A stretch of DNA of 64,000 bases from Pseudomonas sp. DTU_2021_1001937_2_SI_NGA_ILE_001 (lineage in GTDB: Bacteria > Pseudomonadota > Gammaproteobacteria > Pseudomonadales > Pseudomonadaceae), in NCBI RefSeq assembly GCF_032463525.1, contig NZ_CP135971.1:186001-250000 (forward strand). The letters run 5' to 3'. The position numbers were made by a program, and so were the translations under genes. Under the pieces are notes generated by a model, which did no database searches, had not been told where the DNA came from, and worked only from the letters and a program-made list of their open reading frames with translations. Positions within the stretch are counted from its first letter, which is position 1, and the number at the start of each line of letters is the position of its first letter. Of this stretch, positions 1-64,000 are shown one piece after another.

Positions 1-1
1 C

Positions 2-979
2 CCGTTGCGCGATGCGCAGCACGATGGCTGGTTCGATGCACCGCTGGAGGAGGGTGGCAGCAGCGACAAGCAGGCTTACCTGCACGCTTTCGTTGCCCTT
101 GCCGCCAGCTCGGCCACGGTGGCGGGACGCCCCGGCGCGGCGGCGTTGCTGGAGCGTGCGCAGGCCGTGTTGCTCGAGCGCTTCTGGAGCGAAGAGGAAG
201 GCGCCCTGCGCGAGGCGTTCTCCCAAGACTGGCGGCATGAAGAGCATTACCGCGGCGCCAACAGCAACATGCACGGCACCGAAGCATTTCTGGCTCTGGC
301 CGACGTCACCGGCGACGCTCGCTGGCTGGATCGCGCCCAGCGCATCGTCGAGCGGGTGATCCATCAGCAGGCGGCGGCCAACGATTTCCAGGTCATCGAG
401 CATTTCAGCCGCAGTTGGGAGCCGCTGCCAGACTACAACCGCGACAACCCCGCCGACCCGTTTCGCCCGTATGGCACCACCCCCGGCCACGGTTTCGAAT
501 GGGCACGCCTGCTGTTGCATCTGGAAGCGGCGCTGCTGCGGGTACGTTGCAACGCGCCGGGCTGGCTGGCCAAGGACGCCCGGTACTTGTTCGACAGTGC
601 CTGTCGTCATGCCTGGGAGGTCGATGGCGCCCCTGGCATCGTCTATACCCTGGACGACCAGCGCCGCCCGGTGATTCGCCAGCGCCTGCACTGGACCCAC
701 TGCGAGGCCATCGCCGCTGCCGCTGCCCTGTTGCAGCACAGCGGCGAAGAAGTCTTCGAGCAGTGGTATCGGCGTTTCTGGGAGTTCAGCGAAGCCCGTC
801 TGATCGACCGGGAGCACGGCAGCTGGCACCACGAACTCGATGAGCATAACCGGCCGGCGGGGATCATCTGGGACGGCAAGCCGGATCTCTACCACGCCTA
901 CCAGGCGGTGCTGTTGCCCATGCTGCCCCTGGCGCCCAGCTTGGCCACGGCGCTGGCGCAACAGGGCGCGGTGCACTGA
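2..979 (+). CDS. AGE-family sugar epimerase/isomerase, 5' end cut by window
   Basis: Carboxy-terminal 325 or so residues of an N-acylglucosamine 2-epimerase (AGE) / mannose isomerase family protein, a cytoplasmic (alpha/alpha)6-barrel enzyme that interconverts free aldoses and ketoses or epimerises them. The visible part has the family pattern of repeated helical pairs, the NSNMHGTEAFLAL stretch that lines the active site, the FRPYGTTPGHGFEW segment with the conserved GH, and the late LHWTHCEAIAA and SWHHELDEH histidine motifs. The family is usually about 380-420 residues, so some 60-90 residues lie outside the window. The frame is open to the first base; the TTG at 5 is probably not the start. 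The substrate cannot be told from sequence (mannose/fructose-type is a reasonable guess). It is followed by a REPIN, not a further co-directional gene. Confidence 0.85.
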   Translation, partial: PLRDAQHDGWFDAPLEEGGSSDKQAYLHAFVALAASSATVAGRPGAAALLERAQAVLLERFWSEEEGALREAFSQDWRHEEHYRGANSNMHGTEAFLALADVTGDARWLDRAQRIVERVIHQQAAANDFQVIEHFSRSWEPLPDYNRDNPADPFRPYGTTPGHGFEWARLLLHLEAALLRVRCNAPGWLAKDARYLFDSACRHAWEVDGAPGIVYTLDDQRRPVIRQRLHWTHCEAIAAAAALLQHSGEEVFEQWYRRFWEFSEARLIDREHGSWHHELDEHNRPAGIIWDGKPDLYHAYQAVLLPMLPLAPSLATALAQQGAVH

Positions 980-1001
980 TGCTTTGGGCGGGAACGGTTG
1001 T

Positions 1002-1087
1002 GTTGGCGAGCCTGCTCGCGAACAGGCCAGGCATGCCCATGCATCTGCCGTGGGCGTGACACAGCCATCGCGGGCAAGCTCGCCAAC
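1002..1087. repeat. REPIN-like inverted repeat (GTTGGCGAGC family)
   Basis: Two near-identical 20-base arms face each other: 1002-1021 starts GTTGGCGAGC and 1068-1087 ends GCTCGCCAAC, separated by 46 bases. This is the usual form of a Pseudomonas REP pair (REPIN) between convergent genes. It belongs to a different REP family from the GAGCGGCTT units at 13.6, 16.3 and 36.4 kb. It may also act as a transcription or mRNA 3'-end structure for the two convergent flanking genes. Confidence 0.7.
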
Positions 1088-1140
1088 GGCAATTGAACGT
1101 TACTGGCTGCCGCCGCGCACAGGCTGGCAAGGCGAGGGCA

Positions 1141-2220
1141 TCAGCTGCGCTTCTCGCTCCAGCGCATCACCTGGCGGGCCAGGAAGCTCCCGGTGAAAAT
1201 CACGCCAAACAGGCGCAGGGTCTGCATGGCCAGGACGAAGCCGACATCGGAATGGGTGTCGATGGCGATGATCGCCATACTGTCCAGGCCGCCAGGGCTG
1301 GTGGCCAGGTACACCGACAGGTAGTCCTTGTCCATTGCCAGCGAGATCAGCCAGGCCGAAACCGCGCACATCAGGATCAGCAGCAGCGAAGCCAGGGCCA
1401 TCATCGGCAAGTGCCGCCAGACATACAGCACGGTCTGGCGGTCGAAGCGCAGACCCACGTAGCAGCCCACCGCGCCGTAGGCGAAGGGGATCAGCCAGCT
1501 CGGCAGACTGATTTCCAGCACGCCGGACAGCTGCAACACCGTGCCCAGCAGCAGCGGCACCAGCAGGGCCCCGGCGGGCAGGCGCAAGCCCAAAAACACA
1601 CCGGTACCGATGACCGCAAGACTGAGGCCCACGTTGCTCAGGTCCAGGCTGGCCGCGTGGCTGGTGCTGGCATGCCCCGTGGCACCGCCCACCGAAGCCC
1701 CCAGCCAGTGGCTGACCAGCGCGCCGAACATCACCACCAGCACGACTCGCACGTACTGCATGGTGGCCACCACGCGGGGGTCTGCGCCGTAGTCTTCGGC
1801 CATGCCCACCATCGCCGATGCTGCGCCAGGCGAGGTGCCCAAGGCCGCAGTGTGGCTGGGAATGCCGGCGTAGCGCACCAGAACCACGCCGACCAGGGCG
1901 CTCAGCATCACGGTCAACACGGTACCCAGCAGCATGACGTGCCATTCCTGCAAGGCCATGAGCAATACACTCAGGCTCATGGCGTGGGCGATCATCAGGC
2001 CGACCGTGCCTTGGCCCAGTTGAAAGAGGATCTTCGGCAAGCGAATGGTGGCACCGGCGACGCCAAAGGCGATGGCCACCAGCATGGGGCCGAGAAATAG
2101 CGCGGCAGGCAGGTGCAGGGCGCTGAACAGTTGGCCGGCCAGGCCGGCGCAGAGAATCAGACAGGCCCATTGGGCCAGAGCGGGGAAGGGGGTCGAAGCG
2201 AGTGGTAAAGCGCGCGGCAA
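1141..2220 (-). CDS. AbrB-family (ammonia monooxygenase-like) membrane protein
   Basis: Polytopic inner-membrane protein of the AbrB family (COG3180, often misnamed ammonia monooxygenase), a putative transporter with two repeats of about 5 membrane helices each. The glycine-rich signature of each half is visible: LHLPAALFLGPMLVAIAFG in the first, and LPAGALLVPLLLGTVL later. The middle has the family motif GTSPGAASAMVGMAEDYGADPRVVA, and the second half has TSPGGLDSMAIIAIDT. The TTG at 2220 is preferred because GGGAG lies 7 bases upstream; in-frame ATGs at 2268 and 2295 have no Shine-Dalgarno site and would crowd the divergent LysR gene, but they cannot be excluded. The substrate is unknown. 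The divergent LysR gene at 2345 is its likely regulator. Confidence 0.8.
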   Translation of the reverse strand: MPRALPLASTPFPALAQWACLILCAGLAGQLFSALHLPAALFLGPMLVAIAFGVAGATIRLPKILFQLGQGTVGLMIAHAMSLSVLLMALQEWHVMLLGTVLTVMLSALVGVVLVRYAGIPSHTAALGTSPGAASAMVGMAEDYGADPRVVATMQYVRVVLVVMFGALVSHWLGASVGGATGHASTSHAASLDLSNVGLSLAVIGTGVFLGLRLPAGALLVPLLLGTVLQLSGVLEISLPSWLIPFAYGAVGCYVGLRFDRQTVLYVWRHLPMMALASLLLILMCAVSAWLISLAMDKDYLSVYLATSPGGLDSMAIIAIDTHSDVGFVLAMQTLRLFGVIFTGSFLARQVMRWSEKRS

Positions 2221-2344
2221 GGCAATTCTCCCAGGCGAGTGACGCGAAGCCTTGATGACGGTTCGCATGAGGGAATTATCCGGGCTTGAAATCATCAAGT
2301 CTATTTTCTAATAATCATGAATCAATAACTAATGTTGATCGATT

Positions 2345-3247
2345 ATGGACCTGCGCGACCTCACCTATTTCGAAACCATCGCCGAGCTGGGCCACTTGGG
2401 GCGCGCGGCGCAAAAGCTCAATCGCAGCCAGCCGGCCCTGACCAAGAGCATCCAGCGTCTGGAAGAGTCGTTCGGCACCCGGCTGTTCCAGCGCGACGGT
2501 CGACGCATCAAGCTCACCCCGGTGGGTGAACTGCTCAAGGCGCGCGGCAAGGAGCTGCAGCAGAGCATCGCGCAGACCCAGCGCGAGGTGCGCGACTTCG
2601 CCAGCGGGCTGGTGGGCAACATCCGCCTGGGGTGCGCGGCGACCATGGCCGAGCACCTGCTGCCCAAGCTGACCCAGGCGCTGATGCAGCGCGCTCCCGA
2701 TCTGACCTTCAAGCTGGTGATCGGCCAGGACGACCTGCAGCGCGAGGCGCTCAACCAGGGGCAGGTCGACATGATCATCTGTTCGCTGATCCCCGACAGT
2801 GAGCAGTTCAGCAGTTTCCCGTTGTTCGACGACGAACTGGTGGTGATCGCCAGTGAGCATCACCCGGTGTTCGACAGCGCCCTGCAGATGCGCGACCTGT
2901 GCGATTACCGCTGGGTGCTGCCGCCGATCGGTGTGTCGTCACGCAAATGGCTGGATGCGACCTTCGCCGCCCACAGCTTGCCGTTGCCGGTGGTGCAGAT
3001 CGAGGCCAACTCGATTTCCCTGCTGCCGGGCCTGATCGCCCAGAGCAACCTGCTGAGTTTCATCGCCCGGGAAAGCGTGGAGTTCGGCCAGAGCATGAAA
3101 CACCTGCGCGTGGTGCCGGTGCCCGAAGTGACCATGAAGCGCACCGTCGGCGTCACGGTGCGCAAGGGGGCTTATCAGTCCCCGGCCGCCCAGGACATGC
3201 TGGCAATGCTGCGCGATCATGGCCGGGATTTCTTGAGCTGGTCTTGA
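2345..3247 (+). CDS. LysR-family transcriptional regulator
   Basis: A 300-residue LysR-type regulator. Residues 1-60 form the winged HTH (DLRDLTYFETIAELGHLGRAAQKLNRSQPALTKSIQRLEE, with LGRAAQKLNRSQPALT as the recognition part). Residues about 90-295 form the periplasmic-binding-like effector domain. Such proteins bind a small ligand and activate or repress nearby genes, commonly the divergent neighbour, here the AbrB-type membrane protein starting at about 2220. The gap between them is short and AT-rich (2270-2344), which suits a shared operator. There is no clear ribosome site before the ATG; the start is chosen because the HTH begins at once. The effector is unknown. Confidence 0.88.
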   Translation: MDLRDLTYFETIAELGHLGRAAQKLNRSQPALTKSIQRLEESFGTRLFQRDGRRIKLTPVGELLKARGKELQQSIAQTQREVRDFASGLVGNIRLGCAATMAEHLLPKLTQALMQRAPDLTFKLVIGQDDLQREALNQGQVDMIICSLIPDSEQFSSFPLFDDELVVIASEHHPVFDSALQMRDLCDYRWVLPPIGVSSRKWLDATFAAHSLPLPVVQIEANSISLLPGLIAQSNLLSFIARESVEFGQSMKHLRVVPVPEVTMKRTVGVTVRKGAYQSPAAQDMLAMLRDHGRDFLSWS

Positions 3248-3285
3248 GTGCGCCCCACCGCGCGCCGCACAAAAGGGGATTTTGC

Positions 3286-3314
3286 TGTTATAACAACCGC
3301 TTGAAACGTTTCAG
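3286..3314. promoter_or_regulatory. Promoter region with GAAACGTTTC operator-like palindrome
   Basis: Two palindromes lie just before the small gene at 3332. TGTTATAACA (3286-3295) contains a possible -10 box, TATAAC. TGAAACGTTTCA (3302-3313) would lie over the transcription start. A GAAACGTTTC core is a typical LacI/GalR-family operator and resembles the operator described for Pseudomonas Cra (FruR). The same 10-base core recurs at 21772-21781 in front of the DUF4432 gene. Which repressor binds is inference. Confidence 0.5.
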
Positions 3315-3331
3315 ACAGGAGCACGATCAAG

Positions 3332-3562
3332 ATGCATCACGCTGACCTCGCCATGGATAGCCCGTTTTTGAACCCGGCCTTGATCCGCTTCGAGCTGCAT
3401 TTCGGCGGCGACCGCTCGCCGCTCAACGACGCCGACGCCGATGAAGACCCGGAAGCCGAAGTCTACCTGGACCCTGACTTGCTGGGCCTGGACGACTTCG
3501 CCGACGCCGACAAGCTCGACCCCGGTTATACCGGCGACATCGGTTCCGCCTCGCTCAACTGA
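3332..3562 (+). CDS. Small acidic hypothetical protein
   Basis: A 76-residue protein that I do not recognise. It starts with ATG after GGAG (11 bases upstream). The N-terminal third is mixed hydrophobic (MHHADLAMDSPFLNPALIRFELHFGG); the rest is strongly acidic and Asp-rich (DADADEDPEAEVYLDPDLLGLDDFADADKLDP). There is no signal peptide, membrane helix or cysteine. The operator-like palindrome 18 bases before the start indicates that it is a real, regulated gene rather than a chance reading frame. It is single, with a convergent gene directly after it (ends overlap by 8 bases). Confidence 0.6.
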   Translation: MHHADLAMDSPFLNPALIRFELHFGGDRSPLNDADADEDPEAEVYLDPDLLGLDDFADADKLDPGYTGDIGSASLN

Positions 3563-4064
3563 GTGCGCCGTTACGTGCCAGGTAGCGGGCCAGTGCCTCG
3601 GCGGCCAGCTCTACGCTGGAGCTGACCCCGGCCCAGCTACAGGCCAGCATCAGGTTGCGCGGCAGGCCGAAATTCTCCACCTCGAACCCCTGCGCGTCTA
3701 AGCCCTGCTCATCGTGCGGCACTTGCTCGCGCAGCGGCACCAGCGGCTTGCAGTAGGCCCACACCGGTTTTTCCAGGGCCACCGCCATGCCCACCTCGAA
3801 AGCGGTGCCGGAGTCCGGTTCCAGACCACGAAAGGCGTTGAGGTTGGCCAGCACCGCCGTGCAGCGCTGCAGCATGCCGATATTCTGCTGGCAGATCAGC
3901 CGCGCCGTCTCGCCGGGCGGCAGTCCCGGTTCCACCTGGTTATCGAATGGATACAGACCCTGCATGCCGTGCGCGGCGCACAGGTCCTTGAGGTAGCGGC
4001 CGTGCTCGATGGCATTGGCGCGAAACACATCGAAACCGGCCAGGTAGATCAGCGGTGCAGGCAT
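3555..4064 (-). CDS. Nucleoside 2-deoxyribosyltransferase family protein
   Basis: A 169-residue protein with the nucleoside 2-deoxyribosyltransferase fold. The N-terminal IYLAGFDVFRANA begins the Rossmann-like beta strand and substrate loop. A central LNAFRGLEPDSGTAFEVGMAVALEKPVWAY holds the family's D-SGTAxEVG motif, in which the glutamate is the expected nucleophile. Members move deoxyribose between bases or hydrolyse nucleoside N-glycosidic bonds in purine/pyrimidine salvage. The ATG at 4064 is chosen because AGGA lies 8 bases upstream and the domain starts at once; the frame is open further upstream but has no domain content. The exact substrate is not known. Confidence 0.82.
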   Translation of the reverse strand: MPAPLIYLAGFDVFRANAIEHGRYLKDLCAAHGMQGLYPFDNQVEPGLPPGETARLICQQNIGMLQRCTAVLANLNAFRGLEPDSGTAFEVGMAVALEKPVWAYCKPLVPLREQVPHDEQGLDAQGFEVENFGLPRNLMLACSWAGVSSSVELAAEALARYLARNGALS

Positions 4065-4207
4065 GATGGCGTTCCTCGTGGCAGTGCAGGGCACAGCATG
4101 GCAGGTCGGCCTGACGACCGCCACTGATCGGGCTGGACGGCCAGCGGCTGCAATCTGTACGGATAGCCAGTATCCTTGCCGGGTCTTCGATTCGCCCGGC
4201 GCCTCCC

Positions 4208-5875
4208 GTGACTCCTCCACCGCTCGACAATCCGCTCTACTACCTGGTCAATTTCCACCAGGTGCTGGCCTGGATCAGCCAGCGCTACGACGACCTGCTC
4301 GATACCAAAGAGCGGCAGTTCATCCACGACTTTTGTGCACTGCCGACGCCGGCCCAAGGCTTGCTGGTACGCATGGTGATGCGCAAGGGCAGCCTGTTCC
4401 GCATCAGCAAGCTCAGCTACGCCGAGCTGGGTGATGCGCGACTGGCCGTGCAACCGTTGGTGGCGCTGGGCTGGGTCGACGATTGCCCGGCCTTGGACCT
4501 CGACGCGCTGTTCCAGGTGCTGCGCAAGGACGAACTGCTGCAGTGCTTCAAGGCCCATGGCATCAAGGCGAGCGAACGCAAGCCGCAGTGGTACGAGCGC
4601 CTGCTGCCGGCGTTCGCCGAAGCTCGGCCGCTGCGCGCCTGGCACCCCGACCTCGAAGAGCAGGTGCTGGCCCTGCGGGTGATGGAACTGTGCGACCGCT
4701 TACGGCTGCTGTACTTCGGCAACCTGCACCAGGAGTGGTCGGAGTTCGTGCTTGCCGACCTGGGCATCTACCGTTACGAAAGCGTGGAGTTCGCCGTCGA
4801 CTCACGCGCCATTGTCAGCCGCGCCGACATCGACGCCTGCGTGTGCCTGCATGCCTGCCGCAAAGCGCTTGAGGCGGGTGCCGAGCTGGCTGAGCTGGCC
4901 GCCACGGCCCTGAACGTCACGACCGACAACCCCTGGCTGCGCATGCGCCGGGGCAAGTTGCTGTTTCTCATCGGCCAGCAGGCCGAACGCCAGCAGGACT
5001 GGCCGCTGGCCCTGCAGGTGTATCGCGACTGCGGTTACCCCGGCGCCCGTTCGCGGCGTGTCCGGGTACTGGAGCGCAGTACCGACTACGCCGCGGCCAT
5101 GGCGCTCTTGCAAGAGGCACGCAGCCTGCCGGAAAGCGATGCCGAAGTGCAGCACCTGCAGCGGGTACTGCCACGCCTGCAGCGCCAACTGGGGCTGGCG
5201 ACCGAGCGTCGGGGCCGCGTGGCGGCGCCGCAGCGCATCGACCTGTGCCTGCAGCCCGAACCGGGCCTGAGTGTCGAACAGCTGGTCAGCCTGCATCTGG
5301 CCGAAGAAGGCAGCGAGACCCATTACGTGGAGAACACCCTGGTCAATTCGCTGTTCGGCCTGTTGTGCTGGCCGGCGATCTTCGCGCCGTTACCGGGCGC
5401 GTTCTTTCATCCTTTCCATACCGGGCCCAGCGACCTGCACAGCCCCGACTTCCATACCCGACGCAAGCCATTGTTCGACGCCTGCCTGGCGCACCTTGAT
5501 GATGGCAGCTGGCAAGCGCTGATTCGGGAACGCTACGCCGCCAAGTACGGCCTGCAGTCACCCTTCGTGTTCTGGAACGCCTTGCCGCCCGAGCGCCTGG
5601 AACTGGCCCTGGCCTGCCTGCCGGCGGAGCATCTGCGCCGCTGGTTCATGCGCCTGCTGCAGGACATCAAGGCCAACCGCACCGGCATGCCAGACCTCAT
5701 TCAGTTCTACCCGGCGCAACGCCGCTACCGGATGATCGAGGTCAAGGGCCCTGGAGACCGCCTGCAGGACAACCAACTGCGCTGGCTGGCCTTCTGCGCC
5801 GAGCACGGCATGCCCGTGGAGGTCTGTTACGTGCAATGGGCCAGCAGCGACCAGAACCTGGCGCAAAGCGCCTGA
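4208..5875 (+). CDS. FAN1-type VRR-NUC domain nuclease
   Basis: A 555-residue bacterial homologue of Fanconi-associated nuclease 1, a structure-specific 5'-flap endonuclease/exonuclease that can unhook DNA interstrand cross-links. The C-terminal VRR-NUC domain (about residues 440-545) shows the PD-(D/E)xK core: GMPDLIQFYP, then MIEVKGPGDRLQDNQLRW, with D and E-x-K as metal-binding/catalytic residues and Q from the conserved QxxW helix. The preceding region is helical with TPR-like repeats, as in the P. aeruginosa enzyme, and residues 60-85 (RKGSLFRISKLSYAELGD) match the conserved N-terminal DNA-binding segment. The GTG at 4208 is the start; there is no good ribosome site. It is a single gene. 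Confidence 0.88.
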   Translation: MTPPPLDNPLYYLVNFHQVLAWISQRYDDLLDTKERQFIHDFCALPTPAQGLLVRMVMRKGSLFRISKLSYAELGDARLAVQPLVALGWVDDCPALDLDALFQVLRKDELLQCFKAHGIKASERKPQWYERLLPAFAEARPLRAWHPDLEEQVLALRVMELCDRLRLLYFGNLHQEWSEFVLADLGIYRYESVEFAVDSRAIVSRADIDACVCLHACRKALEAGAELAELAATALNVTTDNPWLRMRRGKLLFLIGQQAERQQDWPLALQVYRDCGYPGARSRRVRVLERSTDYAAAMALLQEARSLPESDAEVQHLQRVLPRLQRQLGLATERRGRVAAPQRIDLCLQPEPGLSVEQLVSLHLAEEGSETHYVENTLVNSLFGLLCWPAIFAPLPGAFFHPFHTGPSDLHSPDFHTRRKPLFDACLAHLDDGSWQALIRERYAAKYGLQSPFVFWNALPPERLELALACLPAEHLRRWFMRLLQDIKANRTGMPDLIQFYPAQRRYRMIEVKGPGDRLQDNQLRWLAFCAEHGMPVEVCYVQWASSDQNLAQSA

Positions 5876-5911
5876 GCCGTTGCCCGCTGCCGTTGCCCGC
5901 TGCATGGCGGC

Positions 5912-6220
5912 TCAGTCATCGACGTCGCGCTCGCGCGACCAGTTGCCACGCTTGCCTTCGCCCATTCCCTTGTCATGCATCTTGCCGTCCGGCCTTCCGT
6001 TTGCCGCGTCGTCCCGGTCGGTGGTCGACGGCGGCATGCCGGGGGTGTCATTGCCTTGGCCAGGGCGGGTCTGGTCGACATCCGGCTGGGTGCTGCCGTC
6101 GCTGCCCATGGTGCTGCCGCGGCCGGTGGGGGGTTGGGTCGGGTCGGTGTCGACGGCCAGCGCAGTGTTGCCGGCCAAGGCCAGAATCAGGGCCAGGGCC
6201 AAGGTGCTGTTACGGATCAT
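5912..6220 (-). CDS. Small secreted low-complexity protein
   Basis: A 102-residue protein with a clear Sec signal peptide (MIRNSTLALALILALAGNTALA) followed by a polar, disordered-looking chain rich in Asp, Thr, Pro, Gly and Gln and ending in charged residues (GKRGNWSRERDVDD). It starts at ATG 6220 with GGGAG 8 bases upstream; the frame continues further upstream without purpose. There are no cysteines and no recognised domain. It lies head-to-tail with a similar protein gene at 6370-6684, and the two look like distant paralogues. The function is unknown; periplasmic or extracellular location is inferred from the signal peptide. Confidence 0.65.
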   Translation of the reverse strand: MIRNSTLALALILALAGNTALAVDTDPTQPPTGRGSTMGSDGSTQPDVDQTRPGQGNDTPGMPPSTTDRDDAANGRPDGKMHDKGMGEGKRGNWSRERDVDD

Positions 6221-6369
6221 GATCGCTGCTCCCAGGGGATGGATGGTCCACATTGGGTCTCGGAGAGCGGCAGGCGTGCGCGGGCGGGAGATGGAAGGCA
6301 AGGGCAGGCGACCACTGGTGCGGAGGCCTGCCGGGCGGCCGGGCAGGGGGGGCTGCCCGGCATCGCGGA

Positions 6370-6684
6370 TCAGTTGACCACAGGCTTGCCGGAAGGCGTG
6401 GTGGTCTGGGTCTTATCGTGGTTCATGTTGTTGTGACCGTCATGGGTGGTCTTGCCCGGAACCTTGCCATGCTGGACATCGGTGCCACTTTCGCGAGGCT
6501 GGGTCTTGGTGCCTTGGGTGTTGGAGGTATTACGGTCAGTGGTCGGCGTGCCATCAGTGCCAGGCAGCTTGGTGGCGTTCGGGTTGACCGGGTTGGTAGG
6601 CCCGGTGGAGCCGGCCATGGCGGCGCCGGAGACGGCGGTGAGCAGGCCAGCGAGGGCGAGTGCGGTCAGTCGGGTCGTGCGCAT
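6370..6684 (-). CDS. Small secreted low-complexity protein, paralogue of next gene
   Basis: A 104-residue protein with a Sec signal peptide (residues 1-24, ending GAAMA) and a mature part rich in Thr, Asn, Pro, Gly and Lys (for example NPVNPNATKLPGTDGTP and DGHNNMNHDKTQTTTP), with no cysteine or known domain. It starts at ATG 6684, preceded by AGGAG with 8 bases spacing. Its composition and layout match the 5912-6220 protein downstream, and both may be one transcript. The Pho-box-like repeats at 6817-6845 lie about 135 bases upstream and could serve this gene as well as pstS. Confidence 0.65.
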   Translation of the reverse strand: MRTTRLTALALAGLLTAVSGAAMAGSTGPTNPVNPNATKLPGTDGTPTTDRNTSNTQGTKTQPRESGTDVQHGKVPGKTTHDGHNNMNHDKTQTTTPSGKPVVN

Positions 6685-6816
6685 GCTGATTACTCCTGTG
6701 AATGAGGCATACATGGATTGGTCATGAGCGATGATGCTTAGGTGCCATGCTCGCCGACGAACGGTGCTACGTCGAGCCGCTCGGTTCAATACCACCCCAA
6801 AATTTCCCCTCAATGT

Positions 6817-6845
6817 GTGTCGTCAATTGGTCATGAAAGGGTCAT
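6817..6845. promoter_or_regulatory. Pho-box-like direct repeats (PhoB site)
   Basis: Three 7-base units lie on an exact 11-base period: GTGTCGT (6817-6823), TGGTCAT (6828-6834) and GGGTCAT (6839-6845). This is the form of a Pho box (consensus CTGTCAT units separated by 4 bases), bound by phosphorylated PhoB under phosphate limitation. It lies 306 bases before pstS on one side and about 135 bases before the small secreted-protein gene on the other. Confidence 0.6.
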
Positions 6846-6849
6846 GACT

Positions 6850-7150
6850 ATGAAATGTCAGACGGCGCGAAACCTCGGTTTTTGACAGTTCTGCTACAGA
6901 GGTGGCGGGCTGCCATCCATAGATATTGGCGCTTTGATATCAGCCTGCGTTGTGTCAGCGAAGCGCCCGTAAACCGGGAGCCAGAAAGGCTTTGTCAGGT
7001 TTTTTCCAGCCCCGGAAAACCCGCGAAAGCGTCTCGCGGGAGGGCGCTTTCGAGTGTTTGTCATTAAACAGAAACATTTCCGGTTTTAAATCCGCCTCGG
7101 GCCTTCTCAAGTGGACCACCCCACAATTTCTCCTGGATCGAGGTATTCCC
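6850..7150 (+). promoter_or_regulatory. Long structured leader before pstS
   Basis: About 300 bases without a convincing gene between the Pho box and pstS. GGCGCTT (6928-6934) pairs with AAGCGCC (6961-6967). CCCGCGA (7020-7026) pairs with TCGCGGG (7034-7040). GAAAGCG (7025-7031) pairs with CGCTTTC (7045-7051). The last two stems overlap and cannot form together, so the leader could switch between folds. No riboswitch class was recognised. The frame of pstS is open back to 6950, but the extension has no signal peptide, so I treat it as untranslated. Confidence 0.4.
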
Positions 7151-8167
7151 GTGACACTGCTGACTAAAAAACGCTTGTCTGTCCTGCTCGCTTCGCTGTG
7201 CCTGAGCGGCATGGCCCATGCGACCGACGTAACGGGCGCGGGTTCGAGTTTCGTTTTCCCGGTGATTTCCAAGTGGTCCCAGGACTACAGCAAGAACTCG
7301 CCGAACCGCATCAACTACCAGTCGATCGGTTCGGGCGGTGGTATCGCTCAGATCAAGGCAGGCACCGTTGATTTCGGCGCTTCCGACGCTCCGATGTCGG
7401 CCGAAGACCTGCAGGCCGGCGGCCTGGGTCAGTTCCCGAGCGTGATCGGCGGTATCGTGCCGATCGTCAACCTCGAAGGCGTGGAAAGCGGCAAGCTGAA
7501 GCTCGACGGTCCGGTACTGGCCAAGATCTTCCTGGGTGAAATCAAGAAGTGGAACGACCCGGCACTGGTTGCGCTGAACCCAGGCCTGAGCCTGCCAGCC
7601 ACCGACATCACCGTGGTTCGTCGCTCCGACGGTTCGGGCACCACCTACAACTTCACCAACTACCTGAGCAAGGTCAGCCCCGAGTTCAACGAGAAGCTGA
7701 AGTTCGGCTCTACCGTTCAATGGCCAGTGGGCGTGGGCGGCAAGGGTAACGAAGGTGTATCGGCCTACGTGAAGCAGATCAAGGGTTCGATCGGCTACGT
7801 CGAGCATTCCTACGCGACCACCAACAAGCTGGCCTACACCCAACTGAAGAACGCCGCCGGCAAGTTCATCGAGCCGACCGCCAAGGCCTTCGCCGCCGCT
7901 GCCGACACCGCCGACTGGGCGAGCGCCAAGGACTTCAACCTGATCATGACCAATGCTCCGGGCGAGGCTGCGTGGCCAATCACCGCCACCACCTGGATCA
8001 TCATGTACAAGCAACCCAAGAACGAAGAGAAGAGCAAGGCAGCTTTCGACTTCTTCAAGTGGTCCCTGGAAAACGGCCAGTCGCAGGCCGAATCGCTGGA
8101 ATACGTAGCTCTGCCGAAGTCGCTGGTCGACCGCGTAGAGACCTACTGGAAAGCTGAGTTCAAGTAA
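7151..8167 (+). CDS. pstS: Phosphate ABC transporter, periplasmic phosphate-binding protein
   Basis: PstS (338 residues) captures phosphate in the periplasm and delivers it to PstCA. A signal peptide covers residues 1-25 (KKRLSVLLASLCLSGMAHA, cleaved before TDVTGAG). The mature protein has the family motifs TGAGSSFVFPVISKW, SIGSGGGIAQIKAGTVDFGASDAPM and VVRRSDGSGTTYNFTNYLS, which carry the Ser, Arg, Asp and Thr ligands of phosphate. The start is GTG 7151, with GAGG 7 bases upstream. First gene of pstSCAB; PhoB control is suggested by the upstream repeats. The signal peptide and the short PstA differ from the large-PstA system common in pseudomonads, so this may be a second pst locus. Confidence 0.93.
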   Translation: MTLLTKKRLSVLLASLCLSGMAHATDVTGAGSSFVFPVISKWSQDYSKNSPNRINYQSIGSGGGIAQIKAGTVDFGASDAPMSAEDLQAGGLGQFPSVIGGIVPIVNLEGVESGKLKLDGPVLAKIFLGEIKKWNDPALVALNPGLSLPATDITVVRRSDGSGTTYNFTNYLSKVSPEFNEKLKFGSTVQWPVGVGGKGNEGVSAYVKQIKGSIGYVEHSYATTNKLAYTQLKNAAGKFIEPTAKAFAAAADTADWASAKDFNLIMTNAPGEAAWPITATTWIIMYKQPKNEEKSKAAFDFFKWSLENGQSQAESLEYVALPKSLVDRVETYWKAEFK

Positions 8168-8190
8168 CAGCGTTTCAAGCCTGTAGCTCA

Positions 8191-8225
8191 CCCCCGTCAT
8201 CAGCCAGGCAGGCCGGTGGCGGGGG
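8191..8225 (+). terminator. Intercistronic hairpin between pstS and pstC
   Basis: CCCCCGTCA (8191-8199) can pair with TGGCGGGGG (8217-8225), with one G-T pair, giving a strong stem followed by only a short CTTTCCC. Without a proper U-run it is more likely a partial terminator or 3'-end stabiliser, which would make pstS mRNA more abundant than that of the permease genes. Confidence 0.5.
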
Positions 8226-8249
8226 CTTTCCCTTGCGAGTGGATCGAAC

Positions 8250-9245
8250 ATGACTGAAAACACCCAATATCTGTCCGCCGAGCTGAGCGCTGCCGATTCC
8301 GACAGCGAAAAGCGCGCCCAACGGGATCATCGTCACGATGTGTGGTTCCGGCGCGTCCTGCAGGCCTCGGGGATGCTGGTGCTGATACTGCTGGGCTGTA
8401 TCGCGGCATCTACTCTGTGGGGTGGAAAACTGGCCTTCGAAACCTTCGGTTTCGGCTTTCTGACCAGCACCGACTGGAACGTCAACGAAGGCAAATTCGG
8501 CGCCCTGGTGCCTATCTACGGCACGCTGGTGACCTCCTTTCTGGCCTTGCTGATCGCCGTACCGGTGAGTTTCGGCATCGCCATCTTTCTGACCGAAGTC
8601 GCGCCGCCATGGTTGCGCATGCCCATTTCCTCGGCCATCGAGCTGCTGGCTGGCATTCCTTCGATCATCTACGGCATGTGGGGCCTGTTCGTCTTCGGCC
8701 CGTTCATGGCCGCACACATTTCGCCATGGATCACCGAGCACCTCGGCAGCCTGCCGTTCGTAGGTGTGCTGTTCCAGGGCGCGCCGCTGGGTATCGGCAT
8801 GCTGACTGCCGGTATCGTGTTGGCGATCATGATCATCCCGTTCATCACCTCGGTGATGCAGGAAGTTTTCCGCACCGTACCGACGACCCTCAAGGAGTCG
8901 GCCTACGCGCTGGGCGGTACGACCTGGGAAGTGGTCTGGGACATCGTCCTGCCGTACACCCGTTCGGCGGTGGTCGGCGGTATCTTCCTCGGCCTGGGCC
9001 GTGCCCTGGGCGAGACCATGGCGGTGACCTTCGTACTGGGTAACGCCATCCAGTTCTCGCCGTCGCTGATGATGCCAAGCAGCTCGATCGCCTCGGTGAT
9101 CGCCAACGAATTCAACGAGTCCTACACCGACCTGCACCGTTCGGCGCTGATCGCCCTGGGCTTCCTGCTGTTCGTCGTGACCTTCATCGTGCTGGCCCTG
9201 GCCCGCCTGATGCTGTCCCGCCTGTCGCGCAAGGAGGGCCTATGA
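8250..9245 (+). CDS. pstC: Phosphate ABC transporter permease PstC
   Basis: A 331-residue inner-membrane permease with about six helices, one half of the phosphate channel. A cytoplasmic N-terminus of about 35 residues precedes the first helix (MLVLILLGCIAASTLWG). The ABC-permease EAA loop is visible around residues 207-226 (TLKESAYALGGTTWEVVWDIVLP), where PstB docks. The family motif AGIPSIIYGMWGLFVFGP is present. It starts with ATG 82 bases after pstS and ends in an ATGA overlap with pstA, so the two permeases are translationally coupled. The length fits the E. coli protein (319). Confidence 0.93.
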   Translation: MTENTQYLSAELSAADSDSEKRAQRDHRHDVWFRRVLQASGMLVLILLGCIAASTLWGGKLAFETFGFGFLTSTDWNVNEGKFGALVPIYGTLVTSFLALLIAVPVSFGIAIFLTEVAPPWLRMPISSAIELLAGIPSIIYGMWGLFVFGPFMAAHISPWITEHLGSLPFVGVLFQGAPLGIGMLTAGIVLAIMIIPFITSVMQEVFRTVPTTLKESAYALGGTTWEVVWDIVLPYTRSAVVGGIFLGLGRALGETMAVTFVLGNAIQFSPSLMMPSSSIASVIANEFNESYTDLHRSALIALGFLLFVVTFIVLALARLMLSRLSRKEGL

Positions 9246-10122
9246 GCGACGTGAAAGCCAACGCCAACCTGTACCGGGTTCGCGCGCTGAAAAACAACAT
9301 CGCCATGGTGCTCAGCTGCGCTGCCACGGCATTCGGCCTGCTGTGGCTGGTGTGGATCCTGCTGACCACCATAGTCGAGGGTGTCAGTGCCCTGAACCTC
9401 GACCTGTTCACCGGCATCACTCCGCCACCCGGCGCCCAGGGCGGCCTGGCCAACGCCTTCTACGGCAGCATCCTGATGTCGCTGATCGGCCTGTTGATCG
9501 GCACCCCGATCGGTCTGATGGCCGGTGTCTGGCTCGCCGAGTTCGCCCGCTACTCCAAGCTGGGCAACGCGGTGCGCTTCATCAACGACATCCTGCTCTC
9601 GGCACCGTCCATCGTCCTCGGCCTGTTCGTCTACACCGTGGTGATCCTGCCGCTGAACGCCGTAAGTGGCCACACCATCGGCTTCTCGGCCATCGCCGGT
9701 GCCATTGCCCTGGCGCTGCTGGTGATCCCGGTCGTGGTGCGCACCACCGATGAAATGATGCAGCTGCAGCCCACCACCATGCGTGAGGCGGCCCTGGCCC
9801 TGGGTGTGCCGCAGTGGAAGCTGACCATGCAGATCGTCCTGCGTGCGGCCAAGGCCGGTATCGTCACCGGCATCCTGCTGGCCCTGGCGCGCATCACCGG
9901 TGAAACCGCGCCGCTGCTGTTCACCGCATTCGGCAACCAGTTCTGGAGCAGCGACCTGCTCAAGCCGATCGCCAGCGTTCCGGTGGTGGTCTTCCAGTAC
10001 GCCATGAGCCCGTTCGAAGACTGGCACGCCCTGGCCTGGGCCGGCGCCCTGGTCATGACGCTGTTCGTACTGCTGCTGAGCCTGATGTCTCGCTTAATTC
10101 TTCTGCGCAATAAGGCGTCCTG

Positions 10123-10123
<1 letters not shown>
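9242..10123 (+). CDS. pstA: Phosphate ABC transporter permease PstA
   Basis: A 293-residue inner-membrane permease, partner of PstC. The helices include [23 protein letters not shown] near the N-terminus and [20 protein letters not shown] at the C-terminus. The EAA loop is [22 protein letters not shown], and [18 protein letters not shown] is a conserved pore segment. The length matches E. coli PstA (296), unlike the roughly 550-residue PstA of the main Pseudomonas operon. Its stop overlaps the pstB start (TGATG). Confidence 0.93.
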
Positions 10124-10902
<779 letters not shown>

Positions 10903-10926
10903 TTGCCGCCACTTGGCAGGAGCATG

Positions 10927-10959
10927 ACGGGAGCCACCCAGGTGGCTCCCGTTTTTTTT
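10927..10959 (+). terminator. Rho-independent terminator of pstSCAB
   Basis: ACGGGAGCCAC (10927-10937) pairs perfectly with GTGGCTCCCGT (10942-10952) around a 4-base loop, and the stem is followed by a run of eight T (10952-10959). It stands 25 bases after the pstB stop. Confidence 0.9.
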
Positions 10960-11047
10960 CGCCTGCGCAAAAGGTGCGGCCAGCAACATTCGGGTGGGGC
11001 CGGCTCAGGTCAGGATCGGGTGGTTCGGTCTGGGCCGCGGTCTCCCG

Positions 11048-11965
11048 TCAGGGTTTGTCTCGCTGTTCACCCATGAACGCCTCGATCCGCTCGCGCAGCC
11101 AACGCTCGGCCGGGTCGCTGTCCATCACGCTCAACCAGGTCATCGACAGGTCCAGCCCGGGTGTCTCGAAGGGCAGGGGTTCGTCCTTGAGCAAGCCCAT
11201 GCGGCTCATGGCCTCGGCGGCGTAGTCCGAGAGGTTGGCGATCAGGTCGGTGCCGGCCAGCAGTGCAGGCAGGGAGGTGAAGCGTGGTATCGACATCACC
11301 ACCTGGCGCTTGCGGCCGATGGCCTCCAGCCATTCATCGGCGAAGCTGCTGACGCTGGCCACGTGGGACACCACCACGTGCGGGCGCGAGCAGTATTCGT
11401 CGAGGGTCATCGGTGTTTGCGCGGCGTCGGCGCGCACCACCCGTGGCTGGCAGTTGCGCAGGCGCTTGCGCTTGGCGTTGGCTGGCAGGTCGCGGGTCAG
11501 GCACACGCCCACGGTGATTTCCCCGGACATCAGCAGGTCGGAGATATTCCAGTAATCGGCATGCTTGACCACCAGCACGATACCCGGCGCCTCCTCGCGC
11601 AGGGCGCGCATCATGGCCGGCAGCAGGCTGAACTCCACGTCGTCGGACAGCCCGATACGGAAGGTCAGGGTGCTCACCGCCGGGTCGAACTCGCGGGTCA
11701 GGCTCAGCGCGGTGGACATCGCGTCCAGGGCCGGGGTCAGGTGGCGGAGAATCTCGTGGGCCCGCGCCGTGGGTTCCATGCGATGCCCCACGCGCACGAA
11801 CAGTGGATCGTCGAGCAGATTGCGCAGCCGGTTCAGCGCTGCACTGATGGTCGGCTGGCCGAGAAACAGCTTTTCCGCCGCTCGGGTGACGTTGCGTTCC
11901 TGCATCAGGGTCTCGAACACCACCATCAGGTTGATGTCCGCCTTGCGCAGCTCGTTACGATTCAT
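11048..11965 (-). CDS. LysR-family transcriptional regulator (NodD/LeuO-like group)
   Basis: A 305-residue LysR regulator. The HTH is in residues 1-65 (LRKADINLMVVFETLMQERNVTRAAEKLFLGQPTISAALNRLRNLLDDPLFVR), the pattern of the NodD/LeuO/SyrM branch, where DPLF follows the recognition helix. The C-terminal effector domain is complete. The ATG at 11965 has AGGA 8 bases upstream and is preferred to the TTG at 11971. The divergent gene is an exported alpha/beta hydrolase 250 bases away, which is the natural candidate target. The ligand is not known. Confidence 0.88.
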   Translation of the reverse strand: MNRNELRKADINLMVVFETLMQERNVTRAAEKLFLGQPTISAALNRLRNLLDDPLFVRVGHRMEPTARAHEILRHLTPALDAMSTALSLTREFDPAVSTLTFRIGLSDDVEFSLLPAMMRALREEAPGIVLVVKHADYWNISDLLMSGEITVGVCLTRDLPANAKRKRLRNCQPRVVRADAAQTPMTLDEYCSRPHVVVSHVASVSSFADEWLEAIGRKRQVVMSIPRFTSLPALLAGTDLIANLSDYAAEAMSRMGLLKDEPLPFETPGLDLSMTWLSVMDSDPAERWLRERIEAFMGEQRDKP

Positions 11966-12214
11966 CGGCAAATTCCTTGATTCCGGCCCCCAGGTGCCGG
12001 CCGATGGGCGCCAGTCTAAAAAGTGCCATCACCCGGCGTCCAGCCTGTTGCCGTCGCCCGCCAAAACTTTTTGCAATGCATTTTCACCTTGCGAGCGTAA
12101 TTGTCGTGCGCTTCGGTGGTCTGTGTTCGGTACGCTGCCTGGCTCGGCTCAGCGCTGCCGTCGCTCTGGCACGAGGCTTCGCGCCGACCCCAACAAGGAA
12201 AAGGAGCTATTCGC

Positions 12215-13219
12215 ATGCAGGTTGCAAAGATCGCCACCCTGGCATTGTCCATCGCCTTGCCGGGCCTGGCCCAGGCCGCCACGCCGAGCTACGGCGAGCG
12301 TCTGGAGGGCTTTGCCTATCCCTATCCGCTCAAGTCGTTCGCCTTCGAGTCGCAGAACCAGAAACTGGAAATGGGCTACATGGACGTCGCACCCAACGGC
12401 AAGGCCAACGGGCGCACGGCAGTGCTGATGCACGGCAAGAACTTCTGTGGCGCCACCTGGGTGGCGACCATCAAGACCCTCAGCGAAGCCGGCTACCGGG
12501 TCATTGCCCCGGACCAGATCGGTTTCTGCACCTCCAGCAAGCCCGCGCATTACCAGTACAGCTTCCAGCAGCTGGCGCTCAACACCCATGCGCTGCTCGA
12601 CAGCCTGGGCGTCGACAAGGTGTCGCTGGTCGGTCATTCCACCGGCGGCATGCTCGCCACCCGTTTCGCCCTGATGTACCCGCAGCAGACTGACAAGTTG
12701 GTGATGGTCAACCCCATCGGCCTGGAGGACTGGAAAGCCGAAGGCGTACCGTACCGCAGCGTTGACCAGTGGTACCAGCGGGAGCTGAAGGTGAGCGCCG
12801 AGGGCATCCGCCAGTATGAACAGAAGACCTATTACGATGGGCGCTGGAAGCCCGAGTACGACCAGTGGGTGAACATGCTCGCCGGCCTGTTCAACGGCCC
12901 CGGCAAGCAGGCCGTGGCGTGGAATTCGGCGTTGATCTACGACATGATCTTCACCCAGCCGGTGTTCTACGAGTTCCCCAACCTCAAGGTGCCGACCCTG
13001 CTGATGATCGGCGACCGCGACACCACCGCCATTGGCAGCGACATCGCCCCGCCTGAGGTCAAGGAACGCATCGGCCAGTACGCGCAATTGGGCAAGGACA
13101 CCGCCAAGCGCATTCCGGGTGCCGAGCTGGTCGAGTTCAAGGGCCTGGGTCACGCGCCGCAGATGGAAGAGCCCGAGCGCTTCCACAAGGCGTTGCTGGA
13201 GGGCCTGCAGTTGAAATAA
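12215..13219 (+). CDS. Exported alpha/beta hydrolase
   Basis: A 334-residue alpha/beta-hydrolase-fold enzyme with a Sec signal peptide (MQVAKIATLALSIALPGLAQA). The oxyanion region is LMHGKNFCGATW, the nucleophile elbow GHSTGG (Ser), the acid loop IGDRDTT (Asp) and the C-terminal histidine GLGHAPQMEEPERF, so the triad is intact. Members of this group are esterases, lactonases or epoxide-hydrolase-like; the substrate cannot be told. It starts at ATG 12215 with AAGGAG 8 bases upstream. Periplasmic location is inferred from the signal peptide. It is probably controlled by the divergent LysR gene. Confidence 0.87.
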   Translation: MQVAKIATLALSIALPGLAQAATPSYGERLEGFAYPYPLKSFAFESQNQKLEMGYMDVAPNGKANGRTAVLMHGKNFCGATWVATIKTLSEAGYRVIAPDQIGFCTSSKPAHYQYSFQQLALNTHALLDSLGVDKVSLVGHSTGGMLATRFALMYPQQTDKLVMVNPIGLEDWKAEGVPYRSVDQWYQRELKVSAEGIRQYEQKTYYDGRWKPEYDQWVNMLAGLFNGPGKQAVAWNSALIYDMIFTQPVFYEFPNLKVPTLLMIGDRDTTAIGSDIAPPEVKERIGQYAQLGKDTAKRIPGAELVEFKGLGHAPQMEEPERFHKALLEGLQLK

Positions 13220-13348
13220 CGGCCGCTTGCGCAGCAGGCCGGCCCTTATACCTCGGCCCAGGCGCGTCAGTTGGGCGCTTGACTGCTTTTGTTGGAGAGC
13301 GTGTTCGCGAATGGAAGGCTATCTGGACCGGGTACACCCGTCGCTGCA

Positions 13349-13560
13349 TCAGTGCCCTTGAGTCACCTTTCCGCCTTTACGGCGGGTTACTTTTGGTTTC
13401 CAGGTGCCCTGCGCGCCAAAAGTAACCAAAAGCCATTGCTCCTGGCTTGGGTCTGCCCTGCGGGCAGACTTCCCTCCTTCCGGCCTGCGCCGAAGTCGCG
13501 TTCGGCGGCGTCTGTAAGTTCTGTGCTTGAAAAGCAAAAGCGACGCCAGACCAGATTCCT
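13349..13560. repeat. Dispersed intergenic repeat with GGTTACTTTTGG arms
   Basis: A non-coding block after the hydrolase gene. Its core is a perfect 12-base inverted repeat, GGTTACTTTTGG (13385-13396) and CCAAAAGTAACC (13416-13427), followed by GTCTGCCC-TGCG-GGGCAGAC-like pairing near 13450-13470. From memory this is a repeat family found between genes in many Pseudomonas genomes; its role is unknown. Reading frames in it are not protein-like. Confidence 0.5.
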
Positions 13561-13720
13561 CTGATCTAAAAGATCAGTATTGGTTTTAACCGCAATACTG
13601 TTCGCTTAAGCGGAATGTGGCCCGGTGGGAGCGGCTTTAGCCGCGAAAGCGCCAGGAAATTCAGTGCATCTGTTGTGAGCTTGCGGTCGCTTCGCGGCTG
13701 AAGCCGCTCCTATCCGGTCT
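13561..13720. repeat. Small hairpins plus REPIN (GAGCGGCTT family)
   Basis: CTGATC-TAAAA-GATCAG (13561-13577) and CAGTATTG/CAATACTG (13575-13582 with 13593-13600) are small hairpins. They are followed by a REP pair: GGGAGCGGCTTTAGCCGCGAA near 13627-13647 and its inverted partner TTCGCGGCTGAAGCCGCTCC at 13691-13710. This is the same REP family as the IS110-interrupted copy at 16.3/17.5 kb and the array at 36.4 kb. Confidence 0.75.
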
Positions 13721-13844
13721 AGCTGACCGCTATTGCACTCAGGTCTGAAACCGACCAAGACTCGCCATATCGAAACAGCCGCACATCAACACCCGGCGAA
13801 TCTTGGTATGGTGATCTTACCGTGCCATGCCATAAGGAAATCTC

Positions 13845-15503
13845 ATGAGCTTGTCCCTGCTGAGTCGCTACGCGTTCTTCGTTGGCTGCGTGCTGTTCAC
13901 CCTGGCAACCCTGCCATTCGCCCATCAGCATGAATGGCTATGGCCATTGACCCTGGTGTTCGGGCTGCTCAGCCTGCTGGGTGTTTTCGACCTGCTGCAA
14001 TCGCGCCATGCCGTGCGCCGCAACTACCCCATTCTGGGCAACATTCGCTACCTGATCGAAGGCATTCGCCCGGAAATTCGCCAGTACTTGCTGGAAGCCG
14101 ACGGTGAAGCCTTGCCCTTTTCCCGAGCCCAGCGCGCCCTGGTGTATTCCCGAGCCAAGAACGAGCCTTCGGACAAGCCGTTCGGCACCTTGATGAACGT
14201 CTACCAGACCGGCTACGAGTTCATCAGCCACTCCATGCGCCCCGCGCCGCTGTCGGACCCGGCCAGCTTTCGGGTAGAGATCGGAGGGCCGCAATGCACG
14301 CAACCCTACTCGGCTTCGGTGTTCAACATCTCGGCGATGAGCTTCGGTTCGCTTAGCGCCAACGCCATCCGCGCCCTGAACAAGGGCGCCAAACTGGGCC
14401 AGTTCTCTCACGACACGGGGGAGGGCAGCATCAGCCCTTACCACCGGGAGCATGGCGGGGACCTGGTCTGGGAGCTGGGTAGCGGCTATTTCGGCTGTCG
14501 CACCGACGACGGTCATTTCGACGCCCAGAAGTTCGCTCGGCAGGCCAGCGACCCGCAGGTGAAGATGATCGAGATCAAGCTCAGCCAGGGTGCCAAACCC
14601 GGCCATGGCGGTATCCTGCCCAAGCACAAGGTCACCCAGGAAATCGCCAGCACCCGTGGCGTGCCGATGGGCGAAGATTGCATCTCGCCTTCCAGCCACA
14701 GCGCCTTCTCCACACCCCTGGGACTGATGCACTTCATCGCCCAGCTGCGCGAGTTGTCCGGCGGCAAGCCGGTCGGGTTCAAGCTGTGCCTGGGCCACCC
14801 GTGGGAATTCATGGGCATCGCCAAAGCCATGCTGGAAACCGGGATACTGCCTGACTTCATCGTCATCGATGGTGCGGAAGGTGGCACCGGTGCGGCACCG
14901 GTGGAGTTCACCGACCACCTTGGTGTACCGATGCGCGAGGGCCTGTTGTTCGTGCACAACACTCTGGTGGGCATCAACCTGCGCGACAAGATCAAGCTGG
15001 GCGCCAGTGGCAAGATCATCAGCGCTTTCGATATCGCCAGTGTCCTGGCCATCGGCGCAGACTGGGGTAATGCTGCCCGTGGCTTCATGTTCGCCATCGG
15101 CTGCATCCAGTCGCAGTCTTGCCATACCAACAAATGTCCGACCGGCGTCGCCACCCAGGACCCACTGCGCCAGCGCGCCCTGGTGGTCGAAGACAAGGCC
15201 ACCCGCGTCTACAACTTCCACCGCAGCACCTTGCATGCCCTGGCCGAAATGCTCGCCGCCGCCGGCCTGAGCCACCCCTCGCAACTCACCGCCCGCCACC
15301 TGGTGCGGCGTATGTCCGCCACCGAAGTGAAACTGTTCTCCCAGCTGCACGTGTTCCTCAAGCCAGGCGAACTGCTCAGCGGCGATGTGGCCGGAGAGTT
15401 CTACGCCCGCATGTGGCGTGCGGCACGGTCCGACAGCTTCGACCCGATGCCGGCGGATGAAACGGCGATGGAGCCGACGGTGATTGGGCAGGCGAGAGCG
15501 TAA
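13845..15503 (+). CDS. FMN-binding glutamate synthase family protein
   Basis: A 552-residue protein like the synthase (FMN/Fe-S) domain of glutamate synthase large subunit, without the glutaminase part. Two N-terminal membrane helices (about residues 8-25 and 33-52) anchor it in the inner membrane. The (beta/alpha)8 barrel shows SVFNISAMSFGSLSANAIRALNKGA, the substrate-site TGEGSISPYH, IEIKLSQGAKPGHGGILP, IVIDGAEGGTGAAP and the [3Fe-4S] motif C-x5-C-x4-C in GCIQSQSCHTNKCPTG. Cofactor sites are complete; the natural substrate of this stand-alone family is not established. It starts at ATG 13845 with AAGGA upstream. It is a single gene. Confidence 0.9.
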   Translation: MSLSLLSRYAFFVGCVLFTLATLPFAHQHEWLWPLTLVFGLLSLLGVFDLLQSRHAVRRNYPILGNIRYLIEGIRPEIRQYLLEADGEALPFSRAQRALVYSRAKNEPSDKPFGTLMNVYQTGYEFISHSMRPAPLSDPASFRVEIGGPQCTQPYSASVFNISAMSFGSLSANAIRALNKGAKLGQFSHDTGEGSISPYHREHGGDLVWELGSGYFGCRTDDGHFDAQKFARQASDPQVKMIEIKLSQGAKPGHGGILPKHKVTQEIASTRGVPMGEDCISPSSHSAFSTPLGLMHFIAQLRELSGGKPVGFKLCLGHPWEFMGIAKAMLETGILPDFIVIDGAEGGTGAAPVEFTDHLGVPMREGLLFVHNTLVGINLRDKIKLGASGKIISAFDIASVLAIGADWGNAARGFMFAIGCIQSQSCHTNKCPTGVATQDPLRQRALVVEDKATRVYNFHRSTLHALAEMLAAAGLSHPSQLTARHLVRRMSATEVKLFSQLHVFLKPGELLSGDVAGEFYARMWRAARSDSFDPMPADETAMEPTVIGQARA

Positions 15504-15754
15504 CAGGCAGGGTATGTCGCTGGGCGGCGCTGCAGGCGACGAAAGTCGCCTTTGAGGCTTCTGATGATTCTGTCGTTAGACGGTGCCGGCTAGGTGTTTT
15601 GAGGTTGGCGGATGTCGATCACTGCTTTCGGCCAGACGCTGACCTTTCCAGGAATGTAAGTTATAGCTCGCTGCGGTCTCCGTTCATGGATGCCCGCAGC
15701 CTTATAGGCTCCCGTTTTTCCCCCTCAAGACATTGCATCGATCAAGGACGTCTC

Positions 15755-16204
15755 ATGAGTATCCTGCGTTTTACCTTGTTTAGCTTGTTTCTCAGCGTGG
15801 CTGGCTTTGCGCACGCGCAGGACGTACCGGATTACGGCGGCGTTCCCGATAAGTTGATACAGAAAGTCGGAGAGAAAGACTTCAAAGGAATGTTCAAGGT
15901 CATGTTCAGCGCCGCAAAGAATGAACAAAAGTCAGATACGGAAATGCTGGATGGCTTCTCCAAGCAGCTTGAAGAGCAGCTCGAGGACGCGGGAGATTTT
16001 TTGGATGCTGATTTGTACAAAGAAGAGCGCTTCGGGCAGCGTGTGAGCATTCTTAATTACGTAGTGAATTACTCCAGCAAGCCTGTGGGGGTCACCATCA
16101 AGATGTATAAAACGCGCATCGGTTGGGTCGCACTCAACGTGATGGTCAAAAGTGATTTCGACAAGTTCCTCAACGAAATGCGCGGTTTGCCGGCCAGTAA
16201 ATGA
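15755..16204 (+). CDS. Small secreted hypothetical protein
   Basis: A 149-residue protein with a signal peptide (MSILRFTLFSLFLSVAGFAHA, cleaved before QDVPDYG). The mature part is charged and probably alpha+beta (FKGMFKVMFSAAKNEQ, GQRVSILNYVVNYSSKPVGVTIKMYKTRIGWVALNVMVKSDFDKFL), resembling a DUF4019/NTF2-like periplasmic fold, which is only an impression. It starts at ATG 15755, preceded by AAGGA. Its base composition is noticeably more AT-rich than that of its neighbours, which may mean transfer. No function is assigned. Confidence 0.65.
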   Translation: MSILRFTLFSLFLSVAGFAHAQDVPDYGGVPDKLIQKVGEKDFKGMFKVMFSAAKNEQKSDTEMLDGFSKQLEEQLEDAGDFLDADLYKEERFGQRVSILNYVVNYSSKPVGVTIKMYKTRIGWVALNVMVKSDFDKFLNEMRGLPASK

Positions 16205-16287
16205 CTGTGAAAAGCGCCGGGCCTTCAAGTATCAAGTGATTGCTGAAAGCGCTAGCCATTACGGGAATTCTGGGTATTCGCTGGATC

Positions 16288-16337
16288 GGTGGGGGCGGCT
16301 TTAGCCGCAATACTGGTCAGTTAGACCGGGTAGGAGC
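16288..16337. repeat. Left part of a REPIN interrupted by IS110
   Basis: A REP copy (GGTGGGGGCGGCTTTAGCCG from 16288) and the first bases of its inverted partner, ending TTAGACCGGGTAGGAGC at 16337. The rest of that second REP (GCGGCTTCAGCCGCGA) resumes at 17509, so the insertion sequence split a REP within its stem. Confidence 0.8.
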
Positions 16338-16368
16338 CAACTGTCTTTCACCGAAGATCGACCAACGG

Positions 16369-17298
16369 TCAAATTGCACCCTCTCGCCATGGTGCACCAT
16401 CTCGCACCATGGCGTTTAACCTCACCAGCAGGACTCGCATGCACGCCGTCAGCGCCACCTTCGCGCACTTACCTCGGGCGCGAAGTTGAGCGTATCGGTT
16501 CTTGAAGTCCTCGTTGTAACGGACCATCACCAAGGTACTCATGTACATCGCACGGCGTAGCTTCGCGCGTCCGCCGTAAATGTGCCGGTTACCGCGCTTA
16601 GTCCCACTGTCGTTGTTGTAAGGCGCCACTCCTGCCAAGGCCGCCACCTGTCCACGACTCAGATCCCCCAGCTCGGGCAGATAGCAAAACAGGCTGGAGA
16701 TCGACACCGCGCCGATGCCTTTGATCGCTTGCAGGCGGTCCACCAAGGCCCCATCGACCTGTCGAGTCTGTGCAGCAATGCGTCGGTCTGCTGCCTTGAT
16801 CATCTCTTGGATTTTGGCATTGAGCTCCCGATAGGCCTGCTGCACTTCAGGTTCTTGCGCTTGTTGAATACGGCGACGGTTGTCATCACGCTGCTGAACG
16901 AAGGCGTCACGCTGGTTCACCAGTTCGGTCAACTTATCGCGCGCTTCATCGGCCACCACAAACTCTTTCTTTCGCAAGGCATGGGCGAACATGGCCAGCA
17001 TCTGCGCATCGATCGAGTCGGTTTTGGCTTGCTTGCCCATGGCCAGAGCGAACTGGCGAGCACGCAGCGGATTGATACGCATGACCTTGAATCTGGCCTT
17101 GGCCAGGAGTTTGACCGATAACCTTTCATAGCCGCCTGTGGCCTCAACCAGTACCTGCTCGACCCGGTTATCACTCAACCATTGGATAAGCTGGTGGATT
17201 CCTTCAGAGGTGTTGGTGGTGCAGAAGCTATTGCTCTGGGGATACAGCGCAATCTGCAGGGTATCTTTGGCGACATCGATTCCGGCGTAGGCGGTCAT
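16369..17298 (-). CDS. IS110-family transposase (bridge-RNA-type recombinase)
   Basis: A 309-residue DEDD recombinase. The N-terminal RuvC-like domain shows D in YAGIDVAKDT, E in LVEATGGYE and the D residues of KTDSIDAQML. A central coiled coil spans about residues 105-160. The C-terminal Transposase_20 domain has LQAIKGIGAVSISSL (helix-hairpin-helix-like) and the catalytic-serine region GVAPYNNDSGTKRG. It is full length and without stops, so the element may be active. It starts at ATG 17298. In IS110 systems this protein works with a bridge RNA encoded next to it, for which a candidate is visible at 17300-17507. Confidence 0.93.
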   Translation of the reverse strand: MTAYAGIDVAKDTLQIALYPQSNSFCTTNTSEGIHQLIQWLSDNRVEQVLVEATGGYERLSVKLLAKARFKVMRINPLRARQFALAMGKQAKTDSIDAQMLAMFAHALRKKEFVVADEARDKLTELVNQRDAFVQQRDDNRRRIQQAQEPEVQQAYRELNAKIQEMIKAADRRIAAQTRQVDGALVDRLQAIKGIGAVSISSLFCYLPELGDLSRGQVAALAGVAPYNNDSGTKRGNRHIYGGRAKLRRAMYMSTLVMVRYNEDFKNRYAQLRARGKCAKVALTACMRVLLVRLNAMVRDGAPWREGAI

Positions 17299-17299
17299 A

Positions 17300-17507
17300 A
17301 GAAAAACCTCTAGGCTTAAGGGCGAGAGGTCACTCTGAACGGGCTCACGCTTGTTGTTCGAGGTCGGACTCAGTCAACTGTTCGAGCTTGGAGTCAGAGT
17401 GAAAAGAGTGGATGGCAGTTGGGCTCCTACACGTGCTCCAGGGCACCGCGGCTTAACAGTTGCCATCCACCCCTCTCACCTCTGACTTTACCCTGTCGAA
17501 AGACACA
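17300..17507 (-). ncRNA. Candidate IS110 bridge RNA
   Basis: On the minus strand, upstream of the transposase, two hairpins with guide-bearing internal loops are visible. The target loop has outer stem GTGGATGGCA (17408-17417) with TGCCATCCAC (17461-17470) and inner stem GTGC/GCAC. Its two loop sides contain GCTCCTAC (17423-17430), complementary to the left REP flank GTAGGAGC, and GCGGCTT (17448-17454), identical to the right flank. The donor loop has outer stem TCACTCTGA (17330-17338) with TCAGAGTGA (17394-17402). Its sides contain CAACTGT (17375-17381), identical to the left element end (16338-16344), and GCTTGT, the complement of the right end ACAAGC. The order target loop, donor loop, recombinase is as described for IS621-type bridge RNAs. 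Confidence 0.8.
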
Positions 17508-17508
17508 A

Positions 17509-17600
17509 GCGGCTTCAGCCGCGAGGCGACGGCATGTTCACAGCAGATGCAGTGAATTTCCTGGCGCTTTCGCGGCTAAAGCCGCTCCCACCGAGCCCCG
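17509..17600. repeat. Right part of the interrupted REPIN
   Basis: It resumes with GCGGCTTCAGCCGCGAGGC, then the usual spacer (GCATGTTCACAGCAGATGCA) and the inverted REP (GCTTTCGCGGCTAAAGCCGC, 17566-17585). Together with 16288-16337 it makes one complete REPIN. Confidence 0.8.
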
Positions 17601-17639
17601 TGACGCTTAACCGAACAGTATTGTCTGTAGGCTGTTTCA

Positions 17640-18200
17640 CTATTCATCGAAAGGCAGTGCTGTATCCGAGCCTCTTCGCACTTCAAACACATTCAGGGTC
17701 ATGGCCACCAGCGTGTAGTAGCCGTATACGCCGACCAGTTCGACCATTCCTTGTTCACCGAACAAGGTCACGCCTTGCTGGTAAAGATCGGCAGGGACGC
17801 GGCGGGTTTCGTAAAGCGCTTTGCCAATGTCATAAACACACTGTTCATCCTGCTGCTCGAACGTGGGTGTCTTCTGCTGCTTGAGTGCTTCCAGTACTGC
17901 ATCAGAAAGCCCCGCGCCTTTGGCAATAGGCTCATGGATTTGCCACTCGGCTTGCGAACGCCACCAGGCTGCCGTGGTAAGAATCGCCAACTCGCTCAAG
18001 CGCAGTTCGAGCCCGGTACCGTACCGGCAGAATGCACCCAGCCGCTGTGCATGATCGGCCAGCGACGGGCTGTGAATCCAGGCCAGGAAAGGACCATCGA
18101 GATTGCCCCGCGGCCCCTGGAGAATCTCGGCCAGCACCCTTTGCTGATCATCCGTCATGGCGCTGCTCGGCAAAGGGCTCAACCGGGAAGTGATGTCCAT
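17640..18200 (-). CDS. Carboxymuconolactone decarboxylase family protein
   Basis: A 186-residue all-helical protein of the CMD/AhpD-like family. The core FLAWIHSPSLADHAQRLGAFCRYGTGLELRLSELAILTTAAWWRSQAEWQIHEPIAKGAGLSDAVLEAL is the standard CMD repeat, with the conserved E/W-H pattern. The redox CxxC pair of AhpD is absent, so a peroxidase role is unlikely. The family includes 4-carboxymuconolactone decarboxylase and many proteins of unknown substrate. It starts at ATG 18200 with AGAGAGA upstream. The adjacent gene is an FtrA-type regulator in the same direction. Confidence 0.85.
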   Translation of the reverse strand: MDITSRLSPLPSSAMTDDQQRVLAEILQGPRGNLDGPFLAWIHSPSLADHAQRLGAFCRYGTGLELRLSELAILTTAAWWRSQAEWQIHEPIAKGAGLSDAVLEALKQQKTPTFEQQDEQCVYDIGKALYETRRVPADLYQQGVTLFGEQGMVELVGVYGYYTLVAMTLNVFEVRRGSDTALPFDE

Positions 18201-18328
18201 GCTTATCTCTCTTGCAGGTTGGAAAGGTCGGTCACAATGGCGCGGGCTAGCTTCTCGGCAATCTCGTCGATGTTCAAGCGTCGCGAAGCTGTTTCAGGAT
18301 CTTCACCCGCTCACCCCGGCCACCCGCC

Positions 18329-19285
18329 TCAACGCCCAAAACTGTCCCGGTAGAACGACGGTGCCAGGCCGACCGTTTTTCGGAAGGCCACCCGGAAGCT
18401 CTCCACCGAGGCGAAGCCGCAGCGTTCGGCAATCTGCTCGGTATTGAGGATGCTGCTTTCGAGCAGCGAGCGAGCCTGGGCCATGCGTGAATGTTGCAGC
18501 CAGGCTTTGGGCGTCATGCCGGTCGCTTCGCTGAAGCGGCGTAGAAAGGTGCGCTCGCTCATCAAGGCTTTTGCTGCCATGTCGCGAATGGTCAGCGGCT
18601 CGCTCAGATGTTCACGCGCCCAGTCGAGTACCGCCGCCAGGTCGTGCCGGGGTGTTGGCGCGACCGGTGCTGGAATGAACTGCGCCTGTCCCCCGGCACG
18701 CAGTGGCGCCATCACCAGGCGCCGAGCGACGGTGTTGGAGATATGTGCACCGAAGTCCCGTTCGACCAGGTGCAGACAGGCGTCGATGCCGGCGGCGCTG
18801 CCTGCCGATGTGATGATCTGGCCGTTGTCGACGTAGAGCACCGCTGCATCCACTTCTATTGCCGGGAAGCGTGCTGCGAGTTCTTCACAGTAGCGCCAGT
18901 GAGTGGTTGCTCGCTTGCCATCGAGCAGCCCGGCGGCGGCCAATACAAAAACGCCGGAGCAGATCGACAGCAGCCGCGCGCCACGCGCATGTGCTTTGCG
19001 CAGTTCGGCCAGCAATGCCGGGGGAGGAGGCTCGTCCCGGTTGCGCCAGCCTGGAATGATGATGGTGCGTGCCGCTTCAAGCGCTTCATGGCCCGCGTCG
19101 GCGCTAACCGCAAAACCGCCGAGCGCGCGCATGGGACCCTGGTCGGCCGCCACCACGGCGTGTCGATACCAGGCAAAGTCGAACTCGGGGCGTGGCAGCG
19201 CGAAGATCTCGATGGCAATGCCGAACTCGAAAGTACACAGGCCGTCGTAGGCCAGAATGGCGACCAAACCGGGGGCATCATGCAT
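18329..19285 (-). CDS. ftrA: GlxA/FtrA-type transcriptional regulator (DJ-1/PfpI plus AraC HTH)
   Basis: A regulator of 318 residues (335 with the alternative GTG start at 19336). The N-terminal DJ-1/PfpI amidotransferase-like domain (VAILAYDGLCTFEFGIAIEIF to SAGSAAGIDACLHLVE) includes the nucleophile-elbow-like SICSGVFVLAAAGLL. The C-terminal AraC domain has two HTHs (LTIRDMAAKALMSERTFLRRFSEATGMTPKAWL and TEQIAERCGFASVESFRVAFRKTVGLAPSFYR). The layout and motif YDGLCTFEFGIA match FtrA. Members activate adjacent catabolic or stress genes. The divergent rhodanese gene (19382) and the CMD-family gene downstream are candidate targets. The ATG at 19285 is chosen because the domain starts there; neither start has a strong ribosome site. 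Confidence 0.83.
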   Translation of the reverse strand: MHDAPGLVAILAYDGLCTFEFGIAIEIFALPRPEFDFAWYRHAVVAADQGPMRALGGFAVSADAGHEALEAARTIIIPGWRNRDEPPPPALLAELRKAHARGARLLSICSGVFVLAAAGLLDGKRATTHWRYCEELAARFPAIEVDAAVLYVDNGQIITSAGSAAGIDACLHLVERDFGAHISNTVARRLVMAPLRAGGQAQFIPAPVAPTPRHDLAAVLDWAREHLSEPLTIRDMAAKALMSERTFLRRFSEATGMTPKAWLQHSRMAQARSLLESSILNTEQIAERCGFASVESFRVAFRKTVGLAPSFYRDSFGR

Positions 19286-19381
19286 TTGGCGGAAAGTTAC
19301 CAGTGGCTGTCGAGTTCGCCACTGTAGCGCAGTCACTCACGCGCCTAAAGTGGCCCAACCCCATTTGCGAGAAACAGCGCC

Positions 19382-19819
19382 ATGTCCAGCCTGATCACCC
19401 AAACCCCAGCCGCCAGTGCCAACGAGGCCCTTGCCCATTTCAGCAATCGCCTGCGCTTTGAAACCGATTGCTCGGACGTCTACCACAGCCAGCAGGCTGG
19501 CGAGATCGACTATGTACTGGTGGATGTACGCGGCGCTGCCGCTTTCGCTGCAGGACATGTGCCCGGTGCGCTGAGCCTGCCGACCAAGACCATCACCGCC
19601 GAACGTTTGGCGGCGTTTCCTGCCGATACCCTGTTTGTCGTCTACTGTGCCGGGCCCCACTGCAACGGTGTTCACCGGGCCGCCGTTCGGCTGGCCCGGT
19701 TGGGTTACGCGGTCAAGGAAATGATCGGTGGCGTCACGGGCTGGCTGGATGAAGGCTTCACGCTTGCCAATGATGACGGCGGGCCGCGCGCATCCACTCC
19801 GATTTCTTGCGCGTGCTGA
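19382..19819 (+). CDS. Rhodanese-like domain protein
   Basis: A 145-residue single-domain rhodanese. The CH2-A motif region is YVLVDVRGAAAFAAGHVPGALSLP and the active-site loop is YCAGPHCNGVHRAA, with the catalytic Cys and a second Cys four residues on. The closing motif is EMIGGVTGWLDEGF. It would transfer sulfane sulfur from a donor to a thiol acceptor in the cytoplasm. It is divergent from the FtrA-type regulator, which often controls such a gene. The C-terminus ends in CAC. Confidence 0.88.
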   Translation: MSSLITQTPAASANEALAHFSNRLRFETDCSDVYHSQQAGEIDYVLVDVRGAAAFAAGHVPGALSLPTKTITAERLAAFPADTLFVVYCAGPHCNGVHRAAVRLARLGYAVKEMIGGVTGWLDEGFTLANDDGGPRASTPISCAC

Positions 19820-19856
19820 GCGTAGGCTCGGCTGCCAACGCTGATGGCGTCATGCA

Positions 19857-19949
19857 CTGATCCTCCAGATACGCGCCTTGGCGGCATTCGAGGAGTATCT
19901 GGATGGGGTCAGCGTGGATGAGCCGACCTTGCCAGCGCAATCCCCCTAA
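19857..19949 (+). pseudogene. Possible gene remnant (C-terminal tail only)
   Basis: A short open stretch with protein-like composition (ALAAFEEYLDGVSVDEPTL, then a stop at 19947-19949), with an upstream in-frame stop at 19842 and no start or ribosome site. It reads like the tail of a lost gene. No parent family was identified. Confidence 0.25.
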
Positions 19950-20350
19950 GGCGCCTCATACCGCTCGTAATCCAGCGCAATCCCATCGTTGGCCGGATAG
20001 CTGACGTACACCACGATGTCGTCGCTGGTGGCCACCAGGGCGTAGGGCCATTTGCCGTTGGCTTTGCGCAGTTCCTGGTACAGCGAGAGGAAATAGCTTT
20101 TCGTCAGCCCGGTGGGGTCGTAGGGCACCTGCCCGGTGAAGATGGGGTAGTGGTCCTGGTTGCACAGCTGTACGCGTTCCAGCTTGACCTGGTTCTTCTC
20201 CAGCACGGCGCGGGCTGGGTGGTGCCAGGTCGCCAGGTCGACATCGTGACAGTCTGCCGTTTTGCGCTGGTAAAGCTCGGTATCCTGCAGCGCCGGCAGG
20301 GCCATTGCCAGGGAAGGCAGAGCCAGTAAAACCACTAGAAGTAAACGCAT
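19946..20350 (-). CDS. Small secreted hypothetical protein
   Basis: A 134-residue protein with a signal peptide (MRLLLVVLLALPSLAMA). The mature part has two cysteines (TADCHDVD and VQLCNQDH) that could form a disulfide, and a C-terminal segment WPYALVATSDDIVVYVSYPAND. No family is recognised. It starts at ATG 20350. It is a single gene between the rhodanese and the DUF4432 gene. Confidence 0.6.
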   Translation of the reverse strand: MRLLLVVLLALPSLAMALPALQDTELYQRKTADCHDVDLATWHHPARAVLEKNQVKLERVQLCNQDHYPIFTGQVPYDPTGLTKSYFLSLYQELRKANGKWPYALVATSDDIVVYVSYPANDGIALDYERYEAP

Positions 20351-20512
20351 CGCCTGAGCGCTCTCGGACCTTGGGGCGAGGAGTGTAGAGGTTTGTGGGT
20401 CGAGGCGGCTATCACTGCCGGCTTGGCCGAGGCTGATGGGCTGTAGCGTAAGGGCGGGCGGCCCTGAAACGATCTGTAAGTCGCTCCAGGGCTGGCATTG
20501 TGCCTGCCGATG

Positions 20513-21727
20513 TCATTCCTTGCTCAGATCGACCAGCGGCGTCTGCCGCACTTCGGTTTCCCGCCCGCCCTGAATCTCGCTCACCTGCTTCAGGGCCTTG
20601 TCCACCGCCGGCTTGTCAGCCAACAGGCTGTACTGGATGCGGAACTGCTTGTGTTCCTTCGGCGCGATGGTCGGCACCAGGTTCAGCGGGCGCTGGTAAC
20701 GACGGTTGTAGGAGAAGCTGGTGCCAGGCTCCAGCCCGGTGACGTAGCCCTGGCCCTGGGTGTCGGTGTTTTTCCACAGCGAGAACACCGGCAGGGTCTG
20801 GGTGTTGAAACCGACCGAGACGCCCAGGCTGCCGGCCTTGTTGTGCAGTACGGTCAGGGTGTCGCCCTTGGCGTCGGCGTAGGGCACCACGTTGTAGACC
20901 GTTTCGTCGTAGTCCTTGGTGGGCGCGCGATAGGTTTGCCAATCGGCCAGGTCGCCCTTGGCCTTGTCGTTGAACGGCGACACCTGTTTCACCGGTGCGG
21001 CGAACCGCGCGCCTTGCTCCAGGAACGGCGTGCTGAAGTTGCTGTGATACAGCGCCTGGTATTCCTTCGGATAATCGCCGTTGTTGGTCAGGGTGTCGTT
21101 GAGGGCGAAGGTCACGCTGCCGGGCTCGGTGACCAGCTCGGTGGCGACGGAGAAGTCGACCTTCTTGAAGGCCTGCTCTTTCAGCTCTCCACGCAGGGTG
21201 ATGGCGTAGGGCGGTTTTTCATCGATGTGCAGGGTGACCTTGCTGGCTGGAATGTTCGCGGCCCGGCCATGCAGGGTCAGCAGTTCGCCATTGTCCATGC
21301 CGGGGTGGCCGACCCATTCGTAGCCACAGCGGGTGACCAGCTCGTTGAAGCCTTCCAGCCAGCCCAGGCCACCGCGGCCATTGAGTTCGATGAAGGCCGG
21401 GTTGACCACTTCCTTGACCGGCGAATCCCAGCCCATACGCACATCGCCAACCGAAGCCTGCAAGACGTTCATGCCGCGCGTCGGCACCACGGAAAGCTTC
21501 AGGGTGCCGTTGTCGATGTCGACGATGCTGACGCCTTCCTGCCGCCCGCCGTGCAGGGTGCGCAGGGTGACACTGAAGGGTTTGTCGGTTTTCACGCCGA
21601 GTTGTTCGCTGGTGATCTGCCACGGCTGGGCGGCCTTGTCGGTGTCGAGCAGAACGTAATCCCAGGCCATGGCGTGGGAGGCAGCGGACAGTGCGCCGAG
21701 TGCAACGAAAAACTTAATAGGGGTCAT
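20513..21727 (-). CDS. DUF4432 (aldose 1-epimerase-like) exported protein
   Basis: A 404-residue protein with a signal peptide (MTPIKFFVALGALSAASHAMA) and a galactose-mutarotase-like beta-sandwich of the DUF4432 family. The motifs are KLSVVPTRGMNVLQASVGDVRMGWDSPV, GGLGWLEGFNELVTRCGYEWVGHPG, EYQALYHSNFSTPFLEQGARF and GLEPGTSFSYNRR, in which the His/Glu pair of sugar epimerases would lie. A carbohydrate ligand is likely but not known. It starts at ATG 21727 with AAAGG upstream. A GAAACGTTTC palindrome lies 45 bases before the start, suggesting LacI/Cra-type sugar-responsive control. Confidence 0.82.
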   Translation of the reverse strand: MTPIKFFVALGALSAASHAMAWDYVLLDTDKAAQPWQITSEQLGVKTDKPFSVTLRTLHGGRQEGVSIVDIDNGTLKLSVVPTRGMNVLQASVGDVRMGWDSPVKEVVNPAFIELNGRGGLGWLEGFNELVTRCGYEWVGHPGMDNGELLTLHGRAANIPASKVTLHIDEKPPYAITLRGELKEQAFKKVDFSVATELVTEPGSVTFALNDTLTNNGDYPKEYQALYHSNFSTPFLEQGARFAAPVKQVSPFNDKAKGDLADWQTYRAPTKDYDETVYNVVPYADAKGDTLTVLHNKAGSLGVSVGFNTQTLPVFSLWKNTDTQGQGYVTGLEPGTSFSYNRRYQRPLNLVPTIAPKEHKQFRIQYSLLADKPAVDKALKQVSEIQGGRETEVRQTPLVDLSKE

Positions 21728-21756
21728 GACAGCAGCCTTTCTTGGAGTTGTGCCAT

Positions 21757-21786
21757 TTTTATAGACCTGAAGAAACGTTTCAGCAA
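21757..21786 (-). promoter_or_regulatory. GAAACGTTTC operator-like site before DUF4432 gene
   Basis: GAAACGTTTC at 21772-21781 lies within a longer interrupted palindrome CTGAA-GAAACG-TTTCAG, next to a TATAAA-like -10 box just downstream on the minus strand. The same core precedes the small gene at 3332. Confidence 0.45.
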
Positions 21787-21952
21787 GCTTAATCGGCGCT
21801 GTCCCACCGCAGAATCCGGCACGATGCTGGCGACTGGCCAAAGGTCGTGATTCGCCCCGCGTGGCAATCCGCGCTACCATCGGGCGCAGACCTCATTGAT
21901 CGCCAGGCCACCTGGCGGCGCTGTTCCACCTTATTGTTGACTGCCCGATTCC

Positions 21953-23110
21953 ATGCCTAAAACTCCCTCATCCGAGTCGCGCCTGCGTGCTCGTCTGTTC
22001 GCCTTTTTGCGTGCCTTCTGGCCCGCGCCTCATGCCATCGACAGCCTTGAACGCCTGCGTGCCAGTGGAGGTGCGGCGCTGGGGATCCTCCTGGTCGGGC
22101 TCGGCGCGGCGTTCTGGCTCAATGGTCAGGCCGCCCACCAGCACGGTCTGCTGGCCCTGGCGCTGGTGGCGCCGCTGGGCGCCAGTGCGGTACTGGTGTT
22201 CGCCGTGCCGTCCAGCCCGCTGGCCCAGCCGTGGTCGGTGGTGGGCGGCAATACGTTGTCGGCGCTGGTGGGTATTGCCTGTTGCAAATGGATTCCCGAC
22301 GCCGGCCTGGCGGCGGCGCTGGCGGTGGGGCTGTCGATTGCGCTGATGCTGTTCATGCGCTGCCTGCACCCGCCGGGCGGGGCTTCGGCGCTGCTGATGG
22401 TGCTGATCGGTTGCGAGCGCTTCGAGTTCGCGTTCAGCCCGGTGCTGGTGGACTCATTGCTGATGGTGGCCGCCGGGCTGGTCTACAACAACCTGACCGG
22501 GCGCAGCTGGCCGCACTTGCCACTGCCGACCAAGGCGGCGCCCACCCACCTGCAGCGCAGTGACCTGGACGCGGTGCTGGCGCGCTACAACCAGATTCTC
22601 GATATCAGCCGCGATGATCTGGAAACGCTTCTGGAGCAGGTCGAGGCGCTGAACTTCCAGCGCAGCGTCGGCGAGCTGCGTTGCCGTGACGTGATGACCC
22701 GCAACCCGCTGACGGTGCGTCAGGAAACCTCCCTGCGCGAGGCCTGGGCCTTGATGCGTGAGCACCGCATCAAGGCGCTGCCGGTCACCGATCGCCAGCA
22801 GCACCTGCTGGGCATCCTCACCGTGGCCGACTTCATGGGCCAGATCGACCTCGACGTACACGATGGCATCGCCTGGCGGCTGCGCACCCTGGTGCGTCCG
22901 AAGAAAGCCGCCGAGGTACGTACGGTGGGGCAGATCATGACCCGCACCGTGCGCGTATCGAGCAGCGACCGACTGCTGCTGGACCTGGTGCCGGTGTTCT
23001 CGGACAACGGCCACCGGCATATTCCGATCATCGACGACACCCAGCGCCTGGTCGGCATCATCACCCAGTCGGACCTGATCCGCGCCCTGTATCGCGCGGT
23101 GCGGGGCTGA
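21953..23110 (+). CDS. HPP family membrane protein with two CBS domains
   Basis: A 385-residue protein. Residues about 20-175 form the four-helix HPP domain, named for the motif in FMRCLHPPGGASALLMVLIG. Residues about 235-380 form a CBS pair (CRDVMTRNPLTVRQETSLREAWALMREHRIKALPVTD, then VGQIMTRTVRVSSSDRLLLDLVPVFSDNGHRHIPIID), which usually senses adenosine nucleotides. HPP proteins are linked to nitrite transport in plants and cyanobacteria; the bacterial CBS forms are uncharacterised. There is no ribosome site before the ATG. Its 3' end overlaps the convergent transporter gene by 50 bases. Confidence 0.87.
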   Translation: MPKTPSSESRLRARLFAFLRAFWPAPHAIDSLERLRASGGAALGILLVGLGAAFWLNGQAAHQHGLLALALVAPLGASAVLVFAVPSSPLAQPWSVVGGNTLSALVGIACCKWIPDAGLAAALAVGLSIALMLFMRCLHPPGGASALLMVLIGCERFEFAFSPVLVDSLLMVAAGLVYNNLTGRSWPHLPLPTKAAPTHLQRSDLDAVLARYNQILDISRDDLETLLEQVEALNFQRSVGELRCRDVMTRNPLTVRQETSLREAWALMREHRIKALPVTDRQQHLLGILTVADFMGQIDLDVHDGIAWRLRTLVRPKKAAEVRTVGQIMTRTVRVSSSDRLLLDLVPVFSDNGHRHIPIIDDTQRLVGIITQSDLIRALYRAVRG

Positions 23111-24401
23111 ACGGCAGCGCTTCACGCTGGCGCCGCGCCCGGCCCAGGCGCAGGCCGACCCAGGCCCACAGCAGCGACAGCGCGGCGCCGCACAGCATGG
23201 CCAGTGCCGGGTGTTCGCCGAGCAGGTCCAGACCACGCTTGAGCCAGCCGCTGAGCGCATCGCCGCCGCGATAGACCACCGTGTCGATGAAGTTCTTGGC
23301 CTTGTACTTCTGCTCGGCGCCGACCACGCTGTAGAGCATCTCGCGACCAGGGCGCACCAGCGCGTATTCGCCGGCGCGGCGCAGCACCATCACCAGGGCG
23401 AACACGCCGAACACCGGCGCCACGGCCAGCAGCACGAAACCGACGGTCAGGGCCAGGGGCACGGCGGTGAGCAGCAGGCCGACACCGAGCTTGCTGGCGA
23501 TACGTCCGGTGAGAAACAGCTGGGTGAAGATCGCCAAGGCCTGCACCACGGTATCCAGCAGGCCGAACACCTGGGTTTGGGTAATGCGCTCGGGAAAGCG
23601 CTCGGCGACGATGCGCGCCTGTTCGAAGTACAGGAAGGTGCTGACGCTGGCCAGCAGGATCACGAACAGCGCGATGCCCAGCAGAAAAGGCGTGCGCAGC
23701 ACCGCCGTGGCGCCGGCCAGTGGGTTGCCGCCCAGCGGCTGGCGGCGTTGCTCGACGGCCTCGGCGTCGGGAGCCTTGGTTTCACGCCAGCGCAGCAGGC
23801 CCAACGCACAAGCCAGGCTGCCGGCCAGCAGCAGGGCCGAGAGCACCAGCAGGCCGGCATGCCCCAGGTACACCACCAACAGCGTTCCGCTTAGCGGGCC
23901 GAGCAGGCCACCCAGGCTGGCGCCGCCGGCGATCAGCGCGAACAGCCGCTTGGCCTGGGCGTTGCTGAACACATCGGCGAGCACGCTCCAGGCCAAAGAA
24001 ATGCTCAGCAGGTTGAACACCGACAGCCACACGTAGAACACCCGACCGGTCCACAGGTTGTCCGGTTCCACAGCCAGGGCCGCTGCGAAGCCCAGCAGGT
24101 TGGCGACGAAAAAGCCGAATACCGCACTCAGCAACCGTGCGCGGTCGAGCCGCGAAGCCAGCCAACCAAACATCGGCAGCGCGGACAGGGTGGCGACGAA
24201 GGTAGCGCTGAACAGCCATTGCAGGTTGTCGACGCCACCCGCCACGCCCATCACTTCGCGTACCGGGCGCAGCATGAAGTAGCCGGTGAACAGCAGCACG
24301 AACACGCCCAGGCCGAGCAGGACCGGGCGCTCCTCTCCAGGCCGCAGGTCGAAGAGCCGGCGAAGGCGGGTCAATGAAGGCAGCGGTGTTGGGTTGAGCA
24401 A
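23061..24401 (-). CDS. Major-facilitator-like NTP/NDP transporter-family protein
   Basis: A 446-residue polytopic protein with 11-12 helices, resembling the ATP:ADP antiporter/NTP transporter-like branch of the MFS (COG3202). Landmarks are the first helices PVLLGLGVFVLLFTGYFMLRPVREVMGV, the loop WLASRLDRARLL, SVLADVFSNAQAKRLFALIAGGASLGGLLGP and the late RRAGEYALVRPGREMLYSVVGAEQKYKAKNFIDTVVYRGGDA, which is highly characteristic of the group. The substrate in free-living bacteria is not known. The TTG start at 24401 has GGGAG 6 bases upstream. Its last 50 bases overlap the HPP gene on the other strand. Confidence 0.85.
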   Translation of the reverse strand: MLNPTPLPSLTRLRRLFDLRPGEERPVLLGLGVFVLLFTGYFMLRPVREVMGVAGGVDNLQWLFSATFVATLSALPMFGWLASRLDRARLLSAVFGFFVANLLGFAAALAVEPDNLWTGRVFYVWLSVFNLLSISLAWSVLADVFSNAQAKRLFALIAGGASLGGLLGPLSGTLLVVYLGHAGLLVLSALLLAGSLACALGLLRWRETKAPDAEAVEQRRQPLGGNPLAGATAVLRTPFLLGIALFVILLASVSTFLYFEQARIVAERFPERITQTQVFGLLDTVVQALAIFTQLFLTGRIASKLGVGLLLTAVPLALTVGFVLLAVAPVFGVFALVMVLRRAGEYALVRPGREMLYSVVGAEQKYKAKNFIDTVVYRGGDALSGWLKRGLDLLGEHPALAMLCGAALSLLWAWVGLRLGRARRQREALPFSPAPRDTGRGSGPTG

Positions 24402-24509
24402 GGGTGACTCCCGTGGCCGACGAGGGGGGGTGGCCTGCGCGGCGGCTGGGCACCCATGGTCGGCTGCGGCGGGACGGCGGTGCAGTGCGCCGCCGCGCCG
24501 CGGGAGTGC

Positions 24510-25334
24510 TCAGGTCAACAGTTGGGCGAATGCCTGGTCGGCTTCCAGCACCGCCGGCAACTGCTTGAACAGCGTATCCAGGTCGATGCCGTCGAACAGC
24601 GGGCCGCTCACCGCCGCCATGGCCTCGGGAGTGGCTCCACCGTGCTCCTGCAGCGCCTCGCAGACGACGATGGCCTGGGCGATGATGCGCGGCAACGGGG
24701 CATTCTCCGGAGCCTGCATCGGCCGCGCCTGGAAGGCGATGGCCTGCTGGATCACGTTCGGCAGATGCCAGCGTCGCGCCAGTTCCGCGCCCACTTCAGG
24801 GTAGCCGAAGCCCAGGTGCAGGGTTTCGTTGGCCGCACGGCCCGAGGCGCCGGAGCGACTGGCGTTGTTCAGCCGTTCGGCCACTGCAGGGGCGCCGGTC
24901 TGGATCAGCAGTTCACCGATGTTGTGCATCACCCCGCAGGTGAAGGCGATTTCCGCATCCACGCCGGTCTGTTTGGCCAGCAGCCGGGCAATGCCGGCCA
25001 CCTCGAAGCTCTTGAGCCAGAAGTCCTTGAGGTCGAAGTTGGGAACCGCCTTGAACGCACCCGTCACCGCCGAGGCCATCACCAGTGTGCGCAGGGTGTT
25101 GAAGCCCAGGCGCATGGCTGCGTCTTCGATGCTCGAAGAGTCCCGCGAGCCCCTGAAGCGCGCCGAGTTGGCCAGGCGCAGGATCTTGGCGGAGATTACC
25201 GGGTCCTTTTCGATGTTGCGGGCGATGCTCTCCAGGCTCGAAGAAGGGTTGTCGAATTGCAGCATCAGGTCCTGAGCGACCTTGGGGATGCTGGGCAGGC
25301 TTTGCAGATCGGCGAATACGTGTTCAATGTCCAT
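24510..25334 (-). CDS. HDOD domain protein
   Basis: A 274-residue cytoplasmic signalling protein made of one HDOD domain (residues about 10-210), an HD-superfamily fold without the metal-binding HD pair. Typical stretches are LPSIPKVAQDLMLQFDNPSSSLESIARNIEKDPVISAKILRLANSARF, AMRLGFNTLRTLVMASAV and AFTCGVMHNIGELLI. HDOD proteins act as scaffolds or regulators in stress, motility and c-di-GMP networks. The GAGGA site 7 bases before ATG 25334 supports the start. A divergent chemoreceptor gene follows 370 bases on, but no functional link is shown. Confidence 0.88.
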   Translation of the reverse strand: MDIEHVFADLQSLPSIPKVAQDLMLQFDNPSSSLESIARNIEKDPVISAKILRLANSARFRGSRDSSSIEDAAMRLGFNTLRTLVMASAVTGAFKAVPNFDLKDFWLKSFEVAGIARLLAKQTGVDAEIAFTCGVMHNIGELLIQTGAPAVAERLNNASRSGASGRAANETLHLGFGYPEVGAELARRWHLPNVIQQAIAFQARPMQAPENAPLPRIIAQAIVVCEALQEHGGATPEAMAAVSGPLFDGIDLDTLFKQLPAVLEADQAFAQLLT

Positions 25335-25704
25335 GGGCGCATCCTCATGACTTCGGGGATGATTGCAACGATAGTCAGTATTTGCTCACTTGCACGCTTT
25401 GCCGATCAGTTTGGGAAACAGTCCGCAATATCTCGGTTATCGAATTTCGTTTGCGCCTGTCGGGTATCTGACCAGCTGTCATGAAAAAAACCAGGTCATG
25501 TGATATCAAGTAGCCGTTATTTTGGCCGTCACAGTTTGTTGTAGCGGATCGATTATCCCGTCGACCGGCCTCCCGGCTGTGAGTGGCGCTTTAGAGCGGT
25601 CGCAACCGGCCGCCGATAAGGCCTTGCGTGCAACAGGGCTTATCGGACGACATGTGATACAGCTTCGCGTATTCACCGATAAAGTTTCGAAATTGGATCA
25701 CTTA
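25335..25704 (+). promoter_or_regulatory. Intergenic region before the chemoreceptor gene
   Basis: 370 bases without a gene. GCCGATAA at 25612-25619 matches the -10 box of the flagellar sigma factor FliA, which often drives chemoreceptor genes, but a clear -35 (TAAA-type) at the right spacing was not found. A second, weaker ACCGATAA is at 25675-25682. The rest shows nothing recognisable. Confidence 0.3.
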
Positions 25705-27594
25705 ATGAGAAGTCTGGGTTTCAGCAAGAAAATCCTGCTGGCGGCTGCGTTGACCGTGGGCGTGGCATTTACCGTGTTCATCGTCGCCAATGATTACCGG
25801 CAACGGCAGACATTGAAGAGCAATGTGCTGAACGAACTTCAACAACTGGGCACCCTGACCACGCAGAACATCCAGGTGTGGCTGGAAGGCCGCAGCCAGT
25901 TGCTGCAATCCATGGCCCAGCAGGTCGCGCTGGATGGCCAGGACGTCCCGGCGTTGCGCCGCGCCATCGACCTGCCGGCCTACACCGAGAACTTCCAGCT
26001 GAGCTACTTCGGCGCCAGCAGCGGGCTGATGTTCTCCATCCCGACCGGTAATCGCCCGGCCGACTACGACCCGCGTGCGCGCGGCTGGTACAAGGCCGCG
26101 CAGACCGCCGGCAAGACCGTGGTCACCGACCCCTACATCGCCAGCTCCAGCGGCAAGCTGGTGGTCACCGTCGCCACGCCGGTCAACCGCCAGGGGCAAC
26201 TGGTTGGCGTGGCCGGGGCTGACATCAGCCTGGAGGCCATCAGCAAGACCATCAACTCGCTGAATTTCGGCGGGCACGGTTATGCATTCATCGTCAACGC
26301 CGAAGGCCGGGTACTGGTGCACCCGGACGCCAGCCGCTTGCTCAAGCCGCTGAGCGAGCTGTACCCGCAGGACACCCCCAAGGTCGCGCCCGGTGTGAGT
26401 GAAGTCGAGACCGGTGGGCGTGGCGAGATCATCGCCTTTACCCCGGTGGAAGGGCCGACCGCCAGTCGCTGGTACGTGGCCCTGGTGCTGGAACAGAACG
26501 CTGCCTACGCGATGCTAGGTGAGTTCCGCAGCTCGGCGATCACGGCGATGCTGGTGGTGGTGCTGGCAGTGATCCTCATCCTCGGCCTGCTGATCCGCGT
26601 GCTGATGCAACCGCTGCACCGCATGAGCGGCGCCATGCGTGACATCGCCGCTGGCGAGGGCGACCTGACCCAGCGCCTGTCGGTCAACTCCCAGGACGAG
26701 TTCGGTGAGCTGGCCGGCTCGTTCAACCAGTTCGTCGAGCGTATCCATGCCTCGATCCGCGAAGTGGCGTCCACCGCTGCCCAGTTGGGCGCGGCTGCAG
26801 GCCAGGTGGTGGAGGTGTCGCATGCGTCGATGGGCCAGTCGGACGAGCAGTCGCATCGCACCGAAAGCGTGGCGGCAGCCATCAACGAATTGGGCGCCAC
26901 AGCCCAGGAAATCGCCCGCAACGCCGCGCAGACCTCGCAGAAGTCGGCAGATGCCAGCCAGATGGCGGGCGACGGTCGCCAGGTGATGCAAGAGTCGATC
27001 AGCGCCATGAACGCGCTGTCGGGCAAGATCAGCGAATCCTGCGCGCACATCGAGGCGCTCAACGGCAAGACCGCCAACATCGGGCAGATTCTTGAAGTCA
27101 TCACCGGCATCTCGCAGCAGACCAACCTGCTGGCGCTCAACGCCGCCATCGAGGCTGCACGGGCCGGTGAGGCGGGGCGCGGCTTTGCGGTGGTGGCCGA
27201 CGAAGTGCGCAATCTGGCGCACCGCACCCAGGAGTCGGCGCAGCAAGTGCAAGGCATGATCGACGAGCTGCAGGGCGGGGCCAAGGATGCGGTGACGACC
27301 ATGCTCGCCAGCCAGCAGCACAGCGAGACCAGCGTGGCCATCACCAATCGTGCCGGTGAGCGACTGGGCGCGGTAACCCAGCATATCGACGAGATCAACG
27401 GCATGAACCAGTCGGTGGCGGCGGCCACCGAAGAGCAGACCGCCGTGGTCGAGTCGATCAACCTGGACATCACCCAGATCAACACCCTTAACCAGCAGGG
27501 CGTGGCCAACCTCAAGGTCACCCTTCAGGCCTGCCAGTCGCTGGAGCAGCAGACTCGCCGCCTGCAGCAGCTGGTGGGTTCGTTCAGAATCTGA
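25705..27594 (+). CDS. Methyl-accepting chemotaxis protein, dCache_1 amino-acid type
   Basis: A 629-residue chemoreceptor. TM1 is at about 9-30 and a periplasmic dCache_1 domain at about 35-275. TM2 is at about 278-300, HAMP follows to about 355, and the cytoplasmic signalling domain has its hairpin tip at about 463-505 ([42 protein letters not shown]). The ligand pocket has the R-x-W-Y (RARGWY), Y (TDPYI) and D (VAGADIS) pattern of amino-acid-binding dCache receptors such as PctA/PctB. The C-terminus has no NWETF-type CheR tether. It starts at ATG 25705; the longer frame upstream is not membrane-like. The exact amino-acid range cannot be predicted. Confidence 0.9.
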
Positions 27595-27795
27595 GTGGCC
27601 ACGGCAGCCGGGGCGTACCCCGGCCGCCATGATGTTCCGGGAGGTGCTGCTGGCTGACTGTTATCGATTTGCCATGGTCGGTACACTGCGCTGCAACATC
27701 CAGGCTGCAGGGTGTCAGTCGGCGCAGGTCGTGCGCCGCCGCAGCCTCGCCCCCCGGTCGCCTGTCGGCCGGAGCGTTCTTACCGGAGTGATTGC

Positions 27796-28782
27796 ATGTT
27801 GCACCGTCTCGGGCGCCAGCTGGCGTCTGTCGTCGTCCTGGTCTTTTGCCTGTTGGCCGTTGCCCGGGCGCAGGATCCCGTCCTGCATTTCGGCATCCTC
27901 TCCACCGAAGCCTGTGAGAGCCTGCGGATCATCTGGCAGCCGTTGCTCGACGACATGGGTCAGCAGATCGGCCAGCCGGTGCAGCCGGTGTTCGCCGACG
28001 GCTATGGGGAATTGATCGACGGTCTGCGCCAGGGGCGCATCGACATCGCCTGGCTGGGCAACAAGGCGGCACTGGCAGCGGTGGATGGCGCAGGCGCCGA
28101 GATCTTCGCCCAGACCTCCATGGACAACGGCCTGCCGGGCTATTACGGACTGTTGATCGTGCGTGACGACAGCCCGATCCACACCGTCAGCGACCTGCTG
28201 CGCCTGGCCCCGCAGCTGACCTTCGGCAACGGTGATTTCAACTCCACTTCGGGTTATCTGGTGACCGGCTACTACCTGTTTGCCCGCCAGCACGTCGACC
28301 CGGCCACGGCCTTCAAGCGCACCCTCAACCAGAGCCATGAAGCCAATGCCCTGGGCGTGGCCAGCGGTGAACTGGATGCCGCCACCTTCAACACCGACAA
28401 CTGGGACCGCCTGGCCTTGGTGAACCCACAGGCGTTGGCGCGCCTGAGGGTGGTCTGGAAGTCACAGATGATTCCTTCCGACCCCATTCTGTGGCGCACA
28501 TCGCTGCCGGCCCCGCTCAAGGCCAAGGTGCGCAGTTTCCTCCTCGGGTATGGCAAGACCGAGCGGGAAGTGCAGGTGCTCAAGGGGCTGCAACAGAATC
28601 GCTTCGTGGCCTCGAACGACGATCAGCTATTGCCGATCCGTCAGTTGCTGTTATTCAAGGAACGCACCGACGTGGCGGCCAGTCAGTTGAGCGTGGAGCA
28701 GAAGACCGCGCGCTTCAGAGAGATCGACGCCCAGCTGGGCCGCCTGCAGGACCGTATCAAGCCGCTCGAAGGGCCGCGTTGA
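27796..28782 (+). CDS. PhnD-like phosphate/phosphonate-type substrate-binding protein
   Basis: A 328-residue periplasmic binding protein with a signal peptide (residues 1-26, ending AVARA). It is the PhnD/SsuA/transferrin-like fold: LHFGILSTEACESLRIIWQPLLDDMG, then ADGYGELIDGLRQGRIDIAWLGNKAALAAVDGAG, TFGNGDFNSTSGYLVTGYYLFA and the SHEANALGVASGELDAATFNTDNW pocket region. In E. coli PhnD feeds phosphonates to PhnCE; here no ABC ATPase or permease is adjacent, only phnN 79 bases downstream. It starts at ATG 27796 with GGAG 7 bases upstream. It could be a high-affinity binding protein sharing a distant transporter. Confidence 0.83.
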   Translation: MLHRLGRQLASVVVLVFCLLAVARAQDPVLHFGILSTEACESLRIIWQPLLDDMGQQIGQPVQPVFADGYGELIDGLRQGRIDIAWLGNKAALAAVDGAGAEIFAQTSMDNGLPGYYGLLIVRDDSPIHTVSDLLRLAPQLTFGNGDFNSTSGYLVTGYYLFARQHVDPATAFKRTLNQSHEANALGVASGELDAATFNTDNWDRLALVNPQALARLRVVWKSQMIPSDPILWRTSLPAPLKAKVRSFLLGYGKTEREVQVLKGLQQNRFVASNDDQLLPIRQLLLFKERTDVAASQLSVEQKTARFREIDAQLGRLQDRIKPLEGPR

Positions 28783-28861
28783 GCACGGCAGCACTACAGA
28801 TTCTGCTGCGCAGGCAGTACCATGCGCCGCTTCAGTCGCAACCCCGCCACGAGGACAGAAC

Positions 28862-29425
28862 ATGCCTGGCAGGCTGATCTATCTCATCGGACCTTCTGGC
28901 TCTGGCAAGGACAGTTTGCTGGACGCCGCACGTGACAGCCTCGCCGCGCGGGGCTGCAAGGTGGTGCGCCGGGTCATTACCCGTTCCGCCGAAGCGGTGG
29001 GCGAGGCCGCCGAGGCGGTCAGCGTCGAGCGCTTCCTGGCCCTGCAGGCGCAAGGGGCCTTCGCCCTCAGCTGGCAGGCCAACGGCCTGTACTACGGCAT
29101 TCCGGCGCAGATCGATGACTGGCTTGAGGCCGGGCATGACGTACTGGTCAACGGGTCGCGTGGCCACTTGCAGGCCACCCGGCAGCGTTATCCGGCGTTG
29201 CTGGCGATCCTGCTGACCGTCGATCAGGACGTGCTGCGCCAGCGCCTGCTGGCCCGCAGCCGCGAAACCCCCGCCGAAATCGAGGCACGCCTGGCGCGCA
29301 ACGCACGCTTTGCCGCCGAGCTGCTGGCCGAGGCGCCCTATGTGCGTCTGCTGGACAATTCCGGCGCCTTGCAGGACAGCGTGCGGCAACTGCTCGCCTG
29401 GCTGGAGCACCCCGCGACCTTCTAG
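28862..29425 (+). CDS. phnN: Ribose 1,5-bisphosphate phosphokinase PhnN
   Basis: A 187-residue cytoplasmic kinase that phosphorylates ribose 1,5-bisphosphate to PRPP, the last step that returns phosphonate-derived ribose to nucleotide synthesis. The P-loop is GPSGSGKDS (residues 10-18). The guanylate-kinase-like fold shows RRVITRSAEAVGEAAEAVSVERFLALQAQGAFALSWQANGLYYGIP and the lid R residues in LLARSRETPAEIEARLARNARF. AGGACA precedes the ATG by 4 bases. It is downstream of the PhnD-like gene and probably co-transcribed. The other phn genes are not in the window. Confidence 0.9.
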   Translation: MPGRLIYLIGPSGSGKDSLLDAARDSLAARGCKVVRRVITRSAEAVGEAAEAVSVERFLALQAQGAFALSWQANGLYYGIPAQIDDWLEAGHDVLVNGSRGHLQATRQRYPALLAILLTVDQDVLRQRLLARSRETPAEIEARLARNARFAAELLAEAPYVRLLDNSGALQDSVRQLLAWLEHPATF

Positions 29426-29454
29426 CCGAGCTGATTTTCAGCCGCGGACAGCGC

Positions 29455-30348
29455 CTAACCCGCCAGCCACATCCAGAGTGGCAGGGTCACGGCCGAGAAC
29501 AGCGTCGTCAGGGCAATCGCCGAGCTGGTCTTCTGGCTGTCTTCCAGGGTGGTGGCGAAGGCCAGCACGTTCACGCCGCTGGGGCCGGCGGCCATCAGCA
29601 CCAGCACGCTGCGCGGCATGCCGTCGATACTCAGCACATGGCAGGCCAGCCAGGCCATGACCGGCATCACCAGCAGCTTGGCCACGGCGATGCTCAGCGC
29701 TTCGGCGCTGGGTGTCAGCCGGTAGCTCGACAGGTTGGCGCCGAGCACCAGCAAGGCGCAGGGCAGGGCTGCCTTGGCCAGCCAGGTGGCCAGTTGCTCG
29801 GCCCACGACGGCAGCGGCAACCCGGACAGATTCACCGCCATGCCCGCCAGCAGGCCGATGATGATCGGGTTGGCCAGGCTGGCCACCAGGCTGCGCACAT
29901 TGAAGCGTGCGCTGCCGGTGAGGGTTTCGTACACCGAGTGGAAGCTGAACAGCAGCAGGCTGTGCACCGAGACCACGGTGAACAGCAACAGCAGGCCGGG
30001 CGGGCCGAACAGGGTGCTGACCATGGGGATGCCGATCAGCAGGTTGTTGGAAAAGCTCGCCGTCAGCCCGAAAGGCACCGGGCGCCCGCTCCAGCGGTGG
30101 GTCAGCGCGTTGACCAGGATGAACACCAGCAACGCCGGTACGAAGTAGGCCGCCAGCACGCCGAGGTCCAGGCCGTCATGCAGCGGCGACTTGAGCATGC
30201 CGGTGAACAGCACCATCGGCATGAACAGCTTGAACGCCAGGGTACTCAGCGCCTTGGCGTTTTCCCCGGCGATGACCTGGCGGCGGCCCAGGCCATAGCC
30301 CAGCACGATCAGTAGAAAGATGGGCAGGATGGCTTGGATGACGGCCAC
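29455..30348 (-). CDS. AEC family transporter (auxin efflux carrier family)
   Basis: A 297-residue inner-membrane protein with about ten helices, of the auxin efflux carrier family (COG0679). It begins VIQAILPIFLLIVLGYGLGRR and shows LSTLAFKLFMPMVLFTGML, LANPIIIGLLAGMAVNLSGLPLP and MAAGPSGVNVLAFATTL. Bacterial members move organic acids such as malate/malonate; the substrate here is unknown. The GTG at 30348 is chosen because AGGA precedes it and the first helix follows directly. It is convergent with phnN (29 bases between ends). Confidence 0.86.
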   Translation of the reverse strand: MAVIQAILPIFLLIVLGYGLGRRQVIAGENAKALSTLAFKLFMPMVLFTGMLKSPLHDGLDLGVLAAYFVPALLVFILVNALTHRWSGRPVPFGLTASFSNNLLIGIPMVSTLFGPPGLLLLFTVVSVHSLLLFSFHSVYETLTGSARFNVRSLVASLANPIIIGLLAGMAVNLSGLPLPSWAEQLATWLAKAALPCALLVLGANLSSYRLTPSAEALSIAVAKLLVMPVMAWLACHVLSIDGMPRSVLVLMAAGPSGVNVLAFATTLEDSQKTSSAIALTTLFSAVTLPLWMWLAG

Positions 30349-30473
30349 GGCGTGTCCTTTTACGGCGGTTTCGAAACGACGGCCGCGCAGTATGCCGGGT
30401 TGCACTGGCCTGCGCACGTGTCTGGCCCCGCGTTTCGCCCTCGCAGGTTTTGCGTGACGTCGATGTAACCATT

Positions 30474-30492
30474 GATGTTATATTGTTGCAAA
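30474..30492 (+). promoter_or_regulatory. Candidate Zur box before folE2
   Basis: GATGTTATA (30474-30482) matches the left half of the gammaproteobacterial Zur operator (consensus AATGTTATA-N-TATAACATT) in 8 of 9 positions; the right half (30484-30492) matches poorly. It lies 53 bases before folE2 in an AT-rich promoter-like stretch. The operon content (zinc-free paralogues) supports Zur control more than the site itself. Confidence 0.5.
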
Positions 30493-30544
30493 ATTAGCGA
30501 GCAGGGGCCGGACGTCTCCTTCCGGCCTGACCGAGATCCAGAGC

Positions 30545-31450
30545 ATGAACACCTACCTTCCCGATGTAGCCCTGACCGAGACCTCCGCAGCCTTGATCCC
30601 GCTGGACTGGGTCGGCATGCAGGGCATTCAGTTGCCCTTGCTGATGGATGAGCCGGGGCAGAAATACCCGCTGCTGGCCCAGGCCGATGTGCAGGTCGAC
30701 CTGGCCGACCCCAGCGTCAAGGGCATTCATATGTCGCGCCTGTACCGGCTGCTCGATGGCTTTGCCGAACACCAGCCGGTGTTGCCGCATACCCTCTATG
30801 CGCTGCTGGAGGCGATGGTGGTCAGCCACGCCGATTGCCTGTCCAGCAGCGCACGGCTGCAGTTGCGCTTCGATCTACCATGCCGCCGGCCAGCCCTGGT
30901 GACCGCCGGGTTGAGTGGCTGGAAAGCCTACCCGGTGCAAGTCGATGCGGTATGGCAAGGGGGCCGTCTGCAGCTGGATGTGGCGGTGGATGTCACGTAC
31001 TCGTCCACCTGCCCGTGCTCGGCGGCCTTGTCGCGGCACCTGCTCGAAGCGGCCTTTCGCCGGCGCTTCGTCGGGCACAGTGCCGTGGACCCTGAACAGG
31101 TGGCGGTGTGGTTGCGCGAGCACGGTTCGTACGCCACGCCGCACAGCCAGCGCAGCGTGGCACGGGTTCAGGTGCGCCTGCCGGAACAGGCTGCCAGTCT
31201 GCACCTGATGGAACTGATCGACCTTACCGAACAGGCCCTGGGCACGCCGGTGCAGACTTCGGTCAAGCGCGCTGACGAACAGGCTTTCGCCCGTCTCAAC
31301 GGCCAGAACCTGATGTACGTCGAGGATGCGGCACGCAAGATCCAGCACGCCTTGCAGGACCGCTTCGCCGCCTCCAGCGTCAGCGTCCAGCACCTGGAAA
31401 GCCTGCATCCCCACGACGCCGTGGCCTCTACCTCCAATTACCTGATCTGA
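30545..31450 (+). CDS. folE2: GTP cyclohydrolase I type IB
   Basis: FolE2/COG1469 (301 residues) makes 7,8-dihydroneopterin triphosphate from GTP, the first step of folate synthesis, and unlike FolE does not need zinc. Motifs seen are WVGMQGIQLPLLM, GIHMSRLYRLLD, the metal/substrate cysteine region DVTYSSTCPCSAALSRHL, HSQRSVARVQVRL and KRADEQAFARLNGQNLMYVEDAARKI. It is full length. It is the first gene of a three-gene operon with gamma-carbonic anhydrase (10 bases) and dksA2 (9 bases), the classic zinc-starvation set in Pseudomonas, where zinc-dependent enzymes are replaced when Zur is released. Confidence 0.94.
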   Translation: MNTYLPDVALTETSAALIPLDWVGMQGIQLPLLMDEPGQKYPLLAQADVQVDLADPSVKGIHMSRLYRLLDGFAEHQPVLPHTLYALLEAMVVSHADCLSSSARLQLRFDLPCRRPALVTAGLSGWKAYPVQVDAVWQGGRLQLDVAVDVTYSSTCPCSAALSRHLLEAAFRRRFVGHSAVDPEQVAVWLREHGSYATPHSQRSVARVQVRLPEQAASLHLMELIDLTEQALGTPVQTSVKRADEQAFARLNGQNLMYVEDAARKIQHALQDRFAASSVSVQHLESLHPHDAVASTSNYLI

Positions 31451-31460
31451 GGGGCAGTGC

Positions 31461-32021
31461 ATGATCCGCAAGAATCCGTCCGGCCATCTGCCGGTCATCG
31501 CCGAGTCGGCGTACATCGACAAGACCGCGATCATCTGCGGCAAGGTGATCATCCAGGACAACGTGTTCGTCGGCCCCTATGCGGTGATCCGCGCCGACGA
31601 AGTGGACGCCAGTGGCGACATGCAGCCCATCGTCATCGGCGCCAACTCCAACATTCAGGATGGCGTGGTGATCCACTCCAAGTCCGGCGCCGCAGTGACC
31701 ATCGGCCAGTACAGCTCGATTGCCCATCGCTCCATCGTGCATGGCCCCTGCGAAGTCGGCTACCGGGTATTCATCGGCTTCAACAGCGTGCTGTTCAACT
31801 GCAAGGTCGGCCACGGCAGCGTGATTCGCCACAACTCGGTGGTCGATGGTCGCGACCTGCCGGAGAGCTTCTACGTGCCGTCCACCACGCGCATCGGCCC
31901 GGCCACCGACCTGAGCCAGTTCCCGCCGGTCAGCGTCTCGGCCTCGGAGTTCTCCGAAGATGTAGCGCGTACCAACATCGACCTGGTGCGCGGCTACAAG
32001 GCCCTGCAGAACGAGTTCTAA
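31461..32021 (+). CDS. Gamma-class carbonic anhydrase-like hexapeptide protein
   Basis: A 186-residue left-handed beta-helix protein related to the Methanosarcina Cam gamma-carbonic anhydrase. Hexapeptide turns run from ICGKVIIQDNVFVGPYAVIRAD to SVIRHNSVVDG. Histidines equivalent to the three metal ligands are present (VVIHS, and the two in SIAHRSIVHGP), so it should bind a metal; gamma enzymes can use iron or cobalt, which fits a backup role under zinc shortage. It starts at ATG 31461 with GAGGGG 7 bases upstream. It is the second gene of the folE2 operon. CO2 hydration is the inferred reaction; no activity is proved for this group. Confidence 0.85.
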   Translation: MIRKNPSGHLPVIAESAYIDKTAIICGKVIIQDNVFVGPYAVIRADEVDASGDMQPIVIGANSNIQDGVVIHSKSGAAVTIGQYSSIAHRSIVHGPCEVGYRVFIGFNSVLFNCKVGHGSVIRHNSVVDGRDLPESFYVPSTTRIGPATDLSQFPPVSVSASEFSEDVARTNIDLVRGYKALQNEF

Positions 32022-32030
32022 GGGGCCGTG

Positions 32031-32435
32031 ATGACTGAACAGGAACTCCTGGCCCAGCCGGCCGAGTGCTACATGGACGACGCCCAGCAGGGCTACTTCC
32101 GCGAACTGCTGCTGCGCCAGCGCCATGAGCTGCAGGAGCGTATCGCCGGGGAATTCGACGACCTGCGCGAGTACGAGCCGGTCAGCGACCTGGCCGATAT
32201 CGGCGCCGCCGAAGAGCAGCGGCACTGGCAATTGCGTGTGCTGGAGCGTGAAAAGAAGCTGCTCGACAAGATCGACGCCGCGCTCGAACGCCTGGCCCGT
32301 GGCGAGTTTGGCTGGTGCGCCGAAACCGGCGAGGCCATCGGCCTCAAGCGCCTTTTGCTGCGGCCCACGGCCAGCCTGTGCATCGAGGCCAAGGAGCGCC
32401 AGGAACTGCGCGAGCGACACCTTCGCGACCATTGA
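32031..32435 (+). CDS. dksA2: Zinc-independent DksA paralogue
   Basis: DksA2 (134 residues) binds in the RNA polymerase secondary channel with ppGpp. A coiled-coil runs from about residues 18 to 90 (LRQRHELQERIAGEFDDLREYEPVSDLADIGAAEEQRHWQLRVLEREKKLLDKIDAALERL); the acidic DLADIGAAEE tip corresponds to the DxxDxA catalytic tip. The zinc finger is reduced: where DksA has C-x2-C and C-x2-C, this protein has CAET and CIEA, so two of four ligands are gone, as in P. aeruginosa DksA2. ATG 32031 is preferred to the GTG three bases earlier by distance to AGGGG. It is the third gene of the zinc-sparing operon. Confidence 0.93.
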   Translation: MTEQELLAQPAECYMDDAQQGYFRELLLRQRHELQERIAGEFDDLREYEPVSDLADIGAAEEQRHWQLRVLEREKKLLDKIDAALERLARGEFGWCAETGEAIGLKRLLLRPTASLCIEAKERQELRERHLRDH

Positions 32436-32562
32436 TTTGCGTGGGGGCCAGGACCCATACCGCTCGTTCCAACAAAAGCCTAGGAACGCATGACTGACTG
32501 ACCCGTGTCGGGCTCAAGGCCCCCGTACCACCACCCATTCGAACAACGGACCCTGTTTTTCC

Positions 32563-33723
32563 ATGACCATTGCCGTTCAACCTCGACCCGCTTCGCGGCT
32601 GCGCTCGATCGACGCCCTGCGCGGGCTGATCATTCTGTTCATGCTGCTCGACCACGTGCGCGAGACCTTTCTCATGCATCACCAGGTGACCGACCCGATG
32701 GATGTCACCGCCACCGCGCCGGCGCTGTTCTTCAACCGGACCCTGGCGCATCTGTGTGCGCCGCTGTTCGTGTTCCTTACCGGACTGTCGGCGTTTCTGT
32801 ATGGCGAGAAGCACAGCGGTCGCCGCGATGTATCGGCCTTCCTGTTCAAGCGCGGTCTGTTCCTGGTGGTGCTGGAGTGGACGCTGGTCAACTTCGCCTG
32901 GACCTTTCAGTTTCCGTTCGCGGTCGTCTACCTGCAGGTGATCTGGGTGATCGGCCTGAGCATGATCGCCCTGGCCGCGCTGGTGTACTTGCCGCGCCCG
33001 GCGCTGGTGGCGCTCGGGGTGGTGATCGTCGCCGGGCACAACCTGCTCGACGGCGTGCATTTCGGTGTCGAGTCGGCCATGCATGTGCCTTGGGCGGTGC
33101 TGCATGATCGCGGCTGGCTGCAGCTCGCCGAAGGCGTGCGCCTGCGCACCTCCTACCCGCTGCTGCCGTGGATCGGCATCATCACCCTGGGTTACGCCGC
33201 CGGCCCCTGGTTCGCCAGCCAGGCCGATGCCGCGATTCGCCGCACCCGCCTGCTGAGCACCGGCGCCGGCCTGCTGGCGTTGTTTCTGGTGCTGCGCCTG
33301 CTCAATGGTTATGGCGAGAAGCCCTGGGCCGTGGGGGAGAGCGGGGTGCAAACACTGATGAGCTTCTTCAACGTCACCAAGTATCCGCCGTCGCTGCTGT
33401 TCACTTGCCTGACCCTGGGCACCGGCCTTCTGTTGCTGGCCGCCTTCGAGCGCTGGCAGCAGCGCAGCTGGGTCAAACCGCTGGTGACCTTTGGTGCGGC
33501 GCCGATGTTCTTCTACCTGTTGCACCTTTACGTGCTGAAGATTCTCTACCTGAGCGCCGTGGCGATCTGGGGGCTGAACCAAGGCCAGTACTTCGGTTTC
33601 GACAGCGTAGCGGCGGTGTGGCTGGCCAGCGCGGCGCTGGCAGCGTTGCTGTTCCCGGCGGTGCGCTGGTTTGCCGAATTGAAGGCGCGGCGCCGTGACA
33701 TTGCCTGGCTGAAATATTTCTGA
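32563..33723 (+). CDS. DUF1624 / heparan-alpha-glucosaminide N-acetyltransferase-like membrane protein
   Basis: A 386-residue integral membrane protein with about ten helices. The N-terminal motif RLRSIDALRGLIILFMLLDHVRETF, with Arg, Asp and His, is the acyltransferase-type signature of the DUF1624/HGSNAT family. Further helices include LCAPLFVFLTGLSAFLYG and the C-terminal FGAAPMFFYLLHLYVLKILYL. Such proteins are thought to pass acyl groups across the membrane to sugars. The substrate is unknown. It begins 128 bases after dksA2 and may be outside that operon. There is no good ribosome site before the ATG. Confidence 0.8.
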   Translation: MTIAVQPRPASRLRSIDALRGLIILFMLLDHVRETFLMHHQVTDPMDVTATAPALFFNRTLAHLCAPLFVFLTGLSAFLYGEKHSGRRDVSAFLFKRGLFLVVLEWTLVNFAWTFQFPFAVVYLQVIWVIGLSMIALAALVYLPRPALVALGVVIVAGHNLLDGVHFGVESAMHVPWAVLHDRGWLQLAEGVRLRTSYPLLPWIGIITLGYAAGPWFASQADAAIRRTRLLSTGAGLLALFLVLRLLNGYGEKPWAVGESGVQTLMSFFNVTKYPPSLLFTCLTLGTGLLLLAAFERWQQRSWVKPLVTFGAAPMFFYLLHLYVLKILYLSAVAIWGLNQGQYFGFDSVAAVWLASAALAALLFPAVRWFAELKARRRDIAWLKYF

Positions 33724-33812
33724 GGCCACCATTCATCGCCGACACGGCACTTCCCGGTCGGCGACCTCTCCCATGCTTGCAGGCGTTCTGCATCCAAGAC
33801 GGGAGAGATGTG

Positions 33813-33983
33813 ATGGAAATCGACGAAAACGCACCCGGCAATATTTCCCAGTGCCCGGCGACCCGTACCACCGACAACGAAACCGGTTTCGACTCCAACA
33901 CTCAGGTAGAGAACGAACCCATGCGGCCCGCGCGTCCTCAGGTGGATGAACGCCCGGCGCCGGCTCCGGAGCGTGCTTCCTGA
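33813..33983 (+). CDS. Small hypothetical protein
   Basis: A 56-residue hydrophilic protein (MEIDENAPGNISQCPATRTT to PAPERAS) with a Pro/Glu/Arg-rich C-terminus, likely disordered. GGGAGA stands 7 bases before the ATG. There is no domain, signal peptide or membrane helix. It lies between the DUF1624 gene and the RAYT-like gene. A perfect hairpin, CCCTGGCA-AATAC-TGCCAGGG (34001-34021), follows but has no T-run. Function unknown. Confidence 0.5.
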   Translation: MEIDENAPGNISQCPATRTTDNETGFDSNTQVENEPMRPARPQVDERPAPAPERAS

Positions 33984-34077
33984 GCGAAATGTCGGTAACA
34001 CCCTGGCAAATACTGCCAGGGCCCTGCCGGGGATGGCCCTCTACGCTGTGAACTCCCGATGCCCAGGAGTACCCGCC

Positions 34078-34524
34078 ATGGATGGAGCCGCATTCCCCGT
34101 CGTTCAGCCTGCCAGCGTGCACCAGGTGCACGTCCTGACCACCTTGACCGCACCCAGTACCACGCCTTTCCAGGACTTCCACCTCGGGCGGCTGCTGGTG
34201 CATGAGCTGCGTGCCGCCCAGGAACACGACCTGGCCGACAGCCTGGCCTGGGTGGTGCTGCCCGACCGGCTGCACTGGCTGGTGGCCCTGCGCGGGGCTT
34301 CGGCAGCGCGGCTGGTGCAACGTATCAAGGCCCGCAGCGCGCGGGCTATCAACCGTGCCTTGGGCAGCTGTCGGCCCATCTGGCAGGCCGGTTACCACGA
34401 CCTTCCCGTCCAGCACGAGGGCGACCTGCTGACGCTGGCCCGGCAGATCGTCGCCTACCCTCGGCGTGCCGGGTTGGTGCGTCGCTCGCGGGACTATCCG
34501 CTGTGGGATGCCATCTGGGTGTGA
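34078..34524 (+). CDS. RAYT-like (REP-associated tyrosine transposase) protein without catalytic residues
   Basis: A 148-residue protein of the Y1/RAYT family, relatives of IS200/IS605 transposases that mobilise REP sequences. The family frame is clear: DLADSLAWVVLPDRLHWLVAL, RIKARSARAINRALG, IWQAGYHDLPV and a C-terminal RRSRDYPLWDAIWV. However, the HUH motif that normally reads PDHLHW is PDRLHW (first His lost), and the helix that normally reads ARYIVANP is ARQIVAYP, so the nucleophilic Tyr is Gln. The protein is therefore probably unable to cut DNA but might still bind REP hairpins. AGGAG precedes ATG 34078. Frame and length are intact. Confidence 0.8.
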   Translation: MDGAAFPVVQPASVHQVHVLTTLTAPSTTPFQDFHLGRLLVHELRAAQEHDLADSLAWVVLPDRLHWLVALRGASAARLVQRIKARSARAINRALGSCRPIWQAGYHDLPVQHEGDLLTLARQIVAYPRRAGLVRRSRDYPLWDAIWV

Positions 34525-34611
34525 CCCGCAGCGTGGGGCTGCCAAAGGCAGGTATTGACGAACCTTTCGTCACTTTCCATGTGGGCACAAGAACATTTTT
34601 CCAATGCTTGC

Positions 34612-34640
34612 TTGACGAGGGAGAACGATCGTTCTACCTT
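34612..34640 (+). promoter_or_regulatory. Promoter with TetR self-operator
   Basis: TTGACG (34612-34617) and TACCTT (34635-34640), 17 bases apart, form a sigma70-type promoter. The perfect 14-base palindrome AGAACGATCGTTCT (34622-34635) fills the spacer. This is the usual arrangement for a TetR-family protein that represses its own gene, here starting at 34660. Confidence 0.7.
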
Positions 34641-34659
34641 AGTCTTCAAGGAGAAACCA

Positions 34660-35217
34660 ATGACAGACACCCGAGCAAAAATCCTGACCACCGCCGAGCA
34701 ACTTATTTATCAACATGGGATTCATGCCACCGGCATGGACTTGCTGGTAAAAACCTCGGGTGTCGCGCGCAAAAGCATCTATCGCTATTTCGCGACCAAA
34801 GATGAAGTGGCCGCCGCCGCGTTGAGTGAGCGCGATATACGCTGGATGCAGTGGTTCAGAACGGCATGCGACCAAGCAGATACACCGCAAGATCGTATTC
34901 TCGGCATGTTTACGGTACTTAAAGGCTGGTTCGAATCAGACGGATTTCGCGGCTGCGCATTCATCAATACAGCCGGTGAAGTCGGCGACCCCGAAGACCC
35001 TGTTCGGCAGATTGCGAAGTTGCACAAGCAAAAGTTGCTGGATTATGTACTTGAGTTGACCGAGGCATTGCAGGTCGAGCACCCGCAGGCCTTGGCCCGG
35101 CAGTTGCTGGTGCTGATCGAGGGCGCCATCACCACCGCCAGAGTGATGGGTGACTACAGCGCCGCCGACAGCGCAAAGGAAGTGGCGCATTTGTTGTTGA
35201 AACAGGCCCTGCCATAA
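34660..35217 (+). CDS. TetR-family transcriptional regulator
   Basis: A 185-residue TetR/AcrR repressor. The N-terminal HTH (TRAKILTTAEQLIYQHGIHATGMDLLVKTSGVARKSIYRYFATKDEVAAAAL) is typical, and the C-terminal ligand domain has the TetR_C_33-like run FRGCAFINTAGEVGDPEDPVRQIAKLHKQKLLDYV with ARQLLVLIEGAITTARV. AAGGAG precedes ATG 34660 by 6 bases. The palindrome in its promoter suggests autorepression. The DUF1348 gene 295 bases downstream is a plausible co-regulated gene. The inducer is unknown. Confidence 0.9.
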   Translation: MTDTRAKILTTAEQLIYQHGIHATGMDLLVKTSGVARKSIYRYFATKDEVAAAALSERDIRWMQWFRTACDQADTPQDRILGMFTVLKGWFESDGFRGCAFINTAGEVGDPEDPVRQIAKLHKQKLLDYVLELTEALQVEHPQALARQLLVLIEGAITTARVMGDYSAADSAKEVAHLLLKQALP

Positions 35218-35284
35218 GGGTCTGGGCTTTTGTAAGAAACGCGTGATGATGTTGCAACTATCCGATTGATCTGGAGGCATTCCC

Positions 35285-35308
35285 ATGTCCGACGCTCGCG
35301 GTCACTAG
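35285..35308 (+). other. Vestigial start / duplicated ribosome-binding leader
   Basis: ATG TCC GAC then four codons and a stop, preceded by ATCTGGAGGCATTCCC. The leader of the real DUF1348 gene 228 bases on is nearly the same (ATCTTGGAGGCACTGCCATGTCC). This looks like a duplicated or interrupted gene start rather than a functional gene. The rest of 35309-35490 shows nothing recognisable. Confidence 0.35.
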
Positions 35309-35512
35309 TTCGAGTTTGGCCATCTTGGCGACCTCGAATAAGTTTGTTAACTGGCTTCAAACTGTTTGAAGTGCCTGGTGCCGCGTGCGTGGCATGCAGG
35401 GTACTGCAATACGCTTTACGTTTACTTCTGTTCAAACAGCCCTTGATGCAAGGGCTTGTGCAATACCCAAACTTAACTTGCGAAATCATTCAATTATCTT
35501 GGAGGCACTGCC

Positions 35513-35989
35513 ATGTCCAACGAACAACCTCGCCCGCCACTTCCTCCGTTCACTCGCGAGTCGGCAATCGAAAAGGTTCGCCTCGCCGAAGACGGCTGGA
35601 ATACCCGCAACCCGGAGAAAATCGCGCTCGCCTATACCCTCGACACGAAGTGGCGTAACCGCGCCGAGTTCGCCAACAACCGGCAAGAGGCCCAGGACTT
35701 CCTCACGCGTAAATGGAAGAAAGAGCTGGACTACCGTCTGATCAAGGAACTCTGGGCGTTCACCGACAACCGCATCGCCGTGCGCTATGCCTATGAGTGG
35801 CATGACGACTCGGGTAACTGGTTCCGTTCCTACGGCAACGAAAACTGGGAATTCGAGGCCGATGGCCTGATGCACCGCCGCTTCGCCTGCATCAACGACA
35901 TGCCGATCAAGGAAAGCGAGCGCAAGTTCCACTGGCCGCTGGGACGTCGCCCCGATGATCATCCTGGCCTGACTGAACTGGGTCTGTAA
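35513..35989 (+). CDS. DUF1348 (NTF2-like) protein
   Basis: A 158-residue protein of the DUF1348 family, an NTF2-like cone fold. Nearly the whole length is the conserved core: [90 protein letters not shown] and [15 protein letters not shown]. It is cytoplasmic, with no signal peptide. Function is not established; it is often encoded beside TetR regulators, as here. TTGGAGG precedes the ATG by 8 bases. It ends before a strong terminator. Confidence 0.85.
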
Positions 35990-36095
35990 CAGGATCTGCC
36001 AACGCTCCTTGATGTGACAAAGCACCTTCATCAGGAAGGTGAGGCGTGAAGCCATCGGCCTTGAGTAAAACCCAGGTCGGAAAAACGCTCCTTGT

Positions 36096-36167
36096 GCTCC
36101 AGCCCTGCTGATTCACCCACGCCCTATCAGGCGGTGTGGTGAATCAGCACGGCTGGAGCGTTTTTTT
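36096..36167 (+). terminator. Strong rho-independent terminator after DUF1348
   Basis: GCTCCAGCC (36096-36104) pairs with GGCTGGAGC (36151-36159), and TGCTGATTCACC (36106-36117) pairs with GGTGAATCAGCA (36138-36149), with one C-C mismatch between them. This makes a 22-position stem, followed by seven T (36161-36167). It ends 178 bases after the stop of the gene. Confidence 0.85.
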
Positions 36168-36250
36168 GCGCCCCTGTAAAGCTCGCTCTGCCTGCGTTGA
36201 ACGCTGCCCGAGTGCGCGCCGGAATTACCCTGCGACACCTTTGAGAACGC

Positions 36251-36334
36251 TGGAGCCTGCTTGCGAAGGCCGCGTCATGTTCATGGCAGAAGCGCTGGCT
36301 TTGCCGGCCTCTTCGCGAGCAAGCTCGCTTCCAC
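36251..36334. repeat. REPIN of the GCGAGCAAGCTCGC family
   Basis: GGAGCCTGCTTGCGAAGGCC (36252-36271) faces GGCCTCTTCGCGAGCAAGCT (36306-36325), an imperfect inverted pair. It belongs to a different REP family from the tandem array that begins 16 bases after it. Confidence 0.6.
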
Positions 36335-36349
36335 GGTCGCAAAGCGCTT

Positions 36350-36990
36350 GATCGAACAGTTAGACCGGGTAGGAGCGGCTTCAGCCGCGAAGCGGTCGCC
36401 TGTTCACAACGGATGTGCAGGGAATTTCCTGGTGCTTTCGCGGCTAAAGCCGCTCCCACCGGGCTGAGCATGCCGCTTGATCGAACAGTTAGACCGGTTA
36501 GGAGCGGCTTCAGCCGCGAAGCGATCGCCGGTTCACAACGGATGTGCAGGGAATTTCCTGGTGCTTTCGCGGCTAAAGCCGCTCCCACCGGGCTGAACAT
36601 GCCGCTTGATCGAACAGTCAGACCGGGTAGAAGCGGCTTCAGCCGCGAAGCGAGCGCCTGTTCACAACGGATGTGCAGGGAATTTCCTGGTGCTTTCGCG
36701 GCTAAAGCCGCTCCCACCGGGCTAAACATGCCGCTTGATGGAACAGTTAGACCGGGTAGAAGCGGCTTCAGCCGCGAAGCGACCGCATGTTCACGACAGA
36801 TGCAGTGAATGTCCTGGCGCTTTCGCGGCTAAAGCCGCTCCCACCGGGCTGAGCATGCCGCTTGATCGAACAGTTAGACCGGGTAGGAGCGGCTTCAGCC
36901 GCGAAGCGATCGCCGGTTCACAACGGATGTGCAGTGAATTTCCTGGTGCTTTCGCGGCTAAAGCCGCGCCCACTGGGCCACATGCCGCTT
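36350..36990. repeat. Tandem array of five REPIN units (127-129 bp each)
   Basis: Five head-to-tail units start at 36350, 36479, 36608, 36737 and 36864; the next GATCGAAC is at 36991. The period is 129, 129, 129, 127 and 127 bases. Each unit holds GATCGAACAG, a REP (GAGCGGCTTCAGCCGCGAAGC), a spacer with TTCACAACGGATGTGCAG, and the inverted REP (GCTTTCGCGGCTAAAGCCGC), so each is a whole REPIN. Units differ at a few positions (for example CGGTCGCC, CGATCGCC, CGAGCGCC, CGACCGCA). Because 129 is divisible by three, long frames run through the array; they are not genes. The following 36991-37227 shows nothing recognisable. Confidence 0.93.
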
Positions 36991-37227
36991 GATCGAACTG
37001 ATTTGGGCTAAAGGCAGAGAAGGTCTGCTCACCGGCGCACTCCAGGCAAAGCAATCGATAGCGCAGGCGCAGCGTTGGGCATGGGCGGGAGCGCAGGATT
37101 CAAGCCACTGGCACGCGGCGGCGTCATCGCCGCTGGATGGTCCGGAGCGAGGGGCGGGGAGGTGTTTCGATGAACAGGGCGGGAGATGGCGCTCTGTAGA
37201 CGAGCGCCAGTCAGACAGGGGCAGGGG

Positions 37228-37482
37228 TCAATTGGTACAGCCGGTTGCCATGACCAGATACTCCAGGGTGTGACGACGGCCTTGGGAGTCGTCATAGGTC
37301 ATCCGCACGGGGACGACTTCGCAGCCAGCAGGGATTTCGGGGTGTGAGACAACGTGGGCGATGTCCAGCGGCACGGTGTAGCGATAAGGCTCGACCGGAG
37401 CCGGCGCGGCCTGCGAGGACAGTTCATCGGCAGCGGCGACCGAGCAAAGGCCGCTGAGCAGTAGAGCGAACAAGGGTTTCAT
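37228..37482 (-). CDS. DUF2790 small exported protein
   Basis: An 84-residue protein with a signal peptide (MKPLFALLLSGLCSVAAA). The mature part YRYTVPLDIAHVVSHPEIPAGCEVVPVRMTYDDSQGRRHTLEYLVMATGC is the DUF2790 domain, common in multiple copies in Pseudomonas and often induced by metals or stress. Two cysteines could pair in the periplasm. The function is unknown. It is co-directional with cynS 109 bases upstream on the same strand and may share its transcript. Confidence 0.83.
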   Translation of the reverse strand: MKPLFALLLSGLCSVAAADELSSQAAPAPVEPYRYTVPLDIAHVVSHPEIPAGCEVVPVRMTYDDSQGRRHTLEYLVMATGCTN

Positions 37483-37590
37483 GATGGTTCACCGTATGGG
37501 GGTGAGCAGATCGCGCCGCGTGCGGCGCTGCTCGGAAAGCGCGGAAAGGGGGGGCGGCGCCGACAGGCACCGACCCTTTGCACCGCCAGG

Positions 37591-38061
37591 TCAGAAAGGC
37601 TTGGTAGGCAGGTATTTGCCGTCCAGGGTGATCACGGCGCGAGAACCGCCTTCCGGATCATCGACCTTCTTGATGTCCAGCTTGAAGTTGATGGCGCTGA
37701 TGATGCCGTCACCGAACTTCTCGTGGACCAGCGCCTTCAGGGTGGTGCCGTACACCTGCATCATCTCGTAGAAGCGGTAGATGGTCGGGTCGGTCGGCAG
37801 GCTGTTCTCGAAGCTGCCGCGAATCGGGATGCTTTGCAGCAGCGCGATGCTGTCGGCATCCAGATTGAGCTTTTCGCCCACCACCTGCGCCGCACTGGCG
37901 GGCAGCGGGTGCTGGCCGAGCAGCGCAGCGGTGACGAAAGCCTCGGACAAGCCGGTGCCCTCGGTCAGCTCGGCGAAGGACAGCCCCTGGCGGGCCTTGG
38001 CCAGGATGATGATTTCGGTGAGCTGCTGGCGGGTGCCTTGGGTGACTTGAGACTGAATCAT
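37591..38061 (-). CDS. cynS: Cyanate hydratase (cyanase)
   Basis: Cyanase (156 residues, exactly the E. coli length) converts cyanate and bicarbonate to ammonia and CO2 as a cytoplasmic decamer. The N-terminal HTH-like domain (residues 1-75) is followed by the catalytic domain, in which the family's Arg96 and Glu99 are in [11 protein letters not shown] and Ser122 in [15 protein letters not shown] 8 bases before ATG 38061 sets the start; the frame continues upstream without homology. It lies 34 bases after cynT, which resupplies bicarbonate. The pair should be induced by cyanate through CynR. Confidence 0.96.
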
Positions 38062-38095
38062 GGGGTGATCTCCTTGGGGGACAGTGCCTGTTGCG

Positions 38096-38734
38096 TTACG
38101 AAACGGCGTGGACTTCGGGGTTGTCGGCAAGGCACACGAAGGTGCCGGTGTGGCGATCGAAGGCATCGATGCGCCCGCTCTCGATGTCGTATACCCAGCC
38201 ATGCAAGGTCAGCCGACCTTCTTCAAGCGCCAGGCGTACCGACGGATGGGTCTGAATGTTGGCCAGCTGGGCAATGATGTTTTCGCGCACCATGGCGGCG
38301 ACCTTGGTCGGCTGGTCCGGGTGCTGCCGGGCTTCGTTCACCACCTTGGCGGAGTCGGCGTAGCGCAGCCAGCTGGCGACGGCGGGCATGTGGTCCAGGC
38401 ATTTGCAGGTGGCGATGGCGGTCATCGCACCGCAGTCGGAATGGCCGCAGATCACGATGTCGGCAACCTGCAGGGCTGCGACCGCGTATTCGACCGAGGC
38501 CGACACGCCGCCCGGTTCCGGGCCATAAGAAGGCACGATGTTGCCGGCGTTACGGATCACGAACAGGTCGCCTGGCTCACGCTGGGTGACCAGCTCAGGC
38601 ACCAGCCGGCTGTCGGAGCAGGAGATGAACAGGGCTCTTGGGTTTTGCTGAGTGGCCAGGTCCTTGAACAGTTTGACTCGCTCGGGGAACGCGTCTCTCT
38701 GGAACTTCAGGAAACCGTCGATGATGTGCTTCAT
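38096..38734 (-). CDS. cynT: Beta-class carbonic anhydrase of the cyanate operon
   Basis: CynT (212 residues) rehydrates the CO2 released by cyanase so that bicarbonate is not lost from the cell. Zinc ligands of the beta class are present: Cys and the Asp-Arg dyad in [12 protein letters not shown], then His and Cys in [10 protein letters not shown]. It is followed by typical [17 protein letters not shown] and [11 protein letters not shown] segments. It is the first gene of cynTS, divergent from cynR, with 110 bases between. Confidence 0.94.
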
Positions 38735-38782
38735 GGCAGCGCTCTCGATGTCGCGGGGTGTGGAAGCGAGATTACGGAGCGC

Positions 38783-38803
38783 GAGACATAAGGTAAAAGT
38801 CTC
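38783..38803. promoter_or_regulatory. Candidate CynR operator
   Basis: GAGAC (38783-38787) and GTCTC (38799-38803) form an inverted repeat with an 11-base interval, the usual geometry of a LysR-family operator (T-N11-A), in the AT-rich gap between cynT and cynR. A site here could control both divergent transcripts. Confidence 0.45.
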
Positions 38804-38844
38804 ATTTATTATGTTTTTTATTAGATATTCTTATGGTGGTAGGC

Positions 38845-39732
38845 ATGCTCGCCCGACACATCCAGTACTTCCATGCGGTGGCCGAACATCTGAGCTTCAC
38901 GCGGGCCGCAGCGTCGCTGCATGTCTCCCAGCCGGCGCTGTCGCAGCAGATCCGGCTGTTGGAGGAAAGCCTCGGCACACCGTTGTTCGATCGCTCGGGC
39001 CGCACGTTACGCTTGACCGATGCAGGGGAGGTCTACCTGCAGTACGTGCGCCGTGCATCACATGAATTGCGCGAGGCCAGGCAGGCCATCCACGATGTCA
39101 GCGACCTCAGTCGTGGCTCACTGCGGGTGGCCGTGACGCCCACCTTCACCACCTATCTGGTCGGGCCCATCGTGGCGGCCTTTCACGCCCGTTACCCCGG
39201 CATCACCCTGGACCTGCGAGAAATCTCCCAGGAGCGCATGGAAGACCTGCTCATCACCGGCGAGGTGGATGTGGGCATCGCCTTCGATGAGATACGCACG
39301 GCGGATATCGAGGCCGTGCCCTTGCTGGTGGAGACCCTCGCGCTGGTGGTCAACCGCCGGCACCGCTTGGCGGGGGAGGCGCGCATCGACCTGCAAAGCC
39401 TGAACGCCGAGTCGCTGGTGCTGCTCAGTGCAGAGTTCGCGACGCGCGAACAGATCGACCGCTACTGCCGCATGCATGGCATTCACCCCCAGGTGAAGAT
39501 GCAGGTCAACGCCCTGGGCGCGGTGCTCGAAATCGTTCGCAGGACAACCCTCTCGACCTTGTTGCCCGCCAAGACCGCCTTGGCCCATGACGACCTGCTC
39601 GCCATCAGCCTCGATCCCGAGCGCCTGCAGCGCACGGCGGTGCTGATGCAACGCAAGGACGCCTATCGCAGCGCGGCGGCACGAGTGTTCATCGAGCTGG
39701 CCAAGGAGGTCGCCGCACACCTGGAGGATTGA
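38845..39732 (+). CDS. cynR: LysR-type regulator of the cyanate operon
   Basis: CynR (295 residues) activates cynTS in response to cyanate and represses itself. The HTH is [53 protein letters not shown], which starts like E. coli CynR (MLSRHINYF); this and the spacing of GGTGGTAGG favour ATG 38845 over the ATG 12 bases earlier. The effector domain follows to the end. The divergent position next to cynT supports the name. Confidence 0.93.
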
Positions 39733-39778
39733 GCGCTTGTGGACTCGGCAGGCACTGGCTAAAGGCAATACGGGTCAG

Positions 39779-39874
39779 TCAGGCCGGGCCCGAGGCGATG
39801 AGGTCGTGGCTCGCATCCACGAAGCCTTGCGGGTCTTCGAGCATCATCAGGTGCCCGCAGCCGGGCAGCTTTCG
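39779..39874 (-). pseudogene. Remnant of an alpha/beta hydrolase gene (last ~31 codons)
   Basis: The stretch RKLPGCGHLMMLEDPQGFVD followed by ASHDLIASGPA and a stop is the characteristic C-terminal histidine region (GCGH-x-x-MLE-P) of alpha/beta hydrolases. Upstream there is no remaining domain: the frame runs into a terminator hairpin. The rest of the gene appears to have been deleted. Confidence 0.5.
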
Positions 39875-39896
39875 AGATGCCTTTTGCCCAGGCAAT

Positions 39897-39922
39897 AAAA
39901 AACCCGCCGAAGCGGGTTTTTT
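39897..39922. terminator. Bidirectional rho-independent terminator
   Basis: AAAAAACCCGC (39897-39907), loop CGAA, GCGGGTTTTTT (39912-39922): a perfect stem with A-run and T-run, usable from either side. It stands 165 bases after cynR and upstream (minus strand) of the hydrolase remnant. Nothing further is recognised in 39923-40320. Confidence 0.8.
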
Positions 39923-40320
39923 GTCCCAGACCATCCCACCTCCCTGTCGGCAGTATCCCTTCACGGTCGATCGTCCCTGATCCTGGCGAGCATCCTGTTC
40001 GCCAGTGGTTGGATCCAATACTAGGCCTGTGCCTTGGGGTAGAAAATGGCGATTTCCCGCGATCGCGTGTAAGCCTTTGGCTATACCTACGTAATCTGAC
40101 AGTCCTGTAGGCGATTTCCGGCAACGTCGGTGGCAATGATTGCAAGAAGCCGTCCTTCCGCTTGCAGGATATTTCTGAAAAAATCCCGCCCGCTTGCGCC
40201 CCGTACCCCCGCTCTCTACGCTGCCTGCCGTCGCTGAAGCCAGCGGCAGGGCTTGGCCGCCCGCAACGTCCGAAGTATGGAGATAGCGCGTCAGCGTGTT
40301 CGTGGGTACCCGTTATCCGC

Positions 40321-40473
40321 GCAACGTCATGGCAGCTGCGCAAGGGACACCTTCGGGTGTGCCGGGTGATCTCCTACCGTCCGGTCGGCCAACCCTTGTG
40401 CAGTTGCCACCCCATTCGTTTGGCCGCGGGTTGGGTCGGTGATTCCTGTTCATGCAGCCAGTAGGAGTACGCC
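40321..40473 (+). promoter_or_regulatory. Structured leader before DUF6124-like gene
   Basis: Contains a UUCG-capped hairpin, ACACC-TTCG-GGTGT (40347-40360), then GCCGGG, a GGTCGGCCAACC segment, and GTTGCCACCCC before the ribosome site. From memory, genes of this small Pseudomonas family carry a leader of similar text, so it may be a conserved cis-acting RNA. Its role is unknown. Confidence 0.4.
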
Positions 40474-40749
40474 ATGAAGAAACTCGTTCCCGATCCGTCG
40501 CTTTCCCTGGTCGCCTCCTGTGCGACGCCGTCCTCGATGAGCTTTGAAGACCAGCTCAACCACGCCGCCGACCTGCTCAACTGCGCGAATGCCACGGCCT
40601 ATGAATGCGGCGACAGCCTGCACGGTCAGCCGCGTGCCCTGGCGATGGCCTCCGCACACCTGATCGCCCAGGCCCAGGCGGTCATCGAACAGGCCCTCGC
40701 CGGCCTGCAGCACCTGCCGATCACCGATCCGCTGCGCGAAGGTACCTGA
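40474..40749 (+). CDS. DUF6124-like small protein
   Basis: A 91-residue soluble protein starting MKKLVPDPSLS, the typical opening of a Pseudomonas-specific small family (DUF6124, formerly DUF3077). It is followed by helices LNHAADLLNCANATAYECGD and ALAMASAHLIAQAQAVIEQALAGL. AGGAG lies 6 bases before the ATG. There is no signal peptide. Members are multicopy and uncharacterised. It is preceded by the long leader at 40321-40473. Confidence 0.72.
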   Translation: MKKLVPDPSLSLVASCATPSSMSFEDQLNHAADLLNCANATAYECGDSLHGQPRALAMASAHLIAQAQAVIEQALAGLQHLPITDPLREGT

Positions 40750-40765
40750 AGCTGGTCTTGGGGCG

Positions 40766-41365
40766 TCAGGCCAGCGTCGCGCGCAAACGGTCGGCAGCCG
40801 GGTCGCTGGCCAGCAGGCTGAACTGGTGCAGGCTGAGGAAGCTGCCAGCCTTGCATTCCACGTCACGCAAGGTGCCTTCCAGGGTAAAACCCAGCGCCTG
40901 CAGCAGCTTCACGCTGGGCAGGTTTTCCGGTTCGACGTCGGCGTGGACGCGGTGCACGCCCATGGTCTGCAAGGCATGCACCAGGATCACCGGCAACGCC
41001 CGGCGCATCAGGCCCTGGCCCCAGGCGTGGGGCAGCAGCCAGTAGCCCAGTTCGATTCGCCGATGCGGGTGGCACCAGTCGTTGAAACCGCAGGCGCCGA
41101 TCAACTGGTCATCGGTCTGGCGCGCCAGCGCCCACCAGATCCCGCTGCCGGATTCGACGATGTGCCTGTACCAGGCCATCTGCTCCTCGGCGGCGGCCAG
41201 GCTGTCGTAAGACACCCCGTAGTGGGCGATGACCCTGGGGTCGGAAAGGCCGGCGTAGACCTGGGGCAGGTCCGTCGCGCGCAGCGGGCGCAGGCGCAGC
41301 TCGCCCAAGTCGAACGAGGGGCCTGCCTCGGCCGTGGCGGGGTGACGATAGGTGTGGGAAATCAT
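40766..41365 (-). CDS. GNAT-family N-acetyltransferase (RimJ/RimL-like)
   Basis: A 199-residue acetyltransferase of the RimJ/RimL group. It opens LRLRPLRATDLPQVYAGLSDPRVIAHYGV. The acetyl-CoA site is in ELGYWLLPHAWGQGLMRRAL (the Q/R-x-x-G-x-G/A motif is present as WGQGLM), and it closes with NLPSVKLLQALGFTLEGTLRD. It would acetylate an amino group of a protein, amino acid or drug; the substrate is unknown. GGA 5 bases before ATG 41365 is a weak ribosome site. It is convergent with the DUF6124-like gene. Confidence 0.87.
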   Translation of the reverse strand: MISHTYRHPATAEAGPSFDLGELRLRPLRATDLPQVYAGLSDPRVIAHYGVSYDSLAAAEEQMAWYRHIVESGSGIWWALARQTDDQLIGACGFNDWCHPHRRIELGYWLLPHAWGQGLMRRALPVILVHALQTMGVHRVHADVEPENLPSVKLLQALGFTLEGTLRDVECKAGSFLSLHQFSLLASDPAADRLRATLA

Positions 41366-41407
41366 GTGAATCCGTTTTCTGAAAGTGCCTGTGCGGTAAT
41401 GAGAAAC

Positions 41408-42181
41408 TCAGCCCCTGGCCATCCAGCTGGCCAGGCCATGGCGGCCCTTGACCCCCAGCTTACTGGCGGCGCGCTTGAGGTAGCTCTCTATCGAGCTGTT
41501 CTTCACCTGTAGCCGCGTGGCCAGTTCGGGCACGCTGGTGCCCGAGAGAAAACCGACGCACACCTCCTGTTCACGGGCCGACAGCGGCACATCCGCGCGT
41601 TCGAGTTTCCGCGAGAAGGCCTTGTCGATCGAGTCGCTGTGCTGGCCTGCGCCGGGCGTGGTCGGGCCGGGTGGCGTCAGATTGCGCGAGTGCTGTTCGA
41701 GCAGCTTCAGCAGGGTGTCCGCCAGGTTCTTGAGTACTGACATTTCCTGCAGCGAGAAGGGCGGCGAGCTGGCCTGCCGAGAGACGCAGATGACTCGGCG
41801 CAGGCTGCCACTGCCAGCCACCAGGCTGCACTGGTCGGCCAGGCGTTTCGAGTGCTGATCGCCGGCAGGCAGGCGGCGCTGGATCAGCAATGGGTCGTCC
41901 ATATGCAGAATGCTGGGTAACAGGCTCTGCACGTGCTCGGCGCTGGCTGCGTTGTCAAGTGGTAGCCCAGAGCCACCCAGTACGGTGATCCGCTCGACGC
42001 TGGCCCGTTGCATGTCCAGTGTCCATTCGCTCATCTCCAGGCCATCGACCTGCACCAGGTCCTCGATCAGCCCGAGCACCTGAGCGGCGAAGCTCGGGTA
42101 TCCCATGCTCGAGACTACCCGTGCCAACTGTCGGCAGAACAGTGGATCGTTGAGCTCGTCGATGCGTACTGCGCTGTTCAT
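41408..42181 (-). CDS. LuxR-family regulator next to lipopeptide NRPS genes
   Basis: A 257-residue regulator. The C-terminal LuxR HTH (LSAREQEVCVGFLSGTSVPELATRLQVKNSSIESYLKRAASKLGVKGRHGLASWM, residues about 195-255) is clear; the N-terminal 180 residues lack an evident AHL-binding domain. It sits divergently before a lipopeptide NRPS, the position of SyfR, PsoR, EtlR and WlpR, which are needed for lipopeptide production. ATG 42181 is preferred (GGGGAG 11 bases upstream); the longer frame to 42247 has an AGG directly against its ATG. Control of the NRPS genes is inferred from position. Confidence 0.82.
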   Translation of the reverse strand: MNSAVRIDELNDPLFCRQLARVVSSMGYPSFAAQVLGLIEDLVQVDGLEMSEWTLDMQRASVERITVLGGSGLPLDNAASAEHVQSLLPSILHMDDPLLIQRRLPAGDQHSKRLADQCSLVAGSGSLRRVICVSRQASSPPFSLQEMSVLKNLADTLLKLLEQHSRNLTPPGPTTPGAGQHSDSIDKAFSRKLERADVPLSAREQEVCVGFLSGTSVPELATRLQVKNSSIESYLKRAASKLGVKGRHGLASWMARG

Positions 42182-42262
42182 GGTGACCGCTACTCCCCTT
42201 AATGACACGTCCAGAAGCTTTCCGTAGCTCCCTTTCAAGCTGATCATCCTAGGTGCAAAGCA

Positions 42263-42289
42263 TGTAACTACACCGTTCGGAAGGTTACA
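42263..42289. promoter_or_regulatory. Inverted repeat between LuxR gene and NRPS
   Basis: TGTAAC (42263-42268) and GTTACA (42284-42289) form a perfect dyad with a 15-base interval, about 100 bases before the first NRPS gene and 80 before the LuxR gene. It is a candidate binding site for the LuxR protein. Confidence 0.4.
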
Positions 42290-42390
42290 AATTGTTAACT
42301 GCCTGGGTTGCCCCGGTTTGAGGGGTCATGCGCGGCGAAAGGGGCGATGTTTAATTGGCGCCTGAATTTTGCCGAGAAGGACCTTGAGCC

Positions 42391-45300
42391 ATGCCAGCCC
42401 GTGCTGCCGACTGTTTTGCGCTGAGCGCCGCCCAACGAGACATCTGGCTCGACCAGATCAGCCATGGCGACTCGCCCCTCTATAACATCGGCGGGTACGT
42501 GAAGCTGAGCGGGCCCCTGGAGGCCACGACGCTGCACCAGGCGCTGGAGCACCTGGTGGCGGCGCACTCGGCCTTGCGCACGGTGATGGTCCCGGGCCAG
42601 GACAGCGATGGCCTGCCGCTGCAGTGCTTCGCCGCGTCGATGCCCGTCAGCCTGCCGTTGCACGACCTCAGCCAGCGGGCTGAGCCGGTCGCGGCGGCGC
42701 AGCGCCTGGTCGACGAGCAGATGCAGCGTCCTTACCGGCTGTATGACAGCCCGCTGTTCAGCTTCTGCCTGATCCGCCTGGCTGCCGAAGAGCACTGGCT
42801 GGTGACCCAGGCCCACCACCTGATCCTCGACGGCTGGGGTTTCGGGCAGATGATCAAGGCGCTTGGCGAGCACTACACCGCGCTGTGCCAGGGCAGCAGC
42901 GTCGAGGGCGAGCCGCTGTGCTACAGCAGCTTCATCGCGGACGACCAGCGTTACCGCCAGTCCAGCCGCTTCCAGCACGACCAGGCCTACTGGCTCGCCA
43001 AGTACCAGGACCTGCCCGAGCCGGTACTCACCCCGCGCCAACGTGGTCGTGCCGCTGGCGCCGAGACGCCTGCGCACACCTGGGTGCAGGCGCTACCGGC
43101 CACGCTGCACGAGCGTATGCAGGCGCTTGCGCAACGCCAGCGGGCGTCGGCCTTTCATGTGCTGCTCGCCGCCTTGCATGTGTATTTCACCCGCACCACG
43201 CAGCGCCCGGAATGGGTGGTGGGCATCCCCCTGCTCAACCGCACCGGGGCACGCAACAAGGCCACCCTGGGGCATTTCGCACAGGTCAGTGCGGTGCGCC
43301 TGGACACCCCGGCACAGGCGGATTTCGCCAGCCTGATCAGCGAGGTGCGCGACCGCCTCAAGCGTGATTTTCGTCATCAGCGCTTCCCGCTGAGCGAACT
43401 CAATCGCAGCCTCGGCCTGTCCCCCGAAGCGCGTGGGCAGCTGTTCGAGGTATCGGTTTCCTACGAGCAGGAAGACCACGACTACCGCTATGGCGATGCC
43501 CGCGCCAGCACCTTGAAAGTCTCCAACGGCCACGAAAGCACACCCTTGGCCGTGCACCTGCGCAGCAACCGCCACACTGGCGACACCTGGCTGCATCTGG
43601 TCTACAACCGTGCCTGGCTGGCGCATGAGCAAGCCCAAGCCATTGGCGCACGGCTGCTGCAGGTGCTGGAGCAGGGGCTGGAAAACCCGGCGCTGGCAAT
43701 CGCCGAATTCGAGCTGCCGACTCCGGCCGAGTGCCAGCGCATGGCCGCCTGGAACGCCACCCACATGGCCACCCTCGACCCGTTGCTGATTCATCGGCGC
43801 ATCGAACGTCAGGCGCGTCAGCAACCGGATGCGTTGGCGGCGCGGCACCTCGACCAGCAGCTGACCTACGCGCAACTCGACCAGCGCGCCAACGCCCTCG
43901 CCACACGCCTGATCGAATGCGGCGCTGGCCCGCAGACCCGTGTGGCGGTGGTCTGCCAGCGCGGTCTGGACACCCTCGCCGGGCTGCTGGCGGTACTCAA
44001 GGCGGGCGCCGCCTACGTGCCCGTCGACCCGGCGCATCCCCAGGAACGCCTGGCCTATCTGCTGACCGACAGTGCGCCGGCGGTGGTGCTGACCCAAGCC
44101 GCGCTGCTCGAACGCCTGCCGCCGCTGGCAGTACCGGTCGTGGCGCTGGAGGCCGTGACATTGCAGGCGGCCGATCTTCAGCCTGCGCAGCTCGACGAGC
44201 AGGGCAACGACCTGGCCTACGTCATCTATACCTCCGGTTCGACCGGCCAGCCCAAAGGGGTCATGGTCGAGCACCGCATGCTCGCCAACCTCGTGGACTG
44301 GCACTGCGCAGCTTTCGATGTGCAGCCGGGCACCCAGACCTCCTGCCTGGCCGGCTTCGGCTTCGATGCCATGGCCTGGGAGGTCTGGCCGACCCTGTGT
44401 GCCGGCGGCACCCTGCACCTGGCGCCGGTGCAGGAGGGCGGCGACGATGTCGAAGCCTTGCTGGACTGGTGGCGTGCCCAGCCGCTTGAGGTCAGCTTCC
44501 TGCCCACGCCGGTGGCGGAACATGCCTTTGGCCATGCGCAGGAGCACCCGACCTTGCGCACCCTGTTGATCGGCGGCGACCGCCTGCGTCAGTTCAGCCA
44601 GGCGCGCCGCTACACGGTGATCAACAACTACGGCCCCACCGAAACCACCGTGGTCGCCACCTCTGGTGCGTTGCAGCCCGACGCCTGCCTGCACATCGGC
44701 GGGCCGATCGGCAATACCCAGGTCCATGTGCTGGACGCACACCGGCAACCGGTGCCGGTCGGCGTGGTCGGTGAGCTGTACATCGGTGGGGCAGGGGTCG
44801 CGCGCGGCTATCTGAACCGGCCGGAACTCACCGCCGAACGTTTCATCGACGACCCGTTCAGCGCCGTGCCCGGTGCGCGGCTGTACCGCAGTGGCGACCA
44901 GGTGCGCTGGAATGCCGACGGCACTTTGGAGTACCTGGGCCGTAATGATGACCAGGTGAAGATTCGCGGCATGCGCATCGAGCCGGGCGAGATCGAAGCG
45001 GCCATCGCCGCCCGGCCGGGGATCAAGGACGCCGTGGTGCTGGTGCGTGACCAACACCTGGTGGCCTGGTTCACCGAGTCGGCCGCTGTCGATGTCGGCC
45101 AACTGCGCGACGCGCTGCGCGGGCAGTTGCCGGCTTATATGGTGCCGCGCGCTTTCGTGCGCCTGGAGCAGTGGCCACTGACCCGACACGGCAAGCTCGA
45201 CCGCCGCGCGCTGCCCGCACCGGATGCCGCCAGCCTGGACCTCAGCACCTACGAGGCGCCGCAAGGCGCGGTGGAAACCCGCATGGCCGAAATCTGGGCC

Positions 45301-48300
45301 GAAGTGCTGGGCACCGAACGGGTCGGGCGGCAGGACAACTTCTTCGAACTGGGCGGCCATTCGCTGCTGGCCATCGCGCTGGTCAAGCGCCTGCGCGGCG
45401 CTGGCCTGCAAGCCGATGTGCACACCTTGCTCAGCCACCCGAGCGTGGCCGCGCTGGCCGCCAGCGAGCAGCGCACTGCGGCGCTCAGCACCCCGGCCAA
45501 CCGTATCCCGGCTGGCTGCACGCAGATCACCCCGGAGCTGCTGAGCCTGACCCGGCTGAGCCAGGCCGAGATCGACGTCATCGTCGCCGGCGTGCCGGGC
45601 GGCGCGGGCAACGTCCAGGACATCTACCCGCTGACGCCCCTGCAAGAAGGCATTCTCTACCACCACCTGAGTGCCGGGCAGGGCGACCCGTACCTGCTGC
45701 AGTGGCGCCTGACCTTCGACTCGCTGGCGCGTCTGCAGGCCTGGGCGGCGGCGTTGCAGCAGGTCATCGAGCGGCATGACATCCTGCGTACCGCGCTGGT
45801 CTGGGAGGGTCTGGAAACGGCGCATCAGGTGGTATGGCGTCAGGCGCCGCTGTCGGTGCAGGCCATCGACCTCGACCCGCACGACACCCAGGGCTCGACC
45901 CTGGAACGCCTGCAGCGCCCGTTCGATGCCCGTCACCATCGCCTCGACCTGGCCCAGGCACCCTTGATTCGCCTGGTGCACGCCCGGCAGCCGGGCAGCG
46001 ATGAAATCGTGGCGATCATCCTGTTCCACCACTTGGTGCTGGACAACAGCGCCATGGAAACCGTCAGCCGCGAGATGGCGGCCATACTCGAAGGCCGCCG
46101 GGCCGAGCTGGCGCCGCCAGTGCCGTACCGCGACTACGTGGCCCAGGTACGCCTGGCCAGCGACGAGGCGCGGCACGCCGCGTTCTTCAGCGAGATGCTT
46201 GGCGATGTCGACGAGCCAACGCTGCCCTTCGGTCTGCAAGAGGTCGCGGCGGACGGCAGTGCCGTGGAAGAGAGCCGCCGTACGCTGAGCAGCGAACTCG
46301 CTTTGCAGGTACGTGAGCAGGCCCGGCGTGCCGGTGTGAGCGCGGCGAGCCTGTTGCACGTGGCCTGGGCGCGGGTGCTGAGTACCCTGGCCAAGCGTAA
46401 CGATGTGGTATTCGGCACCGTACTGCTGGGGCGCATGGGCGCGGAGGATGCCGACCGTTCGCTGGGCGTGTTCATCAACACCTTGCCGCTGCGGGTCGAA
46501 ACCGCCCTCGATACCCGTAGTGCAGTTCAGGCCGTACACGCCCGGCTGTCGGCGCTGATCGCCCACGAACAGGCTTCGCTGGTACTCGCCCAGCGCTGCA
46601 GCGGTGTGGCGGCCGGTACACCCTTGTTCAGCGCCTTGCTCAATTACCGGCACAGTGCAGCGGTGAAACCACGCGAAGGCCAGGGCCTGTGGCAGGGCGT
46701 GCGCGTGCTGGGCGGCGACGTGCGCAGCAACTACCCGCTGACCCTCAGCGTCGACGATCTGGGTGAAGGTTTCGACCTGCACGTGCTGGCCCAGCAGGGA
46801 CTGGGCGCGCAGCGCATCGTCGGCTGGGTGCAGCACTGCCTGGAGCAACTGGTGCAGGCCCTGGCCTCGGCACCTGCGACCGCTCTGCAACTGCTGCCGA
46901 TCCTCAGCGCCGCCGAGCGTCGCCAGCTGCTGGACGCTGGGCGCACCCCGGCGCAGGCGTTCCCCCAGCATGCCGCCGTGCAGGCTCTGGTCGAGGCGCA
47001 GGCGCGTGCCTGTCCCGACGCGCCTGCGCTCATCCAGGCCGGGCAGGTGCTCAGCTACAGCGAACTGAACACCCAGGCCAACCGCCTGGCGCACCACCTG
47101 ATCGGCCTTGGCATCGCCCCAGAGCAGCGTGTCGCCCTGTGCCTGCAACGCGGCGTGCAGCGCGTGGTCGCCATGCTCGCGGTGCTCAAGGCCGGCGCCG
47201 CCTATGTGCCGGTAGACCCGGCGTATCCGGCCGAACGCATTGCCTATCTGCTCGCCGACAGCGATCCGCGTGTGGTGCTGACCGAAACCGCCACTGACGC
47301 CCTGGCTGCCGAGCGCCCGCGCCTGAACCTCGACTCGCCGGTCTGGCGGCAGGCTGCCGGGGGCAATCCCCAGGTGCCTGGTCTAGCGGCGCACAACCTC
47401 GCCTATGTGATCTACACCTCCGGCTCCACCGGGCAGCCGAAGGGCGTGATGGTCGAGCACCACACCCTGGAGAATCTGGTGCACTGGCACTGTCAGGCCT
47501 TTGACCTGGCGGCCGGCAGCCACACCAGCAGCGTCGCCGGTTTCGGCTTCGACGCCATGGCCTGGGAGGTCTGGCCGGCCCTGTGCAGCGGTGCGGTGCT
47601 GCACCTGCCGCCTATGGAGGTGGGCAATGAGCATGTCGATGAACTGCTCGACTGGTGGCTGCAGCAGCCGCTGCAGGTCAGCTTCCTGCCGACCCCGGTG
47701 GCCGAGCAGGCGTTGCGCCGTGCCCATCAGCACCCGACGCTGCGCACCCTGCTGGTCGGTGGTGATCGCCTGCGCCAGTTCGACCGCGACCCCGGCTTCA
47801 CGGTGGTCAACAACTACGGCCCTACCGAGACCACGGTGGTCGCCACCTCTGGCGCGTTGCGCCCGGGTGGTGCCCTGCACATCGGCCGGGCCATCGCCAA
47901 TACCTGGGTGTACGTGCTCGACGAACAGCGCCAGCCGGTGCCCGAGGGCGTGACCGGTGAGCTGTACATTGCCGGTGCCGGGGTGGCGCGCGGCTATCTG
48001 AATGCCGAGGCATTGACCGAGGCGCGCTTTGTCGCTGACCCGTTCAGCGCCAGCCCTGCTGCGCGCATGTACCGCAGCGGCGACCTGGTGCGCTGGAATG
48101 CCGACGGCACGCTGGACTACCAGGGCCGTAACGACGACCAGGTGAAGATCCGCGGCATGCGCATCGAGCTGGGCGAAATCGAGGCGGCGCTGGTCAGCCT
48201 CGACGCGGTGCAGGACGCCGTGGTGCTGGTCCGCGAGCAGCGCCTGCTGGCCTGGTTCACCGCAGCGGCCGAGGTGAGCGGCGAGGTCCTGCGTGAAGCC

Positions 48301-51300
48301 TTGCAGGCGCGCTTGCCGGCGCACATGGTGCCGCTGGTGTTCATCCGCCTGGACGCCTTGCCGCTGACCGCACACGGCAAGCTCGATCGCCGCGCGCTGC
48401 CCGACCCGGACCGCGATGCACTGCTCCGCCGTGCCTACGAGGCGCCGCAGGGCGAGGTGGAAGCGCGCATCGCCGCCCTCTGGGCGCAGGTGCTGGACGT
48501 GGAAAAGGTTGGCCGCCAGGACAACTTCTTCGAACTCGGCGGCCATTCGTTGCTCGCCGTGACCCTGGTCGAGCGCCTGCGCAGCGCCGGCCTGCCGGTC
48601 GATGTGCGGGTGCTGCTCGGCCAGCCCACCGTCGCCGCGCTGGCCGCCTCGGTCGGCAGTGGCCGTGAGGTGCAGGTGCCGGCCAACTTGGTGCCAGAGG
48701 GCTGCACGCGCATCACCCCGGAGCTGCTGAGCCTTGCCCGGCTCGACCAGGCAACGATCGACCGCATCGTCGCCGGCGTGCCCGGCGGCGCCGCCAACGT
48801 GCAGGAAATCTACCCGCTGGCGCCGCTGCAGGAGGGCATTCTCTACCACCACCTGACCGGCGAGCAGGCCGACCCCTATCTGCTGCAGCTGCACATGAAC
48901 GTCGACAGTCGCCAGCGCCTGGAGGCCGTCGTCGAGGCCCTGCGCCAAGTCATCGCCCGCCACGACAGCCTGCGCACCGCCGTGGTCTGGGATGGCCTGA
49001 CCACGCCGCAGCAGGTGGTCTGGCGCCACGCCGAACTGCGCGTCGAAGAAGTGCCGATGCTGGCCCGGCACAGTCAAGCCGCCCCGGCGCGCATGGACCT
49101 GACCCAGGCGCCGCTGCTGCGCCTGGAGTTCTGCCAGCGCTCAGACGGGGAAGGGCTGTCGGCCACCTTGCTGTTCCATCACATCGTGCTGGATGCCATG
49201 GCCCTGGAGGTGATGCGCGAGGAAATGCTCGCCCACCTGCGGGGCGATGCGCCGCCGACTCGGCCGGCGGTGCCGTATCGCAACTACGTGGCGCATGCGC
49301 GCCTGGGCATGAGTGAGGCGGAGCACGAAGCCTATTTCCGTGAGCAGCTGGGCGGCATCGAGCAGCCGACGCTGCCGTTCGACCTGCACGACGTACGAAG
49401 CGGCGAGCAGCGTCTGGAAGAGGCCTGGCAGCGCCTGCCCGACGCGCTGCTGCGGCGCCTGCGCAGCCAGGCCCGGCAACTGGGTGTCAGCCTGGCCAGC
49501 CTGTTGCACCTGGCCTGGGGCCGGGTACTGGGCGCGGCCACCGGCAACGGCCAGGTGGTGTTCGGCACTGTGCTGCTGGGGCGCCTGCAAGGCGGCGAGG
49601 GCGCCGACCGCGGGCTGGGCATGTTCATCAATACCCTGCCGCTGCGCGTCGACCTCGACGGCGTCGGCGTGCGCGACGCTGCGCGTGCCACCCATGCGCG
49701 GCTGGCCCAGTTGCAGGCCTACGAACACGCCTCGCTGGCCCAGGCCCAGCGCTGCAGCGCGGTGGGCGCTGCGCGGCCGCTGTTCAGCGCGATCCTCAAT
49801 TATCGCCACGCTGCCGGGCAGGCACGCCAGGATGCCCAGCGCGACGCCTGGCGCGGCCTGGAAATCCTCGACAGCGACAATCACACCCACTACCCGCTGA
49901 GCCTTAACGTCGACGACCTCGGCGAACGCCTGCGTGTCGGTGTGACCGCACCGCAAAGCGTCGGGGCACGGCGCATCGCCGAGCAGCTGCTGGAAGTGCT
50001 GGCAGGGCTGGTGAATGCCTTGGAAAGCCAGCCGGAACTCGCCCTGCAGCGCCTGCCGGTCTTGGCCGCTGAGGAGCGCAATCGTTTGCTGGTGGAATTC
50101 AATCGTTCGGCCTTGGCTTTCGACACGCAGTCCACCCTGCACGCGCTGTTCGAGGCGCAGGCGCGGCGCCTGCCGGAGGCCATGGCGGTGCTCAGCGAGC
50201 ACGAGCAGCTCAGCTACCGGCAGCTCAACGCGCGTGCCAACCGCCTGGCCCACCAACTGATCGTCTTGGGGGTGCAGCCCGATGACCGCGTGGCGCTGTG
50301 CGTCGAGCGCGGCGTGTCACTGGTGGTCGGCCTGCTGGCGATTCTCAAGGCCGGTGGCGCCTACGTGCCGCTCGACCCCAGCTACCCGCGCGAGCGCTTG
50401 CAGTACATGCTCGAAGACAGCGCGCCCACGGCGTTGCTGGTCCAGACTGGCACCCGCCCACTGCTCGACCCGCGGGGCCTGGCCTGCATCGATGTCGATG
50501 CCGACGACCCCGCCCAGCAGGCCACGCACGATCCGCAGGTGCCCGGCCTGGAGGCGAGCAACCTGGCCTACGTGATCTACACCTCCGGTTCCACGGGGCG
50601 CCCCAAAGGGGTGATGGTCGAGCATCGCAACGTGGTCAACCTGGTGCACTGGAGCGCTCGGCAGTTCCCTCAGGACGCGCAGGGCCGCGTGCTGCACAAG
50701 ACGCCGATCAGCTTCGATGCCTCGGTGTGGGAGCTGTTCTGGCCACTGTGCAGCGGCGTGCCGTTGCTGCTGGCACGCCCCGACGGCCAGCGCGACCCGG
50801 CCTACCTGGCGCAGCTGATCCGCGAATGGCGGGTCAGTGTGGTGCAGTTCGTGCCGGCGCTGCTCCAGCACTTCCTTGAGCTGCCGCAAAGCGCGGCCTG
50901 CGACAGCCTCACCGATATCGTCTGCGGCGGCGGCGAGCTGACCCCGGCGCTGGCCGGCCTGTTACGCCAGCGCCTGCCCAAGGTTCGCCTGCACAACGTC
51001 TACGGCCCGACCGAAGCCACCGTCGACTGCAGCGTCTGGACCCTGGCCCCGGAACAGCCGGTGCCTGAGCGCTTCCTGCCGATTGGCGGGCCGGTGGCCA
51101 ACACCCAACTGTACGTACTGGATGCCCACGACCAGCCGGTGCCGCTGGGCGTGGTCGGCCACCTGCACATCGGCGGGGCGGGGGTCACCCGTGGCTACCG
51201 CAACCTGCCGCAGGCCCAGGCCGAGCGCTTCATCGCCAGCCCCTTCGTAGCCGGTGAGCGGCTGTACCGCAGCGGCGACCTGGTGCGCCAGCACGCCGAC

Positions 51301-51885
51301 GGCAACCTGGAATTCCTCGGCCGCAACGACGACCAGGTCAAGCTGCACGGTCTGCGCATCGAACTGGGCGAGATCCAGACGGCGCTGGCGCAGTGCGCCG
51401 GTGTCGAGGACGCCGTGGTCATGGTGCGCGACGACGGCCCGGGTGGGCAGCGCCTGGTGGCCTATTACACCGGCACGCCGAGCGGCGCCGAGGTGTTGCG
51501 CGAGGCGCTGCGCAGCCGGCTGCCGGACTACATGCTGCCGGCCCTGTACCTGCACCTGCAGAACCTGCCGCTGAGCCCCAACGGCAAGCTCGACCGCCAG
51601 GCCCTGCCGGCCCCCGGCAGCGAGGCGTTGCCGGTACGCATTCACGAAGCCCCGCAAGGTGAAATGGAAGCGCTGCTCGCCGACCTCTGGCGCGAGCTGC
51701 TGGGCGTGGAGGCGGTGAGCCGGCATGACAACTTCTTTGAACTCGGTGGCCACTCGCTGTTGGCCATCAGCCTCACCGCACGCTTGCGGCAGGAAGGCAT
51801 CGAGGCCGACGTCCGCGCCTTGTTCGAGCAACCGACACTGGCCGGTTATGCCGCCATCACAGAGAGCATGGAGATTTTCCTGTGA
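42391..51885 (+). CDS. cifA: Three-module lipopeptide NRPS: Cs-A(Leu)-T, C/E-A(Leu)-T, C/E-A(Gln)-T
   Basis: A 3164-residue non-ribosomal peptide synthetase. Module 1 has a starter C domain (HHLILDG at about 141) that attaches a fatty acyl chain, A (YTSGSTG at about 611) and T (Ser991 in LGGHS). Module 2 has a dual condensation/epimerisation C (HHLSAGQGD at about 1091), A and T (Ser2053). Module 3 has dual-type C (HHLTGEQAD), A and T (Ser3122). The specificity residues read by eye are D-A-W-F-L-G-N-V-V for A1 and A2 (Leu) and D-A-W-Q-V-G-V-V-D for A3 (Gln-type). There is no thioesterase; the chain passes to the next gene, whose GTG start overlaps this stop. Three modules Leu-Leu-Gln behind a LuxR gene match SyfA/CifA. 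The gene name is by this analogy. Confidence 0.9.
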   Translation: MPARAADCFALSAAQRDIWLDQISHGDSPLYNIGGYVKLSGPLEATTLHQALEHLVAAHSALRTVMVPGQDSDGLPLQCFAASMPVSLPLHDLSQRAEPVAAAQRLVDEQMQRPYRLYDSPLFSFCLIRLAAEEHWLVTQAHHLILDGWGFGQMIKALGEHYTALCQGSSVEGEPLCYSSFIADDQRYRQSSRFQHDQAYWLAKYQDLPEPVLTPRQRGRAAGAETPAHTWVQALPATLHERMQALAQRQRASAFHVLLAALHVYFTRTTQRPEWVVGIPLLNRTGARNKATLGHFAQVSAVRLDTPAQADFASLISEVRDRLKRDFRHQRFPLSELNRSLGLSPEARGQLFEVSVSYEQEDHDYRYGDARASTLKVSNGHESTPLAVHLRSNRHTGDTWLHLVYNRAWLAHEQAQAIGARLLQVLEQGLENPALAIAEFELPTPAECQRMAAWNATHMATLDPLLIHRRIERQARQQPDALAARHLDQQLTYAQLDQRANALATRLIECGAGPQTRVAVVCQRGLDTLAGLLAVLKAGAAYVPVDPAHPQERLAYLLTDSAPAVVLTQAALLERLPPLAVPVVALEAVTLQAADLQPAQLDEQGNDLAYVIYTSGSTGQPKGVMVEHRMLANLVDWHCAAFDVQPGTQTSCLAGFGFDAMAWEVWPTLCAGGTLHLAPVQEGGDDVEALLDWWRAQPLEVSFLPTPVAEHAFGHAQEHPTLRTLLIGGDRLRQFSQARRYTVINNYGPTETTVVATSGALQPDACLHIGGPIGNTQVHVLDAHRQPVPVGVVGELYIGGAGVARGYLNRPELTAERFIDDPFSAVPGARLYRSGDQVRWNADGTLEYLGRNDDQVKIRGMRIEPGEIEAAIAARPGIKDAVVLVRDQHLVAWFTESAAVDVGQLRDALRGQLPAYMVPRAFVRLEQWPLTRHGKLDRRALPAPDAASLDLSTYEAPQGAVETRMAEIWAEVLGTERVGRQDNFFELGGHSLLAIALVKRLRGAGLQADVHTLLSHPSVAALAASEQRTAALSTPANRIPAGCTQITPELLSLTRLSQAEIDVIVAGVPGGAGNVQDIYPLTPLQEGILYHHLSAGQGDPYLLQWRLTFDSLARLQAWAAALQQVIERHDILRTALVWEGLETAHQVVWRQAPLSVQAIDLDPHDTQGSTLERLQRPFDARHHRLDLAQAPLIRLVHARQPGSDEIVAIILFHHLVLDNSAMETVSREMAAILEGRRAELAPPVPYRDYVAQVRLASDEARHAAFFSEMLGDVDEPTLPFGLQEVAADGSAVEESRRTLSSELALQVREQARRAGVSAASLLHVAWARVLSTLAKRNDVVFGTVLLGRMGAEDADRSLGVFINTLPLRVETALDTRSAVQAVHARLSALIAHEQASLVLAQRCSGVAAGTPLFSALLNYRHSAAVKPREGQGLWQGVRVLGGDVRSNYPLTLSVDDLGEGFDLHVLAQQGLGAQRIVGWVQHCLEQLVQALASAPATALQLLPILSAAERRQLLDAGRTPAQAFPQHAAVQALVEAQARACPDAPALIQAGQVLSYSELNTQANRLAHHLIGLGIAPEQRVALCLQRGVQRVVAMLAVLKAGAAYVPVDPAYPAERIAYLLADSDPRVVLTETATDALAAERPRLNLDSPVWRQAAGGNPQVPGLAAHNLAYVIYTSGSTGQPKGVMVEHHTLENLVHWHCQAFDLAAGSHTSSVAGFGFDAMAWEVWPALCSGAVLHLPPMEVGNEHVDELLDWWLQQPLQVSFLPTPVAEQALRRAHQHPTLRTLLVGGDRLRQFDRDPGFTVVNNYGPTETTVVATSGALRPGGALHIGRAIANTWVYVLDEQRQPVPEGVTGELYIAGAGVARGYLNAEALTEARFVADPFSASPAARMYRSGDLVRWNADGTLDYQGRNDDQVKIRGMRIELGEIEAALVSLDAVQDAVVLVREQRLLAWFTAAAEVSGEVLREALQARLPAHMVPLVFIRLDALPLTAHGKLDRRALPDPDRDALLRRAYEAPQGEVEARIAALWAQVLDVEKVGRQDNFFELGGHSLLAVTLVERLRSAGLPVDVRVLLGQPTVAALAASVGSGREVQVPANLVPEGCTRITPELLSLARLDQATIDRIVAGVPGGAANVQEIYPLAPLQEGILYHHLTGEQADPYLLQLHMNVDSRQRLEAVVEALRQVIARHDSLRTAVVWDGLTTPQQVVWRHAELRVEEVPMLARHSQAAPARMDLTQAPLLRLEFCQRSDGEGLSATLLFHHIVLDAMALEVMREEMLAHLRGDAPPTRPAVPYRNYVAHARLGMSEAEHEAYFREQLGGIEQPTLPFDLHDVRSGEQRLEEAWQRLPDALLRRLRSQARQLGVSLASLLHLAWGRVLGAATGNGQVVFGTVLLGRLQGGEGADRGLGMFINTLPLRVDLDGVGVRDAARATHARLAQLQAYEHASLAQAQRCSAVGAARPLFSAILNYRHAAGQARQDAQRDAWRGLEILDSDNHTHYPLSLNVDDLGERLRVGVTAPQSVGARRIAEQLLEVLAGLVNALESQPELALQRLPVLAAEERNRLLVEFNRSALAFDTQSTLHALFEAQARRLPEAMAVLSEHEQLSYRQLNARANRLAHQLIVLGVQPDDRVALCVERGVSLVVGLLAILKAGGAYVPLDPSYPRERLQYMLEDSAPTALLVQTGTRPLLDPRGLACIDVDADDPAQQATHDPQVPGLEASNLAYVIYTSGSTGRPKGVMVEHRNVVNLVHWSARQFPQDAQGRVLHKTPISFDASVWELFWPLCSGVPLLLARPDGQRDPAYLAQLIREWRVSVVQFVPALLQHFLELPQSAACDSLTDIVCGGGELTPALAGLLRQRLPKVRLHNVYGPTEATVDCSVWTLAPEQPVPERFLPIGGPVANTQLYVLDAHDQPVPLGVVGHLHIGGAGVTRGYRNLPQAQAERFIASPFVAGERLYRSGDLVRQHADGNLEFLGRNDDQVKLHGLRIELGEIQTALAQCAGVEDAVVMVRDDGPGGQRLVAYYTGTPSGAEVLREALRSRLPDYMLPALYLHLQNLPLSPNGKLDRQALPAPGSEALPVRIHEAPQGEMEALLADLWRELLGVEAVSRHDNFFELGGHSLLAISLTARLRQEGIEADVRALFEQPTLAGYAAITESMEIFL

Positions 51886-54800
51886 GCATCAACGAGCTTC
51901 TGGCGACACTCAAGGCACTGGACATCCAGCTGGCCGTCAAGGATGGGCAACTGGCCGTGCAGGGCAATCGCCGCGCGCTCACCGACAATGGCCTGGTCGA
52001 GCACCTGCGCACGCACAAGGCGGCGCTCATCGAAGCGCTTGAACAGGGCCTTTACAGCAACGCCAAGCGTGGCCAGCCGACGCTGCCGGCCAATGGGATC
52101 GGCGCCGATTGCACACGCATCACCCCCGACATGCTGACCCTGGTGACGCTCGACCAGGCGGCCATCGACGCGCTGGTCGAGCAGGTCCCCGGTGGCGCCG
52201 CCAACGTGCAGGACATCTACCCGCTGGCGCCCTTGCAGGAGGGCATCCTCTACCACCATGTGAGTGCCAGCGGCCGAGATCCGTACGTGATGCGCGTGGA
52301 TTTCGCGGTGGTCGACGCGCAGCGCCTGGAGGCCTTCGCCGATGCCTTGCAAACGGTCATCGACCGGCATGACATCCTGCGCACCTCGGTGCACTGGCAG
52401 AATCTGCAGCGGCCGCTGCAGGTGGTGTGGCGCAATGCCCGGCTGAGCATCGAGCAGCGCGCCGCCGGCCTCGACGCCGAGGCGCCGTTGTGGCTGGACC
52501 TGACCCAGGCGCCGCTGCTGCGCCTGGTGTGCGGCAGCGCCGCCGATGGCCGGGTGCGTGCCAGCCTGCTGTATCACCACATCGCTCTGGACCACAGTGC
52601 ACTGGAGGTGGTGCGCCAGGAAATCCACGCCTGCCTGTCGGGCCTGGGCGCCACCCTGGGCACACCGGTGCCGTTTCGCAACTATGTCGGGCAGGCGCTG
52701 CTGGGCGTCAGCGAGGCCGAGCACGAGGCGTTCTTCACCGGCATGCTCGGTGATGTCGTGGAGCCGACCCTGGCCTACGACCTGCAAGACCTCAGCGGTG
52801 ACGGCGAGCAAGCCAGCGAGCACAGCATCACCCTCGACCTGGCACTGAGCCTGCGCCTGCGCGCGCAGGCGCGCAGCCTCGGGGTCAGTGTCGCCAGCCT
52901 GTTCCACCTGGGCTGGGCACATGTCCTGGCGGGCCTGACCGGCCGCCAGCGGGTGGTCTTCGGCACTGTGCTGATGGGGCGCCTGCTGGGCGCCGAGGCC
53001 ACCGAGCGGGCCTTGGGCATCTTCATCAACACCCTGCCGCTGTGCCTGAACCTGGAAGCCCAGGACGTGGCGGCGGCGATCCGCACCACCCACCAGCGCC
53101 TGACCACCCTGATGCGTCACGAGCACGCCCCGCTGGCCCTGGCGCAGCGTTGCAGCGGCGTGGCCGCGCCGACGCCGCTGTTCAACGCCTTGCTCAATTA
53201 CCGCCACAGCTCCGCCGAGCATGGCAGCGGTGAACTGTGGCAAGGCATCGAAGTGCTGCAGGCCACGGAGCGCAGCAATTACCCGGTGGTGATGAGTGTC
53301 GACGACCTGGGCGAGGCCTTTGCCTTGACTGCCCAGACGGTGGCGGGCGTCGACCCGCTGCGCATCGGTCTGTACCTGCAGCGCGCCATGCAGCAGCTGC
53401 TCGACGCGCTGGAGCAGGCACCCACCGCAAGCCTGGCGCGGGTCGATATTCTGCCGGACGATGAGCGTATCCAGCTGTTGCAGGCGTTCGCCGGTTCGCG
53501 CAGCGCTTATGAAAGCCTGCACACCGTGCACTGGCGTGTCGAACGCCAGGCCCTTGAACGCCCCGACGCGATTGCCGCCCAAGTGGGCGATGCACGCCTC
53601 AGCTACGCCGAACTCAATGCCCGCGCCAACGGCCTGGCCCATCATCTGATCGAACGGGGCGTGCGCCCCGACACGCGGGTGGCGGTGCTCGCCCGCCGTG
53701 GCCTGGACACCCTTGTGGGTCTGCTGGCGGTGCTCAAGTCCGGTGCCGGCTATGTGCCGGTGGACCCGGCGCACCCGGACGAACGCATCGCTTACCTATT
53801 GAGCGACAGCGCCCCGGTGGTGGTGCTCAGCCAGCAGGACCTGCTGGCTCGCCTGCCGACGCTGAGCGCCCCGTTGCTGCTGCTCGATCAGCCGAGCTGG
53901 AGCGCCCGCGAAGACAACCCGCAGGTGCCGGGCCTCAACGCCCGCCACCTGGCCTACGTGATCTACACCTCCGGTTCCACCGGCCAGCCCAAGGGGGTAA
54001 TGGTCGAGCACCAGAGCCTCAACAACCTGGTGGACTGGCATTGCCAGGCCTTCGACCTGAGCGCGGGCAGCCACACCGCCAGCGTGGCGGGGTTCGGCTT
54101 CGACGCCATGGCCTGGGAAGTGTGGCCGGCGCTGTGTGCCGGGGCGACCCTGCACCTGCCACCGGCGCACATCGGCAACGAACAGCTGGATGCCTTGCTC
54201 GACTGGTGGCAGGCGCAACCGCTGCAGGTGGCTTTCCTGCCCACGCCGGTGGCCGAGTATGCGTTCAGCCGCGAGCTGAAGCATCCGACGCTGCGCACCC
54301 TGCTGATCGGCGGCGACCGCCTGCGGCAGTTCCCGCGTGACCCCGGCTTTGCGGTGGTGAACAACTACGGGCCGACCGAAACCACGGTGGTGGCCAGCTC
54401 CGGACGGCTGTGGCCGGAAGGCCGCCTGGACATCGGCAAACCTATCGCCAACACCCGCCTGTACCTGCTCGACGAGCACCGGCAACTGGTGCCCCGTGGC
54501 GTGGCCGGTGAGTTGTACATCGGTGGCGAGGGCGTGGCACGCGGTTACCTGAACCGAGCCGACCTGACCGCCGAGCGCTTCTTGGATGATCCGTTCGTGG
54601 CCGAGCCGGGCGCGCGGATGTACCGCAGCGGCGACCTGGCGCGCTGGAACGCCGACGGCACCCTGGAGTACCTGGGGCGCAACGACGACCAGGTGAAGAT
54701 CCGTGGCATGCGCATCGAGCTGGGCGAGATCGACAGCCAGCTGGCACAAGTGCCCGGCGTCGAAGAGGCGCTGGTGCTGGCCCGCGAAGACGTGCCCGGC

Positions 54801-57800
54801 CAGCCGCGCCTGGTGGCCTATTTCAGCGGGCCGCAGGCGTTGTCGGCCAGCGACCTGCGCAGCGCCTTGCTGGCGCGGCTGCCGGGCTACATGGTGCCGA
54901 GTGCCTTCGTGCACCTGGCCGCCTGGCCGTTGACCGCCAACGGCAAGGTCGACCGCCGCGCCTTGCGGGCACCGGACCGCGAAGCCTTGCCGGAGCGGGC
55001 CTTCGAAGCGCCGCAGGGCGAGCTGGAAAGCACCCTGGCGGCGATCTGGTGCGAACTGCTACAGGTCGAGCGGGTAGGGCGGCACGATGACTTCTTCGAG
55101 CTGGGTGGCCATTCATTGCTGGCCATGCGCATGGTGGCCCAGGTGGGCCAGCGCTTGCAGCGGGTCCTGAGCCTCGCCGAGCTGTTCGCTGACGCCAGCC
55201 TGGCAGCCGTTGCCCAGTGCCTGGAAGGCGCGACCCCCGACCATCTGCCAGCCATCGAGGCGGCGCCGCGCAGCGGGCCGTTGCCGTTGTCGGCGGCGCA
55301 GCAGCGCATCTGGTTCATGGCGCAGATGAGCGATGCCAACAGCGCCTACAACATTCCGCTGGGCCTGGTCCTCAATGGCGCGTTGGACAGCCGTGCGCTG
55401 CGCCTGGCCCTGGAACGTATCGTGGCGCGCCACGAGGCGCTGCGCAGCCGCTTCGTCGAGCACGATGGCGACGCGTGGGTGGAGGTGGCCCCGGCCAGCA
55501 CACGCCCGGACTTCTGCTGGCAGGACCTGCGCGGCCAGGACCGCCAGGTAGTGCGCGAGGTGATCCGCGCCGAAGCCGCGCAAGCCTTCGACCTGCAACA
55601 GGACCTGCCGATTCGCGGGCGCCTGCTGTGCCTGGACGAAGACCGCCACATCCTGCTGCTGACCCTGCACCACATCGTCGCCGACGGCTGGTCGCTGGGC
55701 GTGCTCACCCGCGAGCTGAGTGCGCTGTACCAGGCGTTCAGCCAGGGCCAGGCCGACCCGTTGCCGGCCCTGGCGCTGCAGTACGGCGACTACGCCCTGT
55801 GGCAACGCCAGTGGCTCGACGCGCAGAGTCTCAACGCACAGGCCGACTACTGGAAGCGCACCCTGGAAGGTGCGCCGATGCTGCTGAGCCTGCCGACCGA
55901 CCGGCCGCGTCCGGAGCGCCAGGACTATAGCGGCGCCAGCGTGGCCCTGCCGCTGGATGCCCGGCTGTGCACCGAGCTGCGCGCCTGCAGCCAGCGCCAC
56001 GGGGTGACCCCGTTCATGCTGTTCATGGCCGCCTGGGCGGTGCTGCTGGCGCGCTTGTCCGGGCAGAGCGAAGTGCTGATCGGCATGCCGGTGGCCAACC
56101 GCCGACGTGCCGAGATCGAAGGGTTGATCGGCCTGTTCGTCAACACCCTGGCCGTGCGCGTCGATACCGGTGGCGCAGCTGATGTGGCCACCTTGCTGGC
56201 CCGGGTGAAGAACCGCGTGATCGAGGCCCAGGCCAACCAGGACCTGCCGTTCGAGCAGGTGGTGGAGCACGTGCGGCCACCGCGCAGCCTGGCCCACAGC
56301 CCGCTGTTCCAGGTTTCGCTGGCCTGGGACGGCAGCCAGGGCGCGCCGCTGCAATTGGGCGACCTGCAGCTCGAAGCGCTGGGCGAGCAGCCGACCTTCG
56401 CCAAGTTCGACCTGACCCTGAGCGTCAGCGAAAGCGCCGAGGGCTTCACCTGCCTGCTCGACTATGCCACCGCGCTGTTCGACCCGGCCACGGTGGAGCG
56501 TTACGCCGGCTACTTCACGCAACTGCTGCGTGGCATGGCTGCCGACGCCCAGGCGCTGCCCGAGCGTATCGAGCTGCTGAGCGCGGCCGAGCGCCAGCGC
56601 CTGTTGTACGAGTTCAATGCCAGCGACATCGCCACGCCGCCCCAAGAGCGCCTGCCGGCGCTGTTCGAGGCGCAGGTGGCGCGCACCCCGGAAGCCATCG
56701 CGCTGGACGTCGATGCCCGGCTACTGAGCTACCGGCAGCTCAATAAAGAGGCCAACCGCCTGGCCCACCACCTGATCGCCCAGGGCGTGAGCGCCGACAG
56801 CCGCGTGGCGATCTGCGTGCAGCGCGGTGCCCAGCTGGTGGTCGGTCTGCTGGCGATTCTCAAGGCCGGCGGCGCCTACGTGCCGCTGGACCCCGGTTAC
56901 CCGGTCGAGCGCCTGGCCTACATGCTCGAAGACAGCGGCGCCCTGGCGCTGCTGGTCGATGGCAGCACCCGTGAGCGCTTTGCCGGCGGCGCGACACCGC
57001 TGATCGACCTGGATGCCTGCCTCTGGGCGGACCAGTCCGAGACCGATCCACAACTGGCGACGGCCAGCGCCAGCGACCTGGCCTACGTGATCTACACCTC
57101 CGGCTCCACCGGGCAGCCCAAGGGCGTGATGGTCGAGCACCGCAACCTGTGCAACCTGGTGCAGTGGAGTTCGCGGCTGTGCCCGCCGCAGCCGACCGGT
57201 GCGCTGCTGCACAAGACGCCGGTGAGTTTCGATGCCTCGGTATGGGAGCTGTTCTGGCCGCTGTGCGCCGGGCTGCGCCTGGTGCTGGCGCGGCCCGACG
57301 GGCAGCGCGACGCGGATTATCTGGTGGAGGTGATCCGCCAGCGCCAGGTCAGCGTCGTGCAGTTCGTGCCGGCGCTGCTGCAGCAGTTCCTGGGCGCAGC
57401 GCAGTGCCACACCTGCAGTTCGTTGACCGACATCGTCTGCGGCGGCGGCGAGCTGACCGCCGTGCTGGCTGCTCAGGTGCGCCAACGCCTGCCCAATGTC
57501 CGCTTGCACAACGTCTACGGCCCCACGGAAACCACCGTGGACTGCAGTGTCTGGACACTGCAGCCCGGCCAGCCGGTGCCCGCCGAAACCTTGCCGATCG
57601 GGCGGCCGATCAGCAACACCCGCCTGTATGTGCTGGACGCCTGGGATCAACCGGTGCCGCAAGGCGTGGTCGGCCAGTTGCACATCGGCGGTGCCGGTGT
57701 CGCGCGTGGCTACCTGAACCTGCCGGCCGCCCAGGCCGAGCGCTTCATCGCCAGCCCGTTCGTGGCCGGTGAGCGCCTGTACCGCAGTGGCGACCTGGTA

Positions 57801-59597
57801 CGCCAGTTGGCCAACGGCGAACTGCTGTTCGTCGGCCGCAGCGACTTCCAGGTCAAGCTGCATGGCCTGCGTATCGAGTTGGGCGAGATCGAAGCGCGCC
57901 TGCTCGACCACCCGGCGCTACGCGAAGCCGCCGTGCTGTTGCGTGACGAGCGCCTGGTGGCCTGGTTCAGTTGTGCGGCGGGGCCACGGCCGGGCATCGA
58001 CGCGTTGCGCAGTCACCTGTTGGGCACGTTGCCGGACTACATGGTGCCCACCGCCTTCGTCGCCCTGGACAGCCTGCCGCTGACCCCCAACGGCAAGCTC
58101 GACCGCCAGGCCCTGCCGGCACCGGACGACAGCGCCGTGCTGGCGCGCCACTTCGAGGCGCCGCAAGGCGAAACCGAAATCTGGCTGGCGCAGCTGTGGG
58201 CCGAGCTGCTCAAGCTGCCGCGCGTCGGGCGGCAGGACAACTTCTTCGAGCTGGGCGGGCACTCGTTACTGGCGGTCACCCTGGTGGCGCGCATGCGCCG
58301 TGCCGGTTTGTCCGTGGATGTGAGCGTGCTGTTCGCCCAGCCGACCCTGGCGGTGCTGGCGCGCAGTGTGGTGCGCCAGGCTCAGGTGCCGGTACCGGCC
58401 AACCTGATCGCAGCGGACTGCACGCAGATCACGCCCGATCTACTGCCCCTGGTCAGCCTCGAAGCGGCGGACATCGAGCGCATCGTCGCCCGGGTGCCGG
58501 GCGGTGCGGCCAACGTGCAGGACATCTACCCGCTGGGCCCGTTGCAGGCCGGCATTCTCTATCACCATCACCTGGCGGCGGGGGAGGCCGATCCCTACCT
58601 GCTGGAGGCGCGTTTCGCCTTCGCCAGTGCCGAGCGCCTGGCGGCCTTCTGTGCGGCGCTGCAACGGGTCATCGAGCGTCACGACATTCTGCGCACCGCG
58701 TTGCATTGGGATGCTCTGCAGACCCCGGTGCAGGTGGTCTGGCGCCAGGCCAGCCTGCCGGTGCAGGCGGTGCCGCTGGCGGCGCTGGACGGCCCGGCAC
58801 GCCTGGACCTGAGCCAGGCGCCCTTGCTGCACCTGGCGCACGCCAGCGACGAGGCCGACGGGCGGATCGTCGCGGTGCTGCGCTTCCACCACGCGATCAT
58901 GGACCACATCGGCCTGGAGGTCCTCGGCCACGAAGTGCAGGCCATGCTGCTCGGCGAACAGGCGCAGCTGCCTGAGCCGGTGCCGTATCGCAACTACATC
59001 GCCCAGGTGCTGCAAGGCCCTGACGAACAGGCCCACGAGGCGTTCTTCCGTGAACAGCTGGGTGATATCGACGAACCCAGCCTGCCCTACGGCATGACCG
59101 CATCGCACCGCGTGCAGGCTCCCGGCGTGGCGGTGCTGCCGCTGGACCCGGCGCTGGCGCTGCGCCTGCGTGGCCAGGCCCGCCAGCTGAACGTCAGCGT
59201 GGCGAGCCTGATGCACCTGGCCTGGGCCGAAGTGCTGGGCCAGCTCTCCGGTCGCGAACAGGTGGTGTTCGGCACCGTGCTGCTGGGCCGCCTGCGCGGC
59301 GGCGAAGGCGCCGAGCGCGCCATGGGCGTGTTCATCAACACCTTGCCGCTGCGCATCGACCTGGGCGAACTCAGCGCCCGCGACGCGGTGCTCGACACTC
59401 ATCAGCGCCTCAGCGCGCTGCTCGCCCACGAACAGGCCCAACTGGCCCTGGCGCAGCGTTGCAGTGCGCTGCCGGCGGGCACGCCGTTGTTCAGCACCCT
59501 GCTGAACTTCCGCCACAGCAGCGCGGCGCCGACCCGAGTGCCGCCTGGCAGGGCATCGAGGTCTTGCAGGCCGAAGAGCACAGCAACTACCCGCTGA
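51882..59597 (+). CDS. cifB: Lipopeptide NRPS 2, 5' part up to a frameshift: TubC-C/E-A(Leu)-T, C-A(Gln)-T, C/E-
   Basis: Residues 1-57 are a TubC-like docking domain (INELLATLKALDIQLAVKDG, HLRTHKAALIEAL) that would receive the chain from the first synthetase. Module 4 has a dual-type C (HHVSASGRD; HHIALDHS at about 232), A with D-A-W-F-L-G-N-V-V (Leu) and T (Ser1078). Module 5 has an LCL-type C (HHIVADGWS at about 1263), A with D-A-W-Q-V-G-V-V-D (Gln-type, same as A3) and T (Ser2128). Module 6 begins with a dual-type C (HHHLAAGEAD, one residue longer than its relatives; HHAIMDH at about 2336). Near residue 2550 the frame leaves the C-domain consensus and stops at 59597. One base seems to be missing near 59529; the same protein continues in another frame. 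Confidence 0.88.
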   Translation: MSINELLATLKALDIQLAVKDGQLAVQGNRRALTDNGLVEHLRTHKAALIEALEQGLYSNAKRGQPTLPANGIGADCTRITPDMLTLVTLDQAAIDALVEQVPGGAANVQDIYPLAPLQEGILYHHVSASGRDPYVMRVDFAVVDAQRLEAFADALQTVIDRHDILRTSVHWQNLQRPLQVVWRNARLSIEQRAAGLDAEAPLWLDLTQAPLLRLVCGSAADGRVRASLLYHHIALDHSALEVVRQEIHACLSGLGATLGTPVPFRNYVGQALLGVSEAEHEAFFTGMLGDVVEPTLAYDLQDLSGDGEQASEHSITLDLALSLRLRAQARSLGVSVASLFHLGWAHVLAGLTGRQRVVFGTVLMGRLLGAEATERALGIFINTLPLCLNLEAQDVAAAIRTTHQRLTTLMRHEHAPLALAQRCSGVAAPTPLFNALLNYRHSSAEHGSGELWQGIEVLQATERSNYPVVMSVDDLGEAFALTAQTVAGVDPLRIGLYLQRAMQQLLDALEQAPTASLARVDILPDDERIQLLQAFAGSRSAYESLHTVHWRVERQALERPDAIAAQVGDARLSYAELNARANGLAHHLIERGVRPDTRVAVLARRGLDTLVGLLAVLKSGAGYVPVDPAHPDERIAYLLSDSAPVVVLSQQDLLARLPTLSAPLLLLDQPSWSAREDNPQVPGLNARHLAYVIYTSGSTGQPKGVMVEHQSLNNLVDWHCQAFDLSAGSHTASVAGFGFDAMAWEVWPALCAGATLHLPPAHIGNEQLDALLDWWQAQPLQVAFLPTPVAEYAFSRELKHPTLRTLLIGGDRLRQFPRDPGFAVVNNYGPTETTVVASSGRLWPEGRLDIGKPIANTRLYLLDEHRQLVPRGVAGELYIGGEGVARGYLNRADLTAERFLDDPFVAEPGARMYRSGDLARWNADGTLEYLGRNDDQVKIRGMRIELGEIDSQLAQVPGVEEALVLAREDVPGQPRLVAYFSGPQALSASDLRSALLARLPGYMVPSAFVHLAAWPLTANGKVDRRALRAPDREALPERAFEAPQGELESTLAAIWCELLQVERVGRHDDFFELGGHSLLAMRMVAQVGQRLQRVLSLAELFADASLAAVAQCLEGATPDHLPAIEAAPRSGPLPLSAAQQRIWFMAQMSDANSAYNIPLGLVLNGALDSRALRLALERIVARHEALRSRFVEHDGDAWVEVAPASTRPDFCWQDLRGQDRQVVREVIRAEAAQAFDLQQDLPIRGRLLCLDEDRHILLLTLHHIVADGWSLGVLTRELSALYQAFSQGQADPLPALALQYGDYALWQRQWLDAQSLNAQADYWKRTLEGAPMLLSLPTDRPRPERQDYSGASVALPLDARLCTELRACSQRHGVTPFMLFMAAWAVLLARLSGQSEVLIGMPVANRRRAEIEGLIGLFVNTLAVRVDTGGAADVATLLARVKNRVIEAQANQDLPFEQVVEHVRPPRSLAHSPLFQVSLAWDGSQGAPLQLGDLQLEALGEQPTFAKFDLTLSVSESAEGFTCLLDYATALFDPATVERYAGYFTQLLRGMAADAQALPERIELLSAAERQRLLYEFNASDIATPPQERLPALFEAQVARTPEAIALDVDARLLSYRQLNKEANRLAHHLIAQGVSADSRVAICVQRGAQLVVGLLAILKAGGAYVPLDPGYPVERLAYMLEDSGALALLVDGSTRERFAGGATPLIDLDACLWADQSETDPQLATASASDLAYVIYTSGSTGQPKGVMVEHRNLCNLVQWSSRLCPPQPTGALLHKTPVSFDASVWELFWPLCAGLRLVLARPDGQRDADYLVEVIRQRQVSVVQFVPALLQQFLGAAQCHTCSSLTDIVCGGGELTAVLAAQVRQRLPNVRLHNVYGPTETTVDCSVWTLQPGQPVPAETLPIGRPISNTRLYVLDAWDQPVPQGVVGQLHIGGAGVARGYLNLPAAQAERFIASPFVAGERLYRSGDLVRQLANGELLFVGRSDFQVKLHGLRIELGEIEARLLDHPALREAAVLLRDERLVAWFSCAAGPRPGIDALRSHLLGTLPDYMVPTAFVALDSLPLTPNGKLDRQALPAPDDSAVLARHFEAPQGETEIWLAQLWAELLKLPRVGRQDNFFELGGHSLLAVTLVARMRRAGLSVDVSVLFAQPTLAVLARSVVRQAQVPVPANLIAADCTQITPDLLPLVSLEAADIERIVARVPGGAANVQDIYPLGPLQAGILYHHHLAAGEADPYLLEARFAFASAERLAAFCAALQRVIERHDILRTALHWDALQTPVQVVWRQASLPVQAVPLAALDGPARLDLSQAPLLHLAHASDEADGRIVAVLRFHHAIMDHIGLEVLGHEVQAMLLGEQAQLPEPVPYRNYIAQVLQGPDEQAHEAFFREQLGDIDEPSLPYGMTASHRVQAPGVAVLPLDPALALRLRGQARQLNVSVASLMHLAWAEVLGQLSGREQVVFGTVLLGRLRGGEGAERAMGVFINTLPLRIDLGELSARDAVLDTHQRLSALLAHEQAQLALAQRCSALPAGTPLFSTLLNFRHSSAAPTRVPPGRASRSCRPKSTATTR
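53863..54551 (+). repeat. Direct repeat: A-domain core of module 4, identical copy at 63312-64000
   Basis: Compared line by line, 53863-54551 and 63312-64000 are identical over the 689 visible bases (offset 9449), and the 300 bases before are nearly so, with scattered differences such as at 53841-53862. The repeat covers the Leu adenylation core, including the substrate pocket. The right copy is cut by the window, so the full length is unknown. Confidence 0.92.
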
Positions 59598-62500
59598 CCA
59601 TGAGCATCGACGATCAGGGCGATGAGTTTCTGCTCACCGCCCGTACCCAGGGCGGCCTGGATGCGCAGCGTATCTGCGCCTACCTGCAGCAGGCCCTGGG
59701 CGAACTGGTCAGGGCGCTGGAGCTGCATCCGCAGCAGGGCCTGGCCGGGGCGATCTTGCCAGCCTTGGAGCGCGAGCGTCAGCTGAACACCTTCAACGAC
59801 ACGCGCCGCGATTACCCGCGCGAGCAGGCGCTGCACCAGCTGTTCGAACAGCGCGCCGCGCTGCATCCACAGGCCGTGGCACTGGTGCATGGCCGCCGCT
59901 CGCTGAGCTATGCGCAGCTCAACGCACGGGCCAATGCCCTGGCGCATCATCTGCGCGGGCAGGGCATCCGGCCGGGCGATCACGTCGGCATTCTGCTGCC
60001 GCGTTCGGCCGAACTGGTGATTGCCCAGCTGGCCATCGGCAAGTGCGCGGCCACTTACGTGCCGCTGGACGTCAACGCGCCCAGCGAGCGGCACAGCTAC
60101 ATGCTCGAAGACTGCGCCGCGGTGTGCCTGCTGACCCAGCGCGGGCTGCCGGTGGCGGCATCGATCAGGCGTATCGACCTGGATGCGCTGGCCCTTGACG
60201 ACCAAGCCGTGCACAACCTCGACCTGCCGCATGCAGCGGACTCGGCGGCCTATGTGATGTACACCTCAGGCTCCACCGGGCTGCCCAAGGGGGTTCGGGT
60301 CGGACACCGTGGCATCCTGCGCCTGGTGCTGAACAACGGTTACGCCGAGTTCAGCGACCGCGACTGCTTCGCCCTGGCCTCCAACCCTGCCTTCGATGCC
60401 GCGACCCTGGAAGTGTGGGGCGCGCTGCTCAATGGCGCGCAACTGTCGGTCATCGACCACGCGACCCTGGTCGACCCGCAGCGCTTCGCTACCGCGTTGC
60501 GCCAGGGCGAGGTCAGCGTGCTGTTCCTCACCACGGCGCTGTTCAACCAGTACGCGCAGCTGCTGCCGCAGGCGCTGGCCGGCCTGCGCGTGTTGTTCTC
60601 CGGTGGCGAGCGCGCCAACCCGGCGACCTTCCGCGCCTTCCTGGACCACGCGCCGAACACCCGGCTGTTCAACGCCTACGGCCCGACCGAGACCACCACC
60701 TTCGCCACCGTGCATGAGGTGCGGGCGGTCGAGGCCGGAGTGGAGGCCCTGCCGATTGGCCGGCCGATCGCCAACACCCGTGTCTATGTGCTGGATGCGC
60801 GCCAGCGCCTGGCGCCATTGGGTGTGGTGGGCGAGCTGTACATCGGCGGCGATGGCGTGGCCCTGGGGTATCTGAACCGCGCCGACCTGAGCGCCGAGAA
60901 GTTTCTCGCCGACCCGTTCAGCGACCAGTCGGGGGCGGTGATGTACCGCACCGGTGACCTCGGGCGCTGGCTGGAAGACGGCCTGCTGGAATGCCTGGGG
61001 CGCAACGACGACCAGGTCAAGATCCGTGGCTTCCGTATCGAACTGGGCGAGATCGCCAATGCCCTCCAGCTGTTGCCGGGCGTGCGCGATGCCGTGGTCC
61101 TGGCCCGTGAGGATGAGCCGGGGCAGGTGCGCCTGGTGGCCTACTTCACTGCGGTCGAGGGCGGCGAAACCCAGACGGCGCAACAGATGCGCGCACAGTT
61201 GCAGACCTGCCTGCCGGACTACATGGTGCCGTCGGCCTTTGTCGAGCTGAAGACCCTGCCGCTGACCGCCAATGGCAAGCTCGACCAGCGGGCGCTGCCC
61301 AAGCCCGACCATTCGAGCCTGGTGGGGCTGACCTACGAAGCGCCGCAAGGGCAGATGGAAAACGCCTTGGCAGCGATCTGGGCCGAGGTGCTGCAGGTCG
61401 AACGGGTCGGGCGCCACGATCACTTCTTCGACCTGGGCGGGCACTCCCTGCTGGCCATGCGCATGGTCTCTCAGGTGCGTCAGCAACTGGGCGTGGAGCT
61501 GCCGCTGGGTGAGCTGTTCGCCCTGGGCGAACTGGCTGCGGTGGCGGCGGCGCTGGCGAAGCAGCAGGCTGTCGCGGTCGAGGCCATCCGTGCGGTGCCG
61601 CGCGGCGACGCCGCGGCGTTGTCGTTCGCCCAGCAGCGCCTGTGGTTCCTGACCCAGATGGAAGGCGGCAACCAGGCCTACAACATTCCCCTGGCCCTGG
61701 ATCTGCGTGGGCCACTGGACCTGAACGCGTTGCAACGCAGCCTGGCGCGGATCGTCGAGCGTCATGAAACCCTGCGCAGCCGCTTTGTCGCCAACGACCA
61801 GGGCGCCGAGGTGGTGTTCGTTGGCGGGGCGCTGCAAATGTCGCGGGAAGACCTGCGCGAGCGGCCGCAGGCGCTGCACGAGCGGCTGGCGCAGCTGGCC
61901 GTCGAACCCTTCGACCTGAGCGCCGAGCCGGCCCTGCGTGCCTGCCTGTTGTGCCTGGACGAAGACCGCCACGTGCTGGCGCTGACCCTGCACCACATCG
62001 TCGCCGACGGCTGGTCGATGGGCGTGCTGACCCGCGAACTGCTGGCCCTGTACTCGGCGCTGCGCCACGGCCAGGCCGACCCGCTGCCCGCGCTGGCGAT
62101 CCAGTACGCTGACTTCGCCGCCTGGCAACAGGGCTGGCTGAGCGGCGAACGCCTAGAGCGCCAGAGCGCTTACTGGCGCCAGACCTTGCAGGGCGCGCCG
62201 ACCTTGCTGAGCCTGCCCACCGACCGGCCACGGCCGGCGCAGCAGGACTTCGCCGGCGCCAGCCTGGCGCTGCGCCTGGACGCCGGGCTGACCGCCGGTC
62301 TGCGGGCTTTGGCGCAACGCCAGGGGGTTACGCTGTACATGACGCTTATGGCCGCCTGGGCCGCCTTGCTGGCGCGCTTGTCCGGTCAGGCCGAGGTGGT
62401 GGTCGGCAGCCCGATTGCCGGGCGCAATCGCGCCGAGCTGGAGCCGCTGATCGGCCTGTTCGTCAACACCCTGGCGATTCGTCTCGACCTGTCGGCGGCG

Positions 62501-64000
62501 CCCACCGGCGAGGCCCTGCTGGCGCAGGTGCGTGAGCAGGTGCTGGCGGCGCAGGATCATCAGGACCTGCCGTTCGAGCAGGTGGTCGAGAGCGTGGCCC
62601 CGGCGCGCAGCCTGGCGCATTCGCCGTTGTTCCAGACCACCCTCAACTGGCTGGCGGGCGAAACCACGCTGCCGGCCCTGGATGGCCTGGCGCTGTCGGT
62701 GGTGGAGCAGAGCAGCCAGGTGGCCAAGTTCGACCTGTCGTTGAACCTGGGTGAATGCGGCGAGGTGCTGGTCGGCACCCTGGACTACGCCACGGCGCTG
62801 TTCGATGAGGCCAGCGTGCGCCGTTATGGCCGGTATTTCGAGACCTTGCTGCAGGCGCTGGTCAGCGACGAGCTGGGCGTCATCGCAGCTGTGCCGCTGG
62901 TGAGCGGGGATGAGCGTGACACCTTGCTGACGACCTTCAACGCCAGCGCCATCGCATTCGCGCCGGCGCAGACCCTGCACGGGCGGATCGAGGCCCAGGC
63001 GCTCGAACGTCCGAGTGCCATCGCCGCCCAAGTGGGCGATGTACGCCTCAGCTACGCCGAACTCAACGCCCGCGCCAACGGCCTGGCCCATCACCTGATC
63101 GAACGGGGCGTGCGCCCCGACACGCGGGTGGCGGTGCTCGCCCGCCGTGGCCTGGACACCCTGGTGGGGCTGCTGGCGGTGCTCAAGGCCGGTGCCGGCT
63201 ATGTGCCGGTTGACCCGGCGCACCCGGACGAACGCATCGCTTACCTATTGTGCGACAGCGCCCCGGTGGTGGTGCTCAGCCAGCAGGATCTGCTGGAGCG
63301 TGTACCGGCGCTGAGCGCCCCGTTGCTGCTGCTCGATCAGCCGAGCTGGAGCGCCCGCGAAGACAACCCGCAGGTGCCGGGCCTCAACGCCCGCCACCTG
63401 GCCTACGTGATCTACACCTCCGGTTCCACCGGCCAGCCCAAGGGGGTAATGGTCGAGCACCAGAGCCTCAACAACCTGGTGGACTGGCATTGCCAGGCCT
63501 TCGACCTGAGCGCGGGCAGCCACACCGCCAGCGTGGCGGGGTTCGGCTTCGACGCCATGGCCTGGGAAGTGTGGCCGGCGCTGTGTGCCGGGGCGACCCT
63601 GCACCTGCCACCGGCGCACATCGGCAACGAACAGCTGGATGCCTTGCTCGACTGGTGGCAGGCGCAACCGCTGCAGGTGGCTTTCCTGCCCACGCCGGTG
63701 GCCGAGTATGCGTTCAGCCGCGAGCTGAAGCATCCGACGCTGCGCACCCTGCTGATCGGCGGCGACCGCCTGCGGCAGTTCCCGCGTGACCCCGGCTTTG
63801 CGGTGGTGAACAACTACGGGCCGACCGAAACCACGGTGGTGGCCAGCTCCGGACGGCTGTGGCCGGAAGGCCGCCTGGACATCGGCAAACCTATCGCCAA
63901 CACCCGCCTGTACCTGCTCGACGAGCACCGGCAACTGGTGCCCCGTGGCGTGGCCGGTGAGTTGTACATCGGTGGCGAGGGCGTGGCACGCGGTTACCTG
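59531..64000 (+). CDS. cifB: Lipopeptide NRPS 2, continuation after frameshift: -C/E-A(Val/Ile)-T, C-A(Leu)-, cut by window
   Basis: Open for 1490 codons to the window end. It resumes the C domain where the previous frame lost it (AAWQGIEVLQAEEHSNYPLTMSIDD, matching LWQGIEVLQATERSNYPVVMSVDD in module 4). Then follow A6 (YTSGSTGLPKG at about 60257; pocket D-A-L-F-F-G-A-T-F, a Val/Ile-like pattern), T6 (LGGHS, Ser codon 61445), an LCL-type C7 (HHIVADGWS at about 61991) and A7 (Leu code, DNA identical to A4 over its visible core). There is no start of its own, so it is the tail of the 51882 gene. By the SyfB/CifB model one more module and tandem thioesterases should follow outside the window. 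Confidence 0.88.
63312..64000 (+). repeat. Direct repeat: A-domain core of module 7, identical copy at 53863-54551
   Basis: Second copy of the identical 689-base stretch described at 53863. Identity extends to the last base of the window. Confidence 0.92.

Follow-up and report, generated by a model that had tools for sequence, protein, structure and literature searches.

A REP-inserted IS110-family element of Pseudomonas is predicted to encode a bridge RNA matching both its target and its own ends

How an insertion sequence comes to lie, copy after copy, at one fixed point of one short repeat is the question raised by a 64,000-nucleotide stretch of Pseudomonas DNA, here called the window. An element with its recombinase gene on the minus strand, 1173 bp long when the core dinucleotide is counted once, splits a repeat that we take to be a REP, since it is palindromic, is present in many copies and resembles published Pseudomonas REPs. 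Read from the sequence, the plus strand across the element is GTAGG-AG-CCAACTGT ... ACA-AG-CGGCTT. On the recombinase strand the split repeat is AAGCCG-CT-CCTAC, and the joined ends of the element would be ACAGTTGG-CT-TGTGT. Because the ends overlap by three bases (AGC / GCT), the cut can be placed only to within one base.

Eight copies were found in the genome to which the window belongs (5.66 Mb, G000): seven are full, and the eighth, of 423 bp, has an internal deletion. A check proposed in the preliminary description, that of asking whether other copies lie in the same REP site at the same core, gave 8/8 and none at unrelated sites: all are at AAGCCG-CT-CCTAC, facing the same way with respect to the REP and with no target duplication beyond the core, the cut being uncertain by the one base of the GCT overlap. 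Exact empty target 13-mers number 172 in this genome, and a reversed-letter control gave 7. No orphan RNA copies were found there, the eight matches to the RNA region being the eight element copies. A metagenome-assembled Pseudomonas genome (L010) has a 99%-identical recombinase and the same target. The 423-bp copy (L008 1501-1882; L009, G000 C1:548973-549395) is missing approximately 750 internal bases, retains both ends and the full RNA region, and is in a REP; it is either a deleted copy or one that moved in trans.

The recombinase matches NF033542 (E 9.1e-60, 202.6 bits with a cut-off of 140), and both PF01548 and PF02371 are found in it, in keeping with a DEDD RuvC-like domain and a Tnp domain with a catalytic serine. 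The only solved structures that match it at E 0.001 are IS621 and ISCro4, with the IS621 structure 8wt6 at E 4.4e-26. The catalytic residues of IS621, given as D11, E60, D102, D105 and S241 in PMC11208158, align with its D8, E52, D94, D97 and S231. With 209 non-coding nucleotides upstream of the gene and 32 downstream, the layout is that of the IS110 group. The IS1111 group is ruled out by the upstream position of the non-coding region and by the ends, near which there is just an 8-bp GAAAGACA/TGTCTTTC repeat and no long subterminal inverted repeats. By domains, aligned catalytic residues, upstream non-coding region and target, the element is a member of the IS110 family, IS110 group. No ISfinder name was present among the best 120 of 4577 proteins (protein search, E 1e-30 or better), plasmid and E. 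coli collections gave no match to the element at the limits used, and at gathering thresholds there is no Rfam match inside it, two hits in the window falling outside the element.

The left end, upstream of the gene, folds into two hairpins (Table 1), and just 1 of 200 shuffled sequences folded as well. Read on the recombinase strand, the first loop has AAGCCGC, an apical hairpin and then GTAGGAGC, matching both halves of the split REP, and the second, with ACAGTTG followed by ACAAGC, matches the element at both ends. The preliminary description had these matches right, as well as the order and the strand in which they occur, and each of the four guides occurs once in the 209 nt. The perfect stems it had proposed, one of 10 pairs for the target hairpin (GTGGATGGCA/TGCCATCCAC) and one of 9 for the donor hairpin (TCACTCTGA/TCAGAGTGA), are likewise present in the sequence, though in the minimum-energy fold the donor stem competes with the base of the target stem. 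Dinucleotide shuffling of the left end 20,000 times yielded both target guides together once and all four guides never, so the four matches together are not chance. The abundance of REPs and a partial complementarity between the target halves could suggest that the loop/flank matches are accidental or are remnants of REP DNA captured in the left end. Captured REP DNA would, however, be contiguous, whereas the halves here flank a hairpin, follow the order known from IS621 and differ from one host site to another; together with the shuffles, this makes accident or capture extremely improbable.

Table 1. Features of the element and its target in the window (positions are those of the window; a dash marks the minus strand)
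Feature	Position	Strand	Basis
REP target right half, CCTAC on recombinase strand	16330..16334		sequence; identical at 8/8 own copies
IS110-family insertion sequence, both core dinucleotides included	16335..17509	-	sequence; 7 full + 1 deleted genome copies
Core dinucleotide, right copy: AG, = CT on recombinase strand	16335..16336		sequence
Left donor half at element right end, ACAGTTGG	16337..16344	-	sequence; donor loop matches
IS110 recombinase, 309 aa	16369..17298	-	ORF; NF033542, PF01548, PF02371; IS621 8wt6
Left non-coding end encoding predicted bridge RNA	17299..17507	-	fold z -3.0; 41 consensus pairs, 11 changed on both sides, 20 sequences
Antisense match to Rfam sRNA family sX15 (RF02234), full length; possible antisense RNA	17321..17485	+	33.8 bits, E 3e-4, below gathering score 55
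Donor-binding hairpin	17343..17387	-	fold, 20-row alignment, guide search
Right donor guide ACAAGC, then G	17349..17354	-	ACAAGCG covers donor TGT, core CT, target CG; 20/20
Left donor guide ACAGTTG	17375..17381	-	invariant 20/20, but motif had been used to find rows
Target-binding hairpin; stem 17461-17477 with 17401-17417	17401..17477	-	fold, consensus pairs, guide search
Right target guide GTAGGAGC	17423..17430	-	7 guide bases match flank in 60/60 distinct flank combinations scored
Apical hairpin between target guides	17433..17446	-	four-pair stem, unvarying in 20 sequences
Left target guide AAGCCGC	17448..17454	-	guide search; guide/flank covariation
Predicted -10 box TAAAGT	17485..17490	-	17 bp from -35-like TTGGCT that spans joined ends
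Right donor half at element left end, TGTGT	17503..17507	-	invariant in 20/20 aligned left ends; belongs to motif used to find them
Core dinucleotide, left copy: AG, = CT on recombinase strand	17508..17509		sequence
REP target left half, AAGCCG on recombinase strand	17510..17515		sequence; identical at 8/8 own copies

Relatives came from 33 of 398 Pseudomonas genomes in a protein search at E 1e-40 and from 17 of 298 in a search with the RNA region, both counts including the own genome, and from 21 loci in named records. Twenty left ends were aligned, with L034, L083 and L087 skipped and near-identical rows merged, and the pairs that RNAalifold drew between left and right guides were left out of the count, as the palindromes make the guides complementary to one another. 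In the 41 stem pairs that were counted, 99.1% of cells are paired, and 11 pairs are changed on both sides; when partners were slid by 1-3 columns this number fell to 0-2. Four of five pair measures were above all 500 shuffles; the fifth, that of further pair types, was 21 against a shuffled mean of 22.6 and does not favour structure. G-U cells number 71 and A-C cells 4, a disparity that identifies the recombinase-sense strand as the one keeping structure, though the fold was computed on the sense strand and two near-constant pairs supply 37 of the 71. The donor guides are nearly constant, though their motif helped to find the rows; in 20/20 the ACAAG of the right one is followed by CG, complementary to the CG that precedes the core of most targets.

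The small conserved hairpin termed helix 6 in the left end holds the ribosome-binding site, and a folded 244-nt leader limits translation of ISPpu9 according to PMC8450116. A structured left end could, then, be a 5′ leader that hides the ribosome-binding site, with the recombinase protein alone recognizing the REP, for instance its hairpin. Against this, the matching letters are located in loops and not in stems, and the guide letters vary with the flanks while the stems remain paired. The recombinases of L011 and L032 are 75% identical, and yet their guides differ and their targets differ correspondingly. Recognition by protein alone is for these reasons very improbable, and a bridge RNA remains the preferred reading of the left end.

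The covariation between guides and flanks was assessed on 63 of 78 rows, the other 15 having no usable flank or loop and several of the rows used being duplicates of a single insertion. The 11 guide types give 109 matching bases out of 121, with a shuffled mean of 86.6 and 2 of 100,000 shuffles as high, figures that overstate independence as the types share ancestry. A site-by-site scoring, from which 7 rows with no scorable right flank were dropped, rows without a left flank or loop were skipped and in which identical-flank insertions were merged, left 60 distinct flank combinations. The right guide matches at 420/420 positions, but only three variants of it exist. For the left guide, 305 of 360 positions are Watson-Crick, 31 are G-U and 24 are mismatched, so that 11 of the 60 sites are Watson-Crick throughout and 40 are Watson-Crick or G-U. 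Its outermost position matches in just 42/60, and 24 of the 31 wobbles, all but one of them from a single guide type (23), are four bases ahead of the core. The P. psychrophila element L011 has guide AGCUCG and flank AGCTCG; in G018 the guide is CAUUCG and the flank AATTCG; and in P. massiliensis L019 guide CGUCCC and right guide UAGGAAG are accompanied by flanks CGCCCC / CTTCCTA. In the large P. laurylsulfatiphila-like group the guide is AGUCCG, and AGCCCG with right flank CTCCCAC was found at 23 of 24 distinct sites. Elements with guide UGCCCG are inside AGCCCC at 2 of 8 distinct sites, and the left flanks of two deviating relatives, L075 and L083, match poorly.

With IS621 the element shares the recombinase domains and catalytic residues, an upstream left-end RNA (predicted here) with the target loop followed by the donor loop, the assignment of guides to strands, the CT core, REP insertion, a junction promoter (likewise predicted here) and handshake bases after the right donor guide, whereas the REP is different and the recombinase distant (E 4e-26). 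The right target guide of IS621 has 4 pairs, and here 7 bases are matched, the core included; longer target guides are noted for some orthologues in PMC11208160. Of the two target guides it is the right that covers the core CT; the left covers the C in 10 of 20 RNAs and the T in none, and so, unlike that of IS621, stops short of the core T in 20/20. A left donor guide that reaches CT, with one mismatch intervening, is found only in the window, L011 and L032. The left-guide base G53 forms a non-canonical pair in the structure of IS621 (PMC11208158), and by the numbering adopted here the recurrent G-U at the fourth left-guide base before the core is at the G53 position.

Joining of the ends would also bring together a predicted promoter. 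TTG plus the core makes a -35-like box that is 17 bp from TAnnnT in 19 of 20 elements, no right end having been found for the remaining one; in the window, L011 and L032 the right end is longer by one G and the left end shorter by one base, which keeps the spacing at 17. In consensus scans of 17150-17650 no sigma-70 promoter was found on either strand. The boxes are weak, and in a free scan of the junctions the junction-spanning pair scored best in just 6 of 19; what the joined ends would form is a weak promoter for the bridge RNA. IS621 rebuilds a promoter at its joined ends and ISEc21 does so at its circle junction (PMC11208158 and PMC11187229). On excision, the joined ends of the present element would rebuild the -35/-10 promoter that drives bridge-RNA synthesis, and this RNA would be loaded into the recombinase. 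The target loop would recognize an empty REP on both strands, pairing through guide AAGCCG with the bottom strand of its left half and also with CTCCTAC of the top strand, and the donor loop would recognize the circle junction. Insertion, free of target duplication, would follow from serine/RuvC strand exchange at the CT core.

From copy placement, guide/flank covariation, compensatory stem changes, catalytic alignment with IS621 and the predicted junction promoter, it is very probable that the element transcribes a left-end bridge RNA whose target loop matches the split REP halves and whose donor loop matches its own ends. The earlier proposal that RNA guides account for the REP targeting is thus supported. 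The same proposal called the element a new programmable recombinase candidate; the candidate stands as a prediction, and the word 'new' has to be qualified, since the mechanism and a REP-directed Pseudomonas element, ISPpu10, are in print (PMC11208160).

Whether guides keep step with the REPs of their hosts was approached by counting five target 13-mers across 15 genomes, all of which carry the element. G000 has 172 AAGCCGCTCCTAC and 11, 0, 0 and 0 of the other four, and G018 has 134 AATTCGCTCCCAC and 1, 0, 0 and 0 of the others. G364, with guide AGCUCG/GUAGGAG, has 0 exact sites; all five copies fetched from it are in AGCCCGCTCCTAC, which is one G-U wobble from the guide and at 292 copies is the commonest variant counted there. 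(In three of these five copies, L060 and L097-L100, the protein match spans residues 132-307 only, with TAG.) The 13-mer that best fits the guide outnumbers each of the other four in 10 of 12 informative genomes (G000, G018, G364, G262, G363, G010, G127, G219, G308 and G289), the fit being inexact by a wobble in G364 and the AGUCCG group and by one mismatch in G018, G127 and G219. G289 has just 15 best-fit sites, most of its copies being in AACCCG, and the G308 copy L075 is in a poorly matching site. The best-fitting 13-mer is not the commonest in G310 (78 vs 329) and G156 (391 vs 1085), and in G161, G126 and G188 the copies' own target variant is outside the five counted. As only element-bearing genomes were examined, persistence only in hosts that have targets could explain the fit between guides and common REPs as well as guide change does.

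The opposite strand of the left end also needs to be kept in mind. It matches the Rfam family sX15, which Rfam files as a Xanthomonadaceae sRNA and models on the strand opposite to the bridge RNA; the expressed strand of sX15 is presumably that given by Rfam. By score the left end in the window is not a member, with 33.8 bits and a gathering score of 55. Nevertheless 11 of 13 relative loci scanned have a match, always antisense (L084 and L086 have none), and in three it is above gathering (L085 109.1, L061 57.9 and L019 56.0 bits). Among 274 gammaproteobacterial genomes, scanned with stricter filters that also missed the own genome, there was one strong hit, of 120.2 bits, and there was none in 14 control genomes. 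A truncated IS110 recombinase gene runs on the opposite strand with this hit immediately upstream of it, so that sX15, in this one genome hit, occupies the same type of locus. An antisense -10-like TACACT, common in relatives, overlaps with the ribosome-binding site and has weak -35 partners, and was for that reason set aside as evidence.

An antisense RNA over the leader of ISPpu9, Asr9, has been shown experimentally and is readily detected and very stable, according to PMC8450116. With this precedent and the sX15 matches here and in relatives, the main RNA of the left end might be the antisense strand, an sRNA of the Asr9/sX15 type that is a regulator and not a guide. A good antisense promoter was not found in the window, though, the sense strand is the one that keeps structure by the G-U count (with the fold derived on that strand), and an antisense RNA would leave the target match unexplained; it is very improbable that the antisense RNA takes the place of the bridge RNA, while the two could coexist. 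The sX15 match hints at an antisense partner of the bridge RNA, and we infer that sX15 may be of the same kind as Asr9, antisense to an IS110 left end. Among the open-access papers listed, with subscription papers and preprints outside the search, none was seen to tie sX15 to IS110 left ends, and in one of them sX15 is just a table entry. A wider joint reading is possible, if short of probable. In it, Pseudomonas REPs and IS110 elements would form a natural reprogramming series, in which target guides are rewritten to the REP variant of the current host, with G-U slack, and donor guides stay fixed. The left end would be read both ways. Its antisense RNA, conserved as Asr9 in P. putida and as sX15 in Xanthomonadaceae, would serve the bridge RNA as a dedicated partner, or as an antidote to it, throughout gammaproteobacterial IS110 elements, with sX15 as the mirror image of a bridge RNA.

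Both bridge RNAs and seekRNAs have been in print since 2024 (PMC11208160, PMC11208158, PMC11187229), with one predicted for ISPpu10, a bridge RNA, in the first of these papers; by 2006, IS elements of Pseudomonas had been reported to insert specifically in REPs (PMC1525189). With the mechanism and REP-directed ISPpu10 already known, the element is a further member of this kind. ISPpu10 and ISPpu9 of P. putida KT2440, compared here by description only, are also Pseudomonas IS110 elements at one fixed REP point (PMC1525189 and PMC8450116). Five of seven ISPpu9 copies are described there as having a downstream sRNA, for which the 32 bp from stop codon to core in the present element are too short. 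The ISEc21 seekRNA, a processed RNA of 74 nt, has, according to PMC11187229, the same upstream non-coding region and guides for both target strands, with the bottom-strand match before the top-strand one, whereas ISEc21 targets IS3-family transposase genes and the element here REPs. The present element is an example, worked through for a whole genome, of the way in which REP-directed elements locate REPs, and its relatives, as sibling recombinases with guides changed by nature, are a means of learning which guide positions tolerate change. An Rfam sRNA family tied to IS110 left ends makes antisense control of bridge RNAs directly testable.

Elsewhere in the window, an rsmX regulatory RNA and a C4 antisense RNA (72.4 bits), of a type known from phages, are at 39897-40010 (-) and 40325-40414 (+), about 315 bp apart on opposite strands. 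An open frame at 36127-36729 (-) has a near-identical stretch of about 40 residues three times (MFSPVGAALAAKAPGNSLHIRCEQ...) and is perhaps a repeat array read as protein and not a gene. Another open frame, of 3164 aa, at 42391-51885 (+) has repeated motifs resembling those of a non-ribosomal peptide synthetase.
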